A stretch of 64,000 bases of DNA. It comes from Saccharomonospora piscinae. Lineage in GTDB: Bacteria; Actinomycetota; Actinomycetes; Mycobacteriales; Pseudonocardiaceae. The notes below the pieces were generated by a model. It had not been told where the DNA came from. It was given only the letters and a program-made list of their open reading frames with translations, and searched no databases. Position numbers and translations under genes: made by a program. This document shows, in pieces, positions 1-64,000 of this stretch. Each line of letters begins with the position of its first letter. Within the stretch, counting starts at the first letter, position 1. The stretch covers positions 496,001-560,000 of the forward strand of contig NZ_VCEK01000002.1 of the NCBI RefSeq assembly GCF_005862235.1. Reading direction: 5' to 3'.

Positions 1-216
1 CGCCCGATGCTTTCGGACCTGCGGGAGTCGGGGTCGCTGGAGCAGGACGCCGACATGGTGCTGCTGATCCACCGCCCCGACGCGTGGGAGCGCGACGACC
101 CGCGCGCGGGCGAGGCCGACCTGATCCTGGCCAAGCACCGCGCGGGGCCGACGAGCACGATCACGCTCGCGCACCAGTTGCACTACAGCCGCTTCAGCGA
201 CCTGGCCCACGAGTAG
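1..216 (+). CDS. dnaB: Replicative DNA helicase DnaB, 3' fragment
   Basis: The frame is open at the left window edge and encodes the last 71 residues of the hexameric replicative helicase. Seen: the conserved stretch SDLRESGSLEQDADMV followed by ILAKHRAGPT, which belongs to the C-terminal RecA-like ATPase domain that couples ATP hydrolysis to 5'-3' unwinding at the fork. The gene ends at a TAG, and its last 23 bases overlap the 3' end of a convergent dehydrogenase gene. The start and most of the gene lie outside the window. No intein remains in this part. Confidence 0.94.
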   Translation, partial: RPMLSDLRESGSLEQDADMVLLIHRPDAWERDDPRAGEADLILAKHRAGPTSTITLAHQLHYSRFSDLAHE

Positions 217-1198
217 CGGTACCGCGGGACTCGACGGACGAGAACTCGTCGAGGCCGGTCAGCTCAGCGGACAGTTCCCAGAGCCGGGCGGCCGACACCA
301 CGTCCCTCGCCCACGGTTTCACTCCGCCGACCAGCATGTCGTCGGTGGTCGCCCACTCGGCCACGTCGCAGTCCTGGCAGTAGGCACCGCCGCGATCGGC
401 GAGCAGGGGTGAGGTGGCCGCCCAGACGGCTGTGGCCGCACCCTGCGCGGGCGACTTGAACCCCTCGGAGGGGCTGCCGTCCGGTCGCACCCATCCCAGG
501 TCGGCCCACTCCTCGCGCGGGACGTGGCGCTGGAGCGGGGTGAGGATGCTTCCCGGATGCACTGCGTAGGCCCGTGGCCCCGTCTCTGCTCCCAGCGCGT
601 CGAGGTGCAGGGCGAACAGGGCGTTGGCGGTCTTGGACTGTGCGTACGCGAGCCAGCCGTCGTAGTCACCGCGGAAGTGCGGGTCGTCCCAGCGCAGGTC
701 GGAGAGGAAGTGCCCCGACGAGGACACCGACACGACCCGGCTGCGGCTGGTCAGCCCCGACGCGAGGTGGTTGACCAGCGCGAAGTGGCCGAGGTGATTG
801 ATCGCGAAGTGGGCTTCCCACCCGGGGCCCACCCTGGTCTCGGGGCAGGCCATGACGCCTGCTCCCGCGATCACGATGTCGAGTACGGGCACCGAACGCA
901 GAACCTCGTCGGCGAACGTGGGCACGGTACCGAGGTCGGCGAGGTCGAGCGGAAGCACCCGTGCCGCCGGGACGTCGCGCAACGCGCGCGCGGCGACGGC
1001 GGGTCGGCGCGCGGGCACGAACACCCGCGCGCCCGCCCGGACGAGAGCGAGGGTGGTTTCCAGCCCCAGTCCCGAGTAGCCGCCGGTGACGAGGGCGTTG
1101 GCTCCGGTGAGGTCCACGTCCCGCAGAACGTCGTCGGCGGTGTTGCTCGCGGTGAAGCCGCTGCCGAGGGGCCGGGGCGTCGGATCGTGTCGTGTCAT
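194..1198 (-). CDS. Short-chain dehydrogenase/reductase (SDR family)
   Basis: A 334-residue NAD(P)-dependent oxidoreductase. Seen: a Rossmann glycine motif TGGYSGLG at residues 38-45, an AGAG segment near 111-114, a serine cluster near 159-161, and the catalytic YAQSK (Tyr185, Lys189). It resembles the longer retinol-dehydrogenase/WWOX-like SDRs that act on lipophilic alcohols or aldehydes; the substrate cannot be read from sequence. It is divergent from a MerR regulator and its promoter carries a MerR-type operator, so that regulator very probably controls it. The ATG at 1198 lies 7 nt after the -10 box, suggesting a leaderless mRNA. The 3' end overlaps dnaB by 23 bp tail to tail. Confidence 0.9.
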   Translation of the reverse strand: MTRHDPTPRPLGSGFTASNTADDVLRDVDLTGANALVTGGYSGLGLETTLALVRAGARVFVPARRPAVAARALRDVPAARVLPLDLADLGTVPTFADEVLRSVPVLDIVIAGAGVMACPETRVGPGWEAHFAINHLGHFALVNHLASGLTSRSRVVSVSSSGHFLSDLRWDDPHFRGDYDGWLAYAQSKTANALFALHLDALGAETGPRAYAVHPGSILTPLQRHVPREEWADLGWVRPDGSPSEGFKSPAQGAATAVWAATSPLLADRGGAYCQDCDVAEWATTDDMLVGGVKPWARDVVSAARLWELSAELTGLDEFSSVESRGTATRGPGR

Positions 1199-1205
1199 GC
1201 CGGCG

Positions 1206-1236
1206 ACGCTACGAACTAGAGTGCGCTCTAGCTCAA
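1206..1236 (-). promoter_or_regulatory. MerR-type promoter/operator of the SDR gene
   Basis: On the minus strand a -35 box TTGAGC (1236-1231) and a -10 box TAGCGT (1211-1206) are separated by 19 bp instead of the usual 17. The spacer and -35 edge contain the dyad CTAGAG-TGCG-CTCTAG (1216-1231). An over-long spacer filled by a dyad is the classic target of MerR activators, which distort the DNA to realign the two boxes. The divergent MerR gene begins 30 bp away. Confidence 0.75.
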
Positions 1237-1265
1237 GTCAGCTCACGTCTTCGTGGGGGTGTGGT

Positions 1266-1673
1266 GTGGCGGACCTGTCCATCGGTGAGGTGGCGGCCGA
1301 GACCGGGCTGAGCGTGCATGCGTTGCGGTTCTTCGAACGGGAGGGGCTGCTCCTGCGTGGCATCCGGCGCTCGGCGGGCGGGCGGCGTCGCTACGAGCGG
1401 GAAGACGTGGAGTGGCTGTTGCTGTGCAACCGGCTGCGGGAGTCGGGCATGGCGCTGGCGACCGTCCGGAGGTTCGCCGAGCTGGTGCGGGCCGGCGAGG
1501 GCAACGAGCGGGAGCGGTTGGAACTGCTGCGCGAGCATGAGGTGGCCGTGCGCTCGCGCATCGCCGAGCTGGCCGGGTGTCTCGACATCATCCACGGGAA
1601 GGTTCTCGCCTACGAGCGCCACGTGCGCGACGGGACAGCGGCCGGCGTCTGGTCGCCATTGACGCCGGATTGA
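1266..1673 (+). CDS. MerR family transcriptional regulator
   Basis: A 135-residue regulator starting at the GTG at 1266. Seen: an N-terminal winged helix-turn-helix (residues about 3-25, SIGEVAAETGLSVHALRFFE), the RRYEREDVEWL wing, and a C-terminal coiled dimerisation helix. The short effector region has only two scattered cysteines, so it is not an obvious metal sensor; it fits the small MerR proteins that control one divergent oxidoreductase. The operator with a 19-bp spacer lies between the two genes. The reading frame stays open further upstream, but this start places the HTH at the N-terminus as usual for the family. Confidence 0.9.
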   Translation: MADLSIGEVAAETGLSVHALRFFEREGLLLRGIRRSAGGRRRYEREDVEWLLLCNRLRESGMALATVRRFAELVRAGEGNERERLELLREHEVAVRSRIAELAGCLDIIHGKVLAYERHVRDGTAAGVWSPLTPD

Positions 1674-1769
1674 GGGTTTTCGCGCACGAACGGGCATTGT
1701 CGAGGTGAAGTCTCACCGGGTTGTTCAATGACAGCGTTGAGGTAGCTGATCGCAACTGAGAGGACCTCC

Positions 1770-2234
1770 ATGAACCTCAACACCGTCGTGCGCCACCTCG
1801 TCGACACGTTCGACGCGACGACGACCGTCGAGCACGAGGGCGACACGTTCTTCTATTACGCACCGGACGGGCGGCCGGACATCGCGCGCACGATGCCGTT
1901 CGCCACGATCATCACCGGCGACGACACCGACACGGTGTCCCGGCTGGACTCGCCGGGCGCGTTCCGGCTCAACATCGGCCTGACCAAGGCCACGTACGTC
2001 TCGCTGCTCGGACCCGCCCCCACCCGTCGCGACGACCGGGGCGTGCTCGACACGGGCGTCGACTACGCGGCACGGGACGTGCTGCTGCCGCACCCGTTCT
2101 ACGCCTCGCAGTACTGGGTGTGCGTGGTGGAGCCGAGCGAGGCGACGCTGCGACGGGTCCACGACCTGCTGGTGGAGGCACACGGGTTCGCCGTGCGCAG
2201 GCACGAGAACCGGGCCGCGAGGGCGTCCGGGTAG
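1770..2234 (+). CDS. DUF6194-like protein
   Basis: A 154-residue soluble protein with a GAGAGGA ribosome-binding site before the ATG. It has no signal peptide or membrane segment. The pattern GDTFFYYAPDGR, then PFATIITGDD, GAFRLNIGL and LLPHPFYASQYWVCVV matches my recollection of the actinobacterial DUF6194 family, whose biochemical role is not known. It stands alone between the MerR gene and a convergent hypothetical gene that ends 8 bp after it. The function is unassigned. Confidence 0.75.
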   Translation: MNLNTVVRHLVDTFDATTTVEHEGDTFFYYAPDGRPDIARTMPFATIITGDDTDTVSRLDSPGAFRLNIGLTKATYVSLLGPAPTRRDDRGVLDTGVDYAARDVLLPHPFYASQYWVCVVEPSEATLRRVHDLLVEAHGFAVRRHENRAARASG

Positions 2235-2241
2235 CGGCCGC

Positions 2242-2616
2242 TCAGAGCAGCAGCCCCTCGTCGCGCAGGGCCTGCTCGGCACGCAGCCGCTCGACGTCGC
2301 GTTCGAAGCCCTCGCCGTACTCGTCGAGGTGCTGCACCACGCCAACGGAGTCACAGGTCTGCACGAGCAGGGCGTCGTAGGCGGCGGTGGCGGCCCTGCG
2401 CCGGACCACGGGTGTGCCCTCCCCGAAGCCGGTGAGCGCCTTGCGGACCCGGCGTAGGTCCGCCACCAGCCGTTCGACCGGGGGATGCGAGGGCGTGGGT
2501 GCGGGCGCGCGCAGCCGCCGCAGCGACGCGGTCCAGCGCGGCAGGGCGAGCAGGGCGGCGAACACCAGCGTGGGGGCCGCCACGACGCCGAGATAGATCA
2601 GGACGTTCCCGACCAT
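2242..2616 (-). CDS. Small membrane-anchored protein, unknown function
   Basis: A 124-residue protein with one N-terminal hydrophobic helix (residues about 4-25), a Pro-rich linker, and a helical, arginine-rich cytoplasmic part ending EQALRDEGLLL. I do not recognise a family. It is convergent with the DUF6194-like gene and divergent from the dioxygenase gene, sharing an 87-bp intergenic region with the latter. Coding potential is supported by actinobacterial third-position GC and by the tight fit between neighbours. Confidence 0.7.
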   Translation of the reverse strand: MVGNVLIYLGVVAAPTLVFAALLALPRWTASLRRLRAPAPTPSHPPVERLVADLRRVRKALTGFGEGTPVVRRRAATAAYDALLVQTCDSVGVVQHLDEYGEGFERDVERLRAEQALRDEGLLL

Positions 2617-2674
2617 GCCTCATCGTAGGCGCGAGCGGGTGGGTGACGTCCAGGCCGGTCGGCGGTATCTTCGT

Positions 2675-2690
2675 TGTTGAACATTCAACA
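2675..2690. promoter_or_regulatory. Palindromic operator upstream of the dioxygenase gene
   Basis: TGTTGAA-CA-TTCAACA is a perfect dyad with 7-bp arms and a 2-bp centre, ending 13 bp before the dioxygenase ATG and overlapping its likely promoter. TTGAA/TTCAA dyads of this size are typical of MarR-type operators. No MarR gene adjoins it here, so the regulator would act in trans. The AGGGAG ribosome-binding site follows directly. Confidence 0.55.
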
Positions 2691-2703
2691 TTAGGGAGCG
2701 ACG

Positions 2704-3480
2704 ATGGCCGCCGACCGGATGCCGGTTCTCTATCTCAGCCACGGGGCGCCGCCCCTGGCGGACGACGCGACCTGGACCCGGCAACTCGCCGACTGGGCAA
2801 CGGACCTACCACGCCCCAGGGCGATCCTCGTCGTGTCCGCGCACTGGGAGGAGGCACCCGTCACGCTCGGCGCGACCACGACCGTGCCACTGGTGTACGA
2901 CTTCTGGGGCTTTCCCGAGCGCTACTACCGCGTCACCTATCCGGCCCCCGGGGCGCCCGATCTGGCGGACCGGGTCTCGGCACTGCTGCGCTCCGGCACG
3001 ACCCCGGTTCGCCGCGATCCGGCCCGGGGGCTTGACCACGGCGCCTACGTGCCGCTGGTGGAGCTGTTCCCCGCCGCCGACATCCCGGTGCTCCAGGTGT
3101 CGATGCCGTCACTCGACCCCACCGTCCTGTTCGAACTCGGTCGCGTGCTCGCCCCCCTTCGCGACGAGGGCGTCCTGATCATCGGAAGTGGCTTTTTCAC
3201 CCACAACCTGAGCGCGATGCGCACCGGGGTCGACGGCCCGCCGCCGTCGTGGTCGGCGGAGTTCGACCGCTGGGGCGCGGAGACTCTCGCCGCGGGGGAG
3301 TTCGACGCCGTCCTGGACTTCCAGCGCAAGGCACCGGCCGCCGCACTGGCGCACCCGCGCACCGAGCACTTCGCGCCGCTGTTCGTGGCGCTCGGTGCCC
3401 ACGACACCTCGGCGGCACCGCGCACGGTGATCGACGGCTACTGGTTCGGCCTCGCCAAACGATCGCTGCAACTCGACTGA
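2704..3480 (+). CDS. LigB-type extradiol ring-cleavage dioxygenase (DODA/YgiD-like)
   Basis: A 258-residue class III extradiol dioxygenase like bacterial YgiD and plant 4,5-DOPA dioxygenase. Seen: YLSHGAPPL with His13, VVSAHWEE with His47, LDHGAYVPL with His112, GSGFFTHNL with His167, and EHFAPL with His222; together these supply the expected metal ligands and catalytic base. Length matches the family (about 260). The physiological catechol is unknown. It is a single gene preceded by a TTGAA/TTCAA dyad and followed 32 bp later by the exporter gene. Confidence 0.9.
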   Translation: MAADRMPVLYLSHGAPPLADDATWTRQLADWATDLPRPRAILVVSAHWEEAPVTLGATTTVPLVYDFWGFPERYYRVTYPAPGAPDLADRVSALLRSGTTPVRRDPARGLDHGAYVPLVELFPAADIPVLQVSMPSLDPTVLFELGRVLAPLRDEGVLIIGSGFFTHNLSAMRTGVDGPPPSWSAEFDRWGAETLAAGEFDAVLDFQRKAPAAALAHPRTEHFAPLFVALGAHDTSAAPRTVIDGYWFGLAKRSLQLD

Positions 3481-3500
3481 GGTCAACGCCCCGAACCCGA

Positions 3501-3513
3501 TACTGTGGCGCCG
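3501..3513 (+). promoter_or_regulatory. Leaderless promoter of the AI-2E-family gene
   Basis: A TACTGT -10 box (3501-3506) lies 6 nt before the GTG at 3513, so transcription would start at or next to the start codon. No Shine-Dalgarno sequence is visible. This spacing recurs at several genes in the window. Confidence 0.5.
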
Positions 3514-4769
3514 TGAGCGAGTCGGGTAACGGTTCTGGGGGCCACGAAGGCCGGAGCCGGCGCAGGGTGGGGTTACTGTCCGAGGAACCGGACGTCATCG
3601 GCTGGGTACCGAAGGGGCTGCGCGTCACCGCCGCGCTCTCGTGGCGGTTTCTGGTCGTGGTGGCCGCGGTGTACGTCGTGGCCTGGTGTGTCGGGTACCT
3701 GTCGTTCGTCGTGGTGCCGGTGGCGATCGCGTTGCTGCTCGCCGCGTTGCTGGCTCCGGCGGTGCGGCGGCTCGTGGCCTGGCGTGTTCCACGCTCGCTG
3801 GCGGCCGCGGTGGTGATGATCGCGGGACTCGGCGCGCTCGGCGGCCTGCTCACTTTCGTGATCACCGAGTTCACGACCGGTCTTCCCGAGCTCCAGGACA
3901 AGCTCAACAGCAGTCTCGACCAGGTCGAGGACTGGCTCATCAACGGGCCGCTCCACCTGCGCGAGACGCAGATCGTGGACTTCGTCAACAACTCCATCGA
4001 GTTCCTGCAGGAGAACCAGGCGTCGATCACGGCGGGTGCCATTACCACGGCGGGCGCGGTGGGCGAGGTGCTCACCGGCTTCCTGCTGATGCTGTTCGTC
4101 CTGATCTTCTTCCTGATCAACGGCGACGAGATCTGGCGCTTCACGACTCGCGCCGTTCCCGGCCCGGTGCGCGACCGCGTCGACACGGCGGGGCGCCGGG
4201 GGTTCGCGTCGCTGGTCAGTTACGTGCGTGCCACGGCGGCGGTCGCGGTGGTGGACGGTCTGGGCATCGGGATCGGCCTGTGGATCGTCGGCGTGCCACT
4301 GGTCATTCCGCTGGCCACGCTGGTGTTCCTCGGCGCGTTCGTGCCCATCGTGGGCGCGGTGGTCACCGGCGCGGTCGCCGTCCTCGTGGCGCTGGTGACC
4401 AACGGGTTCATCACGGCGCTCGTCGTCCTCGCCATCGTGGTCGGCGTGATGCAGCTCGAAAGTCACGTGCTGCAGCCGTTGCTGCTCGGCCGCGCCGTGC
4501 GGTTGCATCCGCTGGCCGTCATCCTCGCCATCACGGCGGGACTCACGATCGCGGGCATCCCGGGTGCGTTGCTGTCGGTGCCGCTGCTGGCCGTGCTGAA
4601 CGCCGGTATCAAGTCGCTGCTGCACGAACCCGACCCCGACCCGGACGCGGTGGACGTGCTGGACAAGGCGGCACCCGACACGCCGGAGCCGGACCGCGAC
4701 GGCCGGAGCGACGACGACGAGCGGCCAAGGAACGGGCCGGAGCCGCGCAAGGAACCCGACCCGGCATGA
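3513..4769 (+). CDS. AI-2E family transporter (UPF0118)
   Basis: A 418-residue polytopic membrane protein. It has a short hydrophilic N-terminus, two early helices (about 45-95), a long amphipathic segment (about 125-175, including ELQDKLNSSLDQVEDW), and a cluster of C-terminal helices with PLATLVFLGAFVPIVGAVV and LESHVLQPLLLGRAVRLHPL, both hallmarks of the AI-2E/PerM family. Members export small molecules or ions, and the AI-2 label does not prove the substrate. An acidic, charged tail (about 370-418) follows. The stop overlaps the histidine kinase ATG by 4 bp (ATGA), so the gene forms an operon with the two-component system. Confidence 0.88.
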   Translation: MSESGNGSGGHEGRSRRRVGLLSEEPDVIGWVPKGLRVTAALSWRFLVVVAAVYVVAWCVGYLSFVVVPVAIALLLAALLAPAVRRLVAWRVPRSLAAAVVMIAGLGALGGLLTFVITEFTTGLPELQDKLNSSLDQVEDWLINGPLHLRETQIVDFVNNSIEFLQENQASITAGAITTAGAVGEVLTGFLLMLFVLIFFLINGDEIWRFTTRAVPGPVRDRVDTAGRRGFASLVSYVRATAAVAVVDGLGIGIGLWIVGVPLVIPLATLVFLGAFVPIVGAVVTGAVAVLVALVTNGFITALVVLAIVVGVMQLESHVLQPLLLGRAVRLHPLAVILAITAGLTIAGIPGALLSVPLLAVLNAGIKSLLHEPDPDPDAVDVLDKAAPDTPEPDRDGRSDDDERPRNGPEPRKEPDPA

Positions 4770-5920
4770 CCGCCGCAATCGCGGCACCGTCGCTGCGTGA
4801 TCCCGCGACACCGCTGTGGTGGGGAACGATCGTGTTGCGGTGGGTCACGCTCGCCTTCGCCCTCACGGCCGTGGTTGTGCATCACGGCGAGTACGTGCGC
4901 CCGTGGCTGGCGTGGTCCGCGTTCGGCGCGATGGCGGTCTGGACCTGTGCGACCACCGTCGCCTACCTGAGGCCCCTCGGCCGAACGACGTGGTTCGTGG
5001 TGCTGGACGTGGCCCTCACCTGCGCGATCATGCTGACCTCGCCCGCGACGCTGTCGCAGGCCCAGTACGACCAGATCGCACCCCTGGTGACGACGGTGTG
5101 GGCGGCGGTGCCACCGCTGGTCGCCGGGGTGCGGTGCGGTGCGGTGGGCGGGGTGAGCGCCGGACTCGTCATGGCGTTGTGTACGGGCATCGCCCGCCTG
5201 GACGTGAACCTCGACGTGGCACGCGACGGCGTGCTGCTGACCGCCAGCGGCCTGCTGCTGGGCATCACCGCCACCACCGCCCGCCGGTCGCAGGCCGCGC
5301 TGGCCAGGGCGATGCGCACGGAAGCCGCGACCGCCGAGCGCGAACGGCTCGCGCGGTCCATTCACGACAGCGTGCTCCAGGTACTGGCCCGAGTGCGCAG
5401 GCGCGGTTCGGACCTGGGTGGCGAGGCCGCCGAGCTGGCGCGGCTCGCGGGGGAGCAGGAGATCGCCCTGCGCGCGCTCGTCAGCACGGAACCGAGCTGC
5501 CACGCCGACGACACCGCCGACCTGCGTTCGGCGCTGCGGCTGCTCGCCACCTCGCGCGTGCAGGTCGCCGCGCCCGCGAGCGAGGTGCCGATGCCTGCGC
5601 ACGCGGTCTCCGAACTGGTGGCGGTGGTGAAGGAGACGCTGTCCAACGTCGACAAGCACGCGGGCCCCTCGGCGAGGGCGTGGGTGCTGTTGGAGGATCT
5701 CGGGGAGGAGGTCGTGCTGACCGTGCGCGACGACGGGCCGGGTATCCCGGCGGGAAGGCTCGACCAGGCTGCGGCCGAAGGCCACCTCGGGGTGGCCACG
5801 TCCATCCGGGGCAGGGTCGCCGAGCTGGGGGGAACGTCCCTGCTCGACACCACCCCCGGAGAGGGCACCGAGTGGGAGTTCCGCGTGTCCAGACCGAAGG
5901 CGGGAAGGAAGGCGCGTTGA
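4766..5920 (+). CDS. Sensor histidine kinase (MacS/NarL-partner type)
   Basis: A 384-residue membrane kinase. The N-terminus holds about five or six transmembrane segments (residues 20-170) without a large external domain. The HisKA_3 dimerisation helix has ERLARSIHDSVLQVLA with phospho-acceptor His200, and the HATPase domain shows the N-box TLSNVDKHAG (Asn294) and G1 box DDGPGI (322-327). It resembles MacS-family kinases. Start ATG at 4766 overlaps the exporter stop, and its own stop overlaps the response regulator start by one base. It probably phosphorylates that regulator. Confidence 0.9.
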   Translation: MTAAIAAPSLRDPATPLWWGTIVLRWVTLAFALTAVVVHHGEYVRPWLAWSAFGAMAVWTCATTVAYLRPLGRTTWFVVLDVALTCAIMLTSPATLSQAQYDQIAPLVTTVWAAVPPLVAGVRCGAVGGVSAGLVMALCTGIARLDVNLDVARDGVLLTASGLLLGITATTARRSQAALARAMRTEAATAERERLARSIHDSVLQVLARVRRRGSDLGGEAAELARLAGEQEIALRALVSTEPSCHADDTADLRSALRLLATSRVQVAAPASEVPMPAHAVSELVAVVKETLSNVDKHAGPSARAWVLLEDLGEEVVLTVRDDGPGIPAGRLDQAAAEGHLGVATSIRGRVAELGGTSLLDTTPGEGTEWEFRVSRPKAGRKAR

Positions 5921-6567
5921 TGCTGTCGGTGATGATCGTCGACGACCATCCGATCTGGCGTGACGGGGTGGCCCGTGATCTGGCCGAGCACGGGTTCGAC
6001 GTGCGGGCGACCGCGTCCGACGGCGACTCGGCGGCGCGCATCGCGCGGGCGGTCCGTCCCGACGTCGTGTTGATGGACCTCAACCTGGGCAGCACCTCCG
6101 GCGTCGACGCCACCCGGGTCATCACCGGGGATCTGCCGGACACGCGGGTGCTGGTGCTCTCGGCCAGCGGGGAGCACGACGACGTCCTGCAGGCGGTCAA
6201 GGCCGGGGCCTCCGGGTATCTCGTGAAGTCGGCGTCGGTGGCCGAGCTGGTCGACGCGGTGCGCCGCACCGCCGAGGGCGAGGTCGTGTTCACGGCCGGG
6301 CTCGCCGGCATGGTGCTCGGCGAGTACCGCCGCATGGCCGACGCACCCTCGGCCGGCCATGTCCCGCCCCGGCTGACCGAACGGGAGACCGACGTGCTGC
6401 GCCTGGTGGCCAAGGGACTCACGGCGAAACAGATCGCCGACCGGCTCGTCATCTCCCACCGCACCGTCGAGAACCACGTGCAGTCGACACTGCGCAAACT
6501 CCAGCTCCACAACCGGGTCGAGCTGGCCCGCTACGCGATCGAACACGGCCTCGACCAGGACGGGTGA
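5920..6567 (+). CDS. LuxR/NarL-family response regulator
   Basis: A 215-residue two-component regulator. Seen: acidic pair Asp8-Asp9, phospho-acceptor Asp53 in LMDLNL, the switch Lys in YLVKSAS, and a C-terminal LuxR helix-turn-helix LTERETDVLRLVAKGLTAKQ (from about 148) with the recognition helix SHRTVENHVQ. The ATG at 5920 shares its A with the kinase stop, so translation is coupled. The kinase, regulator and exporter form one operon; the regulator may control this operon and the nearby DUF1707 gene, which is inference. Confidence 0.92.
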   Translation: MLSVMIVDDHPIWRDGVARDLAEHGFDVRATASDGDSAARIARAVRPDVVLMDLNLGSTSGVDATRVITGDLPDTRVLVLSASGEHDDVLQAVKAGASGYLVKSASVAELVDAVRRTAEGEVVFTAGLAGMVLGEYRRMADAPSAGHVPPRLTERETDVLRLVAKGLTAKQIADRLVISHRTVENHVQSTLRKLQLHNRVELARYAIEHGLDQDG

Positions 6568-6624
6568 GACGGTTCGGGGACGGTCTCAGGGATGTCCCGG
6601 ATCACGGGACGCACCTCCGATCCC

Positions 6625-6637
6625 TAGCATGGTCGAG
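6625..6637 (+). promoter_or_regulatory. Leaderless promoter of the DUF1707 gene
   Basis: A TAGCAT -10 box (6625-6630) is followed by exactly 7 nt and then an in-frame GTG at 6638. An ATG at 6629 overlaps the -10 box itself and so could not be on the transcript. This decides the start in favour of 6638. Confidence 0.5.
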
Positions 6638-7312
6638 GTGAACGAGAGGGTGGCACCGATGGGCGACGACGGCGACGACGAACAGCTCACCGCCGAGCAG
6701 CGCAGGTTGCGCGACCTGCGGGTCTCGGACGCGGAGCGCGAACACGTGGTGGAGTTGCTGAAGAACGCCACGGGGAAGGGACTGCTCGATCTCAACGAGT
6801 TCACCGAGCGCGCCGACATCGCCTACGCGTCGCGGACCCGGGGCGAGTTGAACCGGGTCCTGGTCGATCTTCCCGGCCTGTCCCACCCGACGGCCGCCCC
6901 CACAGCAGGGGCCACCGACTCGGCGGTGACCGAAGCCGCTGCGCCCCACGATCCCGACGACCACCTGGCCCTGCGCGCGCAGGGCTCGAACCTGGTGCGC
7001 AAGGGCCAGTGGGTGGTACCCGGCTCGCTGTCGGTGCGTAACCGCTACGCGGAGACCCGGCTCGAATTCAACGAAGCCGAATTCCGCAGTCCGGTCGTGA
7101 ACGTCAGACTCGACGTGAAGTGGGGCGCTGTCACCATCATCGTGCCCGAGGACGCCTCCGTCGATCTCAACGGCCTGGACGACATCAAGTGGACGAAGGT
7201 GGAGGACCGGACTCATGGTGGCGCCGGCCGTCCGCGCTTCGTGCTCACCGGCAAGCTGGTCGGCAGCACGCTGACGCTGCGCCACCCGCGCAAGAGCTGG
7301 TTCTCGTTCTGA
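6638..7312 (+). CDS. DUF1707 domain protein with LiaF-like C-terminus
   Basis: A protein of about 224 residues, starting at the GTG set by the -10 box; an ATG at 6659 is a further candidate. The N-terminal third carries the DUF1707 motif LRVSDAEREHVVELL followed by GLLDLNEFTERADIAYASRTRGEL, a short helical domain common at the N-termini of actinobacterial envelope proteins. The C-terminal half (WVVPGSLSVRNRYAETRLEF, then VKWGAVTIIVPEDASVD) resembles the beta-rich domain of cell-wall stress (LiaF/DUF2154) proteins. No transmembrane helix is evident. It follows a two-component operon, which fits an envelope-stress role, but that is inferred. Confidence 0.82.
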   Translation: MNERVAPMGDDGDDEQLTAEQRRLRDLRVSDAEREHVVELLKNATGKGLLDLNEFTERADIAYASRTRGELNRVLVDLPGLSHPTAAPTAGATDSAVTEAAAPHDPDDHLALRAQGSNLVRKGQWVVPGSLSVRNRYAETRLEFNEAEFRSPVVNVRLDVKWGAVTIIVPEDASVDLNGLDDIKWTKVEDRTHGGAGRPRFVLTGKLVGSTLTLRHPRKSWFSF

Positions 7313-7323
7313 TCCGCGCCGGG

Positions 7324-7875
7324 TCAGGGCGACTGTGCTGACGACCGATCCGTCACGTCGTGGCGGGGGGCTTCTCCCAGTGTCGTCTCGTAGTGGTGCA
7401 GCAGCGTACGCAGCAGCCGGTTGAGGTCGTCCGTGCGTGCTGGGGAGAGCACCGCGAAGAGTTCCCGCTCGGCCCGCGTCCGCGCGGCGGTCGCGGCCTG
7501 CCAGCGGCGGTGTCCCTCCTCGGTGACCGTCACCGGCCTGGACCGTCCGTCGGCATCCTCGACGACTTCGACGAGTCCCGCGGCGACCAGCCGGTTGAGC
7601 CGCGTGCTGACGGTGCCCGAAGTGAGCTGTAGCGCGCTGGCCAGCTCGGTCGGCGTGCAGCGACCGCGGGCCCGGACCACCACCGACAACGCCTCCCAGT
7701 CCGAAACGCTCAGCCGCTCGGCCGCCGCCACTTGTTCGAGTGTCCGGTGGAAAAGCCGGGCCAACCTGCCGATGCGCTGACGTGCCGCTTCCACCTCGGG
7801 GTGGACGTCGGCCATCTGCTCCAGCCAAGTCGAAAGATCGCGGTCCACGGAGTCAGCGGTCCTCGGATGGTCCAC
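7324..7875 (-). CDS. MarR family transcriptional regulator
   Basis: A 183-residue winged-helix regulator. Seen: SVSDWEALSVVVRARGRCTP, the recognition region LQLTSGTVSTRLNRLVAAGL, and the wing VVEDADGRSRPVTVTEEG. The GTG at 7875 is preferred because a GGGAG ribosome-binding site sits 7 nt upstream, whereas an in-frame ATG at 7909-7911 has none and would put an operator-like inverted repeat inside the gene. It is divergent from an SDR gene; the inverted repeats between them suggest control of both genes. Confidence 0.85.
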   Translation of the reverse strand: MDHPRTADSVDRDLSTWLEQMADVHPEVEAARQRIGRLARLFHRTLEQVAAAERLSVSDWEALSVVVRARGRCTPTELASALQLTSGTVSTRLNRLVAAGLVEVVEDADGRSRPVTVTEEGHRRWQAATAARTRAERELFAVLSPARTDDLNRLLRTLLHHYETTLGEAPRHDVTDRSSAQSP

Positions 7876-7886
7876 AACCCATCTCC

Positions 7887-7933
7887 CTTGACGCTCAAGA
7901 TATATTGCCATTTACCTTGACCAACAAGATAAC
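7887..7933. promoter_or_regulatory. Divergent MarR/SDR control region with CTTGA dyads
   Basis: CTTGA-CGC-TCAAG (7887-7899) is a perfect dyad, and a second degenerate copy, CTTGACCAACAAG, lies at 7916-7928, about 29 bp or close to three helical turns away. Between them is the only AT-rich stretch nearby. A minus-strand promoter TTGTTG-17 bp-TATATC fits marR. Paired dyads in a divergent promoter are typical of autoregulated MarR systems. Confidence 0.6.
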
Positions 7934-7951
7934 CACAGGGGGTGACGGACT

Positions 7952-8773
7952 GTGCCGAAGGTATGGCTGGTGACCGGAGCAGGGTCGGGGCTGGGCCGCG
8001 CGGTGGCCGAAGCAGCGCGGGCGCAGGGCGACCGGGTGGTGGCCACCGCGCGCGACACCAGCGTGCTGGCCGACTTCGACGACGCGCTGACGCTCGATGT
8101 CCACAACCCGAGATCGGTGGACGCCGCCGTGGCCGAGACGATTCACCGACACGAACGGATCGACGTACTCGTGAACAACGCCGGACACGGACTCGTCGGC
8201 GCGGTCGAAGAGCTCAGCGACGATGATCTCCGTACCGTGCTCGAGACCAACGTGTTCGGAGTTCTGCGCACAACGCGAGCGGTCCTGCCGCACCTCCGTG
8301 CGGCTCGGTCGGGTCACATCGTGCAGATGTCGTCGGTCGGCGGGGTGGTGGCCAACCCCGGACACGCCGCCTATGCCACCTCGAAGTTCGCGCTGGAGGG
8401 GATGTCGGAAGCCCTGGCGGCAGAGGTCGCACCCTGGGGTATCCGCGTGACGCTGGTCGAGCCCGGCCCGTTCCGGACCCAGTTCGCGGGAAGGTCGATG
8501 CGCTACTCCACGCCGCTCGACGTGTACGCCGACACACCCGCCGGTCAGCTCCGGCAGCGCTTCGCCGAGCAGGACGGTCGTCAACCGAACGACCCGGCAC
8601 AAGCGGCCCGGCACATTCTCTCCGCCGTTGACGACCCGGCACCACCACTGCGCCTACCTCTCGGTCCCGAGGCAGCGGACCGCATCCGTGAGAAACTGCT
8701 GGCACAGACGGCGGAGCTGGACGCCCTGAACACCCGATCCCCGAGCATCCGCGACACCCGGTTCTCGTTCTGA
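7952..8773 (+). CDS. SDR family NAD(P)-dependent oxidoreductase
   Basis: A 273-residue classical short-chain dehydrogenase. Seen: TGAGSGLG at residues 8-15, NNAG at 75-78, serine at 127-128, and YATSK with Tyr141 and Lys145, so the catalytic set is complete. The C-terminal third has a substrate-binding extension of the kind seen in retinol/steroid-type SDRs. The GTG start at 7952 follows a G-rich AGGGGGTGA. The gene is divergent from a MarR regulator and probably under its control. The substrate is unknown; induction by an aromatic or electrophilic ligand would fit a MarR partner. Confidence 0.9.
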   Translation: MPKVWLVTGAGSGLGRAVAEAARAQGDRVVATARDTSVLADFDDALTLDVHNPRSVDAAVAETIHRHERIDVLVNNAGHGLVGAVEELSDDDLRTVLETNVFGVLRTTRAVLPHLRAARSGHIVQMSSVGGVVANPGHAAYATSKFALEGMSEALAAEVAPWGIRVTLVEPGPFRTQFAGRSMRYSTPLDVYADTPAGQLRQRFAEQDGRQPNDPAQAARHILSAVDDPAPPLRLPLGPEAADRIREKLLAQTAELDALNTRSPSIRDTRFSF

Positions 8774-8788
8774 TCCGGGGATTCGGGC

Positions 8789-10435
8789 TCAGGCGAGTTC
8801 GGCCGCGGCCCTGGCCGCCGCGCGCGCGTCGGCCGGGCTCGCCGCGGCCAGCGCCGCACTCGCGGCGCGCTCGCAGTCGGCCACCGTCGCCGAGGCGAGC
8901 CCGGCTCCCACGGCGCGCACCGATCCCGCGTTCATCGACAGGCTCGTGATTCCCAGGCCGACCAGCACCCTGGCCAGCAACGGGTCGGCGGCGGCCTCGC
9001 CGCACACCCCGGCGGGCTTGCCCTTCTCGCGCGCGGCCTCCCCGACGAGCGCGATCAGCCGCAGCAGCGCGGGCTGCCACGGGTCGTTCAGCGCCGCGAC
9101 GGCCCCGAGCTGGCGGTCGGCCGCGAACGTGTACTGCGCGAGATCGTTGGTGCCGAGCGAGACGAAGTCGACCGCGTCGAACACCTCCCGCGCGGTCAGC
9201 GCCGCCGACGGAACCTCGATCATCACGCCCGCGCGGGAGAGTCCGGCGGCCCGGACCCGGTCGGTGAACCAGGCCGCCTCCTCCGCCGTGGCGACCATCG
9301 GGGCCATCACCGACACGTCGGCGCCGGTCTGCTCCGTGGCCCCCGCGATGGCGTCGAGCTGGCGGTCCAGCACTCCCGTGCGATCGAACGCCACCCGCAC
9401 GCCGCGCACTCCCAGCGCCGGGTTCGGCTCCGGCTCCTGCGCGAGAAATTCCAGCGGCTTGTCCGCTCCCGCGTCGAGGGTGCGCACGATGACCGGTTTT
9501 CCCGCGAACGGTCCGAGCACGGCCGCATAGGCGGCACGCTGGTCGGCCACCGCAGGCTCGGTGTCGACGTCGAGGTAACAGAACTCGGTGCGGAACAGTC
9601 CCACGCCCTCGGCGCCGGCCTCCGCGGCGGCCTGCGCGTCGGCGGGGGCACCGACGTTGGCCAGCACCCCGACGCGACGCCCGTCCTCGGTGGCGCCCGT
9701 GCCGTCCCACTCGGCTCCCGTGGCCTCCGAGGCGGTCACCACCGGAGCGTCGGGATCGGCGCCGACGACCACACCGGTGTCACCGTCCACGGCCACGGCT
9801 TCGGCCTCGAACGTCAGCGCGCCCTTGACGGCGACCACGGCCGGGATACGCAGCGACCGCGCGAGAATCGCGGTGTGGCTGGTCGGGCCGCCCTCCTCGG
9901 TCACGAGGGCGAGCACCGTGGCCGGATCGAGTGCCGCGGTGTCGGCGGGCGCGAGGTCACGGGCGACGAGCACGCTCGGGCGCGTCAGGCTCGGCACACC
10001 GGGGGGCTCGACGCCGAGCAGCTCGGCGATGATGCGGTCGCGCACGTCCTGGACGTCCCTGACCCGCTCGGCCATGTATCCGCCTGCCGACGACAGCGCG
10101 TGCGCGAAGTTGTTCGCCGCCTCGTAGACCGCCCGCGCGGCCGGAATGCGCTGGGCGGTGACCAGCTGCTCGGCCTGGCTCACCAGCGCGGGGTCGGCGG
10201 CCATCGCGGCCGTGGTCGTCAGGATCGTCGCGGCGTCCCCGCCGGCCGAGGCGGCCGTCGCTTCCAACCGCGCGGCCACCGTCTGTGCGGCGGGCGCGAC
10301 GAGCGCCGCCTCCGCGTGGGGATCATCCGGAGCGGGGGTGCTCGCGGGCTCCTCGATCGACTCGGTGACCTTGACGACGGGACCGCTCGCGCGGCCGGGG
10401 CTCACTCCGACCCCGGAGAGCTGCGGTGGGCGCAT
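8789..10435 (-). CDS. ptsI: Phosphoenolpyruvate-protein phosphotransferase (PTS Enzyme I)
   Basis: A 548-residue Enzyme I, the first phosphotransfer step of the sugar PTS: it takes phosphate from PEP on His187 and passes it to HPr. Seen: an N-terminal HPr-binding helical region, the active-site signature GGPTSHTAILARSLRIPAVV, the PEP-binding TIM barrel with LGTNDLAQYTFAADRQ, and the conserved CGEAA with Cys478. Length is slightly under the usual 570. It lies 6 bp downstream of a ribokinase gene, implying one operon. No HPr or Enzyme II gene is in the window. Confidence 0.95.
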   Translation of the reverse strand: MRPPQLSGVGVSPGRASGPVVKVTESIEEPASTPAPDDPHAEAALVAPAAQTVAARLEATAASAGGDAATILTTTAAMAADPALVSQAEQLVTAQRIPAARAVYEAANNFAHALSSAGGYMAERVRDVQDVRDRIIAELLGVEPPGVPSLTRPSVLVARDLAPADTAALDPATVLALVTEEGGPTSHTAILARSLRIPAVVAVKGALTFEAEAVAVDGDTGVVVGADPDAPVVTASEATGAEWDGTGATEDGRRVGVLANVGAPADAQAAAEAGAEGVGLFRTEFCYLDVDTEPAVADQRAAYAAVLGPFAGKPVIVRTLDAGADKPLEFLAQEPEPNPALGVRGVRVAFDRTGVLDRQLDAIAGATEQTGADVSVMAPMVATAEEAAWFTDRVRAAGLSRAGVMIEVPSAALTAREVFDAVDFVSLGTNDLAQYTFAADRQLGAVAALNDPWQPALLRLIALVGEAAREKGKPAGVCGEAAADPLLARVLVGLGITSLSMNAGSVRAVGAGLASATVADCERAASAALAAASPADARAAARAAAELA

Positions 10436-10441
10436 GCTGGC

Positions 10442-11332
10442 TCACTCTAGTTCGACGGCGGTGGGATAGGACGGCTGGGCACCCCGGCGAGTGACCGAGA
10501 GTGCCGCGACGCGGACGGCCGACGCGGCGGCGTCGGCGAGCCCGGCATCGCGGGTGAGCGCGGTCGCGAGCGCGCCCGCGAAGGCGTCGCCCGCTCCGGT
10601 GGTGTCGACCACCTCGACGGCCGGGGTCGGCACCTCGGTGAGGCCCTCCTGCTCGACGACGACCGCCCCGCGCGCGCCGGACGTGACGACGGCGGCGCGC
10701 GGTCCCAGATCCAGCAGTCCGGCGAGCTCGCGTGTCCCCACCATGCCGTCGGCCGCGCCCGAGCCCAGCAGCCAGGCCGCCTCGTGCTCGTTGACGAGCA
10801 GGACGTCCACCCCGGCGAGGGTCGGTGCGGGCACGGCGGCCACGGGGGAGAGGTTGAGGACCGTGCGGGTTCCCGAGGCGGCCGCGGCGTTGATGGCGCG
10901 CTCCACCGTGTCGAGGGGAATCTCCATCGACACGACGGCGACCTTCGCTTCGGACACGACGGAAGCGACGTCGTCGGGGCGCAGGGCGTGGTTCGCCCCC
11001 GGCGAGACGAGAATCGAGTTCTCGCCGTCCGGGGTCACGGTGATGAAGGCGAGGCCGGTGGGTCGCGGCACCACCCGGACCAGGCCGGTGTGGACACCGG
11101 AGCCGTGCAGGGAGTCGAGCAGCAACCTGCCGTGGGCATCGTCGCCGACCGCGCCCAGCAGCGCGACGTCGGCGCCCAGCCTTGCTGCGGCGACCGCCGT
11201 GTTGGCGCCCTTGCCACCGGGCCAGGTCTCCGTGTCCCCGCCGAGCACGGTCTCGCCCCCCGAGGGACGGCGTTCGGCGGGGACGACGAGATCCGCGTTG
11301 GCCGAACCGACGACGAGCAGCTGCGCAGTCAC
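10442..11332 (-). CDS. rbsK: Ribokinase-like PfkB family sugar kinase
   Basis: A 296-residue kinase of the PfkB family. Seen: the N-terminal ribose-binding GGKGANTAVAAARLGADVAL, and the C-terminal signature DTTGAGDAFAGALATAL, which carries the anion hole and catalytic Asp. Family ribokinases make D-ribose 5-phosphate from ribose and ATP; a different pentose or nucleoside is possible. A GTG start at 11332 is used because the upstream ATG is out of frame and stops at once. The gene ends 6 bp before ptsI, suggesting joint expression of sugar-uptake and sugar-kinase functions. Confidence 0.88.
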   Translation of the reverse strand: MTAQLLVVGSANADLVVPAERRPSGGETVLGGDTETWPGGKGANTAVAAARLGADVALLGAVGDDAHGRLLLDSLHGSGVHTGLVRVVPRPTGLAFITVTPDGENSILVSPGANHALRPDDVASVVSEAKVAVVSMEIPLDTVERAINAAAASGTRTVLNLSPVAAVPAPTLAGVDVLLVNEHEAAWLLGSGAADGMVGTRELAGLLDLGPRAAVVTSGARGAVVVEQEGLTEVPTPAVEVVDTTGAGDAFAGALATALTRDAGLADAAASAVRVAALSVTRRGAQPSYPTAVELE

Positions 11333-11437
11333 ATCAGCCAGGGTGCCACGAACCCGATCGGCCGGCGGGGAGGCGACTCGGGTTGTGACGACATGAACTG
11401 CTTTGTAACTTTCACACCCGCCCGAACGACAGGGTGA

Positions 11438-11449
11438 CGAGAGCTCTCG
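11438..11449. repeat. Perfect 12-bp palindrome upstream of a -10 box
   Basis: CGAGAGCTCTCG is a perfect palindrome located 12 bp before a TAGGGT -10 element (11462-11467). Its position over the expected -35 region makes it a candidate operator. It lies in the 302-bp gap between leuS and the ribokinase gene. Confidence 0.4.
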
Positions 11450-11474
11450 AAGCTAACCCGATAGGGTGAAGTTC

Positions 11475-11597
11475 GTGCCGGTGCGTCACACAGCCGCCAC
11501 GGGGAGTTCTTCACTGGCACCACCGCCACTGTGCGGGGTGTGCCCGCCGTCCCACCCGGGACGGTCGGGCATCGGGTCGCCGGCATCGGTCACGTAG
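11475..11597 (+). CDS. Candidate leaderless 40-residue ORF
   Basis: A GTG at 11475 lies exactly 7 nt after the -10 box TAGGGT (11462-11467), the geometry seen at likely leaderless genes in this window. The 40-codon frame encodes a small peptide with a PPPLCGVCPP core and no membrane helix, ending at TAG 11595-11597. It runs opposite to leuS and the ribokinase gene and occupies most of the only longer gap between them. A second in-frame GTG is at 11466. It could equally be a chance ORF behind a promoter for a non-coding RNA. Apart from this and the palindrome, nothing was recognised in 11333-11634. Confidence 0.25.
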   Translation: MPVRHTAATGSSSLAPPPLCGVCPPSHPGRSGIGSPASVT

Positions 11598-11634
11598 CCC
11601 CCCGAGTGATCGGTGCCGGCGGCGCCCGGACCTC

Positions 11635-14478
11635 CTAACGCACCACGTTCACCAGGCGCGACGGCACGACGATGACCTTGCGCGGCTCCGCGCCGTCCAG
11701 CAGCGCGGCGATCTTCTCGTCCGCCAGCGCCGCCTTCCGCACCGCCTCCTGGTCGGCGTCCGCCGCCACCGTGATCCGCGAGCGCACCTTGCCGTTGACC
11801 TGGATCGGGTACTCGACCGTCTCGTCCACCAGGTAGCGCTCGTCGGCGGTGGGGAACGGCCCGTGGACCAGCGACTCCTCGTGCCCCAGCCGCCGCCACA
11901 GCTCCTCCGCGAGGTGGGGGCACATCGGCGCCAGCATCAGCACCAGCGGCTCGGCGAGCCCCCTCGGCGTCGCCGCGGCCGATCCATAGGTCTTGGTGAC
12001 GTAGTTGTTCAGCTCGATCAGCTTCGCGCCAGCCGTGTTGAACCGCAGTCCCGCGTAGTCCTCGCGCACCCCGGCGATGGCGCGGTGCAGCTGCCGCAGG
12101 TCCGCGTCGGACAGCTCGGCGTCGTCGACCCTCGGCGCCCCGGTGGCCTCGTCCACCACCAGTCGCCACAGCCGCTGCAGGAACCGCTGGGCACCCACGA
12201 CGTCCTTCGTCGCCCACGGGCGCGACACGTCCAGCGGGCCCATCGCCATCTCGTAGAACCGGAAGGTGTCCGCGCCGTAGTTGTCGGCGATCTCGTCGGG
12301 AGTGACGACGTTGCGCAGGCTCTTGCCCATCTTGCCGTACTCCTGCGTGACCTCCTCCCCGTTGTGGAAGAAGCGGCCGTCGGACTCGGTCACCTCGTCG
12401 GCCGGCACGTACACGCCTCGCGAGTCCGTGTAGGCGTACGCCTGGATGTAGCCCTGGTTGTAGAGCCTGCGGTACGGCTCCTCCGACGACACGTGGCCCA
12501 GGTCGTACAGCACCTTGTGCCAGAACCGCGCGTACAGCAGGTGCAGCACGGCGTGCTCGACCCCGCCCACGTACAGGTCGAGACCACCCGGGTCGGTGGG
12601 GCCGTGCTCCTCGGGGCGGGGGCCCAGCCAGTAACGCTCGTTCTCCGGATCCACGAACCGCTGGTCGTTGTCCGGGTCGATGTAGCGCAGCTGGTACCAG
12701 CACGACCCCGCCCACTGGGGCATCACGTTGGTGTCCCTGCGGTAGGTCTTCGGGCCGTCGCCCAGGTCGAGCGTCACCTCGACCCAGTCGGTAGCCCTGG
12801 CCAGCGGCGGCTCCGGTTCGGCTTCGGCGTCCTCGGGGTCGAACGTGCGCGGCGAGTAGTCCTCGACCTCGGGCAGCACGACGGGCAGCTGGTCGTCCGG
12901 CAGCGGAATCGGGTGACCGTCCTCGTCGTACACGATCGGGAAGGGCTCGCCCCAGTAACGCTGGCGCGCGAACAGCCAGTCGCGCAGCTTGTACTGCACG
13001 GTGCCCTCGCCATGGCCGTGTTCCTCCAGCCACGCGGTGATCGTCTTCTTGGCGTCGGCCACGCCCATGCCGTTGAGGCTGACGTCGTCGTTGGCCGAGT
13101 TGATCGCCGGGCCGTCGCCGGTGAACGCCTCGCCGTCGAATCCGTCGTCCGGCCGCACCGTCCGCACGATGTCGAGGCCGAACGCGGTGGCGAAGTCCCA
13201 GTCCCGCTGGTCCTGCGCGGGGACGGCCATGATCGCGCCGGTGCCGTAGCCCATCAGCACGTAGTCGGCCACGAACACCGGGATCTGCCTGCCGTTGACG
13301 GGGTTGGTCGCATACGCACCGGTGAAGACCCCGGTCTTGTCGCGGCTCTCCTGCCGGTCCAGCTCGGACTTGCGCGACGCCTGCGCCCGGTAGGCGGCCA
13401 CGGCCGAGCGCGGGTCATCCGCGCCGCCGGTCCACCGCGCGTCCACGTCCTCGGGCCATGCACCGGGCACCAGCGCGTCCACCAGCGGGTGTTCCGGCGC
13501 CAGCACCATGTACGTCGCGCCGAACAGCGTGTCCGGCCGCGTGGTGAACACCTCGATGGTGTGCTCGCCCGAACGGAACCGGACGTTCGCCCCGCGCGAG
13601 CGGCCGATCCAGTTGCGCTGCATCGACTTGATCTTTTCCGGCCAGTCCAGCCGGTCCAGGTCGTCGACGAGGCGGTCGGCGTAGGCGGTGATGCGCATCA
13701 TCCACTGGCTCAGATCGCGGCGGAACACGGGGAAGTTGCCGCGCTCGGTGCGCCCGTCGGCGGTGACCTCCTCGTTCGCCACCACCGTGCCCAGGCCGGG
13801 CGCCCAGTTGACCGGCGCCTCGGACAGGTAGACCAGCCGGTGCGAGTCGATGATCCGCCGCCGCTCGGTTTCGCTCAGCTCGCTCCACGGCCGCCCGTCC
13901 GGGGTCTCACGACGGCCCGTCGCGAACGCGTCCTCCAGCTCGGAGATCGGCCGCGCCCGGTCCTGCTCGGTGTCGTAGTACGAGTTGAAGATCTGCAGGA
14001 AGATCCACTGCGTCCACCGGTAGTACTCCACGTCGGTGGTCGCGATGCGGCGCCGCTCGTCGTGGCCGAGGCCGAGCCTGCGGATCTGGCCCAGGTAGCG
14101 CTCGATGTTCGCCTCGGTGGTGGTGCGCGGGTGCGTGCCGGTCTGGACCGCGTACTGCTCGGCGGGCAGCCCGAACGCGTCGAAGCCCATCGTGTGCAGC
14201 ACGTTGTGACCCACCATGCGGTGGTAGCGCGCGAAGACGTCGGTGCCGATGAACCCGAGCGGGTGGCCGACGTGCAGCCCCGAGCCCGACGGGTACGGGA
14301 ACATGTCCTGCACGAACAGCTTGTCGGACGGCACGGTCGTCTGGTCGAGCGAGCCGACCGGGTTGGGCGCGTGGTACGTGCCGTGCTCGGCCCAGTACTG
14401 CTGCCAGCGCTGCTCGATCTGCCCCGCCACCTCCGCCGTATAGCGGTGCGCGGGTGCCGCCTCGGTACCGTCCGTCAT
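11635..14478 (-). CDS. leuS: Leucyl-tRNA synthetase
   Basis: A 947-residue class I aminoacyl-tRNA synthetase that charges tRNA-Leu. Seen: the HIGH-type motif [14 protein letters not shown], the large CP1 editing domain (about residues 250-450), the KMSKS-type motif [18 protein letters not shown], and a C-terminal anticodon-binding and tRNA-binding part ending in the beta-rich [11 protein letters not shown]. The ATG at 14478 has a GGGAGG ribosome-binding site; the frame is open further upstream but without initiation signals. A strong hairpin lies 67-99 bp upstream. Transcribed alone, toward the ribokinase-ptsI operon. Confidence 0.97.
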
Positions 14479-14544
14479 CGCCGATCCTCCCGTGAACCTG
14501 CTCCAGAGACAACGCAACCCCCCAGCCAGAGGCATGAGGGGTTC

Positions 14545-14577
14545 GCCGCGCCGACCGGAGATCTCGGTCAGCGCGGC
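14545..14577 (-). other. Hairpin in the leuS leader region
   Basis: Two 13-nt arms (14545-14557 and 14565-14577) pair across a 7-nt GAGATCT spacer. The single imperfect pair is a G-U wobble on the minus strand, so the fold is better in the leuS sense transcript. No U-run follows, so it is not a standard terminator, and I see no T-box sequence. It may be a regulatory leader structure. Confidence 0.45.
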
Positions 14578-14732
14578 TCGCTAAGCAGCAGGCGCGCCGT
14601 CGTCATCGCCCTCATCGTAACCGCCGGACACAACGCCGTTCGCCACGGCCCGTCCGGAGAACCCCAGCACACGGCCATGAGCGGCACGCCACAGCGCGGG
14701 GGCGCGCCCCGTTGTCGGGAGCCGAGGGGCAG

Positions 14733-14745
14733 TATCCTCGGGTCC
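14733..14745 (+). promoter_or_regulatory. Leaderless promoter of the SdpI-like gene
   Basis: A -10 box TATCCT (14733-14738) is followed by 7 nt and the GTG at 14746. No ribosome-binding site is present, which supports a leaderless mRNA and fixes the start. Confidence 0.55.
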
Positions 14746-15159
14746 GTGATCGTGCTCGCGCTGCTTCCCGCGCTCGTCGGCGTCCTGGTCGCCTGGGGCG
14801 GCTTCCTCGGCTGGCGGGAGAAACTCCCCCGGTCCCGGGGCGCGGGGGTCCGCACCCCGGCGACGTTGCGCAGCGACGAGGCGTTCCGGGTGGCGAACCG
14901 CGTGGCCGGACTTCCCACCATGGTCGCGGGCGGGGTCGGCGTGCTCGCCGCGGCGGCGGCGCTGGCCATGCCCGGCACCCTCGCCACGGTGACGACCGTG
15001 CTGTTCGGCGTGCTCGCCGTGCTGGCCCTCGTGGCCGGTGGTGGCGTACTCGGCCACCGCGCGGCCTCCGCCGTACCACCACCCCCGGAGCCCGCGGGCT
15101 GCGGCGGCTGCGCCTGCGCCGGTGGCGGCGGTTGCGGCGTGCTCGGGGCGCGAAGCTAG
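14746..15159 (+). CDS. SdpI-family membrane protein with Cys-rich tail
   Basis: A 137-residue membrane protein: one helix at the N-terminus (about 2-22), a cytoplasmic loop with RSDEAFRVANRVAGLPTMVAG typical of SdpI/YhfL proteins, then two helices (about 58-105). SdpI proteins of Bacillus act as immunity and signalling proteins against a killing factor; in actinobacteria the role is unknown. The tail after a PPPPEP linker is unusual: CGGCAC, then a Gly run, then GGCG, four cysteines within 15 residues. The gene is convergent with an MFS gene, overlapping it by 4 bp at the 3' ends. Confidence 0.75.
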   Translation: MIVLALLPALVGVLVAWGGFLGWREKLPRSRGAGVRTPATLRSDEAFRVANRVAGLPTMVAGGVGVLAAAAALAMPGTLATVTTVLFGVLAVLALVAGGGVLGHRAASAVPPPPEPAGCGGCACAGGGGCGVLGARS

Positions 15160-16406
15160 ACCTGTCCGGCCGGGACCCGCGTGGGTTCGGGTTCGGGTGT
15201 CCGGTAGCGGCGAAGCGACCGGTTGCCGATCGCGAGTCCGGCCACGCCCACGACGCACAGCAACCCGCCCGAGACGGCCGCGACAGCGGGTGACGTGAGC
15301 CCGGCGACCGCGCCCGCGCGGGCGTTGCCGAGGTCGGGTCCCGCCGCGCCCACCACGAACTCCAGGCCACTGACCCTGCCCCGGTGCGAGTCCGGTGTCG
15401 CGAGCTGCACCAGCGCGCTGCGCGTCACCGCGCCGACCGTGTCGGCGGCACCGGCCACCGCCAGCAGGGCGAACGCCAGCCACAGCGGTTGCGCCAGGCC
15501 GAAGCCCGCCAGGGCCAGTCCCCACACCGCCGCGGCCACGAGCTGCACGACGCCGAGCCTGCGCCTGCGCGTGAACAGGCCCGACAGGCTGCCCATCACG
15601 ACACCGCCGACGGCGATCGCCGACAGGAACAGGCCCAGCACGCGGGGATCGTCGCCGAAGCGTTGCGCGTTCAGCGCGGGAAACAGTGCGATCGGCATGG
15701 CGAGCAGGGTGGCGAACACATCGGTGAGCAGGGTTCCCGCCACCACGGGCTTCCGGCCGACGAAAGCCAGCCCCTCGGCCAGCGCTCTCGGCCCCGGCCG
15801 CTCACCGGTGCCCTTCGGCCGCAGCGACGGCAGCCGGGAGACGCCGTAGGCCGCCACGAGCAGGCTCACCGCGTCGATCGCGTAGCAGGCGCCCGGCCCC
15901 CACGCGGCGGTCACGATTCCGCCGACGGCGGGTCCGGCGAGCATGGCCGCCTGGAAGCTGAGCCCCGACAGCGCCAGGCCCGCGCTCACCTGCTCGGTGG
16001 GCAGCAGGCCGACCACGAAGGTCTTGCGCGCGGCGGCGCCCAGCCCCGCGAAGGCGAACTGCACCGCCACGAGCCCGAACACGAGCGCCACCGAGCCCGC
16101 GCCCAGCAGCGCCTGCGCCGCCAGGCCGGCCGCGGCCACCAGCTGTCCCGCCGTGGTCACGAGGACCAGCCTGCGGCGGTCGACGGCGTCGGCGAGTGTC
16201 CCACCGACCAGGCCGAACAGCACCAACGGGAGCGCCTGTGCCAGGCCGAGCGCGCCCGCGGCCACCGGGCTCTCCGTCAGGTCCCACACCTGCGCAAGTA
16301 CGGCCACCAGGGCGAACTGCTGGCCCAGCGTGGAGCACGACGTGGCAAGCCACAGCCTGCGGAACGCGGGGCTGGTGCGCAGCGGCCGGACGTCGAGCAC
16401 GCTCAT
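15156..16406 (-). CDS. MFS transporter
   Basis: A 416-residue major facilitator with about 12 transmembrane helices. Seen: the loop 2-3 motif GGTLADAVDRRRLV (classic GxxxDRxxRR-type motif A) and the N-terminal FRRLWLATSCSTLGQQF typical of the enterobactin-exporter/tetracycline-like subgroup. It is probably a drug or siderophore exporter, substrate unknown. Its ATG overlaps the stop of the upstream MarR gene by 4 bp, so the two are translationally coupled, and the MarR protein likely controls export. Confidence 0.88.
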   Translation of the reverse strand: MSVLDVRPLRTSPAFRRLWLATSCSTLGQQFALVAVLAQVWDLTESPVAAGALGLAQALPLVLFGLVGGTLADAVDRRRLVLVTTAGQLVAAAGLAAQALLGAGSVALVFGLVAVQFAFAGLGAAARKTFVVGLLPTEQVSAGLALSGLSFQAAMLAGPAVGGIVTAAWGPGACYAIDAVSLLVAAYGVSRLPSLRPKGTGERPGPRALAEGLAFVGRKPVVAGTLLTDVFATLLAMPIALFPALNAQRFGDDPRVLGLFLSAIAVGGVVMGSLSGLFTRRRRLGVVQLVAAAVWGLALAGFGLAQPLWLAFALLAVAGAADTVGAVTRSALVQLATPDSHRGRVSGLEFVVGAAGPDLGNARAGAVAGLTSPAVAAVSGGLLCVVGVAGLAIGNRSLRRYRTPEPEPTRVPAGQV

Positions 16407-16900
16407 CGTTCGCGCTCGGCGATGTGGTCGGCGATGCGGTCACGGAAGGATCGTGCGCGCAGTGCCCGCTCCATGTCCCGTACGACGTCGTGCAGCGAGT
16501 AGGGGAGTTCGGCGTCGAGCTCCGCGATCGCCTCCTCGGTGGCGCGCCACTCGGCTTCCAGGAACGGCAACAGTTCGCGGGCGGCGTCGGTGAGTTCCAC
16601 CAGCCGGGTGCGGGCGTCGGCGCCCTGCCGGGTCGTGACCAGGCCGTCGCGTTTCAGCGCACTCACGGTCTGGCTCATGGCCGAGTGGGTGACCTCCACC
16701 GAGCGGGCGAGGTCGCGGATCGTCATCGGGCCCCGCCGCCCGAGCCGGATCAGCGGCATCGTGTGGCGGGGGCGTACGGAGATCCCGCGTTCGGCGTAGA
16801 GCCGCGCGATCTCGGCGTCCATCGCTTCCTGCAGCCGCCGGAGCGGGCGCCAGTACCCCACGTCGGTGGGGTCGGGCCCGGGGGGAGTGTCCCAATTCAT
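16403..16900 (-). CDS. MarR family transcriptional regulator
   Basis: A 165-residue winged-helix regulator. Seen: RHTMPLIRLGRRGPMTIRDL and the recognition segment SVEVTHSAMSQTVSALKRDG with the wing TTRQGADARTRLVELTDAA. The ATG at 16900 is chosen over an upstream in-frame ATG because the promoter -10 box lies 6 nt before it, implying a leaderless message. First gene of a two-gene operon with an MFS exporter. An imperfect palindrome over the -10 box suggests autorepression relieved by the exported compound. Confidence 0.88.
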   Translation of the reverse strand: MNWDTPPGPDPTDVGYWRPLRRLQEAMDAEIARLYAERGISVRPRHTMPLIRLGRRGPMTIRDLARSVEVTHSAMSQTVSALKRDGLVTTRQGADARTRLVELTDAARELLPFLEAEWRATEEAIAELDAELPYSLHDVVRDMERALRARSFRDRIADHIAERER

Positions 16901-16903
16901 GAC

Positions 16904-16920
16904 AGCACTGTAACAGCGCT
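16904..16920. promoter_or_regulatory. MarR operator over the -10 box
   Basis: The 17-bp dyad AGCACTGTAACAGCGCT (14 of 17 positions symmetrical) contains the minus-strand -10 box TACAGT (16912-16907). A repressor bound here would block RNA polymerase directly. It lies 4 bp from the marR start codon. Confidence 0.6.
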
Positions 16921-16978
16921 TGTGTTTCTGCGCGCACCTGTGCGGTGAAGGCACGCCCCGCACCGGCGGCGGGGCAGC

Positions 16979-17560
16979 TCAGTTGCGCTGGAGGTCGCCC
17001 GGATGCGTGGCCAGAAGCGCCGTGGGCAGCCCCTGCCTGCGCAGCACGTGACCCCACAGGTCGCGGGCGGGCGCAGCGAGGACGTCGCCCGGCAGCGCGG
17101 GCACGATCAACCAGTCACCGCGCTCGATCTCGCCCGCGAGCTGGCCCTCGTCCCAGCCCGCGTACCCGGCGAAGACCCGCAGGCCGCGCACCTTCGCCCC
17201 GAGATCGTCCGGATCGGAGTCCAGGTCCACCAGTGCCACCGGCCCCCGCACCGCGATCACACCGGGGACCGTCGCGGCCGACTCCCCGGCACGGAGGGCC
17301 GCCAGGCACAGTGCCGTCTTCTTCTCCACCGGCCCACCCACGAACACCGACCGCGGCTCGGCCACGTGGTCGCCCCAGTGCGGCAGCACCTCGTCCACCG
17401 CCACCTCACTCGGCCGGTTCAGGACGACACCGAGCGTGCCCTCCGCCCGGTGGTCGATGACGAACACGACCGTGCGCCGGAAGTTGGGGTCGAACATCGT
17501 GGGGGCAGCGACCAGCAGCGTTCCCGGTTCCACCTCGGCGTCCGCGCTCACGCACACCAT
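16979..17560 (-). CDS. YqgE/AlgH family protein (UPF0301)
   Basis: A 193-residue cytoplasmic protein. Seen: the family start PGTLLVAAPTMFDPNFRRTV, GTLGVVLNRPSEVAV, VFVGGPVEKKTALCL and FAGYAGWDEGQLAGEIERGD WL, which are conserved throughout UPF0301. The biochemical function is not settled. ATG 17560 has a GGAGGTGGG ribosome-binding site 3-4 nt closer than usual; longer frames exist upstream but lack signals. It diverges from the TNT-domain gene across 147 bp. Confidence 0.92.
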   Translation of the reverse strand: MVCVSADAEVEPGTLLVAAPTMFDPNFRRTVVFVIDHRAEGTLGVVLNRPSEVAVDEVLPHWGDHVAEPRSVFVGGPVEKKTALCLAALRAGESAATVPGVIAVRGPVALVDLDSDPDDLGAKVRGLRVFAGYAGWDEGQLAGEIERGDWLIVPALPGDVLAAPARDLWGHVLRRQGLPTALLATHPGDLQRN

Positions 17561-17707
17561 GATCCCACCTCCGCCCGGCAGGCCGGGCGGGCCCGATAGT
17601 TTGGAACGGGGGTTGCTCACATCCGAGGCACCCTGCTGCAGCACAACCCCCAGGCACGGTAAAACACGGGTGAAGTCACGGGGGACACACTGACCGAGGG
17701 GGAAGCC

Positions 17708-19627
17708 GTGCGCTACAGAGTCGAGGTGGCCGACCGGCCCGACGCGCTGTACGCCCTGTGGGACGGCCGGATCTTCCGGGCGCGACGTTCGACCACCGAC
17801 TCCACGGTGCAGCTCGTGGTGCTCGAGGGCGACGAGGCACCCGAGGGGTTCGACGGCACCGCCGAGGGCAGGCCCGCGAAGGTGGTGGCCGCCAGGGACG
17901 CCTCCGACACGTTCGCGGTCCACACCTACTGCCTGTACGACGACGAGCCCTACCGCGTCGAACCCCGCTCGATCGACGGCGAGCTGACACTGCGCTGGTC
18001 GGGCACCGACGAGCGGCTCGCGAGGGAACTCGGGCTCACCGACCTCAGCACCACCACCGACGACGCCGACTCGCTCACCGCGCTCTGGCAGGAACGGCAC
18101 GACTTCGCCGACGAGGGCGCCTCCCGCAGCGAACCCGGTACGGGCGACGCGGGCCTGCTGCTGCGGGCCGTCGGCCGCACGCTGCGCGGGTTCCTCCCGC
18201 CGGGGTGGCAGCGCGTCGCCGCCCAGTTCCGCCAGGTCGGTGACTACTCCGAGCTGGAGGTGCGGGCCGTCGCCGACGACGTCATCGTGGCGCTGTCGGC
18301 GCCACCGCAGCTGGGCCAGTTGTTCGCCCAGCTGCGCAGCGCCATGTACGTCCGAGGGGAGGGCACCTGGTTCCAGGGCACCTACACCCTCGACGCGGAC
18401 GCCGAGTACGACTTCGACTACGACGCCGAGAGCGAGCCCGCGTGGCGGTTGGGGCCCGACGGCCGCAGGACCGCGGCGAGCTACGAGGTCGAGCTGACGT
18501 ACTTCCCCCGGGAGCGGGTGCCGCGTTGGCTCGCGGCGAAGGCGGGCCTGCCGCTGGACGTGCGCTTCCGCCACGCGCAGGTGGTCGACGGCCACGTACC
18601 GGGCGAGAAACCCGTGGTCAACCGCCAGCCCGTGCCGCAGGAACAGGTTCGTGACCTGCTCCACTACCTCTACCGGGCACCGGTGGTCCACACCAAGCCG
18701 GGCGCGCTGCCCGACCTGTTCGTTCCCGGCCCGCCCACCGTGCCCGACGCCTTCCACACCGACGGCACCTGGATCTGGCCCGCGGCCGTACCGCACTACC
18801 TGCGCAAATACGGGGTTCCCCCGGAGCGCGACCTGCTCGACCACGTCCAGGCACAGGAGTTCCGCCTGCCGTACGTCGAGCCCGGTGTGCGCGCGACGGC
18901 GGAGGCGGAGATCCTCGGCGCGCCACGACCGCCGCAGCACCCGGAGGACCTCGGCGCGCCCGACCCGGTGACGCGAGTGGAGCGGGGGCAGGTTCCGGAC
19001 CGCCCGCTGCGTGCGTCGGAAGTGCTGCGCACGCTGCGCACCCGGCTGGCCGAGCTGGGAGTGCCCGACGCCGCGTACCGAATCGGGGAGGCCACCGACG
19101 GCGTGTGGTGCCTGCGCCGCACGTCCCACGGCTGGGAGGTCGCCGAACACGCCGGCGGCACGCCGGTCGAACCGCGCTACTTCCGCCGGGTCCACGCGGC
19201 GGCCGAGGCGCTGCTCGGGGCGCTGCTCCTCGTTCCCGGCCGCGCGCTACCCGCCACGGCCGACAGCGTCGAGCACGAGCCCGCCGACCACGCGAGCGAC
19301 TGGCCGGTGTTGCCGCTGCGCGGCGAGCCACCCCTGTCGTTCTACCGGCACAAGCGGCTGCTCACCCTGGCGGAGGGCACCGTCGTCGAACGCTACGGCG
19401 GCGAGGGCGGCAACCTCGTGCATCCCGAGGGCACCCCGTTCCCCGAGACGTCCCTGACATTCGAACGCGAGTTCGATCGGCACGGCTACCGGGTGCAGCG
19501 CGCGCTGCACGTCCTCGGCGGCGTCACGCGCCCCTGGGGTTCGCTGCCGGGCGGCGGGGTGGCCTATCTCCTGCCGCGCTCACTCGCCCACCACGTCGAG
19601 ACGGGCGCGCTGGAGCGGCTGTCCTGA
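17708..19627 (+). CDS. TNT (NAD glycohydrolase-type toxin) domain protein with YezG-like module
   Basis: A 639-residue protein starting at GTG 17708 behind GAGGGGGAA. Residues about 543-637 form a TNT domain as in the Mycobacterium tuberculosis necrotizing toxin: LLTLAEGTVVERYGGEGGNL, HPEGTPFPETSL, then RPWGSLPGGGVAYLLP. TNT enzymes hydrolyse NAD+. Residues about 145-276 (GEGTWFQGTYTLDADAEYDF, then YFPRERVPRWL) resemble the YezG/DUF600 immunity fold, and 350-380 carries TDGTWIWPAAVPHYLRKYGV, a motif I have seen in related actinobacterial proteins. There is no signal peptide, transmembrane helix, or WXG/LXG leader, so export is unexplained. A glutamine I expect after PGGG is alanine here. Activity is therefore uncertain; the TNT assignment itself is firm. 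Confidence 0.8.
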   Translation: MRYRVEVADRPDALYALWDGRIFRARRSTTDSTVQLVVLEGDEAPEGFDGTAEGRPAKVVAARDASDTFAVHTYCLYDDEPYRVEPRSIDGELTLRWSGTDERLARELGLTDLSTTTDDADSLTALWQERHDFADEGASRSEPGTGDAGLLLRAVGRTLRGFLPPGWQRVAAQFRQVGDYSELEVRAVADDVIVALSAPPQLGQLFAQLRSAMYVRGEGTWFQGTYTLDADAEYDFDYDAESEPAWRLGPDGRRTAASYEVELTYFPRERVPRWLAAKAGLPLDVRFRHAQVVDGHVPGEKPVVNRQPVPQEQVRDLLHYLYRAPVVHTKPGALPDLFVPGPPTVPDAFHTDGTWIWPAAVPHYLRKYGVPPERDLLDHVQAQEFRLPYVEPGVRATAEAEILGAPRPPQHPEDLGAPDPVTRVERGQVPDRPLRASEVLRTLRTRLAELGVPDAAYRIGEATDGVWCLRRTSHGWEVAEHAGGTPVEPRYFRRVHAAAEALLGALLLVPGRALPATADSVEHEPADHASDWPVLPLRGEPPLSFYRHKRLLTLAEGTVVERYGGEGGNLVHPEGTPFPETSLTFEREFDRHGYRVQRALHVLGGVTRPWGSLPGGGVAYLLPRSLAHHVETGALERLS

Positions 19628-19640
19628 GGTTCGCCCACGC

Positions 19641-20261
19641 TCACGACCGGTCGATCGGCCGCAGGACGCTGTCGACGGCGAGGTACAGCGTGTCGGTCTC
19701 GTGCCGCAGGATCGCGTCGTCGGCGGGCAGCGCCCGCTCCAGACCGAGCCCGTCGACGACGGTCATCAGGAACCGTGCCCGTCGGGCGTTGTCGCCCTCG
19801 TGCAGCGCGCCCTCCTTCGCGAGGGTCGTCAGCCAGTATTCGATCCGGCGCAGCACCTCATGCTCCATGCTCAGGTACGCGGCGCGGAGGTCCTCGGTCG
19901 GCTCGGGAAGGATGAACCGCTCGTAGGCCGTGCGCATGCTCTGCCGGGCCTGCTCGCCCACGCCGGCCATGGAGAGCACCTGCCGTAGGCAGTCGACGAG
20001 CCGGTCCCGGGCAGGCACCGAGGTGTCGTGGATTCGGTCGGTCGGGATCACGCGGTCGTAGATCAGGCCGAGCACCGCGTCCAGCAGTGCGCGCTGGGTG
20101 GGGAAGTGGTGGCGCAGCGAGCCCGTGCTCACCCCGGCCCGAGCCGCGACCGCCCGCACGCTCAGCCTGCGGCCGGGGTTCTCGGCGAACATCGTGGTGG
20201 CGGCCACGAGCACCTTGTCCCGGCTGCCGAGCTCGCCGCTCTCGTCCCGCGCTGTCGCCAT
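19641..20261 (-). CDS. TetR family transcriptional regulator
   Basis: A 206-residue repressor. Seen: the N-terminal helix-turn-helix LSVRAVAARAGVSTGSLRHH followed by FPTQRALLDAVL, and an all-helical ligand-binding C-terminal domain (TetR_C_6-like) with VVDGLGLERALPADD. A GAGGAGG ribosome-binding site precedes the ATG. It diverges from a small membrane-protein gene, and a CTAG-AC/GT-CTAG dyad lies between them, so self-repression and control of that gene are likely. The 3' end converges with the TNT gene, 13 bp apart. Confidence 0.9.
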   Translation of the reverse strand: MATARDESGELGSRDKVLVAATTMFAENPGRRLSVRAVAARAGVSTGSLRHHFPTQRALLDAVLGLIYDRVIPTDRIHDTSVPARDRLVDCLRQVLSMAGVGEQARQSMRTAYERFILPEPTEDLRAAYLSMEHEVLRRIEYWLTTLAKEGALHEGDNARRARFLMTVVDGLGLERALPADDAILRHETDTLYLAVDSVLRPIDRS

Positions 20262-20284
20262 GCTCCGCCTCCTCTCACAGCAGA

Positions 20285-20301
20285 CTAGTACACCGTGCTA
20301 G
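20285..20301. promoter_or_regulatory. TetR-type operator dyad
   Basis: CTAGTACACCGTGCTAG pairs CTAG-N-AC with GT-N-CTAG around a 3-bp centre. It lies 24 bp from the TetR start codon in a 101-bp divergent region and overlaps possible -10 sequences on both strands (TACTAG, TAGCGT). Confidence 0.5.
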
Positions 20302-20362
20302 CGTCGCGACAGAGCGACCAGCACAGTGTGTTGGTCGAGCCGTCGAAGTCGGGGGAGACACC

Positions 20363-21019
20363 ATGTTGAACGACTGGAAGCGACATCGGGCCGCCCGCCG
20401 GGTGAAGCCCGGTGACGGGCGCCCGCTCAAGCGTTACCGCTGGTGGCAGATGCTCCTCGGGCGGTCCCTGCTGCACCTGCGGCTGACCGGCGCCGACGCA
20501 CGTCCGGTGGACTACGCCGTGGACGTGCGGACCATGGGGGACAAGCAGGACGGGGAGGTACGCGCCCGGCTGTACCGCGACGGCGCCCTGCACGCGCAGG
20601 CGAAGGTCCCCGCCGCCTTCTCGGTCGAGGGCGGCACCATCGAGGTCGCGACGAGCAGTTTCGGCGTCAAGCGCTGCCACTACGTCGACCACGACGGCAC
20701 GGAGCGCCTGCTGACCCCCGACCCCGCCTCGGGCGAGGGACGGCGCGCCAGGTTCGCGGCCGAGCACCCGTCTCAGAGCCGGGTCGTCGGCATCGTCGCG
20801 GTCGTACTGCTGGTTGTGGGCCTGGGACTGAACCTCGTGCAACTCCTGGAGCCGCTCTCGCGGATCCCGCCGGTGGCGGAACACATCGGCGTCTTCGAGT
20901 CGCCGATCCACCTGCCGCTCTGGCTCAACATCACACTCGGAGCCGGGGCCGCACTGGCCAGCACCGAACGCGCCCTGCGGCTGCGCTACCACTGGCTGCT
21001 CGACGGGGGCGCGAGCTGA
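20363..21019 (+). CDS. Membrane protein of unknown function
   Basis: A 218-residue protein with a basic N-terminus (KRYRWWQMLLGRSLLHLRL), a soluble beta-rich middle (VDYAVDVRTMGDKQDGEVRA to HDGTERLLTPDP) and two C-terminal transmembrane helices (about 140-160 and 185-205). I do not recognise a family. A GGGGGAGA ribosome-binding site supports the ATG. It is divergent from, and probably regulated by, the adjacent TetR gene. A role as a small-molecule or stress-responsive membrane protein is possible but not shown. Confidence 0.75.
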   Translation: MLNDWKRHRAARRVKPGDGRPLKRYRWWQMLLGRSLLHLRLTGADARPVDYAVDVRTMGDKQDGEVRARLYRDGALHAQAKVPAAFSVEGGTIEVATSSFGVKRCHYVDHDGTERLLTPDPASGEGRRARFAAEHPSQSRVVGIVAVVLLVVGLGLNLVQLLEPLSRIPPVAEHIGVFESPIHLPLWLNITLGAGAALASTERALRLRYHWLLDGGAS

Positions 21020-21026
21020 GGCGCCC

Positions 21027-22523
21027 CTACTCGGCCGGTCCGATCCCCTGCTCGGCCGCCCAGCGGCGCAGCTCGGCGACCGCCTCGTCGTGGTCGAGCG
21101 GGCCCCGGTCCAGGCGGATCTCCTTCAGGTGCTTCCACGCCCGCCCGACGATCGGACCCGGTTCGACGCCGAGCAGCCGCATGATCTCGTTGCCGTCGAG
21201 GTCGGGCCGGACCTTGGCCAGATCCTCCTCCTCGGCGATGCGGGCGATCCGCGCTTCGAGGTCGTCGTAGGAGCGTTGCAGGGCCGCCGCCTTGCGCCGG
21301 TTGCGCGTGGTGCAGTCGGCACGGACGAGCTTGTGGAGCCTCGGCAGCAGCGGGCCGGCGTCGGTGACATAGCGCCGCACCGCCGAGTCGGTCCACTCAC
21401 CCTTGCCGTAGCCGTGGAAGCGCAGGTGGAGGAACACGAGCTGGGACACGTCGTTGACGACGTCCTTGGAGTAGCGCAGAGCGCGCAAACGTTTGCGCAC
21501 CAACTTGGCCCCCACGACCTCGTGGTGGTGGAAGCTGACCCCGCCACCCGGCTCGAACCGCCGGGTAGCCGGTTTGCCGATGTCGTGCAGCAGCGCGGCC
21601 AGGCGCAGCACCAGGTCGGGCTCCAGCGTGGGGTCGTGCCGCGTCTCCAGCTCGACCGCCTGGTCGAGCACGGTCAGGGAATGCTGGTAGACGTCCTTGT
21701 GCTGGTGATGCTCGTCGATCGCCAGCCGCATTCCCGGCACTTCGGGGACCACGTGCTCGGCGAGGCCCGTGTCCACCATCAGTTCCACGCCCCGGCGTGG
21801 CTGCGCGCCGACGACGAGTTTGGACAGCTCGGCCTGCACGCGCTCGGCCGTGATCCGGGTGATCTCGCCTGCCATGTCGGTCATGGCCCGCACCACCCTC
21901 GGCGCGGGGTCGAACCCGAGCTGGGCCGAGAAGCGCGCGGCCCGCAGCATCCGCAACGGATCGTCGGCGAAGGACTCCTCCGGCGTCGCGGGTGTGTCGA
22001 GCGAGCGCCGGGCCAGCGCGTCGAGTCCGCCGTGCGGATCGACGAACGTCTTGGTCACCACGTCGACGGCCATGGCGTTCACCGTGAAGTCGCGGCGCAC
22101 GAGATCGCCGTCGATCGAGTCACCGAACGCGACGTCCGGATGACGCCCCACCCGGTCGTAGCTGTCGGCCCGGAACGTGGTGATCTCCAGCGTCGTCCCG
22201 CCCTTCGCGGCCCCAACGGTGCCGAACTCGATCCCCGTCTCCCACACGGCCTCGGCCCAGCCCGAGACCAGGCGCAGGATCTGCTCTGGACGTGCGTCGG
22301 TGGTGAAGTCGAGATCCTGCGACAACCTGCCGAGCAGCGCGTCCCGCACGCTGCCGCCCACGAGGTAGAGCCGGTGGCCCGCAGCGGAGAACCGCCGCGC
22401 GAGTTCGTCCGCGAGCGGCGACACACGCAGCAGTTCGGCGACGGCGTTGCGCTTCGCCTCCGTCGCCCTGCGCTCGGCGGATGCCTCGCTGCCTCGCTCG
22501 TTCACCGGGGTCTGACTGCCCAA
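21027..22523 (-). CDS. cca: CCA tRNA nucleotidyltransferase
   Basis: A 498-residue template-independent polymerase that adds CCA to tRNA 3' ends. Seen: class II head motif YLVGGSVRDALLGRLSQDLDF with catalytic DLDF, the VRRDFTVNAMAVD motif, the base-selecting FADDPLRMLRAARFSAQLGF, and an HD domain LLHDIGKPATRRF, then VSFHHHE. A TTG start at 22523 with AAGGGG six nt upstream is used; a GTG eight codons inside is an alternative. Neither tRNA gene in this window encodes CCA, so the enzyme is required for them. Divergent from the Nudix gene. Confidence 0.95.
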   Translation of the reverse strand: MGSQTPVNERGSEASAERRATEAKRNAVAELLRVSPLADELARRFSAAGHRLYLVGGSVRDALLGRLSQDLDFTTDARPEQILRLVSGWAEAVWETGIEFGTVGAAKGGTTLEITTFRADSYDRVGRHPDVAFGDSIDGDLVRRDFTVNAMAVDVVTKTFVDPHGGLDALARRSLDTPATPEESFADDPLRMLRAARFSAQLGFDPAPRVVRAMTDMAGEITRITAERVQAELSKLVVGAQPRRGVELMVDTGLAEHVVPEVPGMRLAIDEHHQHKDVYQHSLTVLDQAVELETRHDPTLEPDLVLRLAALLHDIGKPATRRFEPGGGVSFHHHEVVGAKLVRKRLRALRYSKDVVNDVSQLVFLHLRFHGYGKGEWTDSAVRRYVTDAGPLLPRLHKLVRADCTTRNRRKAAALQRSYDDLEARIARIAEEEDLAKVRPDLDGNEIMRLLGVEPGPIVGRAWKHLKEIRLDRGPLDHDEAVAELRRWAAEQGIGPAE

Positions 22524-22594
22524 GGGTTCCCCTTACTACACGGCCGGATCGGCTCGGACACGACAAGCCAGGGTAGGCGACGCGCCGTTTGCTC

Positions 22595-22606
22595 TAGCAT
22601 CGCAGC
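22595..22606 (+). promoter_or_regulatory. Leaderless promoter of the Nudix gene
   Basis: A TAGCAT -10 box (22595-22600) followed by 6 nt and then ATG at 22607; there is no ribosome-binding site. It would drive the Nudix-DUF6049 pair. Confidence 0.5.
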
Positions 22607-23131
22607 ATGCCTGGATCGGCCGGTCGCTCCGGCGGCCCGAAACCGGGGCGCCGGTCCCGGCGTCGTCGCCGCACGCGGCTGACCACGGTGAACGAGACGT
22701 CCGCCGGTGGCCTGGTCGTGGACCCGCAGCGCCGCCACGCGGTGCTGATCGGCAGGCTCGACCGGCACGGCAGACTGTTGTGGTCCCTGCCGAAGGGACA
22801 CATCGAGGACGGCGAGACCACGGAGCAGACCGCGGTGCGTGAGGTGAAGGAGGAGACCGGCATTTCCGCGCACGTGCTGCGAGAGCTCGGCACGATCGAC
22901 TACTGGTTCGTGGCCGAACGACGTCGCGTCCACAAGACGGTCCACCATTTCCTCCTCGAGGCCGACGGCGGCGAGCTGTCGGACGAGGACGTCGAGGTGA
23001 CCGAGGTGGCCTGGGTCCCGCTGCGCGAACTCGACGGCAGACTCGCCTACGCGGACGAGCGCAAGCTGGTGCGCAAGGCGAGGGAGATGTTCGGGAAGAA
23101 CCTCACGGGCGACGGGGAGAGCACGCCGTGA
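22607..23131 (+). CDS. Nudix hydrolase
   Basis: A 174-residue hydrolase of nucleoside diphosphate-linked compounds. The Nudix box [20 protein letters not shown] is intact (residues 64-86, with RExxEExG metal ligands). The first 25 residues are very basic ([12 protein letters not shown]), which may bind nucleic acid. In mycobacteria the gene at this place (Rv3908/mutT4 region) is also a Nudix protein beside the murJ locus. The stop overlaps the start of the DUF6049 gene by 4 bp (GTGA). Confidence 0.93.
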
Positions 23132-25263
23132 CGAAGCGAAGCGCGTTCGTGCTGGCGCTGCTGTTCCTCGCCGTGCAGTCGTTGTTCGCCGCGCCCGGTG
23201 CGCCCCGGGCGCAGGCCCAGACCGCGGGGACGGACCCCGTGCTCCGCGTGCGGGTCGAGAGCATGTCGCCGCGCCTGGCCGGTCCCGACGACACCGAGCT
23301 GACCGTCGACGCGGTGGTGACCAATGTCGGCGACCGACCGGTGTCCGACATCGTGGCGCGGGCGCAGGTGGGACAGCCGCAGAGCACGCCGGCCCAGCTG
23401 GCGCAGACGCTGGCCGAACCACCACCGTCGGAATCGGGTGCCTCGCCCTGGGTGGGCGTGCCGGAACGACTCGGCCAGGGCGAATCGGCCCGCCTCACGA
23501 TCACGGCACCGCTGGCGCAACTGGGGCTCACCGAGCCAGGCGTCTATCCGCTACTGATCAATGTCAACGGCACCCCCGCCAGCGGCAGCGCCGCGCGGCT
23601 CGGTGCCGTGAACCTCCTGCTGCCCGTGCTCGGCGACGCGCAGGGCCAGAGCAACGGCGGCCCCGCCGGGGTGTCGGTGCTCTGGCCGATCGCCCCTCGC
23701 GAACCCAAGGTGGTCGGCACACCGCACGGCGGCAGGACCGTGCTCTCCGACGACGCACTCGCGACGTCGCTGGCACCCGGCGGTCGGCTGCACGCACTGG
23801 TGGCCGCGGCCGAGAGCAGGCGCGGCGACACGGAGTTGTTCGGTTCGCTGTGCTTCGCGGTGGACCCGGACCTGCTCGACACCGTGGACGCGATGAGCAG
23901 GGGATACGCCGTTCGCACCGACTCCGGCACGGTCACGGGGCGCGGGACGGAGAGCGCGCGGCGCTGGCTCGACGACCTGCGTGCGCTGGTGGCGAACCAC
24001 TGCGTCGTGGCGCTGCCGTACGCCGACGCCGACCTCGGGGCCCTCGCTGAGGTCGACTCGGACATCGATCTGGTGCGGGAGGCGGTGGCGAGCAGCGCCA
24101 CCATCCTCAACGTGCTGAACCTCGAACCGCGGCGCGGCACGCTGTGGGCGCGGGGGGAGCTGAGCGACGCGGCGCTGGAGGCCGCGGCCGGGGCAGGCGC
24201 CACCACCGTGATCACCAGCCCGGACAACGCGGGTACCGGCGACCAGTCCGACACCCCGGCGCAGGACCAGCGACTGGTGCCGTACGACCCCCTCGTGGCC
24301 GACGGGTTCGCCCTCGCCTCGGCCCGGTACCCGGGTGGCGGGTCCGCACAGCCCGCCGTGGGGGCACAGAACGCCGTGGGCGCCGTGGCGTTGCGGGGCG
24401 GGCTCGGCGCCGGGGCCGCGGCGGAGCCGGGGCAGAGCGTCCTGCTGGCCCCTCCGCACGACTGGACCCTCACGCAGGACGAGCTGAGCGCCATGCTCGA
24501 CTCGCTGGGCCGGCTGCACGGTGCGGGCCTCACCCGGCCCGTGACGCTGGAGGACGCACTGAACACCGGGGCGGGGGCCCAGGGAGGCGCCGAGGCGCCC
24601 GCTCCCGGCGGGAACCGGGCGACGAGTGCGCTGCCAGACGACGTGATCGACACGCTGTCGGAGGTCGAGTCCACCGCGGCCGACCTGCGCAACGCGATGT
24701 CGGTCGACCCCACCCGCCAGGTGGAGCCCGTCAGCCTCATCCAGCCGTTGCACAACGCCGTGATCCGCGCCACCTCGACCGCGTGGCGCGGCGCGGGTGA
24801 CTACCGCGACGCCGCCGCCGCGGCGGCCGGGCAGGTCCGCCAGCTCAGCGGCAAGGTCTCCGTCAGCACCCCGTCCCAGCCCGTGTCGCTGGCGTCGGAG
24901 TCCAGCCCACTTCCCGTGACGCTCAGCAACGACCTTCCGGTCTCGGTGACCGTACGGATCACGCTCGACAACAGTCCCGGCCTGCGCCCCGCCCAGATCG
25001 ACGACACCCCGCTCGCCGCCCACAGCCGGGTCAGCAGGCTGCTGCCTGCCGAGACCCTGCGGTCCGGACGCTTCATGGTGAACGTGTCGCTGGCCACTCC
25101 GGGTGGAACCACGCTCGGTCACACCTCGCGCATGGAACTCACGTCCAGCGAGTTCGGCGAGGTCATGGTGGTGTTGACCGCCACGGCCGGTGTCGCCCTG
25201 GTGCTCCTCGCGGGACGGCGGATATACCGTCGCGTGAGGACCCGGGGGGAGGAACGCGGCTGA
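23128..25263 (+). CDS. DUF6049 family secreted/membrane protein
   Basis: A 711-residue protein with an N-terminal signal peptide ([20 protein letters not shown], then QAQ), a large extracellular part and one C-terminal transmembrane helix ([20 protein letters not shown]) with a basic cytoplasmic end. This matches Rv3909-type proteins found just upstream of murJ in actinobacteria. The extracellular part opens with a beta-sandwich-like stretch (about 40-160) followed by a region that looks for a polysaccharide-deacetylase-like fold ([20 protein letters not shown]). The function is unknown; synteny suggests envelope or peptidoglycan export. GTG start overlaps the Nudix stop. Confidence 0.88.
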
Positions 25264-25324
25264 GCCTGTGCCGCGATTCCGATTACCCTGAATCGACCAA
25301 GCGCAGCTTCGACGGATAGGGCAC

Positions 25325-27691
25325 GTGGTGGACGAGCAGGCGGGCAACCCGCCCGAACGCGGGGGCGGTCCCGGGCGTTCGGAGCGGGTACCTCCCCGAC
25401 GACCCGGGCCCGGACCCCCGCCACCGCCGTACCAGGGACCTCCCGACCAGGCGCCCCGGCAGCAGCCACCGCAAGGGCAGCGCCCCGCGCCTCCACCGCA
25501 GGCACCACCACCCCAGCCGGCACCTCCGAGACAGGACGGTCAGCCCGGCAGGCCGCAGGGTCCACCGCCGGGACCGCCACCGGGGCCGCGGCCCCGGCCG
25601 CCGCAGTCCGGTCCGGGCGGCCCGGCCCCCGCGCCGCCGGGGCCGCCACCCGCATCCCCACCCCAGGGCGTTCCGGCGGGCCGCCCCCCTCACGGTGCCC
25701 CGCCGAAGCGACCTCCGGCACCACCGCCGGGGCCGGGCCACGCCGGACACGGCCCGCAGGGCCCCGCACCGGCCCCACCGGGACATCCGGGCCCGCCGCC
25801 CGGTGGCCCCGGGCCGAACACGCCACGCAGGGGACGTCCCCCGCAGCCCCGCCGCCAGCCGGTGAGGCCGTGGCGGCAGGAGGCCCAACGGCGCGGCGGG
25901 CCACCGCCGACGGAAAGCGAACGCACCGTCTTCATCCAGAGGGAGCACAGGAGCCCTCCGGGCGTGCGCTGGCCCGCGGCCGACCCCGACGTGCTGCGGC
26001 CGTACGACGAGCTGGCCACCCGGATGATGCCGCGCATCACCTCGGAGCCGATCGGCGAGCGGCTGCCGGAGGTCCAGCTCGACTCGCCCCAGGAGGAGCA
26101 GAAGGCTCCCTCGGTGGCCCGGGCCAGTGGCCGCATGGCGATCGCCACGCTGACCAGCCGCATCACCGGCTTCGCGTGGAAGGTCATGCTGGCGTGGGTC
26201 GCGACCCTCGGGGTGCTCTATGACTCCTTCACCGTCGCGAACACCCTGCCGCTGATCATCAACGAACTGTTGCTGGGCGGTGTGCTCACCAGTGTGGTCG
26301 TGCCACTGCTCGTGCGGTCGCAGGACGACGAAGACGGGGGCGAGTCGTACACGCAACGGTTGCTGACGCTCGCGATCACGGTCCTCGGTGTGGGCACCGT
26401 GGTCTCCACCGCGTGCGCTCCGTGGCTGACCGGCCTGCTGATGGACGACAGCGGCGAGGCGAACCCGCAGCTCGCAACCTGGTTCGCCTACCTGCTGCTA
26501 CCCGGCCTGCTGTTCTACGGGTTGTTCGCGGTGCTGTCGGCCGTGCTCAACGCCAAGCAGATCTTCGGACCAGCCCAGTGGGCGCCCGTGATCAACAACC
26601 TGGTCATCTTCGCCACGATCGGCACCTTCGCCCTCGTCCCGGGCGACCCGACCATCGTGCCGACCCAGATGAGCGACCCGCAGGTGCTCGTGCTGGGTAT
26701 CGGCGTGCTGACCGCGATGGTGGCGCAGGCCCTGTTCCTGGTCCCCGCGCTGCGCCGCTCCGGCTTCCGGTTCCGCTGGCGGTTCGGTCTGGACGACCGG
26801 CTCAAGGAGTTCGGCGGGCTGGCCGCGTGGATTCTCGGTTACGTCGCCGTCAGCCAGATCGGGATGATCGTGAACACCCGGGTGCTGACCAGCGGCGCGG
26901 CGGGCGGCCCCTCGATCTACTCGAACGCGTGGTTGTTGTTCCAGCTGCCCTACGGCGTGATCGGCGTCTCGCTGCTCACGGCACTGATGCCGAAGATGAG
27001 CCGGGCCGCCGCCGACAACGACCACCGCAAGCTCGTCGGCGACCTGTCGTATGGCTCCCGCGTCACCACGCTCATGCTGCTGCCCGTCTCCGCCGTCATG
27101 GCTGTCGCGGGTCCGGCGATCGGGGTCGCGCTGTTCGCGCTGGGCAAGGGCTCGGTGGAGGACGCGCAACGGCTGGGCCAGGCACTCGCGGTGTCGGCGT
27201 TCGGCCTGGTGCCGTACGCGCTGGTGATGCTCCAGATGCGCGTGTTCTACGCCATGAAGGACTCCCGCACCCCCACGCTCATCATGTGCGTGATGACGGC
27301 GGTGAAGATCCCGCTGCTGTACCTCGCGTCCGCCCAGCTCAGCCCCGAGAACGTGGTGCTCGGCGTGATGATGGTGAACTCGCTGGTGTTCGTCGTCGGG
27401 GCCGTCATGGGCCAGGTGTGGCTGTGGGTGAAGCTCGGCAACCTGCGCAGCAGGCGGGTGCTCGGCGTGATCCTGTTCACGGTGGTGGCGAGCGGCCTCG
27501 GCGCGCTGGCAGCCACGCTCGTGGCGATGCTCGTCCCCGACGCGCTCGGCCCGATCGGCAAGGCGTGGGTGTCCCTGTTCTGCCAGGGCATCGTCGGCAT
27601 CGGTGTGTCGTTCGGCGTGCTGATCGCACTGAAGGTGGACGAACTCGCGCCCGTCACGCGCCGGATATCCGGTTTGCTCCGTCGCGGGTAA
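25325..27691 (+). CDS. murJ: Lipid II flippase MurJ with long Pro-rich N-terminus
   Basis: A 788-residue MviN/MurJ protein that moves lipid II across the membrane. The first ~210 residues are a Pro/Gly/Gln-rich, basic disordered region absent from typical 510-550-residue MurJ proteins. The transporter starts near residue 265 (TLTSRITGFAWKVMLAWVAT, then LPLIINELLLGGVLTSVVVP) and spans about 14 helices. In mycobacteria the pseudokinase that recruits FhaA is fused C-terminally; here MurJ stops after the membrane part and the pseudokinase follows as its own gene 97 bp later. A TACCCT -10 box at 25284-25289 gives a 30-nt leader. Confidence 0.95.
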   Translation: MVDEQAGNPPERGGGPGRSERVPPRRPGPGPPPPPYQGPPDQAPRQQPPQGQRPAPPPQAPPPQPAPPRQDGQPGRPQGPPPGPPPGPRPRPPQSGPGGPAPAPPGPPPASPPQGVPAGRPPHGAPPKRPPAPPPGPGHAGHGPQGPAPAPPGHPGPPPGGPGPNTPRRGRPPQPRRQPVRPWRQEAQRRGGPPPTESERTVFIQREHRSPPGVRWPAADPDVLRPYDELATRMMPRITSEPIGERLPEVQLDSPQEEQKAPSVARASGRMAIATLTSRITGFAWKVMLAWVATLGVLYDSFTVANTLPLIINELLLGGVLTSVVVPLLVRSQDDEDGGESYTQRLLTLAITVLGVGTVVSTACAPWLTGLLMDDSGEANPQLATWFAYLLLPGLLFYGLFAVLSAVLNAKQIFGPAQWAPVINNLVIFATIGTFALVPGDPTIVPTQMSDPQVLVLGIGVLTAMVAQALFLVPALRRSGFRFRWRFGLDDRLKEFGGLAAWILGYVAVSQIGMIVNTRVLTSGAAGGPSIYSNAWLLFQLPYGVIGVSLLTALMPKMSRAAADNDHRKLVGDLSYGSRVTTLMLLPVSAVMAVAGPAIGVALFALGKGSVEDAQRLGQALAVSAFGLVPYALVMLQMRVFYAMKDSRTPTLIMCVMTAVKIPLLYLASAQLSPENVVLGVMMVNSLVFVVGAVMGQVWLWVKLGNLRSRRVLGVILFTVVASGLGALAATLVAMLVPDALGPIGKAWVSLFCQGIVGIGVSFGVLIALKVDELAPVTRRISGLLRRG

Positions 27692-27788
27692 CCCGGTCGA
27701 CGCGGATGCCACACGGCGAACCACGCCGTTCACGTACCCTCGTCTCCAGCACACTGGTGAGGGCCGATCGGCAGGGGAGGGCGACCGA

Positions 27789-29339
27789 GTGGGCATCCGT
27801 ACACACGGTGGATCGCTGGCACCCGGCGGGGTCGTCGGCGACGGCCGTTACCGGCTGCTCGCGCAGTTCGGCATCGACGAACGCGGCGGCGCGCACCTGT
27901 GGCGGGCCCGGGACGGCCAGCTCCGCCGCGACGTCGCCCTGACCATACTGGTCGGCGACCCGGCCGACGTGGATGCCGCGCGGCAGGGCAGACGCACACT
28001 CGAACGGGCGGCACACGCGGCCAAGTTCACCCACACGAGCGTCGCTCGCGTCCTGGACGTCCTCACTCTCGGCAACGGCATCAGCTCCAGCGAGGGCCTG
28101 CTCGGCATCGTGGTGTCGGAGTGGACCAAGGGCACCGACCTGATCGACCTGGTCAACGAGAAGCGGATCGCACCCAGCACCGCCGCACGGATGGTGCAGG
28201 CGCTGGCCGAGCCCGTCGAGCGGGCACACCAGTCCGGCCTCGTACTCGGCATCGACCATCCCCAACGGCTTCGCGTGACACCCGACGGTCACCTGCGCCT
28301 CGCGTTCCCCGGCCCGCTGCCGGACACCACGCTGCGGGACGACGTGAAGGCACTGGGTGCGGTGCTCTACCTGCTGCTCACCGGCCGCTGGGCCCTGCCG
28401 GGCGGCCCACCGGCGATCCCGGCGGCGCCCCGGAACCAGACCGGGCAGCTCGTTCCGCCGCACGTGATCGAACCCCGCGTCCCGCAGGAGATGTCGGCGC
28501 TCGCCGTGCGCACCGTCTCCGACGGCGGGCAGGGCGGCATCCGCACCAGCGCCGCCATCCTGCGCGTGCTCGACCGAGTGGCCGCCGAGGAGGAGCGGAC
28601 CCGCAAGCAGCCCGAGGAGGTCGACCCCGACGGCACGGTGTGGACCACGAAGAAGCCGGTCAAGGACGCGGAACGACGGCGCAAGCTCGCGCTCGGGGTG
28701 AGCGCGCTGGTGATCGCGGCCGTCGCGGCGCTGGCGTGGGCCGGCATGATGGCCATCAGCTTCTTCCAGGACGACGCGCCCTCCGGTCCCCCCGTGAACC
28801 TCGCCGACGAGACCAGCGAGCAGCAGCCCCAGGACAACGGCGAAGGTGGTGGCGACGGGGACGGGGACGGGTCCGGCGACGGGGGCCGCACCACGCCGGG
28901 TGAGGCGATCACCCCGGCGGACGTCACCGTCTACAACCCGGAGGGCGAGGGCGACAGCGTCTCGGAGGCGCCGCTGGCCGTCGACGGTGACGAGTCGACC
29001 TCCTGGGCGACCGACCAGTACCAGCAGCAGTTCCCCGCGTTCAAGTCCGGGGTCGGTCTGATCGCCGCGTTCGACGACCCGATCGACCTGGCGCGTGTGC
29101 GCATCCTCGCCGACAGTCCCGGCACGGAGGTCGAGGTGCGCGTCGCCGACTCCGCCGATCCCGCGCTCTCAGAGACCCGCACGGTGGCGGCGGGAGCCCT
29201 GGACGGGCCCCGCACCGAACTGACGCTCGACGAGCCCGCGTCCGCCGAGTACGTCATCGTGTGGCTCACCAGCCTTTCGGGTGAGGAAGGCGAGTTCCAG
29301 TCCGAGCTGACCGACGTGATGTTCCTACCCTCGGCATGA
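27789..29339 (+). CDS. Transmembrane pseudokinase of the MurJ system
   Basis: A 516-residue protein. Residues about 17-275 have a Ser/Thr kinase fold, but the HRD catalytic loop reads LGIDHPQRLRV and the DFG position reads LAFPG, so catalysis is not expected. One transmembrane helix (about 300-325) and a Gly/Asp-rich linker lead to an extracellular discoidin/galactose-binding-like domain (DGDESTSWATDQYQQQFPAF to VIVWLTSL). This corresponds to the C-terminal half of mycobacterial MviN (Rv3910), which upon phosphorylation by PknB binds FhaA. GTG start with GGGGAGGG upstream. Likely cotranscribed with murJ. Confidence 0.9.
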   Translation: MGIRTHGGSLAPGGVVGDGRYRLLAQFGIDERGGAHLWRARDGQLRRDVALTILVGDPADVDAARQGRRTLERAAHAAKFTHTSVARVLDVLTLGNGISSSEGLLGIVVSEWTKGTDLIDLVNEKRIAPSTAARMVQALAEPVERAHQSGLVLGIDHPQRLRVTPDGHLRLAFPGPLPDTTLRDDVKALGAVLYLLLTGRWALPGGPPAIPAAPRNQTGQLVPPHVIEPRVPQEMSALAVRTVSDGGQGGIRTSAAILRVLDRVAAEEERTRKQPEEVDPDGTVWTTKKPVKDAERRRKLALGVSALVIAAVAALAWAGMMAISFFQDDAPSGPPVNLADETSEQQPQDNGEGGGDGDGDGSGDGGRTTPGEAITPADVTVYNPEGEGDSVSEAPLAVDGDESTSWATDQYQQQFPAFKSGVGLIAAFDDPIDLARVRILADSPGTEVEVRVADSADPALSETRTVAAGALDGPRTELTLDEPASAEYVIVWLTSLSGEEGEFQSELTDVMFLPSA

Positions 29340-29374
29340 GCGCGGGCGCGGCCAACAGCCCGTCATCGACTTAG

Positions 29375-29387
29375 TACCCTCTGCCGG
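29375..29387 (+). promoter_or_regulatory. Leaderless promoter of sigM
   Basis: A -10 box TACCCT (29375-29380) followed by exactly 7 nt and GTG at 29388, without a ribosome-binding site. Confidence 0.55.
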
Positions 29388-29990
29388 GTGACCGCAGCAG
29401 CGCCCACGGACGCCGATCTCATAGCCGCGCACGCGGCGGGGGACCCACACGCCTTCAACGAACTCGTACGGCGGCATCGGGACCGGATGTGGGCCGTGGC
29501 CCTGCGCACGGTCCGCGACCCCGAGGAAGCGGCCGACGCGCTGCAGGACGCGTTCATCTCCGCCTTTCGTGCCGCCGCCAACTTCCGCGCCGAATCGCAG
29601 GTGACCACGTGGTTGCACCGGATCGTGGTCAACGCCTGCCTCGATCGGGTGCGCCGCAAGCAGGCCCGGCCGACCGTTCCGCTGCCGGAGACACCGCACC
29701 AGGAACCGGCGGTACCCCGCGACTCGATGTCCGAGCGGGAGACCCGCCTGGTCATCAAAGAGGCTCTCGACCAGTTGCCGGAGGAGCAGCGGGTGCCGAT
29801 CGTATTGGTGGATGTGGAGGGGTACTCCGTCGCCGAGACGGCACGACTGCTGGACATCGCGGAGGGAACGGTGAAGAGCCGGTGCGCCCGAGGGCGGGGC
29901 AAACTCGCCAAACTTCTCGGTCATCTGCGGAACCCGGGCAACGAGGGTGACGTCCCAACTCACGAAAGCAAATACGGGGAGGGACGATGA
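29388..29990 (+). CDS. sigM: ECF RNA polymerase sigma factor SigM
   Basis: A 200-residue ECF sigma factor. Region 2 shows FNELVRRHRDRMWAVALRTV and the -10 recognition helix EEAADALQDAFISAFRAA; region 4 shows LDQLPEEQRVPIVLVDVEGY, then SVAETARLLDIAEGTVKSRC. Location between the murJ pseudokinase and an anti-sigma gene, then trxB/trxA, is that of sigM (Rv3911) in mycobacteria. Its stop overlaps the anti-sigma start by 4 bp, so partner levels are coupled. SigM in relatives answers envelope or redox stress. Confidence 0.92.
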   Translation: MTAAAPTDADLIAAHAAGDPHAFNELVRRHRDRMWAVALRTVRDPEEAADALQDAFISAFRAAANFRAESQVTTWLHRIVVNACLDRVRRKQARPTVPLPETPHQEPAVPRDSMSERETRLVIKEALDQLPEEQRVPIVLVDVEGYSVAETARLLDIAEGTVKSRCARGRGKLAKLLGHLRNPGNEGDVPTHESKYGEGR

Positions 29991-30760
29991 CGGACGAGAG
30001 CAGGGGGCACGGCGGGGTCCTCGGCCCCCCGTGGTCTGTCGACGTGCTCGCCGACCTGCACGCGGGCGTACTGGGCGAGCAGGAGTCCGCCGAGCTGTGG
30101 CCCCGGGTGAACGCCGACCCGGAGGCCCGCGCCATCCTCGACGCGTTGGAGTCGACGACCACCGACCTCTCCGGATACTCCGACCTCGACCTCGGGCCCA
30201 TGCCCGCCGACGTGGCAGCCCGCATCGACGCGGCGCTGGAGCTCCAGCGGCAGGGCGCACGTGCCGCCGACTCCACCGTCGTGAGCTTGGACACGGCGCG
30301 CAGGAAGCGCGCCAAGCGACTCGGCTGGGGCGCGGGGCTGCTGACGGCGGCGGCCGCTGCCGTGGCGGCCGTGGTCGTGCTCCCCACCCTGGGCGACGGC
30401 GGTGGGTCGGGTTCCGATCTCGCGGACGAGCCGGGCACCACGCCCCCGTCGGCGGGAGCACCCCCACTCGCTCTGAGCAGTAGCGATCCCGCCGCCGCGG
30501 TCGGCGACATCAGCACGGTCCGCGACTTCGGTCCGCTCGGCGGCGAGCAGCGACTCGACGCCTGCCTGGCCGCCAACGGGGTCGATCCGGCCGTGCGACC
30601 GGTGGGCTTCCGGCCGGTCACGGTCGACGGCCGCGAAGCGCTGGTGGTGCTGCTCACCACGGGCGAGCTGGGGCAGCTGCGGATGCTGGCGCTCGCGCCG
30701 GACTGCGGCCCGGACAACCCCGGTGTGCTGCTCGACGAGACCGTGGGCCGCCAGGGCTGA
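29987..30760 (+). CDS. Membrane anti-sigma factor (RsmA-like)
   Basis: A 257-residue protein: an N-terminal cytoplasmic part (VDVLADLHAGVLGEQESAEL, DPEARAILDALE) that fits an anti-sigma domain but has no HxxxCxxC zinc motif, one transmembrane helix (about 111-136), and an extracellular Ser/Pro linker plus small folded domain (LDACLAANGVDPAVRPVGFR) with two cysteines (CLAA and PDCG) that could pair outside the cell. The coupled 4-bp overlap with sigM and identical synteny to Rv3912 support its job of holding SigM at the membrane. Confidence 0.85.
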   Translation: MTDESRGHGGVLGPPWSVDVLADLHAGVLGEQESAELWPRVNADPEARAILDALESTTTDLSGYSDLDLGPMPADVAARIDAALELQRQGARAADSTVVSLDTARRKRAKRLGWGAGLLTAAAAAVAAVVVLPTLGDGGGSGSDLADEPGTTPPSAGAPPLALSSSDPAAAVGDISTVRDFGPLGGEQRLDACLAANGVDPAVRPVGFRPVTVDGREALVVLLTTGELGQLRMLALAPDCGPDNPGVLLDETVGRQG

Positions 30761-30781
30761 AAGTCACCTTTCCGCTCGCCG

Positions 30782-30807
30782 GGAACAGTCCCGCCTACGA
30801 TGCTGTT
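30782..30807 (+). promoter_or_regulatory. SigR/SigH-type promoter of trxB-trxA
   Basis: GGAAC (30782-30786), an 18-bp spacer, and GTT (30805-30807) match the thiol-stress promoter consensus GGAAY-N18/19-GTT of actinobacterial SigR/SigH. It ends 38 bp before the trxB GTG. Thioredoxin operons are standard members of this regulon. Confidence 0.7.
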
Positions 30808-30845
30808 GACCTGGGTGAGCAGCGTTGTCGAAGCGGAGGGTGCAG

Positions 30846-31841
30846 GTGAGCGAAGACATCCGGAACCTCATCATCGTGGGCTCGGGGCCCGCGGGATACA
30901 CGGCGGCGGTGTACGCCGCGCGGGCGCAGCTCGAACCACTGGTGTTCGAGGGCACCCAGTTCGGCGGCGCGCTGATGACCACGACCGAGGTCGAGAACTA
31001 CCCCGGCTTCCGGAGCGGCATCCAGGGGCCGGACCTCATGGAGGAGATGCGGGAGCAGGCCAAGACCTTCGGCGCCGACCTGCGGCAGGAGGACGTCGAG
31101 GAACTGGACCTCACCGGTCCGGTCAAGTACGTCACCGCCCACGGCACGCGCTACGCGGCCCGCGCGGTCGTGCTCGCGATGGGCGCCGCCGCGCGGTACC
31201 TGCACGTGCCCGGTGAGCAGGAACTCCTCGGGCGGGGAGTGTCCTCGTGCGCGACCTGCGACGGGTTCTTCTTCCGCGACCAGGACATCGCGGTGGTCGG
31301 CGGGGGCGACTCGGCGATGGAGGAGGCGACCTTCCTGACGAAGTTCGCCCGCAGCGTGACCATCATCCACCGCAGGGAGGAGTTCCGCGCCTCCAGGATC
31401 ATGCTCGAACGCGCTCGCGCGAACGAGAAGATCCGGTGGCAGCTCAACAGCGAGGTCACGGAGGTGCAGGGCAGCGACGGCAAGGTCAGCGGAGTCCGCC
31501 TCCGCGACACCGTGACGGGCGAGGAGTCCACACTCGACGTCAGCGGCTTCTTCCTCGCCATCGGGCACGACCCCCGCAGCGAACTCGTGCGCGGCCAGGT
31601 GGACCTGGACGACGAGGGTTACGTCCTGGCCGAGGGCCGCGGCTCGTACACCGGCGTCGACGGCGTGTTCGCCGCCGGTGACCTGGTGGACCGCACCTAC
31701 CGGCAGGCCATCACGGCGGCGGGCTCGGGTTGCTCGGCCGCCATCGACGCGGAACGCTGGCTCGCCGAGCACGACGTGGCCGAGGCACACGAGAGCCCTG
31801 AACTCGTGGGCGGCGGATACGCCGCCGCTCGCGGCAACTGA
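30846..31841 (+). CDS. trxB: Thioredoxin reductase
   Basis: A 331-residue NADPH-dependent flavoenzyme that reduces thioredoxin. Seen: FAD-binding [19 protein letters not shown], the redox pair CATC (Cys135, Cys138), the NADPH-binding [15 protein letters not shown] with HRREEFRAS, and the C-terminal FAD motif [20 protein letters not shown]. The GTG at 30846 has a GGAGGG ribosome-binding site; an upstream in-frame TTG does not. It is followed 29 bp later by trxA, giving the usual trxBA operon behind a SigR-type promoter. Confidence 0.96.
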
Positions 31842-31870
31842 CCCACCGGTCGAACACGACAGGAGCAAAG

Positions 31871-32197
31871 ATGACGAACACCGTGAAGGTGACCGACTCC
31901 ACGTTCACCGACGAGGTGCTCACGCACGACAAGCCCGTGCTGGTGGACTTCTGGGCCACCTGGTGCGGCCCGTGCAAGATGGTCGCGCCCGTGCTGGAGG
32001 AGATCGCCGCCGAGCACGGCGACAAGCTGCGGATCGCCAAGCTCGACACCGACGCCAACCCCAACACGGCCAGGGACTACCAGGTCATGTCCATCCCGAC
32101 CCTCATCCTGTTCCAGGGCGGCAAGCCCGTGAAGCAGATCGTGGGTGCCAAGCCGAAGGCGGCACTGCTGTCCGACCTCTCGGACGTGCTGCAGTAA
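31871..32197 (+). CDS. trxA: Thioredoxin
   Basis: A 108-residue thioredoxin with the active site WCGPC (Cys32, Cys35) in the context [20 protein letters not shown], the cis-Pro motif SIPTLILF and the usual length. It reduces cellular disulfides using electrons from TrxB. An AGGAGC ribosome-binding site precedes the ATG. A strong hairpin terminator follows the gene, so the trxBA unit ends here. Confidence 0.97.
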
Positions 32198-32219
32198 CGA
32201 GTTCGGTGGTCCGAGCCTC

Positions 32220-32270
32220 GCGAAGGAACCCGGAAAGCGCCTGTTTGGGTGCGCTTCCGGGTTTCTTCGC
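32220..32270 (+). terminator. Terminator after trxA
   Basis: An extended inverted repeat of about 20 nt per arm (32220-32240 and 32251-32270), with cores AACCCGGA/TCCGGGTT and AGCGC/GCGCT, forms a long GC-rich stem around CTGTTTGGGT. The T-run is short, as often in actinomycetes. Confidence 0.75.
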
Positions 32271-32422
32271 GTTGGGCCATCCGTGTGGGTGACAGCGGGG
32301 CAGAGCCCTCCGTCCTCACGCTCCGTCGGCACGGCACAATGGAGGCCGCAACAGGCCCCCGGCCCACCAAGAGTTCTGCACACCACGAGCGCACCCAGTG
32401 CCCAAGGAATAGCGAGGAGTGC

Positions 32423-33565
32423 ATGCGGGTACTCCGCCGCGGCGACACCGGACCGGAAGTCGCCGAGATCAGGTCCATGCTCTCGGCTCTGGACCTCCTC
32501 CCAGCCGAGGCCAACGGACACGGATCGTTCTTCGACCTGGCGGTCGAGCACGCCGTCCGCGCCTTCCAACAACAACGCGGGCTGATCACCGACGGTGTGG
32601 TCGGCCCTGCCACCTATCGGGCACTGCGCGGTTCGACCTACCACCTCGGCAGCAGGCCGCTGGGGTACTCGGTGTCGACACCCGTGCACGGTGACGACGT
32701 CTTCGCGCTGCAGGAGCGACTCACCGAGCTCGGTTACGACGCGGGCAGACCGGACGGCGGGTTCGGCCCGCAGACCGAACGCGCGCTGAAGAACTTCCAG
32801 CGCGACTACGGGCTGGTCGTCGACGGCATCTGCGGGCCGGGGACCGTGCGGGCGTTGCGGCAGCTGTCGCCGCGCGCGCGTGGTGGCCGGCCGGTGTTCC
32901 TTCGGGAGCAGGAGCATCTGCGCAGGGCCGGCCCCAGGCTGCGAGGCAAGCGCATCGTGATCGACCCCGGCCACGGTGGTCCCGACCTCGGGGTGTCCGT
33001 GAACGGCGTCAACGAGTCCGACATCGCGTGGGACCTCGCACGCAGGCTGGAAGGCCGGATGAAGGCCACCGGCATGGAGGCGCTGGTCTCGCGCGGACCG
33101 GACCACAGCCCGTCGGAGTTGCAGCGGGCGCAGTTCGCCAACGACGCGGGTGCGGACCTGTTCCTCTCCCTGCATTCGGACGGCAACCGCTCACCGCAGG
33201 CGCAGGGCGTGGCGAGCTTCCACTTCGGCACCGGCAACGGCACCACCTCCACGGTGGGGGAGCTGCTGGCCGGCTACATCCAGCGGGAACTCGCCGCGAG
33301 GACCAGCCTGCTGGACTGCCGCACCCATCCGAAGACCTGGGACATCTTCACGCGTACGCGGTGCCCCGCTGTGCGGGTGGAGATCGGTTACCTCACCAAC
33401 GGTCAGGACCGCGCCCGGCTGTCCGACCCCGCGTTCCGCGACGTGGTGGCCGAGGGTGTACTCATCGCCGTCAAGCGGCTGTACCTGCTCGGGGAGAACG
33501 ACCAGCCGACGGGCACCTTCACCTTCGCCGACGTGCTGGCCCACGAACTGCTGCGAGCCGAGTAA
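32423..33565 (+). CDS. cwlM: CwlM-like peptidoglycan-binding N-acetylmuramoyl-L-alanine amidase
   Basis: A 380-residue protein with two PG_binding_1 repeats (about 1-68, AVRAFQQQRGLITDGVVGPAT; about 85-148, FGPQTERALKNFQRDYGLVV) and an Amidase_3 domain (about 175-365). Zinc ligands His184 (IDPGHGG), Glu198 and His251 (LSLHSDGN) and catalytic Glu320 (RVEIGYLTN) are all present. There is no signal peptide, as for mycobacterial CwlM, which is a cytoplasmic, PknB-phosphorylated activator of MurA rather than a free hydrolase. GAGGAG ribosome-binding site before the ATG. Synteny (after trxA, before parB) matches Rv3915. Confidence 0.9.
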   Translation: MRVLRRGDTGPEVAEIRSMLSALDLLPAEANGHGSFFDLAVEHAVRAFQQQRGLITDGVVGPATYRALRGSTYHLGSRPLGYSVSTPVHGDDVFALQERLTELGYDAGRPDGGFGPQTERALKNFQRDYGLVVDGICGPGTVRALRQLSPRARGGRPVFLREQEHLRRAGPRLRGKRIVIDPGHGGPDLGVSVNGVNESDIAWDLARRLEGRMKATGMEALVSRGPDHSPSELQRAQFANDAGADLFLSLHSDGNRSPQAQGVASFHFGTGNGTTSTVGELLAGYIQRELAARTSLLDCRTHPKTWDIFTRTRCPAVRVEIGYLTNGQDRARLSDPAFRDVVAEGVLIAVKRLYLLGENDQPTGTFTFADVLAHELLRAE

Positions 33566-33566
33566 C

Positions 33567-33604
33567 TCCACAGTTGTCCACCCCCACCGGGGGACAACTG
33601 TGGA
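33567..33604. repeat. 13-bp inverted repeat after cwlM with DnaA-box-like arms
   Basis: The arms TCCACAGTTGTCC (33567-33579) and GGACAACTGTGGA (33592-33604) are perfectly complementary around a GC-rich loop that can itself pair (CCC/GGG). The stem begins 2 bp after the cwlM stop and could end its transcript. The arms read as degenerate DnaA boxes (TTGTCCACC, TGTGGATGG). Confidence 0.7.
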
Positions 33605-33616
33605 TGGTTCGACTAC

Positions 33617-33669
33617 TTGTCCACAGCCCTGTGGATAACTTCACTACTTATCCACAGGGCTGTGGGTCA
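33617..33669. repeat. 18-bp inverted repeat containing three consensus DnaA boxes
   Basis: CCACAGCCCTGTGGATAA (33621-33638) is repeated inverted and perfect at 33648-33665 with a 9-bp spacer. It holds DnaA boxes TTGTCCACA (33617-33625), TGTGGATAA (33630-33638, reverse of TTATCCACA) and TTATCCACA (33648-33656), plus a weak one at 33661-33669. Each arm is itself a short palindrome. It sits between the convergent cwlM and GNAT genes, so it may be a shared terminator, a DnaA-binding site, or both. Confidence 0.7.
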
Positions 33670-34308
33670 TCAGGCCCGCACCACGGTAGGTTCGGCCGTA
33701 CTCACGCTCACCTGCCCGAGCAGCTTCTCCAGCGCCGCCTCGACATCGGCCTTCCACGACAGCCCGGAGCGCAACTCCAGGCGCAACCGCGGCCAGCGGG
33801 GATGCGGTCGCACCGTCTTGAACCCCACGCTGCGCAGGAAGGCGGCGGGCACCACGCAGACGTGCTCCTCATCCCCGGACTCGGGAGCCGCGTCACCGAA
33901 CGCCTCCACCGCGCGGACCCCGCGCCGGGTGAGGTCGGCGACGACGGCCTGAATCAGCGCCCGCCCCATCCCGCCGCCACGGAACTCCGGGAGCACGTGA
34001 AACGCCGTCAGCAGCACCGCGTCGGCACTCGGCGGTGACGTGGGGAAGGCCCCCGACCTCGGCACCGCGTTCGGCGGCGCGTACAGCACGAAACCCACCG
34101 GAAGCTCGTCGCTATACACGACCCGCCCGCACGAGCCCCACTCCAGCAGCACGGACGACACCCAGGCTTCCTTCTCCACCTCGGTCTCGCCGTACTCCTC
34201 GGCCTGCTCCTTCAGGTGCGGAGCGACCTCCCAGAACACGCAGCGACGACAGCTCAACGGGAGCTGTTCGAGGTTGTCCAGCGTGACGCCGACGACCCGT
34301 CGCGACAC
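33670..34308 (-). CDS. GNAT family N-acetyltransferase
   Basis: A 212-residue protein of the Rv3916c-like group. Seen: RRCVFWEVAP near the N-terminus, and the acetyl-CoA-binding core LTAFHVLPEFRGGGMGRALI with V-x-x-EFRGxGxG spacing. GTG at 34308 is preferred: GGAGG lies just upstream and the product begins MSRRVVGVTLDNLEQLP, as I recall for homologues; an ATG at 34359 is an alternative. It is convergent with cwlM across the DnaA-box repeats and divergent from the aminotransferase gene. The acceptor substrate is unknown. Confidence 0.85.
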   Translation of the reverse strand: MSRRVVGVTLDNLEQLPLSCRRCVFWEVAPHLKEQAEEYGETEVEKEAWVSSVLLEWGSCGRVVYSDELPVGFVLYAPPNAVPRSGAFPTSPPSADAVLLTAFHVLPEFRGGGMGRALIQAVVADLTRRGVRAVEAFGDAAPESGDEEHVCVVPAAFLRSVGFKTVRPHPRWPRLRLELRSGLSWKADVEAALEKLLGQVSVSTAEPTVVRA

Positions 34309-34521
34309 CGAACCTCCCAAGTCGTTCCACACGTGGTCGCCGGCTCGCCCCGCAAGCATCGACCGCCGAAATCCCGCCCGAGCATATGGGTCTGTGAGAA
34401 GCCCCGCCAAGCCCGAGGCACGCCCCGGGATCGAAGTTACACTCGAGTCACGCCCGACCAGCAGGGGACAGCCCGCGACGACCAGACAAGCTTCCTTCGT
34501 GAAGCGGAAGCGAAGTGTGCG

Positions 34522-35862
34522 ATGACTTCCTCCCAGCCGCCTCACCTGCCGCAGCACCGGCAGGGCTCCGAGCCGGGTCGACAGAACCTCGACCCCCATC
34601 TCGACCGTTACGCCGCGCGTACCGCGGGCATGACGGCGTCGGAGATCCGAGCGCTGTTCGCGGTCGCGAGCCGCCCCGAGGTCGTCTCCCTGGCGGGAGG
34701 CATGCCGAACCTGACCGCCCTTCCGCTCGACTCGCTGTCGACACAGATGGCCGAGGTCGTGGCCGACGAGGGACTGGTGGCGCTGCAGTACGGCTCGGCG
34801 CAGGGCGTGCCCACGCTGCGGGAGCAGATCTGCGACGTGATGGCGATGGAGGGAATCACCGCCCATCCCGACGACGTGGTGGTGACGGTCGGCTCGCAGA
34901 TGGGTCTGGACATGGTGACCAGGCTGTTCTGCGATCCCGGCGACGTCATCATCGCGGAGGGCCCGTCGTACGTGGGCGCGCTCGGTTCCTTCGCCGCCTA
35001 CCAGGCGAACGTCGTCCACGTCACGATGGACGACGACGGGTTGGTGCCCGACGCGCTGCGCGCAGCGCTCGCCCAGGCGAAGAACGCGGGTCAGCGGGTC
35101 AAGTGCCTGTACACGATCCCGAACTTCCACAACCCCGCCGGTGTGACGCTGTCCGGCCCGCGAAGAGCCGAGATCGTGGCGATCTGCGCCGAGCACGACG
35201 TGCTGGTGATCGAGGACAACCCGTACGGGCTTCTCGGCTTCGACGGGCAGACCTACCCGTCACTGCGCTCGCTCGACCCCGAGAACGTCGTCTATCTCGG
35301 TTCGTTCTCCAAGACGTTCGCGTCCGGACTGCGGGTGGGCTGGGTCCTGGCGCCGCACGCGGTGCGCGAGAAGCTCGTGCTGGCCGCCGAGTCCGCCACC
35401 CTGTGCCCGCCGACGCTGAACCAGCTCGTGGTGTCCAAGTACCTGAGCACCCACGACTGGAAGGGCCAGATCAAGACGTTCCGCGAGAACTACCGCGAGC
35501 GACGTGACGCCATGCTGTCGGCGCTGGAACAGCATCTGCCCTCGGGCTGCACCTGGACACGCCCCGACGGCGGTTTCTACGTGTGGGTGACGGTCCCCGA
35601 GGGCATCGACACCAAGGCCATGCTGCCGAGGGCCGTCACGGCACGGGTGGCGTACGCTTCCGGCACCGGCTTCTACGCCGACGGCTTCGGCAGCAGGCAG
35701 ATGCGCCTGTCGTTCTGCTATCCCACTCCGGAACGCATCCGGGAGGGCGTGCGGCGGCTCGCGGGGGTGCTGGAGTCCGAGCAGGAACTCGTGCGCACCT
35801 TCGGTCACGTCAGCACCCGCTCGGTGTCGGGACCGCAGTTCCCCGGACCCGACACGGCCTAG
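34522..35862 (+). CDS. PLP-dependent aminotransferase (fold type I, MocR/2-aminoadipate type)
   Basis: A 446-residue aminotransferase. Seen: SLAGGMPNLTALPLDSLSTQ, LQYGSAQGVPTLREQI, the cofactor-binding PNFHNPAGVTLSGPRR, IEDNPYGLLGF, and the Schiff-base Lys264 in GSFSKTFASGLRVGW. This class includes 2-aminoadipate and valine-pyruvate aminotransferases; the substrate is not set by sequence. There is no N-terminal GntR domain, so it is an enzyme and not a MocR regulator. A TACACT -10 box at 34438-34443 is a candidate promoter. The neighbouring ddl gene follows 49 bp downstream, suggesting amino-acid supply for the cell wall as a possible link. Confidence 0.9.
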   Translation: MTSSQPPHLPQHRQGSEPGRQNLDPHLDRYAARTAGMTASEIRALFAVASRPEVVSLAGGMPNLTALPLDSLSTQMAEVVADEGLVALQYGSAQGVPTLREQICDVMAMEGITAHPDDVVVTVGSQMGLDMVTRLFCDPGDVIIAEGPSYVGALGSFAAYQANVVHVTMDDDGLVPDALRAALAQAKNAGQRVKCLYTIPNFHNPAGVTLSGPRRAEIVAICAEHDVLVIEDNPYGLLGFDGQTYPSLRSLDPENVVYLGSFSKTFASGLRVGWVLAPHAVREKLVLAAESATLCPPTLNQLVVSKYLSTHDWKGQIKTFRENYRERRDAMLSALEQHLPSGCTWTRPDGGFYVWVTVPEGIDTKAMLPRAVTARVAYASGTGFYADGFGSRQMRLSFCYPTPERIREGVRRLAGVLESEQELVRTFGHVSTRSVSGPQFPGPDTA

Positions 35863-35911
35863 CCGAGCCCGCGTTCCCGTCCCGATCCGCACCAGCCAAG
35901 GAGCACCCGAG

Positions 35912-36862
35912 TTGGCCGAACCTACTGTCGCCGTTCTCGCAGGCGGTCTGTCGCACGAGCGGGAGGTCTCGCTGCGATCCGGGCGCAGGCTGTCCGTGGC
36001 GCTGCGCGAGGAGGGCCTCACGGTACGCGAGTGGGACACCGACTCCGGCCTGCTCGACCGGTTGAAGGCGGAGAAGCCGGACGCCGCGGTCGTGGCGCTG
36101 CACGGGGGTGAGGGCGAGAACGGCTCGGTGCAGACAGTGCTGGAGATGCTGGGCGTACCGTTCGTCGGCACCAGCTCGGACGGCTGCCGCCGGGCTTGGG
36201 ACAAACCGATCGCCAAGGCGCTCGCCGCCGAGGCCGGATTCACCACCCCCGAGTGGGTGTCGCTGCCGCACAGCACGTTCCGCGAGCTGGGCGCGAGGCA
36301 GGTACTCGACGCGATGGTCGAGCGGCTGGGGCTGCCGCTCATCCTCAAGCCCGACCAGGGTGGATCGGCGCTCGGCGCCCAGGTGGTGCGGGACGCGGCC
36401 GATCTTCCGGCCGCGATGGTCGGGTGCTTCGCCTACGGCGACACGGTGCTCGCCGAGCGACTCGTCGACGGCGTCGAGGTGTCCGTCACCGTCGTCGAAC
36501 GCGACGGGGGACCGGAGGCACTGCCCGCCGTGGAGATCGTGCCCGAGGGCGGTGTGTACGACTACACCGCGCGCTACACCGCCGGGCTGACCGACTTCTT
36601 CGCTCCCGCGCGACTGACCGAGGACACGGCCGCGGCGGTGGGGGAGTTGGCCGTCGGCGCGCACACCCTGCTGGGGCTGCGCGACATCTCCCGCACCGAC
36701 GCGATGATCACCGCCGACGGGACCGTCCACTTCCTCGAGGTGAACTCGTCACCCGGACTCACCGAGACATCGACGGTGCCGATGGCACTGGAAGCGGCGG
36801 GAACCTCGCTCGGTGGGGTCTTCGCCGATCTCGTACAGCGCGCGGTCGCCCGAGCGAGTTGA
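35912..36862 (+). CDS. ddl: D-alanine-D-alanine ligase family protein
   Basis: A 316-residue ATP-grasp enzyme. Seen: VAVLAGGLSHEREVSLRSGR (family N-terminal motif), VVALHGGEGENGSVQTVLEM, LILKPDQGGSALGAQVV, and the metal-binding HFLEVNSSPGLTETSTVPMA. It would join two D-Ala for peptidoglycan precursors; related ligases with other second substrates exist. The start is TTG at 35912, eight nt after AAGGAG. Length is short for Ddl (usually 310-370) but complete. A hairpin follows directly after the stop, before the convergent parB gene. Confidence 0.88.
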   Translation: MAEPTVAVLAGGLSHEREVSLRSGRRLSVALREEGLTVREWDTDSGLLDRLKAEKPDAAVVALHGGEGENGSVQTVLEMLGVPFVGTSSDGCRRAWDKPIAKALAAEAGFTTPEWVSLPHSTFRELGARQVLDAMVERLGLPLILKPDQGGSALGAQVVRDAADLPAAMVGCFAYGDTVLAERLVDGVEVSVTVVERDGGPEALPAVEIVPEGGVYDYTARYTAGLTDFFAPARLTEDTAAAVGELAVGAHTLLGLRDISRTDAMITADGTVHFLEVNSSPGLTETSTVPMALEAAGTSLGGVFADLVQRAVARAS

Positions 36863-36894
36863 TCGGCCGGGTGGGAAGCCCACCACGGCCGATC
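36861..36894. terminator. Bidirectional terminator between ddl and parB
   Basis: GATCGGCCGGGTGGG (36861-36875) pairs with CCCACC-A-CGGCCGATC (36879-36894), a 15-bp stem with one bulged A and a 3-nt AAG loop. It lies between convergent genes, starting at the ddl stop codon. Confidence 0.7.
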
Positions 36895-36927
36895 AGTAAA
36901 ACCTCACCGTGACGAAACGACCTGGTG

Positions 36928-37938
36928 TCATAGGTCGTCTATTTGCGATGCCCGATTTGCCCGGTTTGGCGCCATCAGGCCGATGATGCGCTCCAGGTCG
37001 TCCGCCGAGCCGAACTCGACGACGATCCGGCCCTTGCGACGGCCGACATCCACCTTCACCCGCGTGTCGAAGGCATCCGACAGCCGCTCGGCCAGTCCGT
37101 CCACGCCGGGCATCTCCGTCGGCGTGCGAGCCTGCTTCTTCGGCTTCGACTTCGACTCGCTGCGGGAGAGCGTCACGGCCTCCTCGGTCGCCCGCACCGA
37201 TAGCCCCTCGGCCACGATGCGCGCCGCCAGCTCCTCCTGCCGATCCGCGTCGTCGAGCGACAGCAGTGCGCGTGCGTGCCCGGCCGACAGCACTCCCGCC
37301 GCGACGCGGCGCTGCACGGGCAGCGGGAGCCGCAGCAGCCGGATCGTATTGGTGATCACCGGGCGGCTGCGTCCGATCCGGGACGCGAGGTCCTCGTGGG
37401 TCACACCGAACTCGTCCAGCAACTGCTGGTACGCGGCGGCCTCCTCCAGCGGGTTGAGCTGCACCCGGTGGATGTTCTCCAGCAGTGCGTCCCGCAGCAT
37501 CGCCTCGTCGGCGGTACTGCGGACGATGGCGGGGATGACCTCCAGATCGGCCTGCTGCGCCGCGCGCAACCGGCGCTCACCCATGACGAGTTCGTACTCG
37601 TCACCCGGAAGCCGACGCACCACGATGGGTTGCATGAGGCCGAACTCGCGGATGGAGTGCTCCAGCTCCGCCAGCGCCTCCTGGTCGAAGACCTGCCGCG
37701 GCTGCTTCGGGTTCGGCTTGACCGACCCGACCGGGACCTCGCGATAGACGGCGCCCGCCACCTCGCCACCGCTCTCACGGATGGCCCCGTTCGCCGCGAA
37801 CCAACCCGTGTCGTCCTTGGTCCCCACGGTCCCGGCCGGGTTGGGCACGCTGGGGGTCTCGGGGATCTCGGATTCGACCGGTCCCGTCGGAATCAACGCC
37901 GCGAGCCCGCGGCCGAGCCCCCCTCTGCGCTCGTTCAT
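36928..37938 (-). CDS. parB: Chromosome partitioning protein ParB
   Basis: A 336-residue CTP-dependent DNA clamp that loads at parS. Seen: the ParA-activating N-terminus [14 protein letters not shown], the CTP-binding box [16 protein letters not shown], the parS-reading helix-turn-helix [20 protein letters not shown], and a C-terminal dimer domain. ATG 37938 has GGGAG eight nt upstream and overlaps the parA stop by 4 bp. Three perfect parS sites lie upstream within 1.8 kb, so the protein nucleates next to its own gene. Confidence 0.96.
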
Positions 37939-38837
37939 GGTCGTAGCTCCCTGTTCGTCCCACGCTCGGCGACCTCACGGGCCGCGTCCACATAACTCAT
38001 CGCTCCACGGGAACCCGGGTCGTAGCCCAGCACGGTCTGCCCGTATCCGGGTGCCTCCGACACCTTCACGCTCCTCGGGATAATCGTCTTGAGTACGACG
38101 TCGCCGAAGTGCCGCCGCACTTCCTGCGTCACCTGGTCCGCCAGCTTGGTGCGTCCGTCGTACATGGTGAGCAGGATGGTCGAGACGGTGAGCGTCTGAT
38201 TCAGATGACGCTGCACCAGCTCGATGTTGTTCAGCAACTGACCGAGCCCCTCCAGGGCGTAGTACTCGCACTGGATGGGGATCAGCACCTCGTCCGCGGC
38301 CACGAGCGCGTTCACCGTGAGCAGTCCGAGTGAGGGTGGGCAGTCGATGAAGACGTAGTCGACGTCGATCGCTTCGAGCGCCTCCCGGGTGAGCCCCTCT
38401 TTCAGGCGCGCCTCCCGCTGCGCCATCGACACCAGCTCGATTTCGGCGCCGGCCAGATCGATGGTCGCGGGAATGCAGAGCAGGTTCTCCGACTGCGTAC
38501 TCGCCTGCGCGGCGTCCGCCAGGGTCGTCTCCCCGAGCAGCAGCTCGTAGACCGACGGGGTGCCGGACCGGTGGTCCACGTCCAGAGCGGTGCTGGCGTT
38601 GCCCTGCGGGTCGAGGTCGATGACGAGCGTGCGGACACCGTGCAGGGCCAGCCCGGCGGCGAGGTTGACCGTGCTCGTCGTCTTGCCGACGCCGCCCTTC
38701 TGGTTCGCCACCGTGATGACGCGCCTGCGCGCAGGACGTGGCATGGAGTTCGCGTCGGGGTGGAGGACGCGGGCGGCACGCAGTGCCTCCTCGGCGATGG
38801 GAGTGCCACCGATTCCGGTTCCCGGGGCGTGGCTCAT
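37935..38837 (-). CDS. parA: Chromosome partitioning ATPase ParA
   Basis: A 300-residue Walker-type ATPase that moves ParB-parS complexes. Seen: deviant Walker [21 protein letters not shown], switch [14 protein letters not shown], Walker [14 protein letters not shown], and the C-terminal [19 protein letters not shown]. The ATG at 38837 (MSHAPGTG) is used because a parS site at 38868-38883 lies immediately upstream, in what would otherwise be coding sequence. It is translationally coupled with parB by a 4-bp overlap. Confidence 0.96.
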
Positions 38838-38867
38838 CGAGCACCACCCCGAACCGTCGCGCTGCGC

Positions 38868-38883
38868 TGTTTCACGTGGAACA
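38868..38883. other. parS centromere site 1
   Basis: TGTTTCACGTGGAACA matches the bacterial parS consensus at all 16 positions. It lies 30 bp upstream of parA, between parA and rsmG. Confidence 0.95.
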
Positions 38884-38925
38884 TCCGCCGCTCCGTACTG
38901 GTCGTCATTCGCTGAGCCAATCCTC

Positions 38926-39618
38926 TCAGTGCTTCTTCCGTGCGCGTCGCCGCGCAACTCCGGGCGCCCCCGACTCCACCCGTTCGATGGCCACCACGGT
39001 GGTCGGCGTCGCGAGAACCCCCACGCCGCACCGTTCGATCTTCGGCTCGCCGCCCCCCAGCCTCCGCACGGCCGCCCGGTCCCGTTCGATCTCGTCCGCC
39101 GCCGTCTGTCCCTTCAACGCGAGTAGCGTCCCTGAGGGACGCACCAGCGGCAGGCACCACTCGGCCAGCCGTGCCAGGGGAGCGACCGCCCGGGCGGTCA
39201 CGACGTCGGCGGCCTCGATCCGGCGTCGCACCCCCTTTTCCTCGGCGCGGCCTCGCTCCACCGTCACGGAGACATCGAGCAGGTCCGCCACTTCCGCCAG
39301 CCAGTCGACCCGGCGGGCCATGGGTTCGAGAAGAACAATATCGAGATCCGGGCGCGCGATGGCGAGAGGTAATCCCGGGAACCCCGCACCGGAGCCTACA
39401 TCGATCACGCGCGCACCGGTGGGCACACGTTCCTGGAGCACGGCCGAGTTGAGCACGTGCCGATCCCAGAGTCGGTCGACCTCGCGAGGGCCGATGAGTC
39501 CGCGCTCCACGCCGTGCGAAGCCAGCGTCGCGACGAACGTCGCCGCCACCTCCGCGCGGTCTCCGAACACGAGGTGAGCTTCCGCGGGCACCACAGACGC
39601 CTCGCCGTTCGCCTCCAA
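38926..39618 (-). CDS. rsmG: 16S rRNA (guanine527-N7)-methyltransferase RsmG (GidB)
   Basis: A 230-residue SAM-dependent methyltransferase acting on the 530 loop of 16S rRNA; loss in relatives gives low-level streptomycin resistance. Seen: DRLWDRHVLNSAVLQERVP, the SAM-binding VIDVGSGAGFPGLPLAIARP, and VTARAVAPLARLAEWCLPLV. TTG at 39618 is preferred because GGAGG is 7 nt upstream; the GTG at 39624 is only 1 nt from that site. It lies between parA and jag as in most actinobacteria, with parS sites on both sides. Confidence 0.94.
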   Translation of the reverse strand: MEANGEASVVPAEAHLVFGDRAEVAATFVATLASHGVERGLIGPREVDRLWDRHVLNSAVLQERVPTGARVIDVGSGAGFPGLPLAIARPDLDIVLLEPMARRVDWLAEVADLLDVSVTVERGRAEEKGVRRRIEAADVVTARAVAPLARLAEWCLPLVRPSGTLLALKGQTAADEIERDRAAVRRLGGGEPKIERCGVGVLATPTTVVAIERVESGAPGVARRRARKKH

Positions 39619-39638
39619 TGACACTCCTCCCGGACGAC

Positions 39639-39654
39639 TGTTCCACGTGAAACA
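39639..39654. other. parS centromere site 2
   Basis: TGTTCCACGTGAAACA is the exact reverse complement of site 1 and a full match to the parS consensus. It lies about 20 bp upstream of the rsmG start. Confidence 0.95.
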
Positions 39655-39707
39655 GACTGCGGTCGATTGTCCCCGATCACCGCCGAACGCCCGTGCCCGA
39701 CTGCGCG

Positions 39708-39723
39708 TGTTTCACGTGGAACA
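39708..39723. other. parS centromere site 3
   Basis: TGTTTCACGTGGAACA, identical to site 1 and 69 bp from site 2 (start to start). It abuts the jag terminator hairpin. Confidence 0.95.
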
Positions 39724-39726
39724 CGA

Positions 39727-39762
39727 CAACGGCCCGCCGGGACGCATCCCGGCGGGCCGTTG
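39727..39762 (-). terminator. Terminator after jag
   Basis: Two perfectly complementary 16-nt arms, CAACGGCCCGCCGGGA (39727-39742) and its complement (39747-39762), around a CGCA loop. It is 20 bp downstream of the jag stop and next to parS site 3. It probably ends the rpmH-rnpA-yidD-yidC-jag transcript. Confidence 0.85.
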
Positions 39763-39782
39763 TGTGCTGACGGATCGTACGG

Positions 39783-40322
39783 CTACTCCGGTCGCACGAC
39801 CACCCGGCGCTTGGGCTCCTCGCCTTCGCTCTCGCTCGTCACGCCGTCCACCGTCGCGACCGCGTCGTGAACGATCTTGCGCTCGAACGGGCTCATCGGC
39901 TGCAAGCGGGCCTTGTCTCCGGAGTCCCGCACCGACTCGGCCGTCGTGCGACCCAGCTCCCGCAGTTCCTCGCGGCGGGCGGCCCGCCAGCCCGCCACGT
40001 CGAGCATCAGCCTGCTGCGCGCACCCGTGTCCTGCTGCACGGCGAGCCGCGTCAGCTCCTGCAGCGCCTCCAGCACCGTTCCCCGAGGCCCGACCAACTT
40101 GTCGAGATCCTCACCGCCGTCGATGCTCACGATCGCGCGGTCGGCCTCGACGTCGAGATCGATGTCGCCGTCGTAGTCGAGGATGTCCAGCAACCGCTCC
40201 AGGTAGTCACCCGCGACGTCGCCCTCGCGGACCAACAGGTCGTCGCCGTCCTCCGCCTCGTCGGTCACCGCGGGCGCGGTGTCGTCCCGTTCCGCACCGA
40301 TCACCTCGGCCGTATCGGACAT
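39783..40322 (-). CDS. jag: Jag/KhpB-like KH-R3H RNA-binding protein
   Basis: A 179-residue protein with an acidic N-terminal leader (1-35), a KH-type domain (about 40-105, VSIDGGEDLDKLVGPRGTVL with the GPRG loop) and an R3H domain (about 108-178, ELRELGRTTAESVRDSGDKA, then MSPFERKIVHDAV). It is the RNA-binding companion encoded after yidC in most Gram-positives, linked to division and small-RNA biology. GGAGAG ribosome-binding site before the ATG. It ends the rpmH-to-jag gene row. Confidence 0.93.
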   Translation of the reverse strand: MSDTAEVIGAERDDTAPAVTDEAEDGDDLLVREGDVAGDYLERLLDILDYDGDIDLDVEADRAIVSIDGGEDLDKLVGPRGTVLEALQELTRLAVQQDTGARSRLMLDVAGWRAARREELRELGRTTAESVRDSGDKARLQPMSPFERKIVHDAVATVDGVTSESEGEEPKRRVVVRPE

Positions 40323-40346
40323 GTCGTCTCTCCTTCCAGCCCCGCG

Positions 40347-41402
40347 TCAGCGCCGCTTGCGTCCCTGTGTCTTCTTGCCCTGGTTCGCGGGCCGCTGTTT
40401 CGCGCCGCCGTTCTTCGCCCAGGCGCCACCCCGGACGCCGTCGCCGCTGCCCTTCGGGGACTTGCCGTTCTGGTTGTCGCTCCGGTCCTGCTTCGGTTGG
40501 GTCGGCTTCGCGGCCGGCTTCTGCGTGGGCTTCTGGCCAACCTGCGGCTTCTGGCCGGGCTTCGGCTTCTGGCCCGGCTTGGGCGCCAGGGTGTCGCGCT
40601 TCTCCTTCGCGGCGGCCTTCTTGGCTTCCTCTTCCTTGTCGATACGCCCGTACACGAACCGCTGCTGACCGAGGGTCCACATATTGTTGGCCAGCCAGTA
40701 GATCAGCAGGCCGATGGGGAAGAAGGCACCGAACACCAGCACACCCACCGGGAAGATCCACAGCGTCAGCTTGTTCATCACCGCGGTCTGCTGCGTCGCC
40801 GACGCGGGGTTCTGGCGTGCCACCGAGTGGCGGGCCGTGAAGTGGGTGGCGACGCTCGCGACGATCATCAGCGGCACGGCGACCGGGGCGACGTCCCAGT
40901 GCCACCCTGCCGCCCCACTGCCGCCAGCCAGGCCGAGGTGGTTGATCGCGTCACCGAGGTTGACGCCGAAGATCTGCGCGTCGACGTAGGACGCCACGTC
41001 GTTCGCGTCGAAGAAGTAGTTCGACTCGGCGCCGGGTTGGAAGTTCCGAAGCACCCAGTTCAGACCGATGAAGACCGGGATCTGCAGCAGCATCGGGAGG
41101 CAGCTGCCCAGGGGGTTGACGCCGTGCTCCTTCTGGAGCTTCTGCATCTCCGCGGCCTGGCGCTGGCGGTCGTTCGCGTACTTCTTCTGGACCTTCTTGA
41201 TCTCAGGCGCGAAGTCCTGCATCTTCTTCATCGACCGCGTCTGGTTCACGAACGGCTTGAACAGCAGCCCGCGCACCGTGAAGGTGAGGAAGACGATCCC
41301 CAGAATCCAGGCGATGGCGTTGTCGTCCCCGAAGACGAAACCGAACACCTTGTGCCACACCCAGAGGATGAATGACACAGGGTAGTAGATGAAGTCGAGC
41401 AC
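40347..41402 (-). CDS. yidC: Membrane protein insertase YidC
   Basis: A 351-residue insertase with five transmembrane helices: FIYYPVSFILWVWHKVFGFV, GIVFLTFTVRGLLFKPFVNQ (with the conserved groove Arg), LPMLLQIPVFIGLNWVL and two near 235-290. There is no signal peptide, as in other Gram-positive YidC. The last ~80 residues form a Lys/Gln/Pro-rich tail with repeats of KPGQKP and QKPTQKP, which likely contacts the ribosome. GTG at 41402 is chosen because GAGGAG lies 8 nt upstream and the yidD stop is only 5 bp away. Confidence 0.93.
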   Translation of the reverse strand: MLDFIYYPVSFILWVWHKVFGFVFGDDNAIAWILGIVFLTFTVRGLLFKPFVNQTRSMKKMQDFAPEIKKVQKKYANDRQRQAAEMQKLQKEHGVNPLGSCLPMLLQIPVFIGLNWVLRNFQPGAESNYFFDANDVASYVDAQIFGVNLGDAINHLGLAGGSGAAGWHWDVAPVAVPLMIVASVATHFTARHSVARQNPASATQQTAVMNKLTLWIFPVGVLVFGAFFPIGLLIYWLANNMWTLGQQRFVYGRIDKEEEAKKAAAKEKRDTLAPKPGQKPKPGQKPQVGQKPTQKPAAKPTQPKQDRSDNQNGKSPKGSGDGVRGGAWAKNGGAKQRPANQGKKTQGRKRR

Positions 41403-41407
41403 TAGAG

Positions 41408-41740
41408 CTACTCCTCGGTAGACATACCAGGGCCTTGGTACCGGAAGCTGAACTTCTCGGGTACCGGGTCTCGTCCCGGTGGGGTCCACGGTCCACAGCG
41501 CAGCAGCCTGCGGGCGGCGAGATACGTGCCGCGGGCGGCGCCGAAGCGGGTCAGTGCCTCGGCGGCATAGGCGCTACAGCTCGGATAGAACCGGCACATC
41601 GGGGGGAGGTACGGGGAGATCGCCTTGCGATAGAAGCGGATCGGCAGCAGGAGGACCCACGCCACCGGCGTCGGCCTGGTGCGCGCGGCGTCGTGTGCCT
41701 GCTCGGCCGCCTGTGTGGAGGCCGCGTGGTCTTCGTTCAC
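41408..41740 (-). CDS. yidD: Membrane protein insertion efficiency factor YidD
   Basis: A 110-residue small protein with the family signature [20 protein letters not shown], then [16 protein letters not shown], including the conserved cysteines. It lies between rnpA and yidC as usual and helps insertion of membrane proteins. The ATG overlaps the rnpA stop by 4 bp, indicating coupled translation. The extra ~20 N-terminal residues are variable. Confidence 0.93.
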
Positions 41741-42105
41741 GCCGTTGATCCAGTGTTGTCGCGACCCCGCGGCGACAGTCCCAGCCGTCGCAGCGCCGCG
41801 TCGAGGTCCGCGCCGAGTTCCGCGCTCGTCGCGGTGGCAGCCGCGGGTAGTGCCCGAACGACCAACGCACTGCCCTCGGGAAAGGTTCCTAGTCTGTCCG
41901 CGACGAGATGTCGCAGCCGTCGCGTGACCCGGTGCCGGACGACGGAGTTGCCCACGGCCTTGCTCACGACGAACCCCGCCGTGGTCGCCTCGCCGTGGTC
42001 GGTGAGGACGTGCAGCACCAAGCGGCGGCGCCCGGCACGGACGCCGCCTCGCATGACGGCACGGAACTCCTCGCCACGCCGGAGGCGAGCGTCACCCGGA
42101 AGCAC
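41737..42105 (-). CDS. rnpA: Ribonuclease P protein component
   Basis: A 122-residue protein partner of the RNase P ribozyme, which trims tRNA 5' leaders. Seen: the N-terminal [20 protein letters not shown] and the RNR-type motif [20 protein letters not shown], typical for RnpA. The GTG at 42105 gives the standard length; the frame extends upstream but into rpmH. It follows rpmH by 31 bp and overlaps yidD by 4 bp. Confidence 0.93.
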
Positions 42106-42136
42106 GCCGCGCCCCGTCGTCGCAGGCCGCGACGTG

Positions 42137-42280
42137 TCAGGCGGAGAGCCGGGCGCGGCCCTTGCGACGCCGGCCCGCCAGGATGGCGCGGCCCGCACGC
42201 GTCCGCATCCGCAGCCGGAACCCATGGGTCCGCGCGCGTCGACGGTTGTTCGGCTGGAAAGTGCGCTTGCCCTTGCTCAC
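42137..42280 (-). CDS. rpmH: 50S ribosomal protein L34
   Basis: A 47-residue, very basic ribosomal protein: [20 protein letters not shown], then [20 protein letters not shown]. The GTG at 42280 has an AGGAGA ribosome-binding site and gives the canonical length. First gene of the leftward row rpmH-rnpA-yidD-yidC-jag and divergent from dnaA, the classic origin-flanking arrangement. Confidence 0.96.
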
Positions 42281-42548
42281 GGCAGTCGTTCTCCTGGTCT
42301 TGCGGCGGTCGGTCGTCGGTGTCACCGCCACGGGGCGGCCGGGGGCTCACACCCGGCTCGGAGGCGGGCAGGCCGAACGGCGCCGCTGTCAGCGGTAGAC
42401 CTTACGAGGGTACGCATCGGCATGCTGGCCTGCGACACCGCCCCCTGCGTACACCGCGGGCGCGCGCGCTGTCGCGCGCCGTCACCCGATCGCTGAACAC
42501 GGCTGGCGACACGCCGGGGGCCGTGAAATCCTTGCCGCCGCGTACGGC

Positions 42549-42577
42549 TTGTGGCAACACGCGCCGCTTGTTAGCGT
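42549..42577 (+). promoter_or_regulatory. Candidate dnaA promoter
   Basis: TTGTGG (42549-42554), a 17-bp spacer and TAGCGT (42572-42577). It would give a leader of about 225 nt that passes through the two DnaA boxes before the GTG at 42811. A second possible -10 (TACATT, 42687-42692) is closer but lacks a -35 box. Confidence 0.45.
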
Positions 42578-42702
42578 GCCCCTTCTCGGACCACCCACGG
42601 GGCACGGGGGGACTGCTCAAGAAGGTGGGAGACTCGACCCGGGCGTCACCATGATCCCGACAGACGGAGGGCCGTCGGCTCGGGCGTACATTGGTGCACA
42701 GT

Positions 42703-42722
42703 TGTGGATAACTTGTGGATAC
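42703..42722. promoter_or_regulatory. DnaA boxes upstream of dnaA
   Basis: TGTGGATAA (42703-42711, reverse of the perfect TTATCCACA) and TGTGGATAC (42714-42722, one mismatch) are 11 bp apart on the same face of the helix. They are well placed for autoregulation of dnaA. Confidence 0.75.
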
Positions 42723-42810
42723 CTGCTGCGCGGGTGGCCACGCCGACCTGCCATGACGCTCCGCCGAGCCGTCGAGGAGGGAAAGGTCGAGGGGAGGGGA
42801 GCGGAGCCGC

Positions 42811-44625
42811 GTGTCTGAGCACCAGCTGAACCTGGCTGTGGTGTGGGAGCAGGTCGTCGCCGAACTCTCCGACGGAACACTGTCTCCCCAGCAACGTGCG
42901 TGGATGCGGGTCACCCGCCCGATCGGTCTGCTCGACGGTACCGCGCTGCTGGCGGCCCCGAGCGACTTCGCCAAGGAGGCCATCGAACGCGCGCTGCGCG
43001 GGCCCATCACCTCGGCGCTGTCGCGGCACATCGGCCGGGACGTCTCCCTCGCGGTCAAGGTCGACTCCGCGGAGAGCGCGCCACCCCTCGGGCCGCAGGG
43101 AAACGGTGCCGGCCCCGGTTCCGAGGCGCCCCCGTCGACCTCGCCGGTACCCCCGGGCCGATACGGCAGCACCGGGCCGGCCACGCCACCGGAGCGCCAC
43201 CCGAGGTCGTCGGGCGAGGACACCATCATCATCCCCGCGATCCGGCCGCCGCTGCAGGAACACGTCGAGCCACGACGCGGGGCGACGCCGAGGCCGCACC
43301 CACCCGCGATGCCCTCCCGCCCCGGCCAGTCGACGGCCCCGCCGTCAGGACACCCGCAGCACCCACAACACCCGAGCCATCCAGGGCACCCCGGGCACCC
43401 AGCGCGTCCCGGAGCGTCGGCGGGTTCCTCCTCGTCGACCTCCTCCCACGCCACCGACGGGGACGACGCCGACGAGGAGGTCGACGAGGAGGGCGAGGCC
43501 CTGGCCGCCGTCCACGAGATCTGGCCGACCTTCTCCGGCCAGCCGATCGCGGGCCAGCCCTACACGGCGCCGGCGCAGCCCCAGACGTCGAAGACCCGGC
43601 TGAACGAGAAGTACACGTTCGACACGTTCGTCATCGGGGCCTCCAACCGGTTCGCCCACGCCGCGGCCGTCGCGGTCGCCGAGGCGCCGTCGCGCGCCTA
43701 CAACCCGCTGTTCGTGTGGGGGGAGTCCGGGCTCGGCAAGACCCACCTGCTGCACGCGGTCGGTCACTACGCGCAGCGGCTGTTCCCTGGCATGCGGGTG
43801 CGCTACGTGTCGACCGAGGAGTTCACCAACGACTTCATCAACTCCCTGCGCGACGACCGCAAGGTCGCGTTCCAGCGGCGCTACCGCGACATCGACATCC
43901 TCCTCGTCGACGACATCCAGTTCCTCGAAGGTAAGGAAGGCACCCAGGAGGAGTTCTTCCACACCTTCAACACGCTGCACAACGCGAACAAGCAGATCGT
44001 GGTGTCGTCGGACCGTCCGCCGAAGCGGCTGGAGACGCTGGAGGAACGGCTCCGCACGCGGTTCGAGTGGGGACTGATCACCGACATCCAGCCGCCCGAG
44101 CTGGAGACCCGCATCGCGATTCTGCGGAAGAAGGCGGCGCAGGACCGCCTGGCCGTGCCCGGCGAGGTGCTGGAGTTCATCGCCGCCCGCATCGAGGCGA
44201 ACATCCGCGAGCTAGAGGGCGCGCTGATCCGCGTCACCGCGTTCGCCTCTCTCAACCAGCAGCCGGTGGACGTCGGGCTTGCCGAGATCGTGCTCCGCGA
44301 CCTCATCCCGGACTCCCAGGCCCCCGAGATCAGCGCGCCCACCATCATGGGTGTGACGGCCGAGTTCTTCGACGTCACGATGGACGACCTGTGCGGGCCG
44401 GGAAAGACCAAGGCGCTCGCGACGGCCCGGCAGATCGCGATGTATCTCTGCCGCGAGCTGACCGACATGTCGCTGCCCAGAATCGGGCAGACGTTCGGCG
44501 GCCGGGACCACACCACGGTCATGCACGCGGACAAGAAGATCCGCAAGGAGATGGCGGAGCGCCGCCGCATCTACGACCAGGTGCAGGAACTCACCTCGCG
44601 GATCAAGCAGCGCGCTCGCCAGTGA
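42811..44625 (+). CDS. dnaA: Chromosomal replication initiator DnaA
   Basis: A 604-residue AAA+ initiator. Domain I (1-85) has [20 protein letters not shown]; domain II (about 88-260) is an unusually long disordered linker rich in Pro, His, Gly and acidic runs; domain III has Walker [16 protein letters not shown] (about 304-312) and Walker [16 protein letters not shown]; domain IV ends with the DNA-reading [20 protein letters not shown]. The linker makes it about 100 residues longer than mycobacterial DnaA. GTG start; a strong terminator follows, then oriC. Confidence 0.98.
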
Positions 44626-44645
44626 ACCGGCGTTCGTCGCCCTGA

Positions 44646-44672
44646 CCGTGCCCGGCCGGGCACGGTTTTTTT
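44646..44672 (+). terminator. Intrinsic terminator of dnaA
   Basis: CCGTGCCCGGCCGGGCACGG (44646-44665) is a perfect GC-rich hairpin followed by seven T residues (44666-44672), 20 bp after the dnaA stop. Confidence 0.95.
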
Positions 44673-44743
44673 GTCTCCACTCCCGCCGACGCCGGACCGC
44701 CGTGCCGACCGGCGAAAAAAGTCACCCCTGCTGGTTTCGGCCT

Positions 44744-45175
44744 CTATCCACAAGGGACCCGAATACTCCATACACAGACGAGTGAATGCCTTGACGTGGA
44801 CAAAGAGCGAGTTGTCCACAGTAGTCCACAACCCATCCACAGGTCTTCCACAGGTTGCCCACAGTTGTGTCCACAACTAGCCCCCGACCGGCGCCCGGCG
44901 CCTCGACCCTGTGGGAAGGCCGTGGACAACCTGGGTACAACTCGCCCCAAATCTGTGGATGCCGCTGTGGACAACTTGGCCTGAATGTGGACAGGTTGTT
45001 GTTGGCGCTCATCCATTCACAGGCCAGCCAAGTTGTCCACGTGTTGTCACCAGGTGTGTCCACAGCCCGCCACGCTGAGTGACCTGCGGCGATCCGGGTT
45101 ATCCACACAATCCACAGCCCCTACTACTACGGCTGAACTAAGTTCTCTTCAGAGAAGAAAAGAAGAAAAACAGCT
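44744..45175. other. oriC: Chromosomal origin of replication oriC
   Basis: The 800-bp dnaA-dnaN gap has no gene but many DnaA boxes. Perfect or near: CTATCCACA 44744, TTGTCCACA 44812, TAGTCCACA 44822, CCATCCACA 44833, TCTTCCACA 44844, TTGCCCACA 44855, GTGTCCACA 44867, TGTGGATGC 44954, TGTGGACAA 44966 (reverse of TTGTCCACA), TGTGGACAG 44986, TTGTCCACG 45033, GTGTCCACA 45056, TTATCCACA 45099, CAATCCACA 45108. Orientation switches from forward to reverse near 44920 and back near 45030. The left part is dense with forward boxes; the right end carries the unwinding element. 45176-45425 holds only the dnaN leader. Confidence 0.95.
45099..45156. other. Basal unwinding element: DnaA boxes, trinucleotide run and purine-rich tract
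   Basis: Two adjacent DnaA boxes (45099-45107 and 45108-45116) are followed by a short GC step and CCTACTACTAC (45120-45130), i.e. TAG trinucleotides on the other strand. This is the DnaA-trio arrangement described for Bacillus and other bacteria. An AT-rich, purine-biased stretch continues to 45171, with a small TTCTC/GAGAA dyad at 45143-45156. Confidence 0.65.
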
Positions 45176-45425
45176 CGGCGCGAAGTTGGGGACAAGTCCG
45201 CTCGACGACCCCTCGCGCAACCCGTGGCCCGACATGACGGCGGTGGACGGCACGCTCTACCGTGGAAGTCCACAGGCCGGTCAGCTCGGTGGCCGGTGAG
45301 CGGTTGCCCACCCCGGCAACGCGCCGCCGCCCTGCGAACCCCACACACTTCGCCGGGAGTTCTCCCACCGGCGGTGTGTCGATCTCTCGAGCACCAACCG
45401 GCTCGGCTGTCGAAAGGATGGGCGC

Positions 45426-46568
45426 ATGAAGATCCGCGTCGAACGCGACGGGCTTGCCGACGCCGTCGCCTGGGTGGCCAGGAGCCTCCCGTCGAGGCCG
45501 CCCGTTCCCGTGCTGGGTGGAGTGCTGCTCGACGCGGGCGGTGAGGGTGGCTCCACGGCCGGGGACGCACTGACCGTGTCCGGGTTCGACTACGAGGTCT
45601 CCGCCACCGTCGGGGTGCCGGCCACGATCGCGGACGGCGGGCGCACGCTCGTCTCGGGACGGCTTCTCGCCGACATCACGAAGGCGCTGCCCGCCCAGCC
45701 GGTCGACATCGCGGTCGACGGCGCTCGGGTGTCCATCACCTGCGGAAACGCTCGGTTCAGCCTGCCCACCATGCCGGTCGAGGACTACCCACAGCTCCCG
45801 GCCCAGCCCGACCTCGCTGGCGAGGTCTCCGGCGACGCGTTCGCGCAGGCCGTCGCCCAGGTCGCGGTGGCCGCGGGCAAGGACGACACGCTGCCCATGC
45901 TCACGGGCATGCGAGTGGAGATCACCGGCGACACGTTGACGCTCGTCGCGACCGACCGCTTCCGTCTCGCGATGCGCGAGTTCACCTGGCAGCCCGCCGA
46001 CGGCATGGCCGACTCGGCGGTGCTCGTGCCCGCCCGCACCCTCGCCGACGCGGCCAAGGCACTCGGTTCCGCGGGCGCCACGGTGCAGATCGGGCTCGCG
46101 GGTGGCGACGGCCTCCTCGGCCTGGCCGGGTCCGGCAAGTACACGACCACCCGGCTGCTCGACGCCGAGTTCCCGCCGTACCGCCAGTTGCTGCCGTCGG
46201 ACCACTCCTCGCGTGCCGTGCTGCACGTGCCCGCGCTCACCGAGGCGATCAAGCGTGTGTCGCTCGTCGCCGAGCGGGGCACCCAGGTCAGGCTGGAGTT
46301 CGGGGACGGCACACTCCGGTTGTCGGCAGGCGGCGACGACGAGGGAAGCGCGGAGGAGGAGCTTCCCGTCGACTACGAGGGGGAACCGGTGACCATCGCG
46401 TTCAACCCGAGTTACTTCGTCGACGGGCTCGCCGCTCTGCACGCCGAACGGGCCGAGTTGACGTTCACCACGCCCAACCGGCCCGCGTTGATCAAGCCTG
46501 CCGACGACAACGGCGACGTCGTGCCCGGCTATCTCTACTTGTTGATGCCGGTTCGGCTTCCGGGCTGA
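45426..46568 (+). CDS. dnaN: DNA polymerase III beta subunit (sliding clamp)
   Basis: A 380-residue clamp with three similar domains. Seen: [50 protein letters not shown] with [11 protein letters not shown], and the C-terminal partner-binding end [14 protein letters not shown]. It encircles DNA and tethers polymerase III and repair enzymes. AAAGGA ribosome-binding site 8 nt before the ATG. First gene of the dnaN-gnd-recF row. Confidence 0.97.
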
Positions 46569-46595
46569 GCAGCGGCGCACCGCGAGAAGGGGAAC

Positions 46596-47498
46596 ATGCG
46601 AATGGCACAGCTGGGACTCGTCGGCCTGGGCAAGATGGGCTTCAACATGCGCGAGCGGCTGCGCGCGTCGGGGCACGACGTGGTCGGCTACGACCGCAAC
46701 CCCGACGTCAGTGACACCGCGTCGTTGCCGGAGCTGGTCGGCGCGCTGACGGCGCCGCGCGTGGTGTGGGTGATGGTCCCGGCCGGCGCTCCGACGCGGA
46801 ACACCGTCGCCGAACTCGCCGAGCTGCTGACCGAGGGCGATATCGTGATCGACGGGGGCAACTCGCGCTACACCGACGACACGGCCAACGCCGAACTGCT
46901 CGGTACGCACGGCGTCGGGTATCTCGACGTCGGCGTCTCCGGCGGTGTCTGGGGCAAGGAGAACGGCTACGGTCTGATGGTCGGCGGTGCCGAGGCCGAC
47001 GTCGAGCGGGCCATGCCGTTCTTCGATGCCCTCCGTCCCGAGGGCCCGCGCGAGGAGGCGTTCGCCCACGCGGGCGGTGTCGGCGCCGGCCACTACGCGA
47101 AGATGGTGCACAACGGCATCGAGTACGGCCTGATGCAGGCCTACGCCGAGGGGTTCGAACTGCTCGACGCCTCGGACGTGGTCAGCAACGTGCCCGAGGT
47201 CATCAAGGCGTGGCAGCGGGGCACGGTCGTGCGGTCGTGGCTGCTGGAGCTGCTGGTCCGCGCCCTCGATGAGGATCCGGAACTCGAGGAGCTGGAGGGC
47301 TACGTCGAGGACTCCGGCGAGGGTCGCTGGACGCTGGAGGAAGCCATCAACAACGCCGTGCCCGCTCCCGTGATCTCCGCGGCGCTGTTCGCGCGGTTCG
47401 CCTCGCGGCAGCGGGATTCGGCGTCGATGCGTGCTGTGGCGGCGCTGCGTGAGCAGTTCGGCGGGCATGCCGTGAAGACGAAGAAGGTCACCGGCTAG
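46596..47498 (+). CDS. gnd: 6-phosphogluconate dehydrogenase, decarboxylating (short type)
   Basis: A 300-residue dehydrogenase of the short GndA/YqeC type. Seen: the Rossmann start LGLVGLGKMGFNMRERL, IDGGNSRYTDDTANAE, the substrate-binding GVSGGVWGKENGYGLMVGG, and the catalytic KMVHNGIEYGLMQAYAEGFE. It makes ribulose 5-phosphate with NAD(P)H in the pentose phosphate pathway. AAGGGG ribosome-binding site before the ATG. The recF GTG follows immediately after its stop, so both are cotranscribed; gnd between dnaN and recF is a known actinobacterial arrangement. Confidence 0.94.
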   Translation: MRMAQLGLVGLGKMGFNMRERLRASGHDVVGYDRNPDVSDTASLPELVGALTAPRVVWVMVPAGAPTRNTVAELAELLTEGDIVIDGGNSRYTDDTANAELLGTHGVGYLDVGVSGGVWGKENGYGLMVGGAEADVERAMPFFDALRPEGPREEAFAHAGGVGAGHYAKMVHNGIEYGLMQAYAEGFELLDASDVVSNVPEVIKAWQRGTVVRSWLLELLVRALDEDPELEELEGYVEDSGEGRWTLEEAINNAVPAPVISAALFARFASRQRDSASMRAVAALREQFGGHAVKTKKVTG

Positions 47499-48671
47499 GT
47501 GTTTCTGCGCCACCTCCAGGTCACCGACTTCCGGTCCTGGGAGCACGTCGATCTACCGCTGGGCCAGGGGCCCACCGTGCTGGTGGGCCCCAACGGCCGC
47601 GGTAAGACGAACCTCCTGGAAGCGATCGGTTACGTGTCCACGCTCGGTTCCCACCGCGTGGCCACCGACGCACCGCTGGTGCGGCACGGTTGTGAGCGTG
47701 CTCTGGTGCGGGTCGCCGTAGTCAACGAGGGGCGCGAGCTGACGGTCGAGCTGGAGATCGCGCCGGGCCGGGCCAACCGGGCGCGGGTCAACCGCGGGGC
47801 CGTGGCCAAACCGCGGGACGTCCTCGGCATCCTGCGCACGGTGCTCTTCTCGCCCGAGGATCTGGCCCTGGTGCGGGGCGACCCGTCCGAGCGGCGGCGG
47901 TTCCTCGACGAGCTGCTGGTGCAGCGCGCCCCCCGCTACGCCGGGGTGCGGTCGGAGTACGACCGCGTGCTGCGGCAGCGCAACGCGCTGCTCAAGAGCC
48001 TGCGCAGGCCGGCAGGCCGCCGGGGCCGCGCGGCGGACGAGGACCCCTACGCGCTGTCGACGTTGCAGGTGTGGGACAACCACCTGGCCTCGGCCGGGAG
48101 CGAACTGCTGGCCGCGCGGCTCAACCTGGTGGCCGACCTAGCGCCGTTCGTGGCGTCGGCGTACGGCGAGGTGGCCCCCGATTCGCGCGCCGCGTTGATC
48201 GGCTACCGGTCGAGCCTGGGGGAGGCGTTGCCAGAGGGGTTCGGCACCGCCGACGGGGCGAGGGCGACACCGGAGGAGGTGGCGCGGGTGCTGCTCCACG
48301 TGCTGGAGGCGTCACGGGACGCGGAGCTGGAGCGAGGGGTGAGTCTCGTGGGGCCGCACCGCGACGACCTCGACCTCACGCTGGGCCCGGCGCCGGCCAA
48401 GGGCTACGCGAGCCACGGCGAGTCGTGGTCGTTCGCGCTCGCGCTACGGCTCGCGTCCTACCACCTGCTCAGCGGCGAGTCGGGTGGTGAGCCGGTCCTG
48501 CTGCTCGACGACGTGTTCGCCGAACTCGACAGCAGGCGTCGCGCACGCCTCGCCGACGTGGCGGCGAAGGCGGAACAGGTGCTGGTGACGGCCGCGGTCG
48601 ACGACGACGTACCGGCCGAACTCGCGGGCGTGCGGTATGCGGTCTCCGACGGCGAGGTGACGCGTGTCTGA
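47499..48671 (+). CDS. recF: DNA replication and repair protein RecF
   Basis: A 390-residue SMC-like ATPase. Seen: [20 protein letters not shown], Walker [21 protein letters not shown], the signature region [14 protein letters not shown] and Walker [18 protein letters not shown]. It loads RecA at gaps through RecOR. The GTG directly follows the gnd stop, and its end overlaps the DUF721 gene by 8 bp. The length is standard. Confidence 0.96.
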
Positions 48672-49476
48672 AACAGAACACACAGCGCGGTTCACGCAAC
48701 GAAACGTAACCGCTGACGGGCGAGTTGTGCACCGATCTGGGGATAAGTCTGTGGATAGTGTGGATAACTCAGCTAGCGCGTTACAACCCGGGGTGATCGG
48801 CGCCCCGAAAGAGGGCAAGAATCATCCACAGGCAGGCGATTTTGGCGGGGGAACCCCCAGGCGTGGAACGGAGCGTAACAGCGGAACTGCGCCGAACGAG
48901 ACGGGGGGTCACCCGTCGCAGAGTGCGCTGAGTGCCCCTGGGGACAACCATCCACAGGGTCGTGACCTCGCCAAGGCCGCGCTCCAGGCCGCGAAGGACC
49001 GGGCCGCGGCCCGGGGGACCGAACCGGGTGTGCGCAGGCCCGGCGTGCCGAGGAGCACGGCGGCGCGGGGCACGGCCCAGCACCCCCGGCGGCGTCGCTG
49101 GTCGGGGCCCGGCTTCGACGAGCGTGATCCGCAACCGTTCTCCCGTCTGATGTCGAGCATGGCCACTCAGCTCGGCTGGAGTGCGCGGCTGGCGAACGGC
49201 CGGGTGTTCGGCCAGTGGACCCGCCTGGTCGGCTCCGAGGTCGCCGAGCACGCGCAACCGGTGGCGCTGAACGACGGCGAGCTGACCGTTCGCGCCAGTT
49301 CCACCGCATGGGCCACCCAGTTGCGCTTGCTGCAACGGCAGCTACTGGCAAGAATCGCAGCGGGGGTCGGCCACGGTGTGGTCACGAGAATGCGAATCCA
49401 GGGACCGACGGCTCCGAGCTGGCGCAAGGGGCCGCGGCACGTGCCAGGGAGGGGTCCACGCGACACCTACGGTTGA
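48664..49476 (+). CDS. DUF721 (DciA-like) replication protein
   Basis: A 270-residue protein. Residues about 150-250 form the DUF721 domain ([20 protein letters not shown], then [40 protein letters not shown]), related to DciA, the DnaB-loading factor of bacteria without DnaC. The first ~140 residues are hydrophilic and low-complexity. GTG 48664 overlaps the recF stop by 8 bp. The start of this coding region contains DnaA boxes, so part of the N-terminal sequence may be shaped by DNA function. Synteny equals Rv0004. Confidence 0.88.
48750..48956. other. DnaA-box cluster inside the DUF721 gene
   Basis: TGTGGATAG (48750-48758) and TGTGGATAA (48759-48767, reverse of perfect TTATCCACA) are tandem; TCATCCACA (48832-48840) and CCATCCACA (48948-48956) follow in the opposite orientation. 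All four fall in the low-complexity 5' part of the gene. Confidence 0.65.
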
Positions 49477-49620
49477 GCGCGGTGGGCGCACAGCCTGAAA
49501 CCGCGTGACGCGGGTGGAGGCGGGTAGTGCGCGAGCCCCGACCCGTCCGTGTCCGAATTCGTGGCTCTGTGACGCTGCTGGGCATGTCCTTGATGCCTGT
49601 GAGCGCGACTGGCCAAGTAA

Positions 49621-51693
<2,073 letters not shown>

Positions 51694-51754
51694 GGCGGGG
51701 TCTCGCGCCCACTCCGCGTCAGCCGTCCGACCAGGTGAAAGGAAACATCCAGCC

Positions 51755-54319
<2,565 letters not shown>

Positions 54320-54350
54320 TGGTTCGCGACGAACAAGGGACTGACCGCTT

Positions 54351-55046
54351 GTGACACCACCTGACAACACCGAACACCACGGTTCCGGGGGGACGGACAC
54401 CACCACCGGCGAGGTACCGCCGTGGCAGCGGGTGGCAAAGGAAGACTCGGCGGATTCCCCGGACGGGGACGGCAGCGCGACGCAGTGGCTGACCGGACCA
54501 CCGGCTGGCGGTGACCAGAACGCGGCCGGGTCTGTCCCGCCGGAGCAGGGCGGCGCCGCGAACCGGTTGTTCGGCGGGCAGGGGGAGCAGGACACCACCC
54601 GGCCCGTCCAGCAGCCGCGCGGGACTGCCGCGCAGGGTGCGGGCTCGGCGCAGTCGGTGAGTGCCTTCCGCAGGCCCGGGCGCGGGCCTCGGCGGGCGAA
54701 CCTCCAGGTGAAGCGGGTCGACCCGTGGTCGGTGCTGAAGCTCTCGCTGGTGCTCGGTGTGGCGTTGTTCTTCATCTGGCTCGTCGCCGTCGGGGTGCTC
54801 TACACGGTGCTCGACGGCATGGGCGTCTGGGACAACATCAACGGCACGTACAACTCGCTGGTGGCCGACGACGGCGCGGGCGGCGAAGTGCTGATCACGG
54901 CGGGCACGGTGTTCGGCGCCGCGGCCATCGTCGGTGCGGTGAACATCGTGCTGATCTCGGCGCTGACCACGGTGGGGGCGTTCGTCTACAACGTCTGTGC
55001 CGGGCTCGCGGGCGGCCTGGAACTCACCCTGTCGGAACGCGAGTGA
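54351..55046 (+). CDS. DUF3566 domain membrane protein
   Basis: A 231-residue protein with a long disordered N-terminus (1-115, rich in Gly, Pro, Thr) and a DUF3566 domain with two transmembrane helices: VDPWSVLKLSLVLGVALFFI, then GVLYTVLDGMGVWDNINGTY and TVGAFVYNVCAGLAGGLELTL. Synteny just after gyrA matches Rv0007. The role is unknown; coexpression with gyrA is likely. GTG start without a strong ribosome-binding site. Confidence 0.9.
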   Translation: MTPPDNTEHHGSGGTDTTTGEVPPWQRVAKEDSADSPDGDGSATQWLTGPPAGGDQNAAGSVPPEQGGAANRLFGGQGEQDTTRPVQQPRGTAAQGAGSAQSVSAFRRPGRGPRRANLQVKRVDPWSVLKLSLVLGVALFFIWLVAVGVLYTVLDGMGVWDNINGTYNSLVADDGAGGEVLITAGTVFGAAAIVGAVNIVLISALTTVGAFVYNVCAGLAGGLELTLSERE

Positions 55047-55095
55047 CCCCACTGCGCCAACGCTGATCGGCTTGCGTTAGGCTTGTCAGCGTTAC

Positions 55096-55169
55096 GGGCC
55101 CATAGCTCAGGCGGTTAGAGCGCTTCGCTGATAACGAAGAGGTCGGAGGTTCAAGTCCTCCTGGGCCCA
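55096..55169 (+). tRNA. ileT: tRNA-Ile (anticodon GAT)
   Basis: A 74-nt cloverleaf: acceptor GGGCCCA/TGGGCCC, anticodon stem CTTCG/CGAAG with loop CTGATAA (anticodon GAT at 55130-55132), T-arm GGAGG-TTCAAGT-CCTCC, discriminator A. The 3' CCA is not encoded. A TAGGCT at 55078-55083 is a possible -10. Confidence 0.98.
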
Positions 55170-55176
55170 CAGCAGA

Positions 55177-55216
55177 ATGACCCGCTTCCCTGAAGGGGAG
55201 GCGGGTCATTTTTTTT
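55177..55216 (+). terminator. Terminator after tRNA-Ile
   Basis: ATGACCCGC/GCGGGTCAT arms (55177-55209) with an inner TTCCC/GGGGA pairing, followed by eight T residues (55209-55216). It can also terminate the convergent MFS gene. Confidence 0.93.
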
Positions 55217-55248
55217 GTGGGTGATGTGCTGGTCATGGCTGAAGGTGC

Positions 55249-56451
55249 CTACGGCACCCACCGCACGGCCAGCACGCCGGTGAAGGCGAGCACCGCGGCG
55301 GCAGTGAGGGTCGCCGGGTAACCCGCGGAGTCGGCGAGTGCGAGAGCGACGGCACCGGCGCCGAACGCGACGACCGAACCTACGGTGGCCATGGCGCTGT
55401 AGTCCGTGCCCGCGAGTGCGGGGCGGGACAGTCGCATCGACACCGTGCCGATCACCGTGGCCGACGCGGCGTAGGCGAGCTTGAACAGCAGGATCGCCGC
55501 GCCGGTGGGCACGGTGGGAGCGGTGCCGAACGCCAGCGGTAGCAGCGCGAGCACGGCCGCCACCTGACACAGCCCGAACACGACGAGGCAGGTCCTGGTG
55601 CCGTGGCGGGCGACGAGAGCGCCGGCGACCACCGCTCCGGCGACGGCCACTCCGTCACCCGCGATGCTCGTCACCCAGCCGACGCTCGACAGCGACCATC
55701 CCGCGTCGACCAGCATCGGCCCGACCAGGGCGTAGGCGGCGAAGATCCCGGCCCAGCAACAGGGCTGGACGACGAGCAGCCACGGCAGCAGTCTCCGCTG
55801 CCGGAACAGTCCGAGCAGCGCGCCGTATCGTGTCGCGAGTGTCGAGTCGGCGCGTTGCCCGGCCGGCTCGGTGAAGCGCAGCGTCTGCCACCACGGCACC
55901 GCGGTCAGCGCGGCGAGCACCAGGATCGTGGGTGCCCAGCCGACGCTGTCGTACAGCAGCAGCGACACGCCACCTCCGGCGATGCTGCCGACGTAGCCGC
56001 CCGCGACCTGGATTCCGTTGGCCACGCCCTGTTGGTGGGGGCGCAGCAGGCGAACGGCGATGGCGTCGACGGCGACGTCCTGGCTCGCGGACAGTGCCGC
56101 GGTGACCAGTCCCGCGACCAGCAGCAGGTCGAGGTCGGCGACCGGGTCGAGCACGGTCAGGCACAGCAGCGCCACGACCATCGCGGGCTGGAGCACCAGC
56201 AGCCACGACCGGTAGCGACCGCGCCGCCGTGAGCCGAACCGGTCTATCACCGGCGCCCACAGCACACGCAGCGCCGACACCATGAGCGCCACCTGGAGCA
56301 GTCCCAGCTCCGCCAGCGGTACGCCCCGCTCGCGCAGGATCGATGTGAGCGCGGTGGCGAAGAACGCCGTGCCGAGGAACTGGGCGGTGTACAGCGAGGC
56401 GAGCAGGCCGTATCGAGCCGGTGGTGAGGCCACAGTGTCGCGGACGGACAT
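55249..56451 (-). CDS. MFS transporter (AmpG/RhtX-like)
   Basis: A 400-residue major facilitator with about 12 helices. The helix 4-5 segment ALSASQDVAVDAIAVRLLRP matches the SxxQDxxxDxxAV motif of AmpG, acetyl-CoA and RhtX/FptX siderophore permeases, and points to uptake. The ATG at 56451 is 10 nt after GGGAG; a longer open frame upstream overlaps the divergent regulator gene and is rejected. Divergent from a GlxA-type regulator across 87 bp. Confidence 0.85.
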   Translation of the reverse strand: MSVRDTVASPPARYGLLASLYTAQFLGTAFFATALTSILRERGVPLAELGLLQVALMVSALRVLWAPVIDRFGSRRRGRYRSWLLVLQPAMVVALLCLTVLDPVADLDLLLVAGLVTAALSASQDVAVDAIAVRLLRPHQQGVANGIQVAGGYVGSIAGGGVSLLLYDSVGWAPTILVLAALTAVPWWQTLRFTEPAGQRADSTLATRYGALLGLFRQRRLLPWLLVVQPCCWAGIFAAYALVGPMLVDAGWSLSSVGWVTSIAGDGVAVAGAVVAGALVARHGTRTCLVVFGLCQVAAVLALLPLAFGTAPTVPTGAAILLFKLAYAASATVIGTVSMRLSRPALAGTDYSAMATVGSVVAFGAGAVALALADSAGYPATLTAAAVLAFTGVLAVRWVP

Positions 56452-56538
56452 GCGGCTAGACTCCCGGCGCCACCCGGTGTCGACGCCGGGAATGTCCGCG
56501 ATCCTGGGTGGCGTGTCCCCCGGGGAGGGCATCGAGCG

Positions 56539-57537
56539 ATGACGGTGGACGGACCCGGGCCTTCTCGTGCCCGGCGGGTCGTGGTGGTGGCGTACCCGGA
56601 TGTCGAACTGCTCGACGTGGCGTGCCCGGGTGACGCGTTCGCCTCCGCGACGCGCTGCGGCGCACTTCCGGGCTACCGGGTGGAGCTCGTGACGGCAGGC
56701 GGGCGGGCGGTGCGGAGCTCCTGCGGGATCACGCTGACCCCGGAGCGAGCGCTGGAGCGGGTGCCGCCGGGAGTGGACACGCTGGTCGTCGCGGGTGGGC
56801 ACGGCCATGTCGCGGCGAGCGGTGACCCGACGACGGTCAAGCAGGTGCGCCGGATCGCCAGGGACAGCAGGCGGGTCGTGTCGATCTGCACCGGAGTGTC
56901 GCTGCTCGCGGCGGCGGGCCTGCTCGACGGCAGGCGGGTCGCGACCCACTGGCGGCACGCCGCGCAGGTCGCGGCCGCGTATCCGGCGGTGACGGTGGAT
57001 CCCACGCCGCTGTATCTGCGGGACGGACGCCTCTACACCTCCGCGGGCGTCACCAGCGGTCTCGACCTCAGTCTCAGCCTGATCAGCGACGACCACGGCC
57101 CCGCGCTCGCACGGGAGGTGGCGCGCACGCTGGTGACCTACCTGCACCGGCCCGGTGACCAGGCGCAGATCAGCATGTTCCTCGCCTCGGGGCTCCCGGA
57201 CGACGCGGTGGTCCGGGACCTCGCGAACCACATCAGCAGCCACCTGGCCGACGACCTGTCCACGGAACGGCTGGCCGCCAGGGCGGGAGTGAGCGTGCGC
57301 CACCTGCGCAGGCTGTTCGCGCGCCATCTGGACACCGCGCCCAGCGCGTTCGTCAGGTCGGCGCGGACCGAGGCGGTGGCGTACCTGCTGAGCACCACGG
57401 CGCTGCCGCTCGACGCGATCGCCCGGCGTTGCGGTTTCCGCTCGACCGAGACCCTGCGGCAGGCCTTCCGGGATCGCTACGAGGTCACTCCGTCTCGGTA
57501 TCGCGAGCAGGAGTTTCGCTGTCAGTCACAGGCGTGA
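56539..57537 (+). CDS. GlxA family transcriptional regulator (DJ-1/PfpI plus AraC HTH)
   Basis: A 332-residue regulator. An N-terminal DJ-1/PfpI-like domain (12-190; VVVVAYPDVELLDVACPGDA, and the nucleophile-elbow SICTGVSLLAAAGLLDGRRV with Cys) is followed by a double AraC helix-turn-helix (LSTERLAARAGVSVRHLRRL, then LPLDAIARRCGFRSTETLRQ). Such proteins sense a small metabolite and activate transport or amine-catabolism genes. A GGGGAGGG ribosome-binding site precedes the ATG. The divergent MFS gene is its likely target. Confidence 0.9.
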   Translation: MTVDGPGPSRARRVVVVAYPDVELLDVACPGDAFASATRCGALPGYRVELVTAGGRAVRSSCGITLTPERALERVPPGVDTLVVAGGHGHVAASGDPTTVKQVRRIARDSRRVVSICTGVSLLAAAGLLDGRRVATHWRHAAQVAAAYPAVTVDPTPLYLRDGRLYTSAGVTSGLDLSLSLISDDHGPALAREVARTLVTYLHRPGDQAQISMFLASGLPDDAVVRDLANHISSHLADDLSTERLAARAGVSVRHLRRLFARHLDTAPSAFVRSARTEAVAYLLSTTALPLDAIARRCGFRSTETLRQAFRDRYEVTPSRYREQEFRCQSQA

Positions 57538-57618
57538 TGCTGCGGTGTCCCCAGTTCAGTTGGCTGTGCCGCGGGTAGGCACCTAATCACGACACTCCGT
57601 GACCGAGGAGGTGGAGTG

Positions 57619-58035
57619 ATGGGTGCAGCGCGGGCCGACTTCCTCCTGCAGGCGTTCGTGGACGCCGCGAACCAGATGGAGGACTTCGCGATGGGCGTCA
57701 CGCTGAGCGTGTCGGGCGGGATCATCTCCGGCGACCTGGTGACCGCGACCCGGTGGATGGACGAGGTGGCCACGCTGGTCGAAATGGAGGGCTCGGAGGC
57801 GGCGTACCACGTCGGGAACGTGTATCGGGAGCAGGCCGGGCTGTACAAGAAAAGAGCCTCGCAGAATCGTGGTGAAGTCCACGGCGAGGTCACCTACATA
57901 CATCTGCGGAATTCGCAGTGGCTGATGCGGGAAGGTCATCTTGGCCCGGAACCGGGCGTGCACTGGCGGGGCCTGCTGACGGAGGTGTCCGGGTGGGCGC
58001 TCGGGCGGCTCCCGATACCCGTGTTGCGCTACTGA
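57619..58035 (+). CDS. Small GvpU-like protein, function unknown
   Basis: A 138-residue protein. The N-terminal part, FLLQAFVDAANQMEDFAMGV followed by TLSVSGGIISGDLVTATRWM, resembles the gas-vesicle accessory GvpU pattern (short helix, then a GxTLxVxGxxISGxL strand pair). No gas vesicle genes lie nearby, so the name is only a fold-level suggestion. GGAGG lies 7 nt before the ATG; a GTG one codon upstream is possible. It ends 15 bp before a parS-like palindrome. Confidence 0.6.
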   Translation: MGAARADFLLQAFVDAANQMEDFAMGVTLSVSGGIISGDLVTATRWMDEVATLVEMEGSEAAYHVGNVYREQAGLYKKRASQNRGEVHGEVTYIHLRNSQWLMREGHLGPEPGVHWRGLLTEVSGWALGRLPIPVLRY

Positions 58036-58050
58036 CGGCCCGCCACGACG

Positions 58051-58066
58051 TGTTCCACGTGGAACG
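58051..58066. other. parS-like palindrome
   Basis: TGTTCCACGTGGAACG differs from the parS consensus at two of 16 positions, and its core GTTCCACGTGGAAC is a perfect 14-bp palindrome. It lies between the GvpU-like and CsbD genes, 18.3 kb from the main parS group. Confidence 0.7.
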
Positions 58067-58095
58067 ACCGAGACGACCAACCCGCTGACCTGAGG

Positions 58096-58329
58096 TTACT
58101 GCTGGGAACGCTCGCGGGCCTCGGCCTCGGAGGCGTCCTGCTGTGCCTGTTTGGCCTGCTCCTGCTTCTCGGCGGCCTCCTGCTGGGCGCGTGCCTTGTC
58201 CTGCTGCGCGCTGCCCTCGCGTTCCATCTCGTCGTTGCCGAGGAAAGTCCCCGCGGCCTCCTTGACGCGACCTTTCATGTCCTCGACCGCGCCCTTGATG
58301 CCTTCTTGCCGCTCGTCGCCACCGGTCAT
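58096..58329 (-). CDS. CsbD family stress protein
   Basis: A 77-residue, highly charged, helical protein: GGDERQEGIKGAVEDMKGRV, then KEAAGTFLGNDEMEREGSAQ, typical of CsbD-like general stress proteins, with a Gln/Ala/Glu-rich C-terminus. ATG 58329 has GGGAGG 7 nt upstream; the longer frame is not needed. Function in the family is not established. Confidence 0.88.
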   Translation of the reverse strand: MTGGDERQEGIKGAVEDMKGRVKEAAGTFLGNDEMEREGSAQQDKARAQQEAAEKQEQAKQAQQDASEAEARERSQQ

Positions 58330-58459
58330 CGCATTTCCTCCCTTTTCGTACATCGTCCGTCGCCAGCTACCCGAGGGGTGGACCGCGTAAACGCCGCCCC
58401 GGCGGCGTGCAGTAACATCGCTGGTGCACGGTCAGCAGGTTGTCGAGGAGGGCTTCACC

Positions 58460-58648
58460 GTGAAGAAGCTGTTGGCACTCGCGGTTGTCGCGGGCGGCGT
58501 GTTCTTCGTGATCAAGCGCAACAAGGACGCGAAGGCCGAGGCGGACCTGTGGCGCGAAGCCACTGCCCCGACCGAGCGACCCACGAACGGTGTGTCCCCG
58601 AACGGCAGCGCCCCGGCCAAGGCCGGTTCGGACGCCGCCAAGAACTGA
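58460..58648 (+). CDS. DLW-39 family protein
   Basis: A 62-residue protein: one N-terminal helix (KKLLALAVVAGGVFFVIK) and the family motif ADLWREAT. It is a widespread small actinobacterial membrane protein found near tRNA-Ala at the origin; the function is unknown. GTG 58460 is supported by GAGGAGG; a GTG at 58424 lies only 5 nt after the TAACAT -10 box (58413-58418) and adds a poorly conserved leader. Confidence 0.85.
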   Translation: MKKLLALAVVAGGVFFVIKRNKDAKAEADLWREATAPTERPTNGVSPNGSAPAKAGSDAAKN

Positions 58649-58679
58649 CGCACACCGCGGGTCCCATGGCTCGCGGTCC

Positions 58680-58752
58680 GGGGCTGTAGCTCAATTGGTA
58701 GAGCGCCGCTTTTGCAAGGCGGAGGTCAGGGGTTCGATTCCCCTCAGCTCCA
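58680..58752 (+). tRNA. alaT: tRNA-Ala (anticodon TGC)
   Basis: A 73-nt cloverleaf: acceptor GGGGCTG/CAGCTCC, anticodon loop TTTGCAA (TGC at 58713-58715), T-arm AGGGG-TTCGATT-CCCCT, discriminator A, no encoded CCA. It lies 32 bp after the DLW-39 gene. Confidence 0.98.
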
Positions 58753-58846
58753 CAGTTTGACCTGGGAAGATGCGCCTAGTCCGCCTTTCCGCCAGGTCTG
58801 CGCCGGTGGCGACCACATGCAGGTCGCGCGACACTGCTGCTATTAC

Positions 58847-58886
58847 ATCCCCCACGCCTCCCCGTGATGCGTACTTGGGGGATTTT
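58847..58886 (+). terminator. Terminator downstream of tRNA-Ala
   Basis: ATCCCCC (58847-58853) pairs with GGGGGAT (58877-58883), with inner CGC/GCG pairing, followed by TTTT. The rest of the 296-bp gap before the DGPF gene (58753-59048) shows no gene. Confidence 0.6.
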
Positions 58887-59048
58887 CTCTGTCCACGGCC
58901 AGTGACGCCGAATGCCACACATCGCGTGAGGCGAGGGTCTCACCGGGGAAATCCCTCCCGCGCTGTCCATCCCGGCATCTCCCGTTCGTGGTTGTCTTGT
59001 GCGGCGACGCTGCCGTGCTGGGACAACGCACATCGAGGGAGTCGGACC

Positions 59049-59399
59049 ATGAAGTACATGCTGCTGATCAACGCCGGTGCGGTTGGCGCCAACGGCAAGG
59101 CGCCGGGATGTGAGGTCGAGGACTGGCTGGCCTACCACAAGGAGGTCCAGGAGGCCGGGGTTCTGGTCTCCAGCGAATCGCTGGCCGACCTGGTCACCGC
59201 CACCGCTGTGCGGGTCGACGAGGACGGCAGGCGGACCGTGACCGACGGGCCGTTCGCCGAGAGCCGTGAGGTCCTCGGTGGTTTCTACGTCATCGACGTG
59301 CCGAACCTCGACGCCGCGCTGGACTGGGCCGCGCGTTGCCCGGGTGCGCGGGGTGACGGGGCGGTCGTGGTGCGGCCGGTCGCCGACGTCGGTGTCTGA
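59049..59399 (+). CDS. YciI/DGPF-domain protein
   Basis: A 116-residue YCII-related protein. Seen: MKYMLLINAG at the start, the DGPF motif in TVTDGPFAESREVLGGFYVI, and a closing GAVVVRPV. DGPF proteins are the regular neighbours of ECF42 sigma factors; the next gene is one, starting one base after this stop. ATG 59049 follows GAGGGAG. The catalytic role is unknown; the fold is a ferredoxin-like dimer. Confidence 0.92.
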   Translation: MKYMLLINAGAVGANGKAPGCEVEDWLAYHKEVQEAGVLVSSESLADLVTATAVRVDEDGRRTVTDGPFAESREVLGGFYVIDVPNLDAALDWAARCPGARGDGAVVVRPVADVGV

Positions 59400-59400
59400 C

Positions 59401-60681
59401 ATGCGGGACGAACGGGCCGCGGGGGGCGTGGGGCCGGTGGTGGAGGCGGTGTTCCGTGAGGAACGCGGTCGGCTGCTGGCGGCCCTCGTCCGTCGCTTCG
59501 GCGATCTCGACCTGGCCGAGGAGGTCACGTCGGAGGCCATCGAGACGGCGCTGGCGAACTGGTCGGTGTACGGCGTTCCACCCAAGCCTGGCGCGTGGTT
59601 GATGACGACCGCGCGGCGCAGAGCGGTGGATCGGCTGCGGCGGGATCAGGCGTTCGCCGCGCGGCTCGCCATCCTGCAGGTGGACGCGGACCGGGCGGAA
59701 CCCGTCGCCGCGCCGGACCTGGCCGGTGAGCTGCCCGACGAGCGGTTGCAGTTGTTCTTCACCTGCGCCCATCCGGCGCTGGCCGCCGAGGACCGGTCGG
59801 CGCTGACACTGCGGTGCCTCGCGGGGCTGACGACAGCGGAGGTCGCGCGGGCTTTCCTCGTTCCCGAGGCGACGATGGCCAAGCGGATCGTGCGCGCGAA
59901 GAAGAAGATCCGCGAGGCCCGGATACCGTTTCGGGTGCCCGCTGCCGATGAGCTGCCGGAGCGGCTGCCGGGCGTGCTCCAGGTGGTGTACTCGCTGTTC
60001 ACCGAGGGCTACGCCGCCAGCGCGGGCCCGCGGTTGCAGCGCCTCGATCTCGCCGAGGAGGCGGTCCGGCTGGCCCGGATCCTGCGCCGGTTGCTGCCCG
60101 CCGAGCGGGAGGTCGCCGGCCTGCTCGCGTTGCTGCTGCTGATCCACGCCCGGCGGGACGCCCGGACCGGACCGGACGGCGAGCTGGTGTTGCTCGACGA
60201 GCAGGACCGGGGCCGCTGGGATCGCGTGATGATCGAGGAGGGCCGCAGTCTGGTGCCCGTGGCGTTGACCGGTGGCGCGCCCGGTCGGTACGCGGTGCAG
60301 GCCGCGATCGCCGCCCTGCACGTCGAGGCCGCGAACGTCGCCACGACCGACTGGCCGCAGATCGTCGCGCTCTACGACGTGCTTCTCGCGCTCGTGCCCT
60401 CGCCGATCGTCGCGTTGAACCGGGCGGCGGCCGTGGCACTGCGGGACGGCCCGGAAGCCGGTCTGGTCCTGCTCGACGAGTTGGCCGACGAGCCGCGGCT
60501 ACGCGGCTACCACCCTTACCCGCTGGCACGGGCGGACCTGCTGCGGCGGCTCGGCCGAGGCAGCGAGGCCGCGGCGGCCTACCGGGAGGCGCTGGAACTG
60601 GCCGGTACCGAACCCGAACGCGCCCACGTTCGGCGTCGGCTGCGGGAACTGGTCAAGGACGACGACGCGCGACCGAGGTAG
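59401..60681 (+). CDS. ECF42-type RNA polymerase sigma factor
   Basis: A 426-residue ECF sigma factor with a long C-terminal extension. Regions 2 and 4 are in the first ~190 residues (VEAVFREERGRLLAALVRRF, LRCLAGLTTAEVARAFLVPE, then MAKRIVRAKKKIR). The extension (about 195-426) is TPR-like: LQVVYSLFTEGYAASAGPRL, IVALNRAAAVALRDGPEAGL, HPYPLARADLLRRLG. There is no anti-sigma gene; in ECF42 the extension itself controls activity. Paired with the DGPF gene, its probable target. Confidence 0.92.
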   Translation: MRDERAAGGVGPVVEAVFREERGRLLAALVRRFGDLDLAEEVTSEAIETALANWSVYGVPPKPGAWLMTTARRRAVDRLRRDQAFAARLAILQVDADRAEPVAAPDLAGELPDERLQLFFTCAHPALAAEDRSALTLRCLAGLTTAEVARAFLVPEATMAKRIVRAKKKIREARIPFRVPAADELPERLPGVLQVVYSLFTEGYAASAGPRLQRLDLAEEAVRLARILRRLLPAEREVAGLLALLLLIHARRDARTGPDGELVLLDEQDRGRWDRVMIEEGRSLVPVALTGGAPGRYAVQAAIAALHVEAANVATTDWPQIVALYDVLLALVPSPIVALNRAAAVALRDGPEAGLVLLDELADEPRLRGYHPYPLARADLLRRLGRGSEAAAAYREALELAGTEPERAHVRRRLRELVKDDDARPR

Positions 60682-61258
60682 AGGTCGGCGCGGCGGAGAA
60701 GCTGACCTGCCTGGTGCCGTTCAAGTCGGCTTCGACCATGTCGCCGGCGGCAGGTTGAGCGGCAGGGTGGCTGAACACCACCGGGGAGACCGGTTCGGTG
60801 CCGCTGCGGGGGTGTGTCTGATGAGGGAACAGGGGAAACTCCTGAGTACACGGCCAGCGGAAGATCATGGCTGGCCTGAGAAAGTGGGTGGCTTGCCTCT
60901 GTCGCGACGGCGTGTGGCTCATCGCTGGGGCGTCAGCCTCGATGGCAGGTCGAACGGCGTCAAGGCTCCTCGTAACCGTGGTGGAAGCGCGGCGCGAACC
61001 TGCTCTTCCGCACGCTACGCCCACCGGCAAGCGATGGCCAGCCTGGGGCCGGGCGCGCACCCCGCTGCTTGACGGCTACCTGGGGCTGTGTTCCACTGAC
61101 TGTGGTTGAAGATTTTTGTGTTCGCTGGTTTTCAGACGCTCGCAGGAGTTTTTAGCGAGCGTCATCTCGGTGCCTTTTCGGTTCCTTGGTTTCACGCTCG
61201 CAGCCCGGCCGCCTCGTGTGAGGTCGTGCCGCACGTTCGACGCGACAGGGAGATCGAT
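60682..61258. other. 577-bp region without a convincing gene
   Basis: No frame here looks like a conserved protein. 60810-61080 has short hairpins, such as GGCCAGC/GCTGGCC near 60852-60876, and a GAACAGGGGAAACTCCTGAG stretch that reads more like structured RNA than coding DNA. The last ~150 bp (from 61110) is the AT-richer leader of the cold-shock gene. Confidence 0.5.
61136..61162 (+). other. Hairpin in the cold-shock gene leader
   Basis: ACGCTCGC (61136-61143) and GCGAGCGT (61155-61162) pair perfectly around an 11-nt loop AGGAGTTTTTA. It lies about 97 bp before the csp ATG, in the long leader typical of cold-shock mRNAs. Confidence 0.55.
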
Positions 61259-61462
61259 ATGTCTCAGGGCACTGTGAAGTGGTTCAACTCGGAGAAGGGC
61301 TTCGGCTTCATCGCCCCCGACGAGGGTGGCGCTGACGTGTTCGTCCACTACTCCGAGATCACCGGCAGCGGTTTCCGCAGCCTGGAGGACAACGCCCGGG
61401 TCCAGTTCGACATCGGGCAGAGCAACCGCGGCCCGCAGGCCACGGCGGTGTCGGCGCTCTGA
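61259..61462 (+). CDS. cspA: Cold-shock protein (CspA family)
   Basis: A 67-residue single CSD protein: [20 protein letters not shown] with RNP1 (KGFGFI) and [10 protein letters not shown] with RNP2. It binds single-stranded RNA and DNA as an antiterminator or RNA chaperone. ATG has AGGGAG upstream. A long leader with a hairpin precedes it; this suits cold-dependent expression. Confidence 0.95.
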
Positions 61463-61547
61463 CGCCATCGCGTCGGCCGGGCGGCCGCGCCGCAGTGGAC
61501 GTCCGGCCCACGCGCACCGCCACCCACGTTCCGGCGAGGAGCCACCG

Positions 61548-62126
61548 ATGACGTCAACACCTTCGGCACCAACCGAGGGGCCGGTGGCTCATCTCGCCGA
61601 CTCCCGTGCCCGCCACCAGCGCCAGGCGCAGGAACACCGCGCCCTGGCCGCTCGTGCCGTTGCCCGGATGGCCCAGGACCCCCAGGACGAGGCCCGGCTG
61701 CTGTCGATCCTCGACTTGAGTTCCGCGGTGGAGGCGCAACCGTGTGGCCTGGAGTCCGCGCTCGCGGCCTACATCGAGCTGGTCGCCGAGCAGGTGGATG
61801 TGCCCGCGGTGTCCGTGACCCACGAGGTGACCGACACGGCGACGGCCTATCTCGGGCTCGCCGTCCGCGCCGCCGACCTTCCGCAGCGTGACCTGATGCT
61901 CATCTGGGACGAGCGGCTCGGCTGGTCGATCGCGATCGAGCCTCGTGGCAACGACCGTCCTCCGGTGATCTGCCACCTCGGCGGTCACGTCGCACCGTCG
62001 CCCGCCGCCGTCGCGCAGTTCGTCTCCGATGTCGTTCACAAGCAGTGCCGGGGACAACTCAGCCCCGTTCCCCGCAGCCTCGATCGGGAGATGCTGACCG
62101 CGCACCTGGCCGCGGTCCCGGCCTGA
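61548..62126 (+). CDS. DUF6292-like protein
   Basis: A 192-residue soluble protein. N-terminal helices (15-75; ARHQRQAQEHRALAARAVAR) precede a domain with VTDTATAYLGLAVRAADLPQ, RDLMLIWDERLGWSIAIEPR and HLGGHVAPSPAAVAQFVSDV, which fits the DUF6292 family known mainly from Pseudonocardiaceae and relatives. The function is unknown. GAGGAG ribosome-binding site before ATG 61548. It follows cspA by 85 bp. Confidence 0.78.
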   Translation: MTSTPSAPTEGPVAHLADSRARHQRQAQEHRALAARAVARMAQDPQDEARLLSILDLSSAVEAQPCGLESALAAYIELVAEQVDVPAVSVTHEVTDTATAYLGLAVRAADLPQRDLMLIWDERLGWSIAIEPRGNDRPPVICHLGGHVAPSPAAVAQFVSDVVHKQCRGQLSPVPRSLDREMLTAHLAAVPA

Positions 62127-62134
62127 GCGGCTCC

Positions 62135-62779
62135 CTATTCGCCGTCGTAGCGGCGGCGCACCGCCGGTAGTGCCGCACGCCAGATGACGCGCCACAGTGG
62201 ACCGGGCAGATACCGGCTGCGTTCCTCGTGCCGGACCCGTCCGCGCGGGTGCGTGGCCCACCGCGCCGATCCCGGGTCGTAGTCCCGGCGATAGTCGAGG
62301 GCGCACACGTGCTTGACACTCTTGTAGCCGTACTGGGCGGGCGCGACCAGGCGCAACGGTGCTCCGTGATCGAGGGGCAGCGCCGCGCCGTCCAGCCGAT
62401 CGGCGAGAAGCACGTCCTCGGCGAGCGCGTCGTCCAGCCGCAGGCAGGCGCGGTACCCGTCCAGACCGGTGACGCTCACCCAGCGCGCCCTTGTGGAGAT
62501 TCCCACGTGCTCGCTCAGGGCGTTGTGGACGGCGTGGAACGGCACGCCCTCCCAGCGCAGGCCCAGTGCGCTCCAGGTGGTCACGCAGTGCAGGTCGCTT
62601 CGCTGACTCCGCCGCAGCTCGTCGGTGAGCAGTTCGTCGAGTGCGAGTTGCGTGGGTCGTCGCACGGCTCCGCTCACGGTGACCACCGGCCGGGCCGGTG
62701 GCGCGGGCCGCGAGCGCGCGAACTGCGGCAGCCCGAAGCGGCGCGGGGTGGTGGCGACCTGTCCCGGCGGCAGTTCCAT
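62135..62779 (-). CDS. Molybdopterin-dependent oxidoreductase (sulfite oxidase-like)
   Basis: A 214-residue Moco-binding domain. Seen: VTVSGAVRRPTQLALDELLT, the Mo-ligand Cys in SDLHCVTTWSALGLRWEGVP, GYRACLRLDDALAEDVLLAD, and PLDHGAPLRLVAPAQYGYKS with SVKHV, all as in the SUOX/YedY-type fold. There is no Tat signal, so it is likely cytoplasmic. Substrate unknown. ATG 62779 has GGAG 6 nt upstream; a GTG at 62821 lacks it. Confidence 0.9.
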   Translation of the reverse strand: MELPPGQVATTPRRFGLPQFARSRPAPPARPVVTVSGAVRRPTQLALDELLTDELRRSQRSDLHCVTTWSALGLRWEGVPFHAVHNALSEHVGISTRARWVSVTGLDGYRACLRLDDALAEDVLLADRLDGAALPLDHGAPLRLVAPAQYGYKSVKHVCALDYRRDYDPGSARWATHPRGRVRHEERSRYLPGPLWRVIWRAALPAVRRRYDGE

Positions 62780-62868
62780 CGTGGCTCCGATCGAGCGTGT
62801 ATCCGGTTTCGATCTTCCCACGGGATGGGTACCCGGTCACCTGATCGAGTAGTGAGGAGGCGAACATC

Positions 62869-63093
62869 GTGCCGAAGCCGGAGAAGCTGAAGAAGTGGCG
62901 TTCGCAGGCACGGCGGCACGCCGAGCAGGCCGAGTCCGCCGCCGAGCGGGCGGAGGCGGCGTTGCGGCGCATCGAGGAACTCACCGGCACGCGAGCCGAC
63001 AGCGACAGCGACGGCGCGGCCGACACGCGCTCGCCGGTCTACACCTCGTCGCGGGGCCGCGACGACACACCGCCCGCCGCCGAGGTGCCGTAG
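62869..63093 (+). CDS. Small charged coiled-coil protein
   Basis: A 74-residue hydrophilic protein: basic N-terminus (KPEKLKKWRSQARRHAEQAE), a heptad-like Ala/Glu/Arg helix (about 10-40) and an acidic, Ser/Thr-rich disordered tail. I do not recognise a family. A GAGGAGG ribosome-binding site 7 nt before the GTG supports translation. It ends 8 bp before the convergent phospholipase-D-like gene. Confidence 0.65.
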   Translation: MPKPEKLKKWRSQARRHAEQAESAAERAEAALRRIEELTGTRADSDSDGAADTRSPVYTSSRGRDDTPPAAEVP

Positions 63094-63100
63094 GCGCGGG

Positions 63101-64000
63101 TCACAGTTCCCGGCGCAGTCGCACGAGAAGCTGCTCGCGCACGCGCTGGTGCAGTGCGCGGGAGCGCCACCGGCCGGGCCGGATCTCGCGCGACACCGCC
63201 AGATCCCGTTCGAACTGGGCGGTGAGGTCCTCGGCGAACGCCGTCGACTGCACGCACAGGTTCGCCTCGTCGTTGAGCTGGAACGACCGGTTGTCGAAGT
63301 TCGCCGAGCCGACCGTGGACCACGCGCCGTCGATGGTCATGGTCTTGGCGTGCAGCATCGTGGGCGCGTACTCCCAGATCCGCACGCCTGCGGCGAGCAG
63401 CCGGTCGTAGACGGCACGGCCGGCCTGCCGGACCAGGTCCTTGTCGATGTGCGGGCCCGGCACGAGGACGCGGATGCGGACACCCCGTTCGGCGGCCTGC
63501 GTCAGCGCCTCGACGAACGCGGGCCGGGGCGCGAAGTACGCGGCGGTGAGGTCGATGCTCTCGCGGGCGGAGGCGATGGCGAGAAAGTAGAGCGCCTCCA
63601 TGTTGGTGTCGCCGACCCCGGCCGAGGAGCGCACCACCTGCATCGGCCCCGCGCCGTCGGCGGCGGGGAGATCCGGGAGGTAGTCCGGGCCCACGAGTAC
63701 GTCACCGGTGGCTTCGAGCCAGTTGTCCGCGAAGGCACCCTGGATGCCGCGCACGATCGGGCCGCGGACGCGGACGTGGGTGTCGCGCCAGTGGTCCGGG
63801 TCCTGGGCGTTGCCGGTCCATTCCTTGGCGATGCCGACCCCGCCGATCAGGCCGACGCTGCCGTCGACCACGAGAACCTTGCGGTGGGTGCGGTTGTTGA
63901 GACCACCGATCGGAATGCGTTTGAGGGGGCGGAACCGGGCGACGGTCACGCCTGCGGCTCGCATGTCGTCGATGAGCCGCGAGTCCATTTTGGCGGTGCC
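63101..64000 (-). CDS. Phospholipase D-like/cardiolipin synthase, 5'-truncated by window edge
   Basis: The C-terminal 299 residues of a PLD-superfamily protein; the frame runs through the right edge, so the N-terminus is missing. Two HKD motifs are visible: HRKVLVVDGSVGLIGG and HAKTMTIDGAWSTVGSANFD. The pattern (YFAPRPAFVEALTQAAERGV, NRSFQLNDEANLC) fits bacterial cardiolipin synthases that join phosphatidylglycerol or CDP-DAG; other phosphatidyl transferases are possible. Convergent with the small charged protein. Confidence 0.88.
   Translation of the reverse strand, partial: GTAKMDSRLIDDMRAAGVTVARFRPLKRIPIGGLNNRTHRKVLVVDGSVGLIGGVGIAKEWTGNAQDPDHWRDTHVRVRGPIVRGIQGAFADNWLEATGDVLVGPDYLPDLPAADGAGPMQVVRSSAGVGDTNMEALYFLAIASARESIDLTAAYFAPRPAFVEALTQAAERGVRIRVLVPGPHIDKDLVRQAGRAVYDRLLAAGVRIWEYAPTMLHAKTMTIDGAWSTVGSANFDNRSFQLNDEANLCVQSTAFAEDLTAQFERDLAVSREIRPGRWRSRALHQRVREQLLVRLRREL

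Follow-up and report, generated by a model that had tools for sequence, protein, structure and literature searches.

Site A, a compact array of DnaA boxes between a cwlM-like amidase gene and a GNAT acetyltransferase gene of Saccharomonospora piscinae, keeps its core boxes, their orientation, and their spacing in relatives from several genera, and its core recurs at a second place on the chromosome (site B). Taken as a whole, site A is probably a chromosomal DnaA-binding control site outside oriC to which a terminator hairpin has been added in part of the genus, and this is the best explanation that we can offer. The analysis was centered on the window, a stretch of 64,000 nucleotides from the genome here called G000, and positions given without a contig are those of the window. 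Among the best 10 matches each out of 49, 76, and 19 open-licence papers on DnaA boxes in connection with Saccharomonospora, Prauserella, cwlM, cydB, or parS, no title or opening of an abstract described either site.

The DnaA-box array between cwlM and GNAT

The preliminary description of this DNA had reported two perfect inverted repeats, with arms of 13 and 18 bp, between the cwlM-like and the GNAT gene, and both the repeats and their location were borne out, the two genes converging on them (Table 1; protein families were assigned by Pfam only). The first repeat, IR1, was called automatically with 16-nt arms at 94% (33567-33582 / 33589-33604) around its perfect 13-bp core. Only imperfect boxes were found in it, TTGTCCACC at 33574 (+) and CCATCCACA at 33599 (-), and IR1 is probably a terminator. 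By eye, an IR1-like repeat was present in four of the eight genus relatives compared (G002, G005, G009, and G001) and absent from the other four (G003, G004, G006, and G010).

Table 1. Coordinates of the site A features and of the neighboring genes and oriC in the window
Feature	Position	Strand	Basis or remark
cwlM-like amidase gene	32249..33565	+	Pfam Amidase_3, PG_binding_1; converges from left
IR1 hairpin	33567..33604		perfect 13-bp arms, 33567-33579 / 33592-33604
DnaA box 0, TTGTCCACA	33617..33625	+	motif match
IR2 hairpin	33621..33665		18-bp arms, 33621-33638 / 33648-33665, 100% complementary, 9-nt loop
DnaA box 1 (core), TTATCCACA	33630..33638	-	motif match, genus conservation
Spacer between divergent core boxes, 9 bp	33639..33647		length nearly fixed, sequence variable
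DnaA box 2 (core), TTATCCACA	33648..33656	+	motif match, genus conservation
DnaA box 3 position, weak TGTGGGTCA in window genome	33661..33669	-	completes symmetry
GNAT acetyltransferase gene	33670..35196	-	Pfam Acetyltransf_1; converges from right
oriC, dnaA-dnaN gap with scattered DnaA boxes	44626..45425		Pfam dnaA/dnaN, box search

The second repeat, IR2, had been said to hold three exact DnaA boxes in alternating orientation. The alternation is as described, and all three boxes fit the form TT(G/A)TCCACA that is given for actinobacteria in passages of PMC4210621 and PMC4285127 (Table 1 of the latter), but they are not three copies of TTATCCACA, since the third is TTGTCCACA, listed as the Streptomyces form of the box in the same table of PMC4285127. 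With the weak fourth box included, the layout in the window genome is (->)4(<-)9(->)4(<-). Each arm of IR2 is itself a small palindrome, as had been noted, although an interrupted one (CCACAG-CC-CTGTGG or its complement). The 4-bp linkers between the boxes are complementary (GCCC/GGGC), and the perfect symmetry of IR2 results from these linkers together with the mirror arrangement of the boxes. Folding of the region gave z-scores of -9.5 on the + strand and -9.0 on the - strand, and 0 of 200 shuffles was equally stable. In the window, five copies of TTATCCACA were found where 0.02 would be expected; the whole 4.9-Mb genome has 16 copies and none of the reversed pattern. For TTGTCCACA, with 44 copies genome-wide against 17 for the reversed pattern, the enrichment was less clear.

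The dnaA gene starts at 42811 and ends at 44625, and the dnaN ORF starts at 45426. Site A is thus 9.1 kb from the dnaA start and ~11 kb from oriC, distances that apply to the window genome only and that agree with the 9 to 11 kb estimated earlier. With three TTRTCCACA boxes within 40 bp at this distance, it constitutes a DnaA-box cluster outside oriC. The DnaA protein encoded in the window has the DNA-binding domain Bac_DnaA_C (Pfam), and boxes of the TTRTCCACA form are concentrated near the origin, 15 of the 60 in G000 lying within 50 kb of oriC (oriC's own included) against 1.2 expected. Pairs within 60 bp number 16 among these boxes; in six of them the spacer is 9 (two divergent, four direct), which may be a preferred DnaA-DnaA distance in this organism. 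The direct 9-bp-spaced pairs are at C4:39302, C5:184953, C6:87178, and C6:408764 of G000.

Other box arrangements were noted in the same part of the chromosome. Adjacent boxes TTATCCACA and GTATCCACA at 42703-42722, ~100 bp upstream of dnaA, probably serve dnaA autoregulation. A tight box-like run (TTATCCCCA, CTATCCACA, and TTATCCACA) at 48738-48767 follows a RecF/SMC-like gene and lies upstream of gyrB. A same-direction cluster of four + strand TTRTCCACA boxes occupies 225 bp at window -1552 to -1336 (G000:C4:494448-494672; L031), just upstream of a gene for a DnaB-type replicative helicase (Pfam DnaB). Through it DnaA may control dnaB, or the cluster may be datA-like.

The geometry of site A invites comparison with the DARS loci of Escherichia coli. 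If site A were DARS-like, its convergent boxes 4 bp apart would bring the AAA+ domains of DnaA head to head, leading to ADP release and promoting initiation. The convergent pairs 33617+/33630- and 33648+/33661- do resemble DARS boxes I and II (13 versus 14 bp from start to start), and it is this opposed I/II pair that a passage of PMC8682772 names as the basis of DARS action. Furthermore, there are two conserved sites per genome, as with DARS1 and DARS2, which likewise share a small set of boxes at fixed spacing with a convergent pair among them. However, the cores that we measured in E. coli K-12 read (->)5(<-)3(<-) at both loci, in agreement with the layout in section 20 of the review PMC5742627, whereas site A has spacings of 4 and 9 bp, its third box is reversed, and its second convergent pair is weak in the window genome. 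IHF and Fis sites are used at DARS2 in addition, according to part of PMC8682772. Membership of site A in the DARS class was rejected on these differences in spacing and orientation; a DARS-like effect is possible, and we regard it as an unlikely account of the site.

Conservation of boxes and of base pairing

The element directly follows cwlM in nine of the 12 genus genomes. In the remaining three (G007, G008, and G011) it is found 2.3 to 3.6 kb from cwlM, with several ORFs in between in G008, and ~0.1 kb from the 3' end of the GNAT gene, which is the neighbor that stays with site A in relatives. Mean identity among nine genus genomes was 97.5% in the boxes, compared to 65.1% in the spacer, 63.5% in the flanks, and 85.6% in the 3' coding end of cwlM. 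Eight of the nine core box pairs were invariant in this alignment, and the ninth was changed on both sides in S. saliphila, so that both TTATCCACA boxes become TTGTCCACA. Divergent TTRTCCACA pairs with a spacer of 3 to 18 were present at 20 sites in the 12 genomes (12/12), 12 at site A and eight at site B, with a spacer of 9 in 16 and 10 in four, while the reversed-pattern control gave 0 in the same genomes; in the window genome the exact pair occurs at just two places. Full TTRTNCACA matches were seen for box 0 in three of the 12 genomes (the window's own, G002, and G006) and for box 3 likewise in three, the respective box being imperfect in the other nine.

Alternatively, site A could do no more than end transcription on both sides, as a bidirectional terminator whose stem reads as DnaA boxes by chance, with no role for DnaA. 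Two strong hairpins are indeed located between the converging genes, and a stable hairpin downstream of a gene is one mark of an intrinsic terminator. Covariation is also seen within the genus: in the outer stem, four of nine pairs had changes on both sides in the nine-genome alignment, 93.0% of the cells paired compared to 29 to 48% when the arms were slid, and the covariation score was reached by 0 of 500 shuffles, although further pair types were not above shuffles (434/500). The covarying linkers indicate that the hairpin itself is also selected in the genus, where the linkers pair at 6/6 positions in seven of the 12 genomes, at 4/6 in one, and at 2/6 in four. No T-run was found after the stem within 33000-34200; actinobacterial terminators often lack one. 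The best Rfam match in 33300-33900, a plastid 3'UTR family at 38.5 bits with a gathering threshold of 51.5, was taken to reflect nothing more than the chance similarity of a long hairpin. Against a terminator alone stand the boxes themselves, which are far better conserved than their surroundings and whose sole paired change gives another DnaA box.

What decided against a terminator as the sole explanation was the fate of the core stem outside the genus. DNA 3' of the GNAT gene was collected by gene homology, with no motif, from 110 of 120 family genomes (10, one of them without a match, are outside the survey) and searched for a divergent pair with a spacer of 8 to 10, one mismatch to TTRTNCACA being allowed. 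Such a pair was found beside GNAT in 21 of the 110 genomes and eight of 45 genera (g1 5/5, g31 4/4, g32 4/4, g37 2/2, g42 1/4, g49 2/2, g57 1/1, g60 2/2), site A being missing in 37, and mononucleotide shuffles of the GNAT-flanking DNA gave a pair in 0 of 2200. Fifteen of the 21 genomes (six genera) had no box mismatch; one mismatch was seen in all four of g32, the one g42 case, and one of the two g37. When spacers of 0 to 30 were allowed, 18 pairs had a spacer of 9, two of 8, and two of 10, and four further pairs at 20, 21, and 29 were due to an extra box beside the core. Conservation spans the whole genus and seven further genera.

Fourteen of the 16 non-genus genomes in this survey had at least one mismatch breaking the 9-bp core box stem, with boxes and spacing kept (G184 of g49 was counted as non-genus, although its module sequence is that of 'Saccharomonospora sp. 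CUA-673'). Both boxes were still exact TTRTNCACA matches in eight of the 14, where the break was a G-G and box 2 reads TTGTGCACA; boxes of the form TT[A/T]TNCACA tolerate any base at N, as stated in a passage of PMC8682772. Box 3 was full in 10 of the 16. Two of five loci examined, those of Prauserella shujinwangii (L218) and P. rugosa (L213), had no inverted repeat of at least 10 nt. L124 and L217 have a 16-nt inverted repeat (94%) of their own, made by boxes 2 and 3, which lends the terminator some support and means that relatives outside the genus have not all lost pairing; in these two the symmetry arose around another box pair (2/3, not 1/2). A further hairpin of 33 nt was seen in L124. 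The linkers paired at 0 to 4 of 6 positions in 14 non-genus site A rows (one a duplicate), most of which had been picked by a pattern that demanded box 3; because of this bias, non-genus rates were taken from the GNAT survey.

We consider a plain terminator decidedly unlikely. The preliminary description had set a terminator against a DnaA site, and the comparison of relatives favors the DnaA reading: boxes, orientation, and spacing are kept, and core pairing is mostly lost outside the genus. As alternatives, however, the two do not hold up, since the hairpin of the genus is real and covarying and a terminator would be an added function.

We also asked how widely the module occurs. A looser three-box pattern was found in 37 of 297 family genomes and its reversed control in 0, while a divergent pair with any spacer of 0 to 30 was common (136 of 297), with many other spacers and places. 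Among 147 other genomes sampled as a class control, 12 had a pair (spacer 3 to 18), with scattered spacers and a spacer of 9 at one of 14 sites; a general actinobacterial spacing rule was not seen in this sample. The strict module pattern, TGTGGAYAAN{9,10}TTRTNCACAN{3,4}TGTGGAYAA, matched 43 stretches in the genome collection. Sixteen were of Pseudonocardiaceae type (10 Prauserella, two titled Saccharomonospora, two Amycolatopsis, one Actinokineospora, and one MAG), of which 14 were at site A, one at site B, and one elsewhere. The remaining 27 included 14 on a locus with dnaA, so that the same module is often found at replication origins elsewhere, supporting a DnaA role.

Two further observations came from these searches. 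Halanaerobium and relatives carry the three-box module on dnaA loci (L193, L202, L211, L214, L220, L224, L227, and L229). Many of the listed g32 genomes have another conserved divergent box pair, with a ~29-bp spacer and inner CGATCGAGC (L079-L084 and related matches), and similar spacers were seen in g42, g59, and g40; at L081, the single locus inspected, this pair is downstream of a LacI-like ORF.

Site B and its parS neighbor

Site B is located at G000:C4:649850-649876, between cydA and cydB (Pfam), on the other side of oriC and 111 kb rightward from where dnaA starts, and has the same core spacer as site A. It was present in all 11 genus genomes with an assembled gap, with one mismatch in one box in G004 and G010 (G002, whose contig ends inside cydB, is outside this count), and in nine of 25 cydB loci fetched from other genera in a survey of the best 30 of 115 genomes with a cydB match. 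The genes flanking site B are codirectional and its linkers are mostly unpaired (0-2/6 in eight genus rows, up to 5/6 in others), and the presence of the same core in such a place further argues against a plain terminator.

The position of site B upstream of cydB would also suit a transcription element controlled by DnaA, acting as a roadblock or repressor for its neighbors (on readthrough at site A and on cydB at site B), and DnaA is described as a transcription factor at some Bacillus sites in part of PMC4447404. Site A, however, is at the 3' ends of both neighboring genes and therefore at no ordinary promoter site, and its position in G007, G008, and G011 means that no promoter of cwlM or GNAT is near; we regard this reading as very unlikely. 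The palindrome could also serve another protein or a cruciform, with the likeness to DnaA boxes being secondary, or both sites could be what is left of a dispersed repeat. This would fit the strong symmetry in the window genome but is hardly credible given that most non-genus relatives have lost the core symmetry and kept box-like sequence and spacing, that the exact divergent pair is confined to two genome places, and that boxes concentrate around oriC.

A perfect parS core, TTTCACGTGAAA, follows site B in eight of the 11 genus genomes. In G000 it is found at C4:649893-649904 (L087), 16 bp from site B, and is the sole exact copy in the genome; six further sites are one mismatch away from it, three of them near parAB (window 38870, 39641, and 39710). 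In G007, G008, and G011, a GGAACA-CC-TGTTCC palindrome takes the place of the parS core at site B. It could be hypothesized that Saccharomonospora, Prauserella, and nearby genera have an undescribed two-site switch bracketing oriC, with the right module fused to parS, that couples DnaA occupancy to ParB loading and times initiation against segregation. This proposal is tentative and its truth doubtful; if the coupling were true, initiation and segregation would be linked in one place.

Possible mode of action and comparison with known systems

For the reading that we prefer, a DnaA-binding control site, we infer DnaA binding, an effect on initiation, termination, and shielding from the sequence. 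The core would consist of two divergent DnaA boxes with a 9-bp spacer, with outer boxes 3 to 4 bp away that point back, and DnaA monomers on this fixed array would form a small, defined complex. Site A would be doubled right after initiation and site B soon after, leaving less free (or active) DnaA, and the lowered DnaA could help to block a second early start. Passages of PMC5742627 and PMC5295017 say that datA-like clusters draw on free or active DnaA, and E. coli concentrates DnaA boxes near oriC, according to section 6 of PMC12371093. With three or four boxes, a site would titrate little DnaA unless their affinity is high. Further points against this reading are the absence of site A from most of the surveyed genera, the frequency of divergent pairs with other spacers in the family, the imperfect boxes 0 and 3 of most genus genomes, the direct 9-bp-spaced pairs elsewhere in G000, the less clear enrichment of TTGTCCACA, and the selection on the hairpin.

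Where the linkers are complementary, as in part of the genus, site A would also be a perfect hairpin that probably ends cwlM and GNAT transcription and that would shield the DnaA complex from RNA polymerase. In E. coli, the effect of datA or DARS on a plasmid disappears when the site is strongly transcribed (PMC5010248, section 10), and a gap between converging genes that holds a terminator would therefore be a good place for such a site. A hairpin built out of the boxes would be an economical arrangement. The boxes appear to be common to several genera and full linker pairing to be limited to part of one, and site A thus suggests a route by which a DnaA site and a terminator hairpin could merge into one sequence. 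To our knowledge, the control that limits replication to once per cycle in actinobacteria is poorly known outside Streptomyces and mycobacteria. A compact, easily edited site of fixed geometry, conserved at two homologous places, would make it possible to ask directly whether this phylum counts DnaA (titration) or switches it (as by datA and DARS).

Site A had earlier been likened to the clusters of Streptomyces and to datA/DARS. An oriC-proximal cluster it is, and one of a pair, but it lacks the datA/DARS geometry. Like datA, which limits initiation, it is a non-coding DnaA-box cluster near oriC; the essential boxes of datA, however, share one direction and need IHF (as given in part of PMC5742627), while those of site A alternate, and membership in this class was rejected as well.

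In Bacillus subtilis, where several DnaA-box clusters likewise occur outside oriC, removing six oriC-proximal clusters led to early initiation (Okumura et al. 2012, cited in a passage of PMC5295017), but a later passage of the same article calls the role of these clusters not significant. The excerpts of PMC5295017 describe no fixed two-site module with a 9-bp divergent core.

The clusters of Streptomyces coelicolor resemble site A, as far as they are described in citations, in being actinobacterial DnaA boxes outside oriC. Three of them, D78, H24, and H69, were reportedly the subject of work by Smulczyk-Krawczyszyn et al. in 2006. No Streptomyces title was among the 43 strict module matches, indicating that these clusters do not have the fixed module in its strict form. 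The S. coelicolor clusters are cited as repressing untimely initiation in part of PMC5742627, and on the best reading of its sequence, site A would be a site of the same kind as the DnaA-box clusters of Streptomyces and Bacillus.
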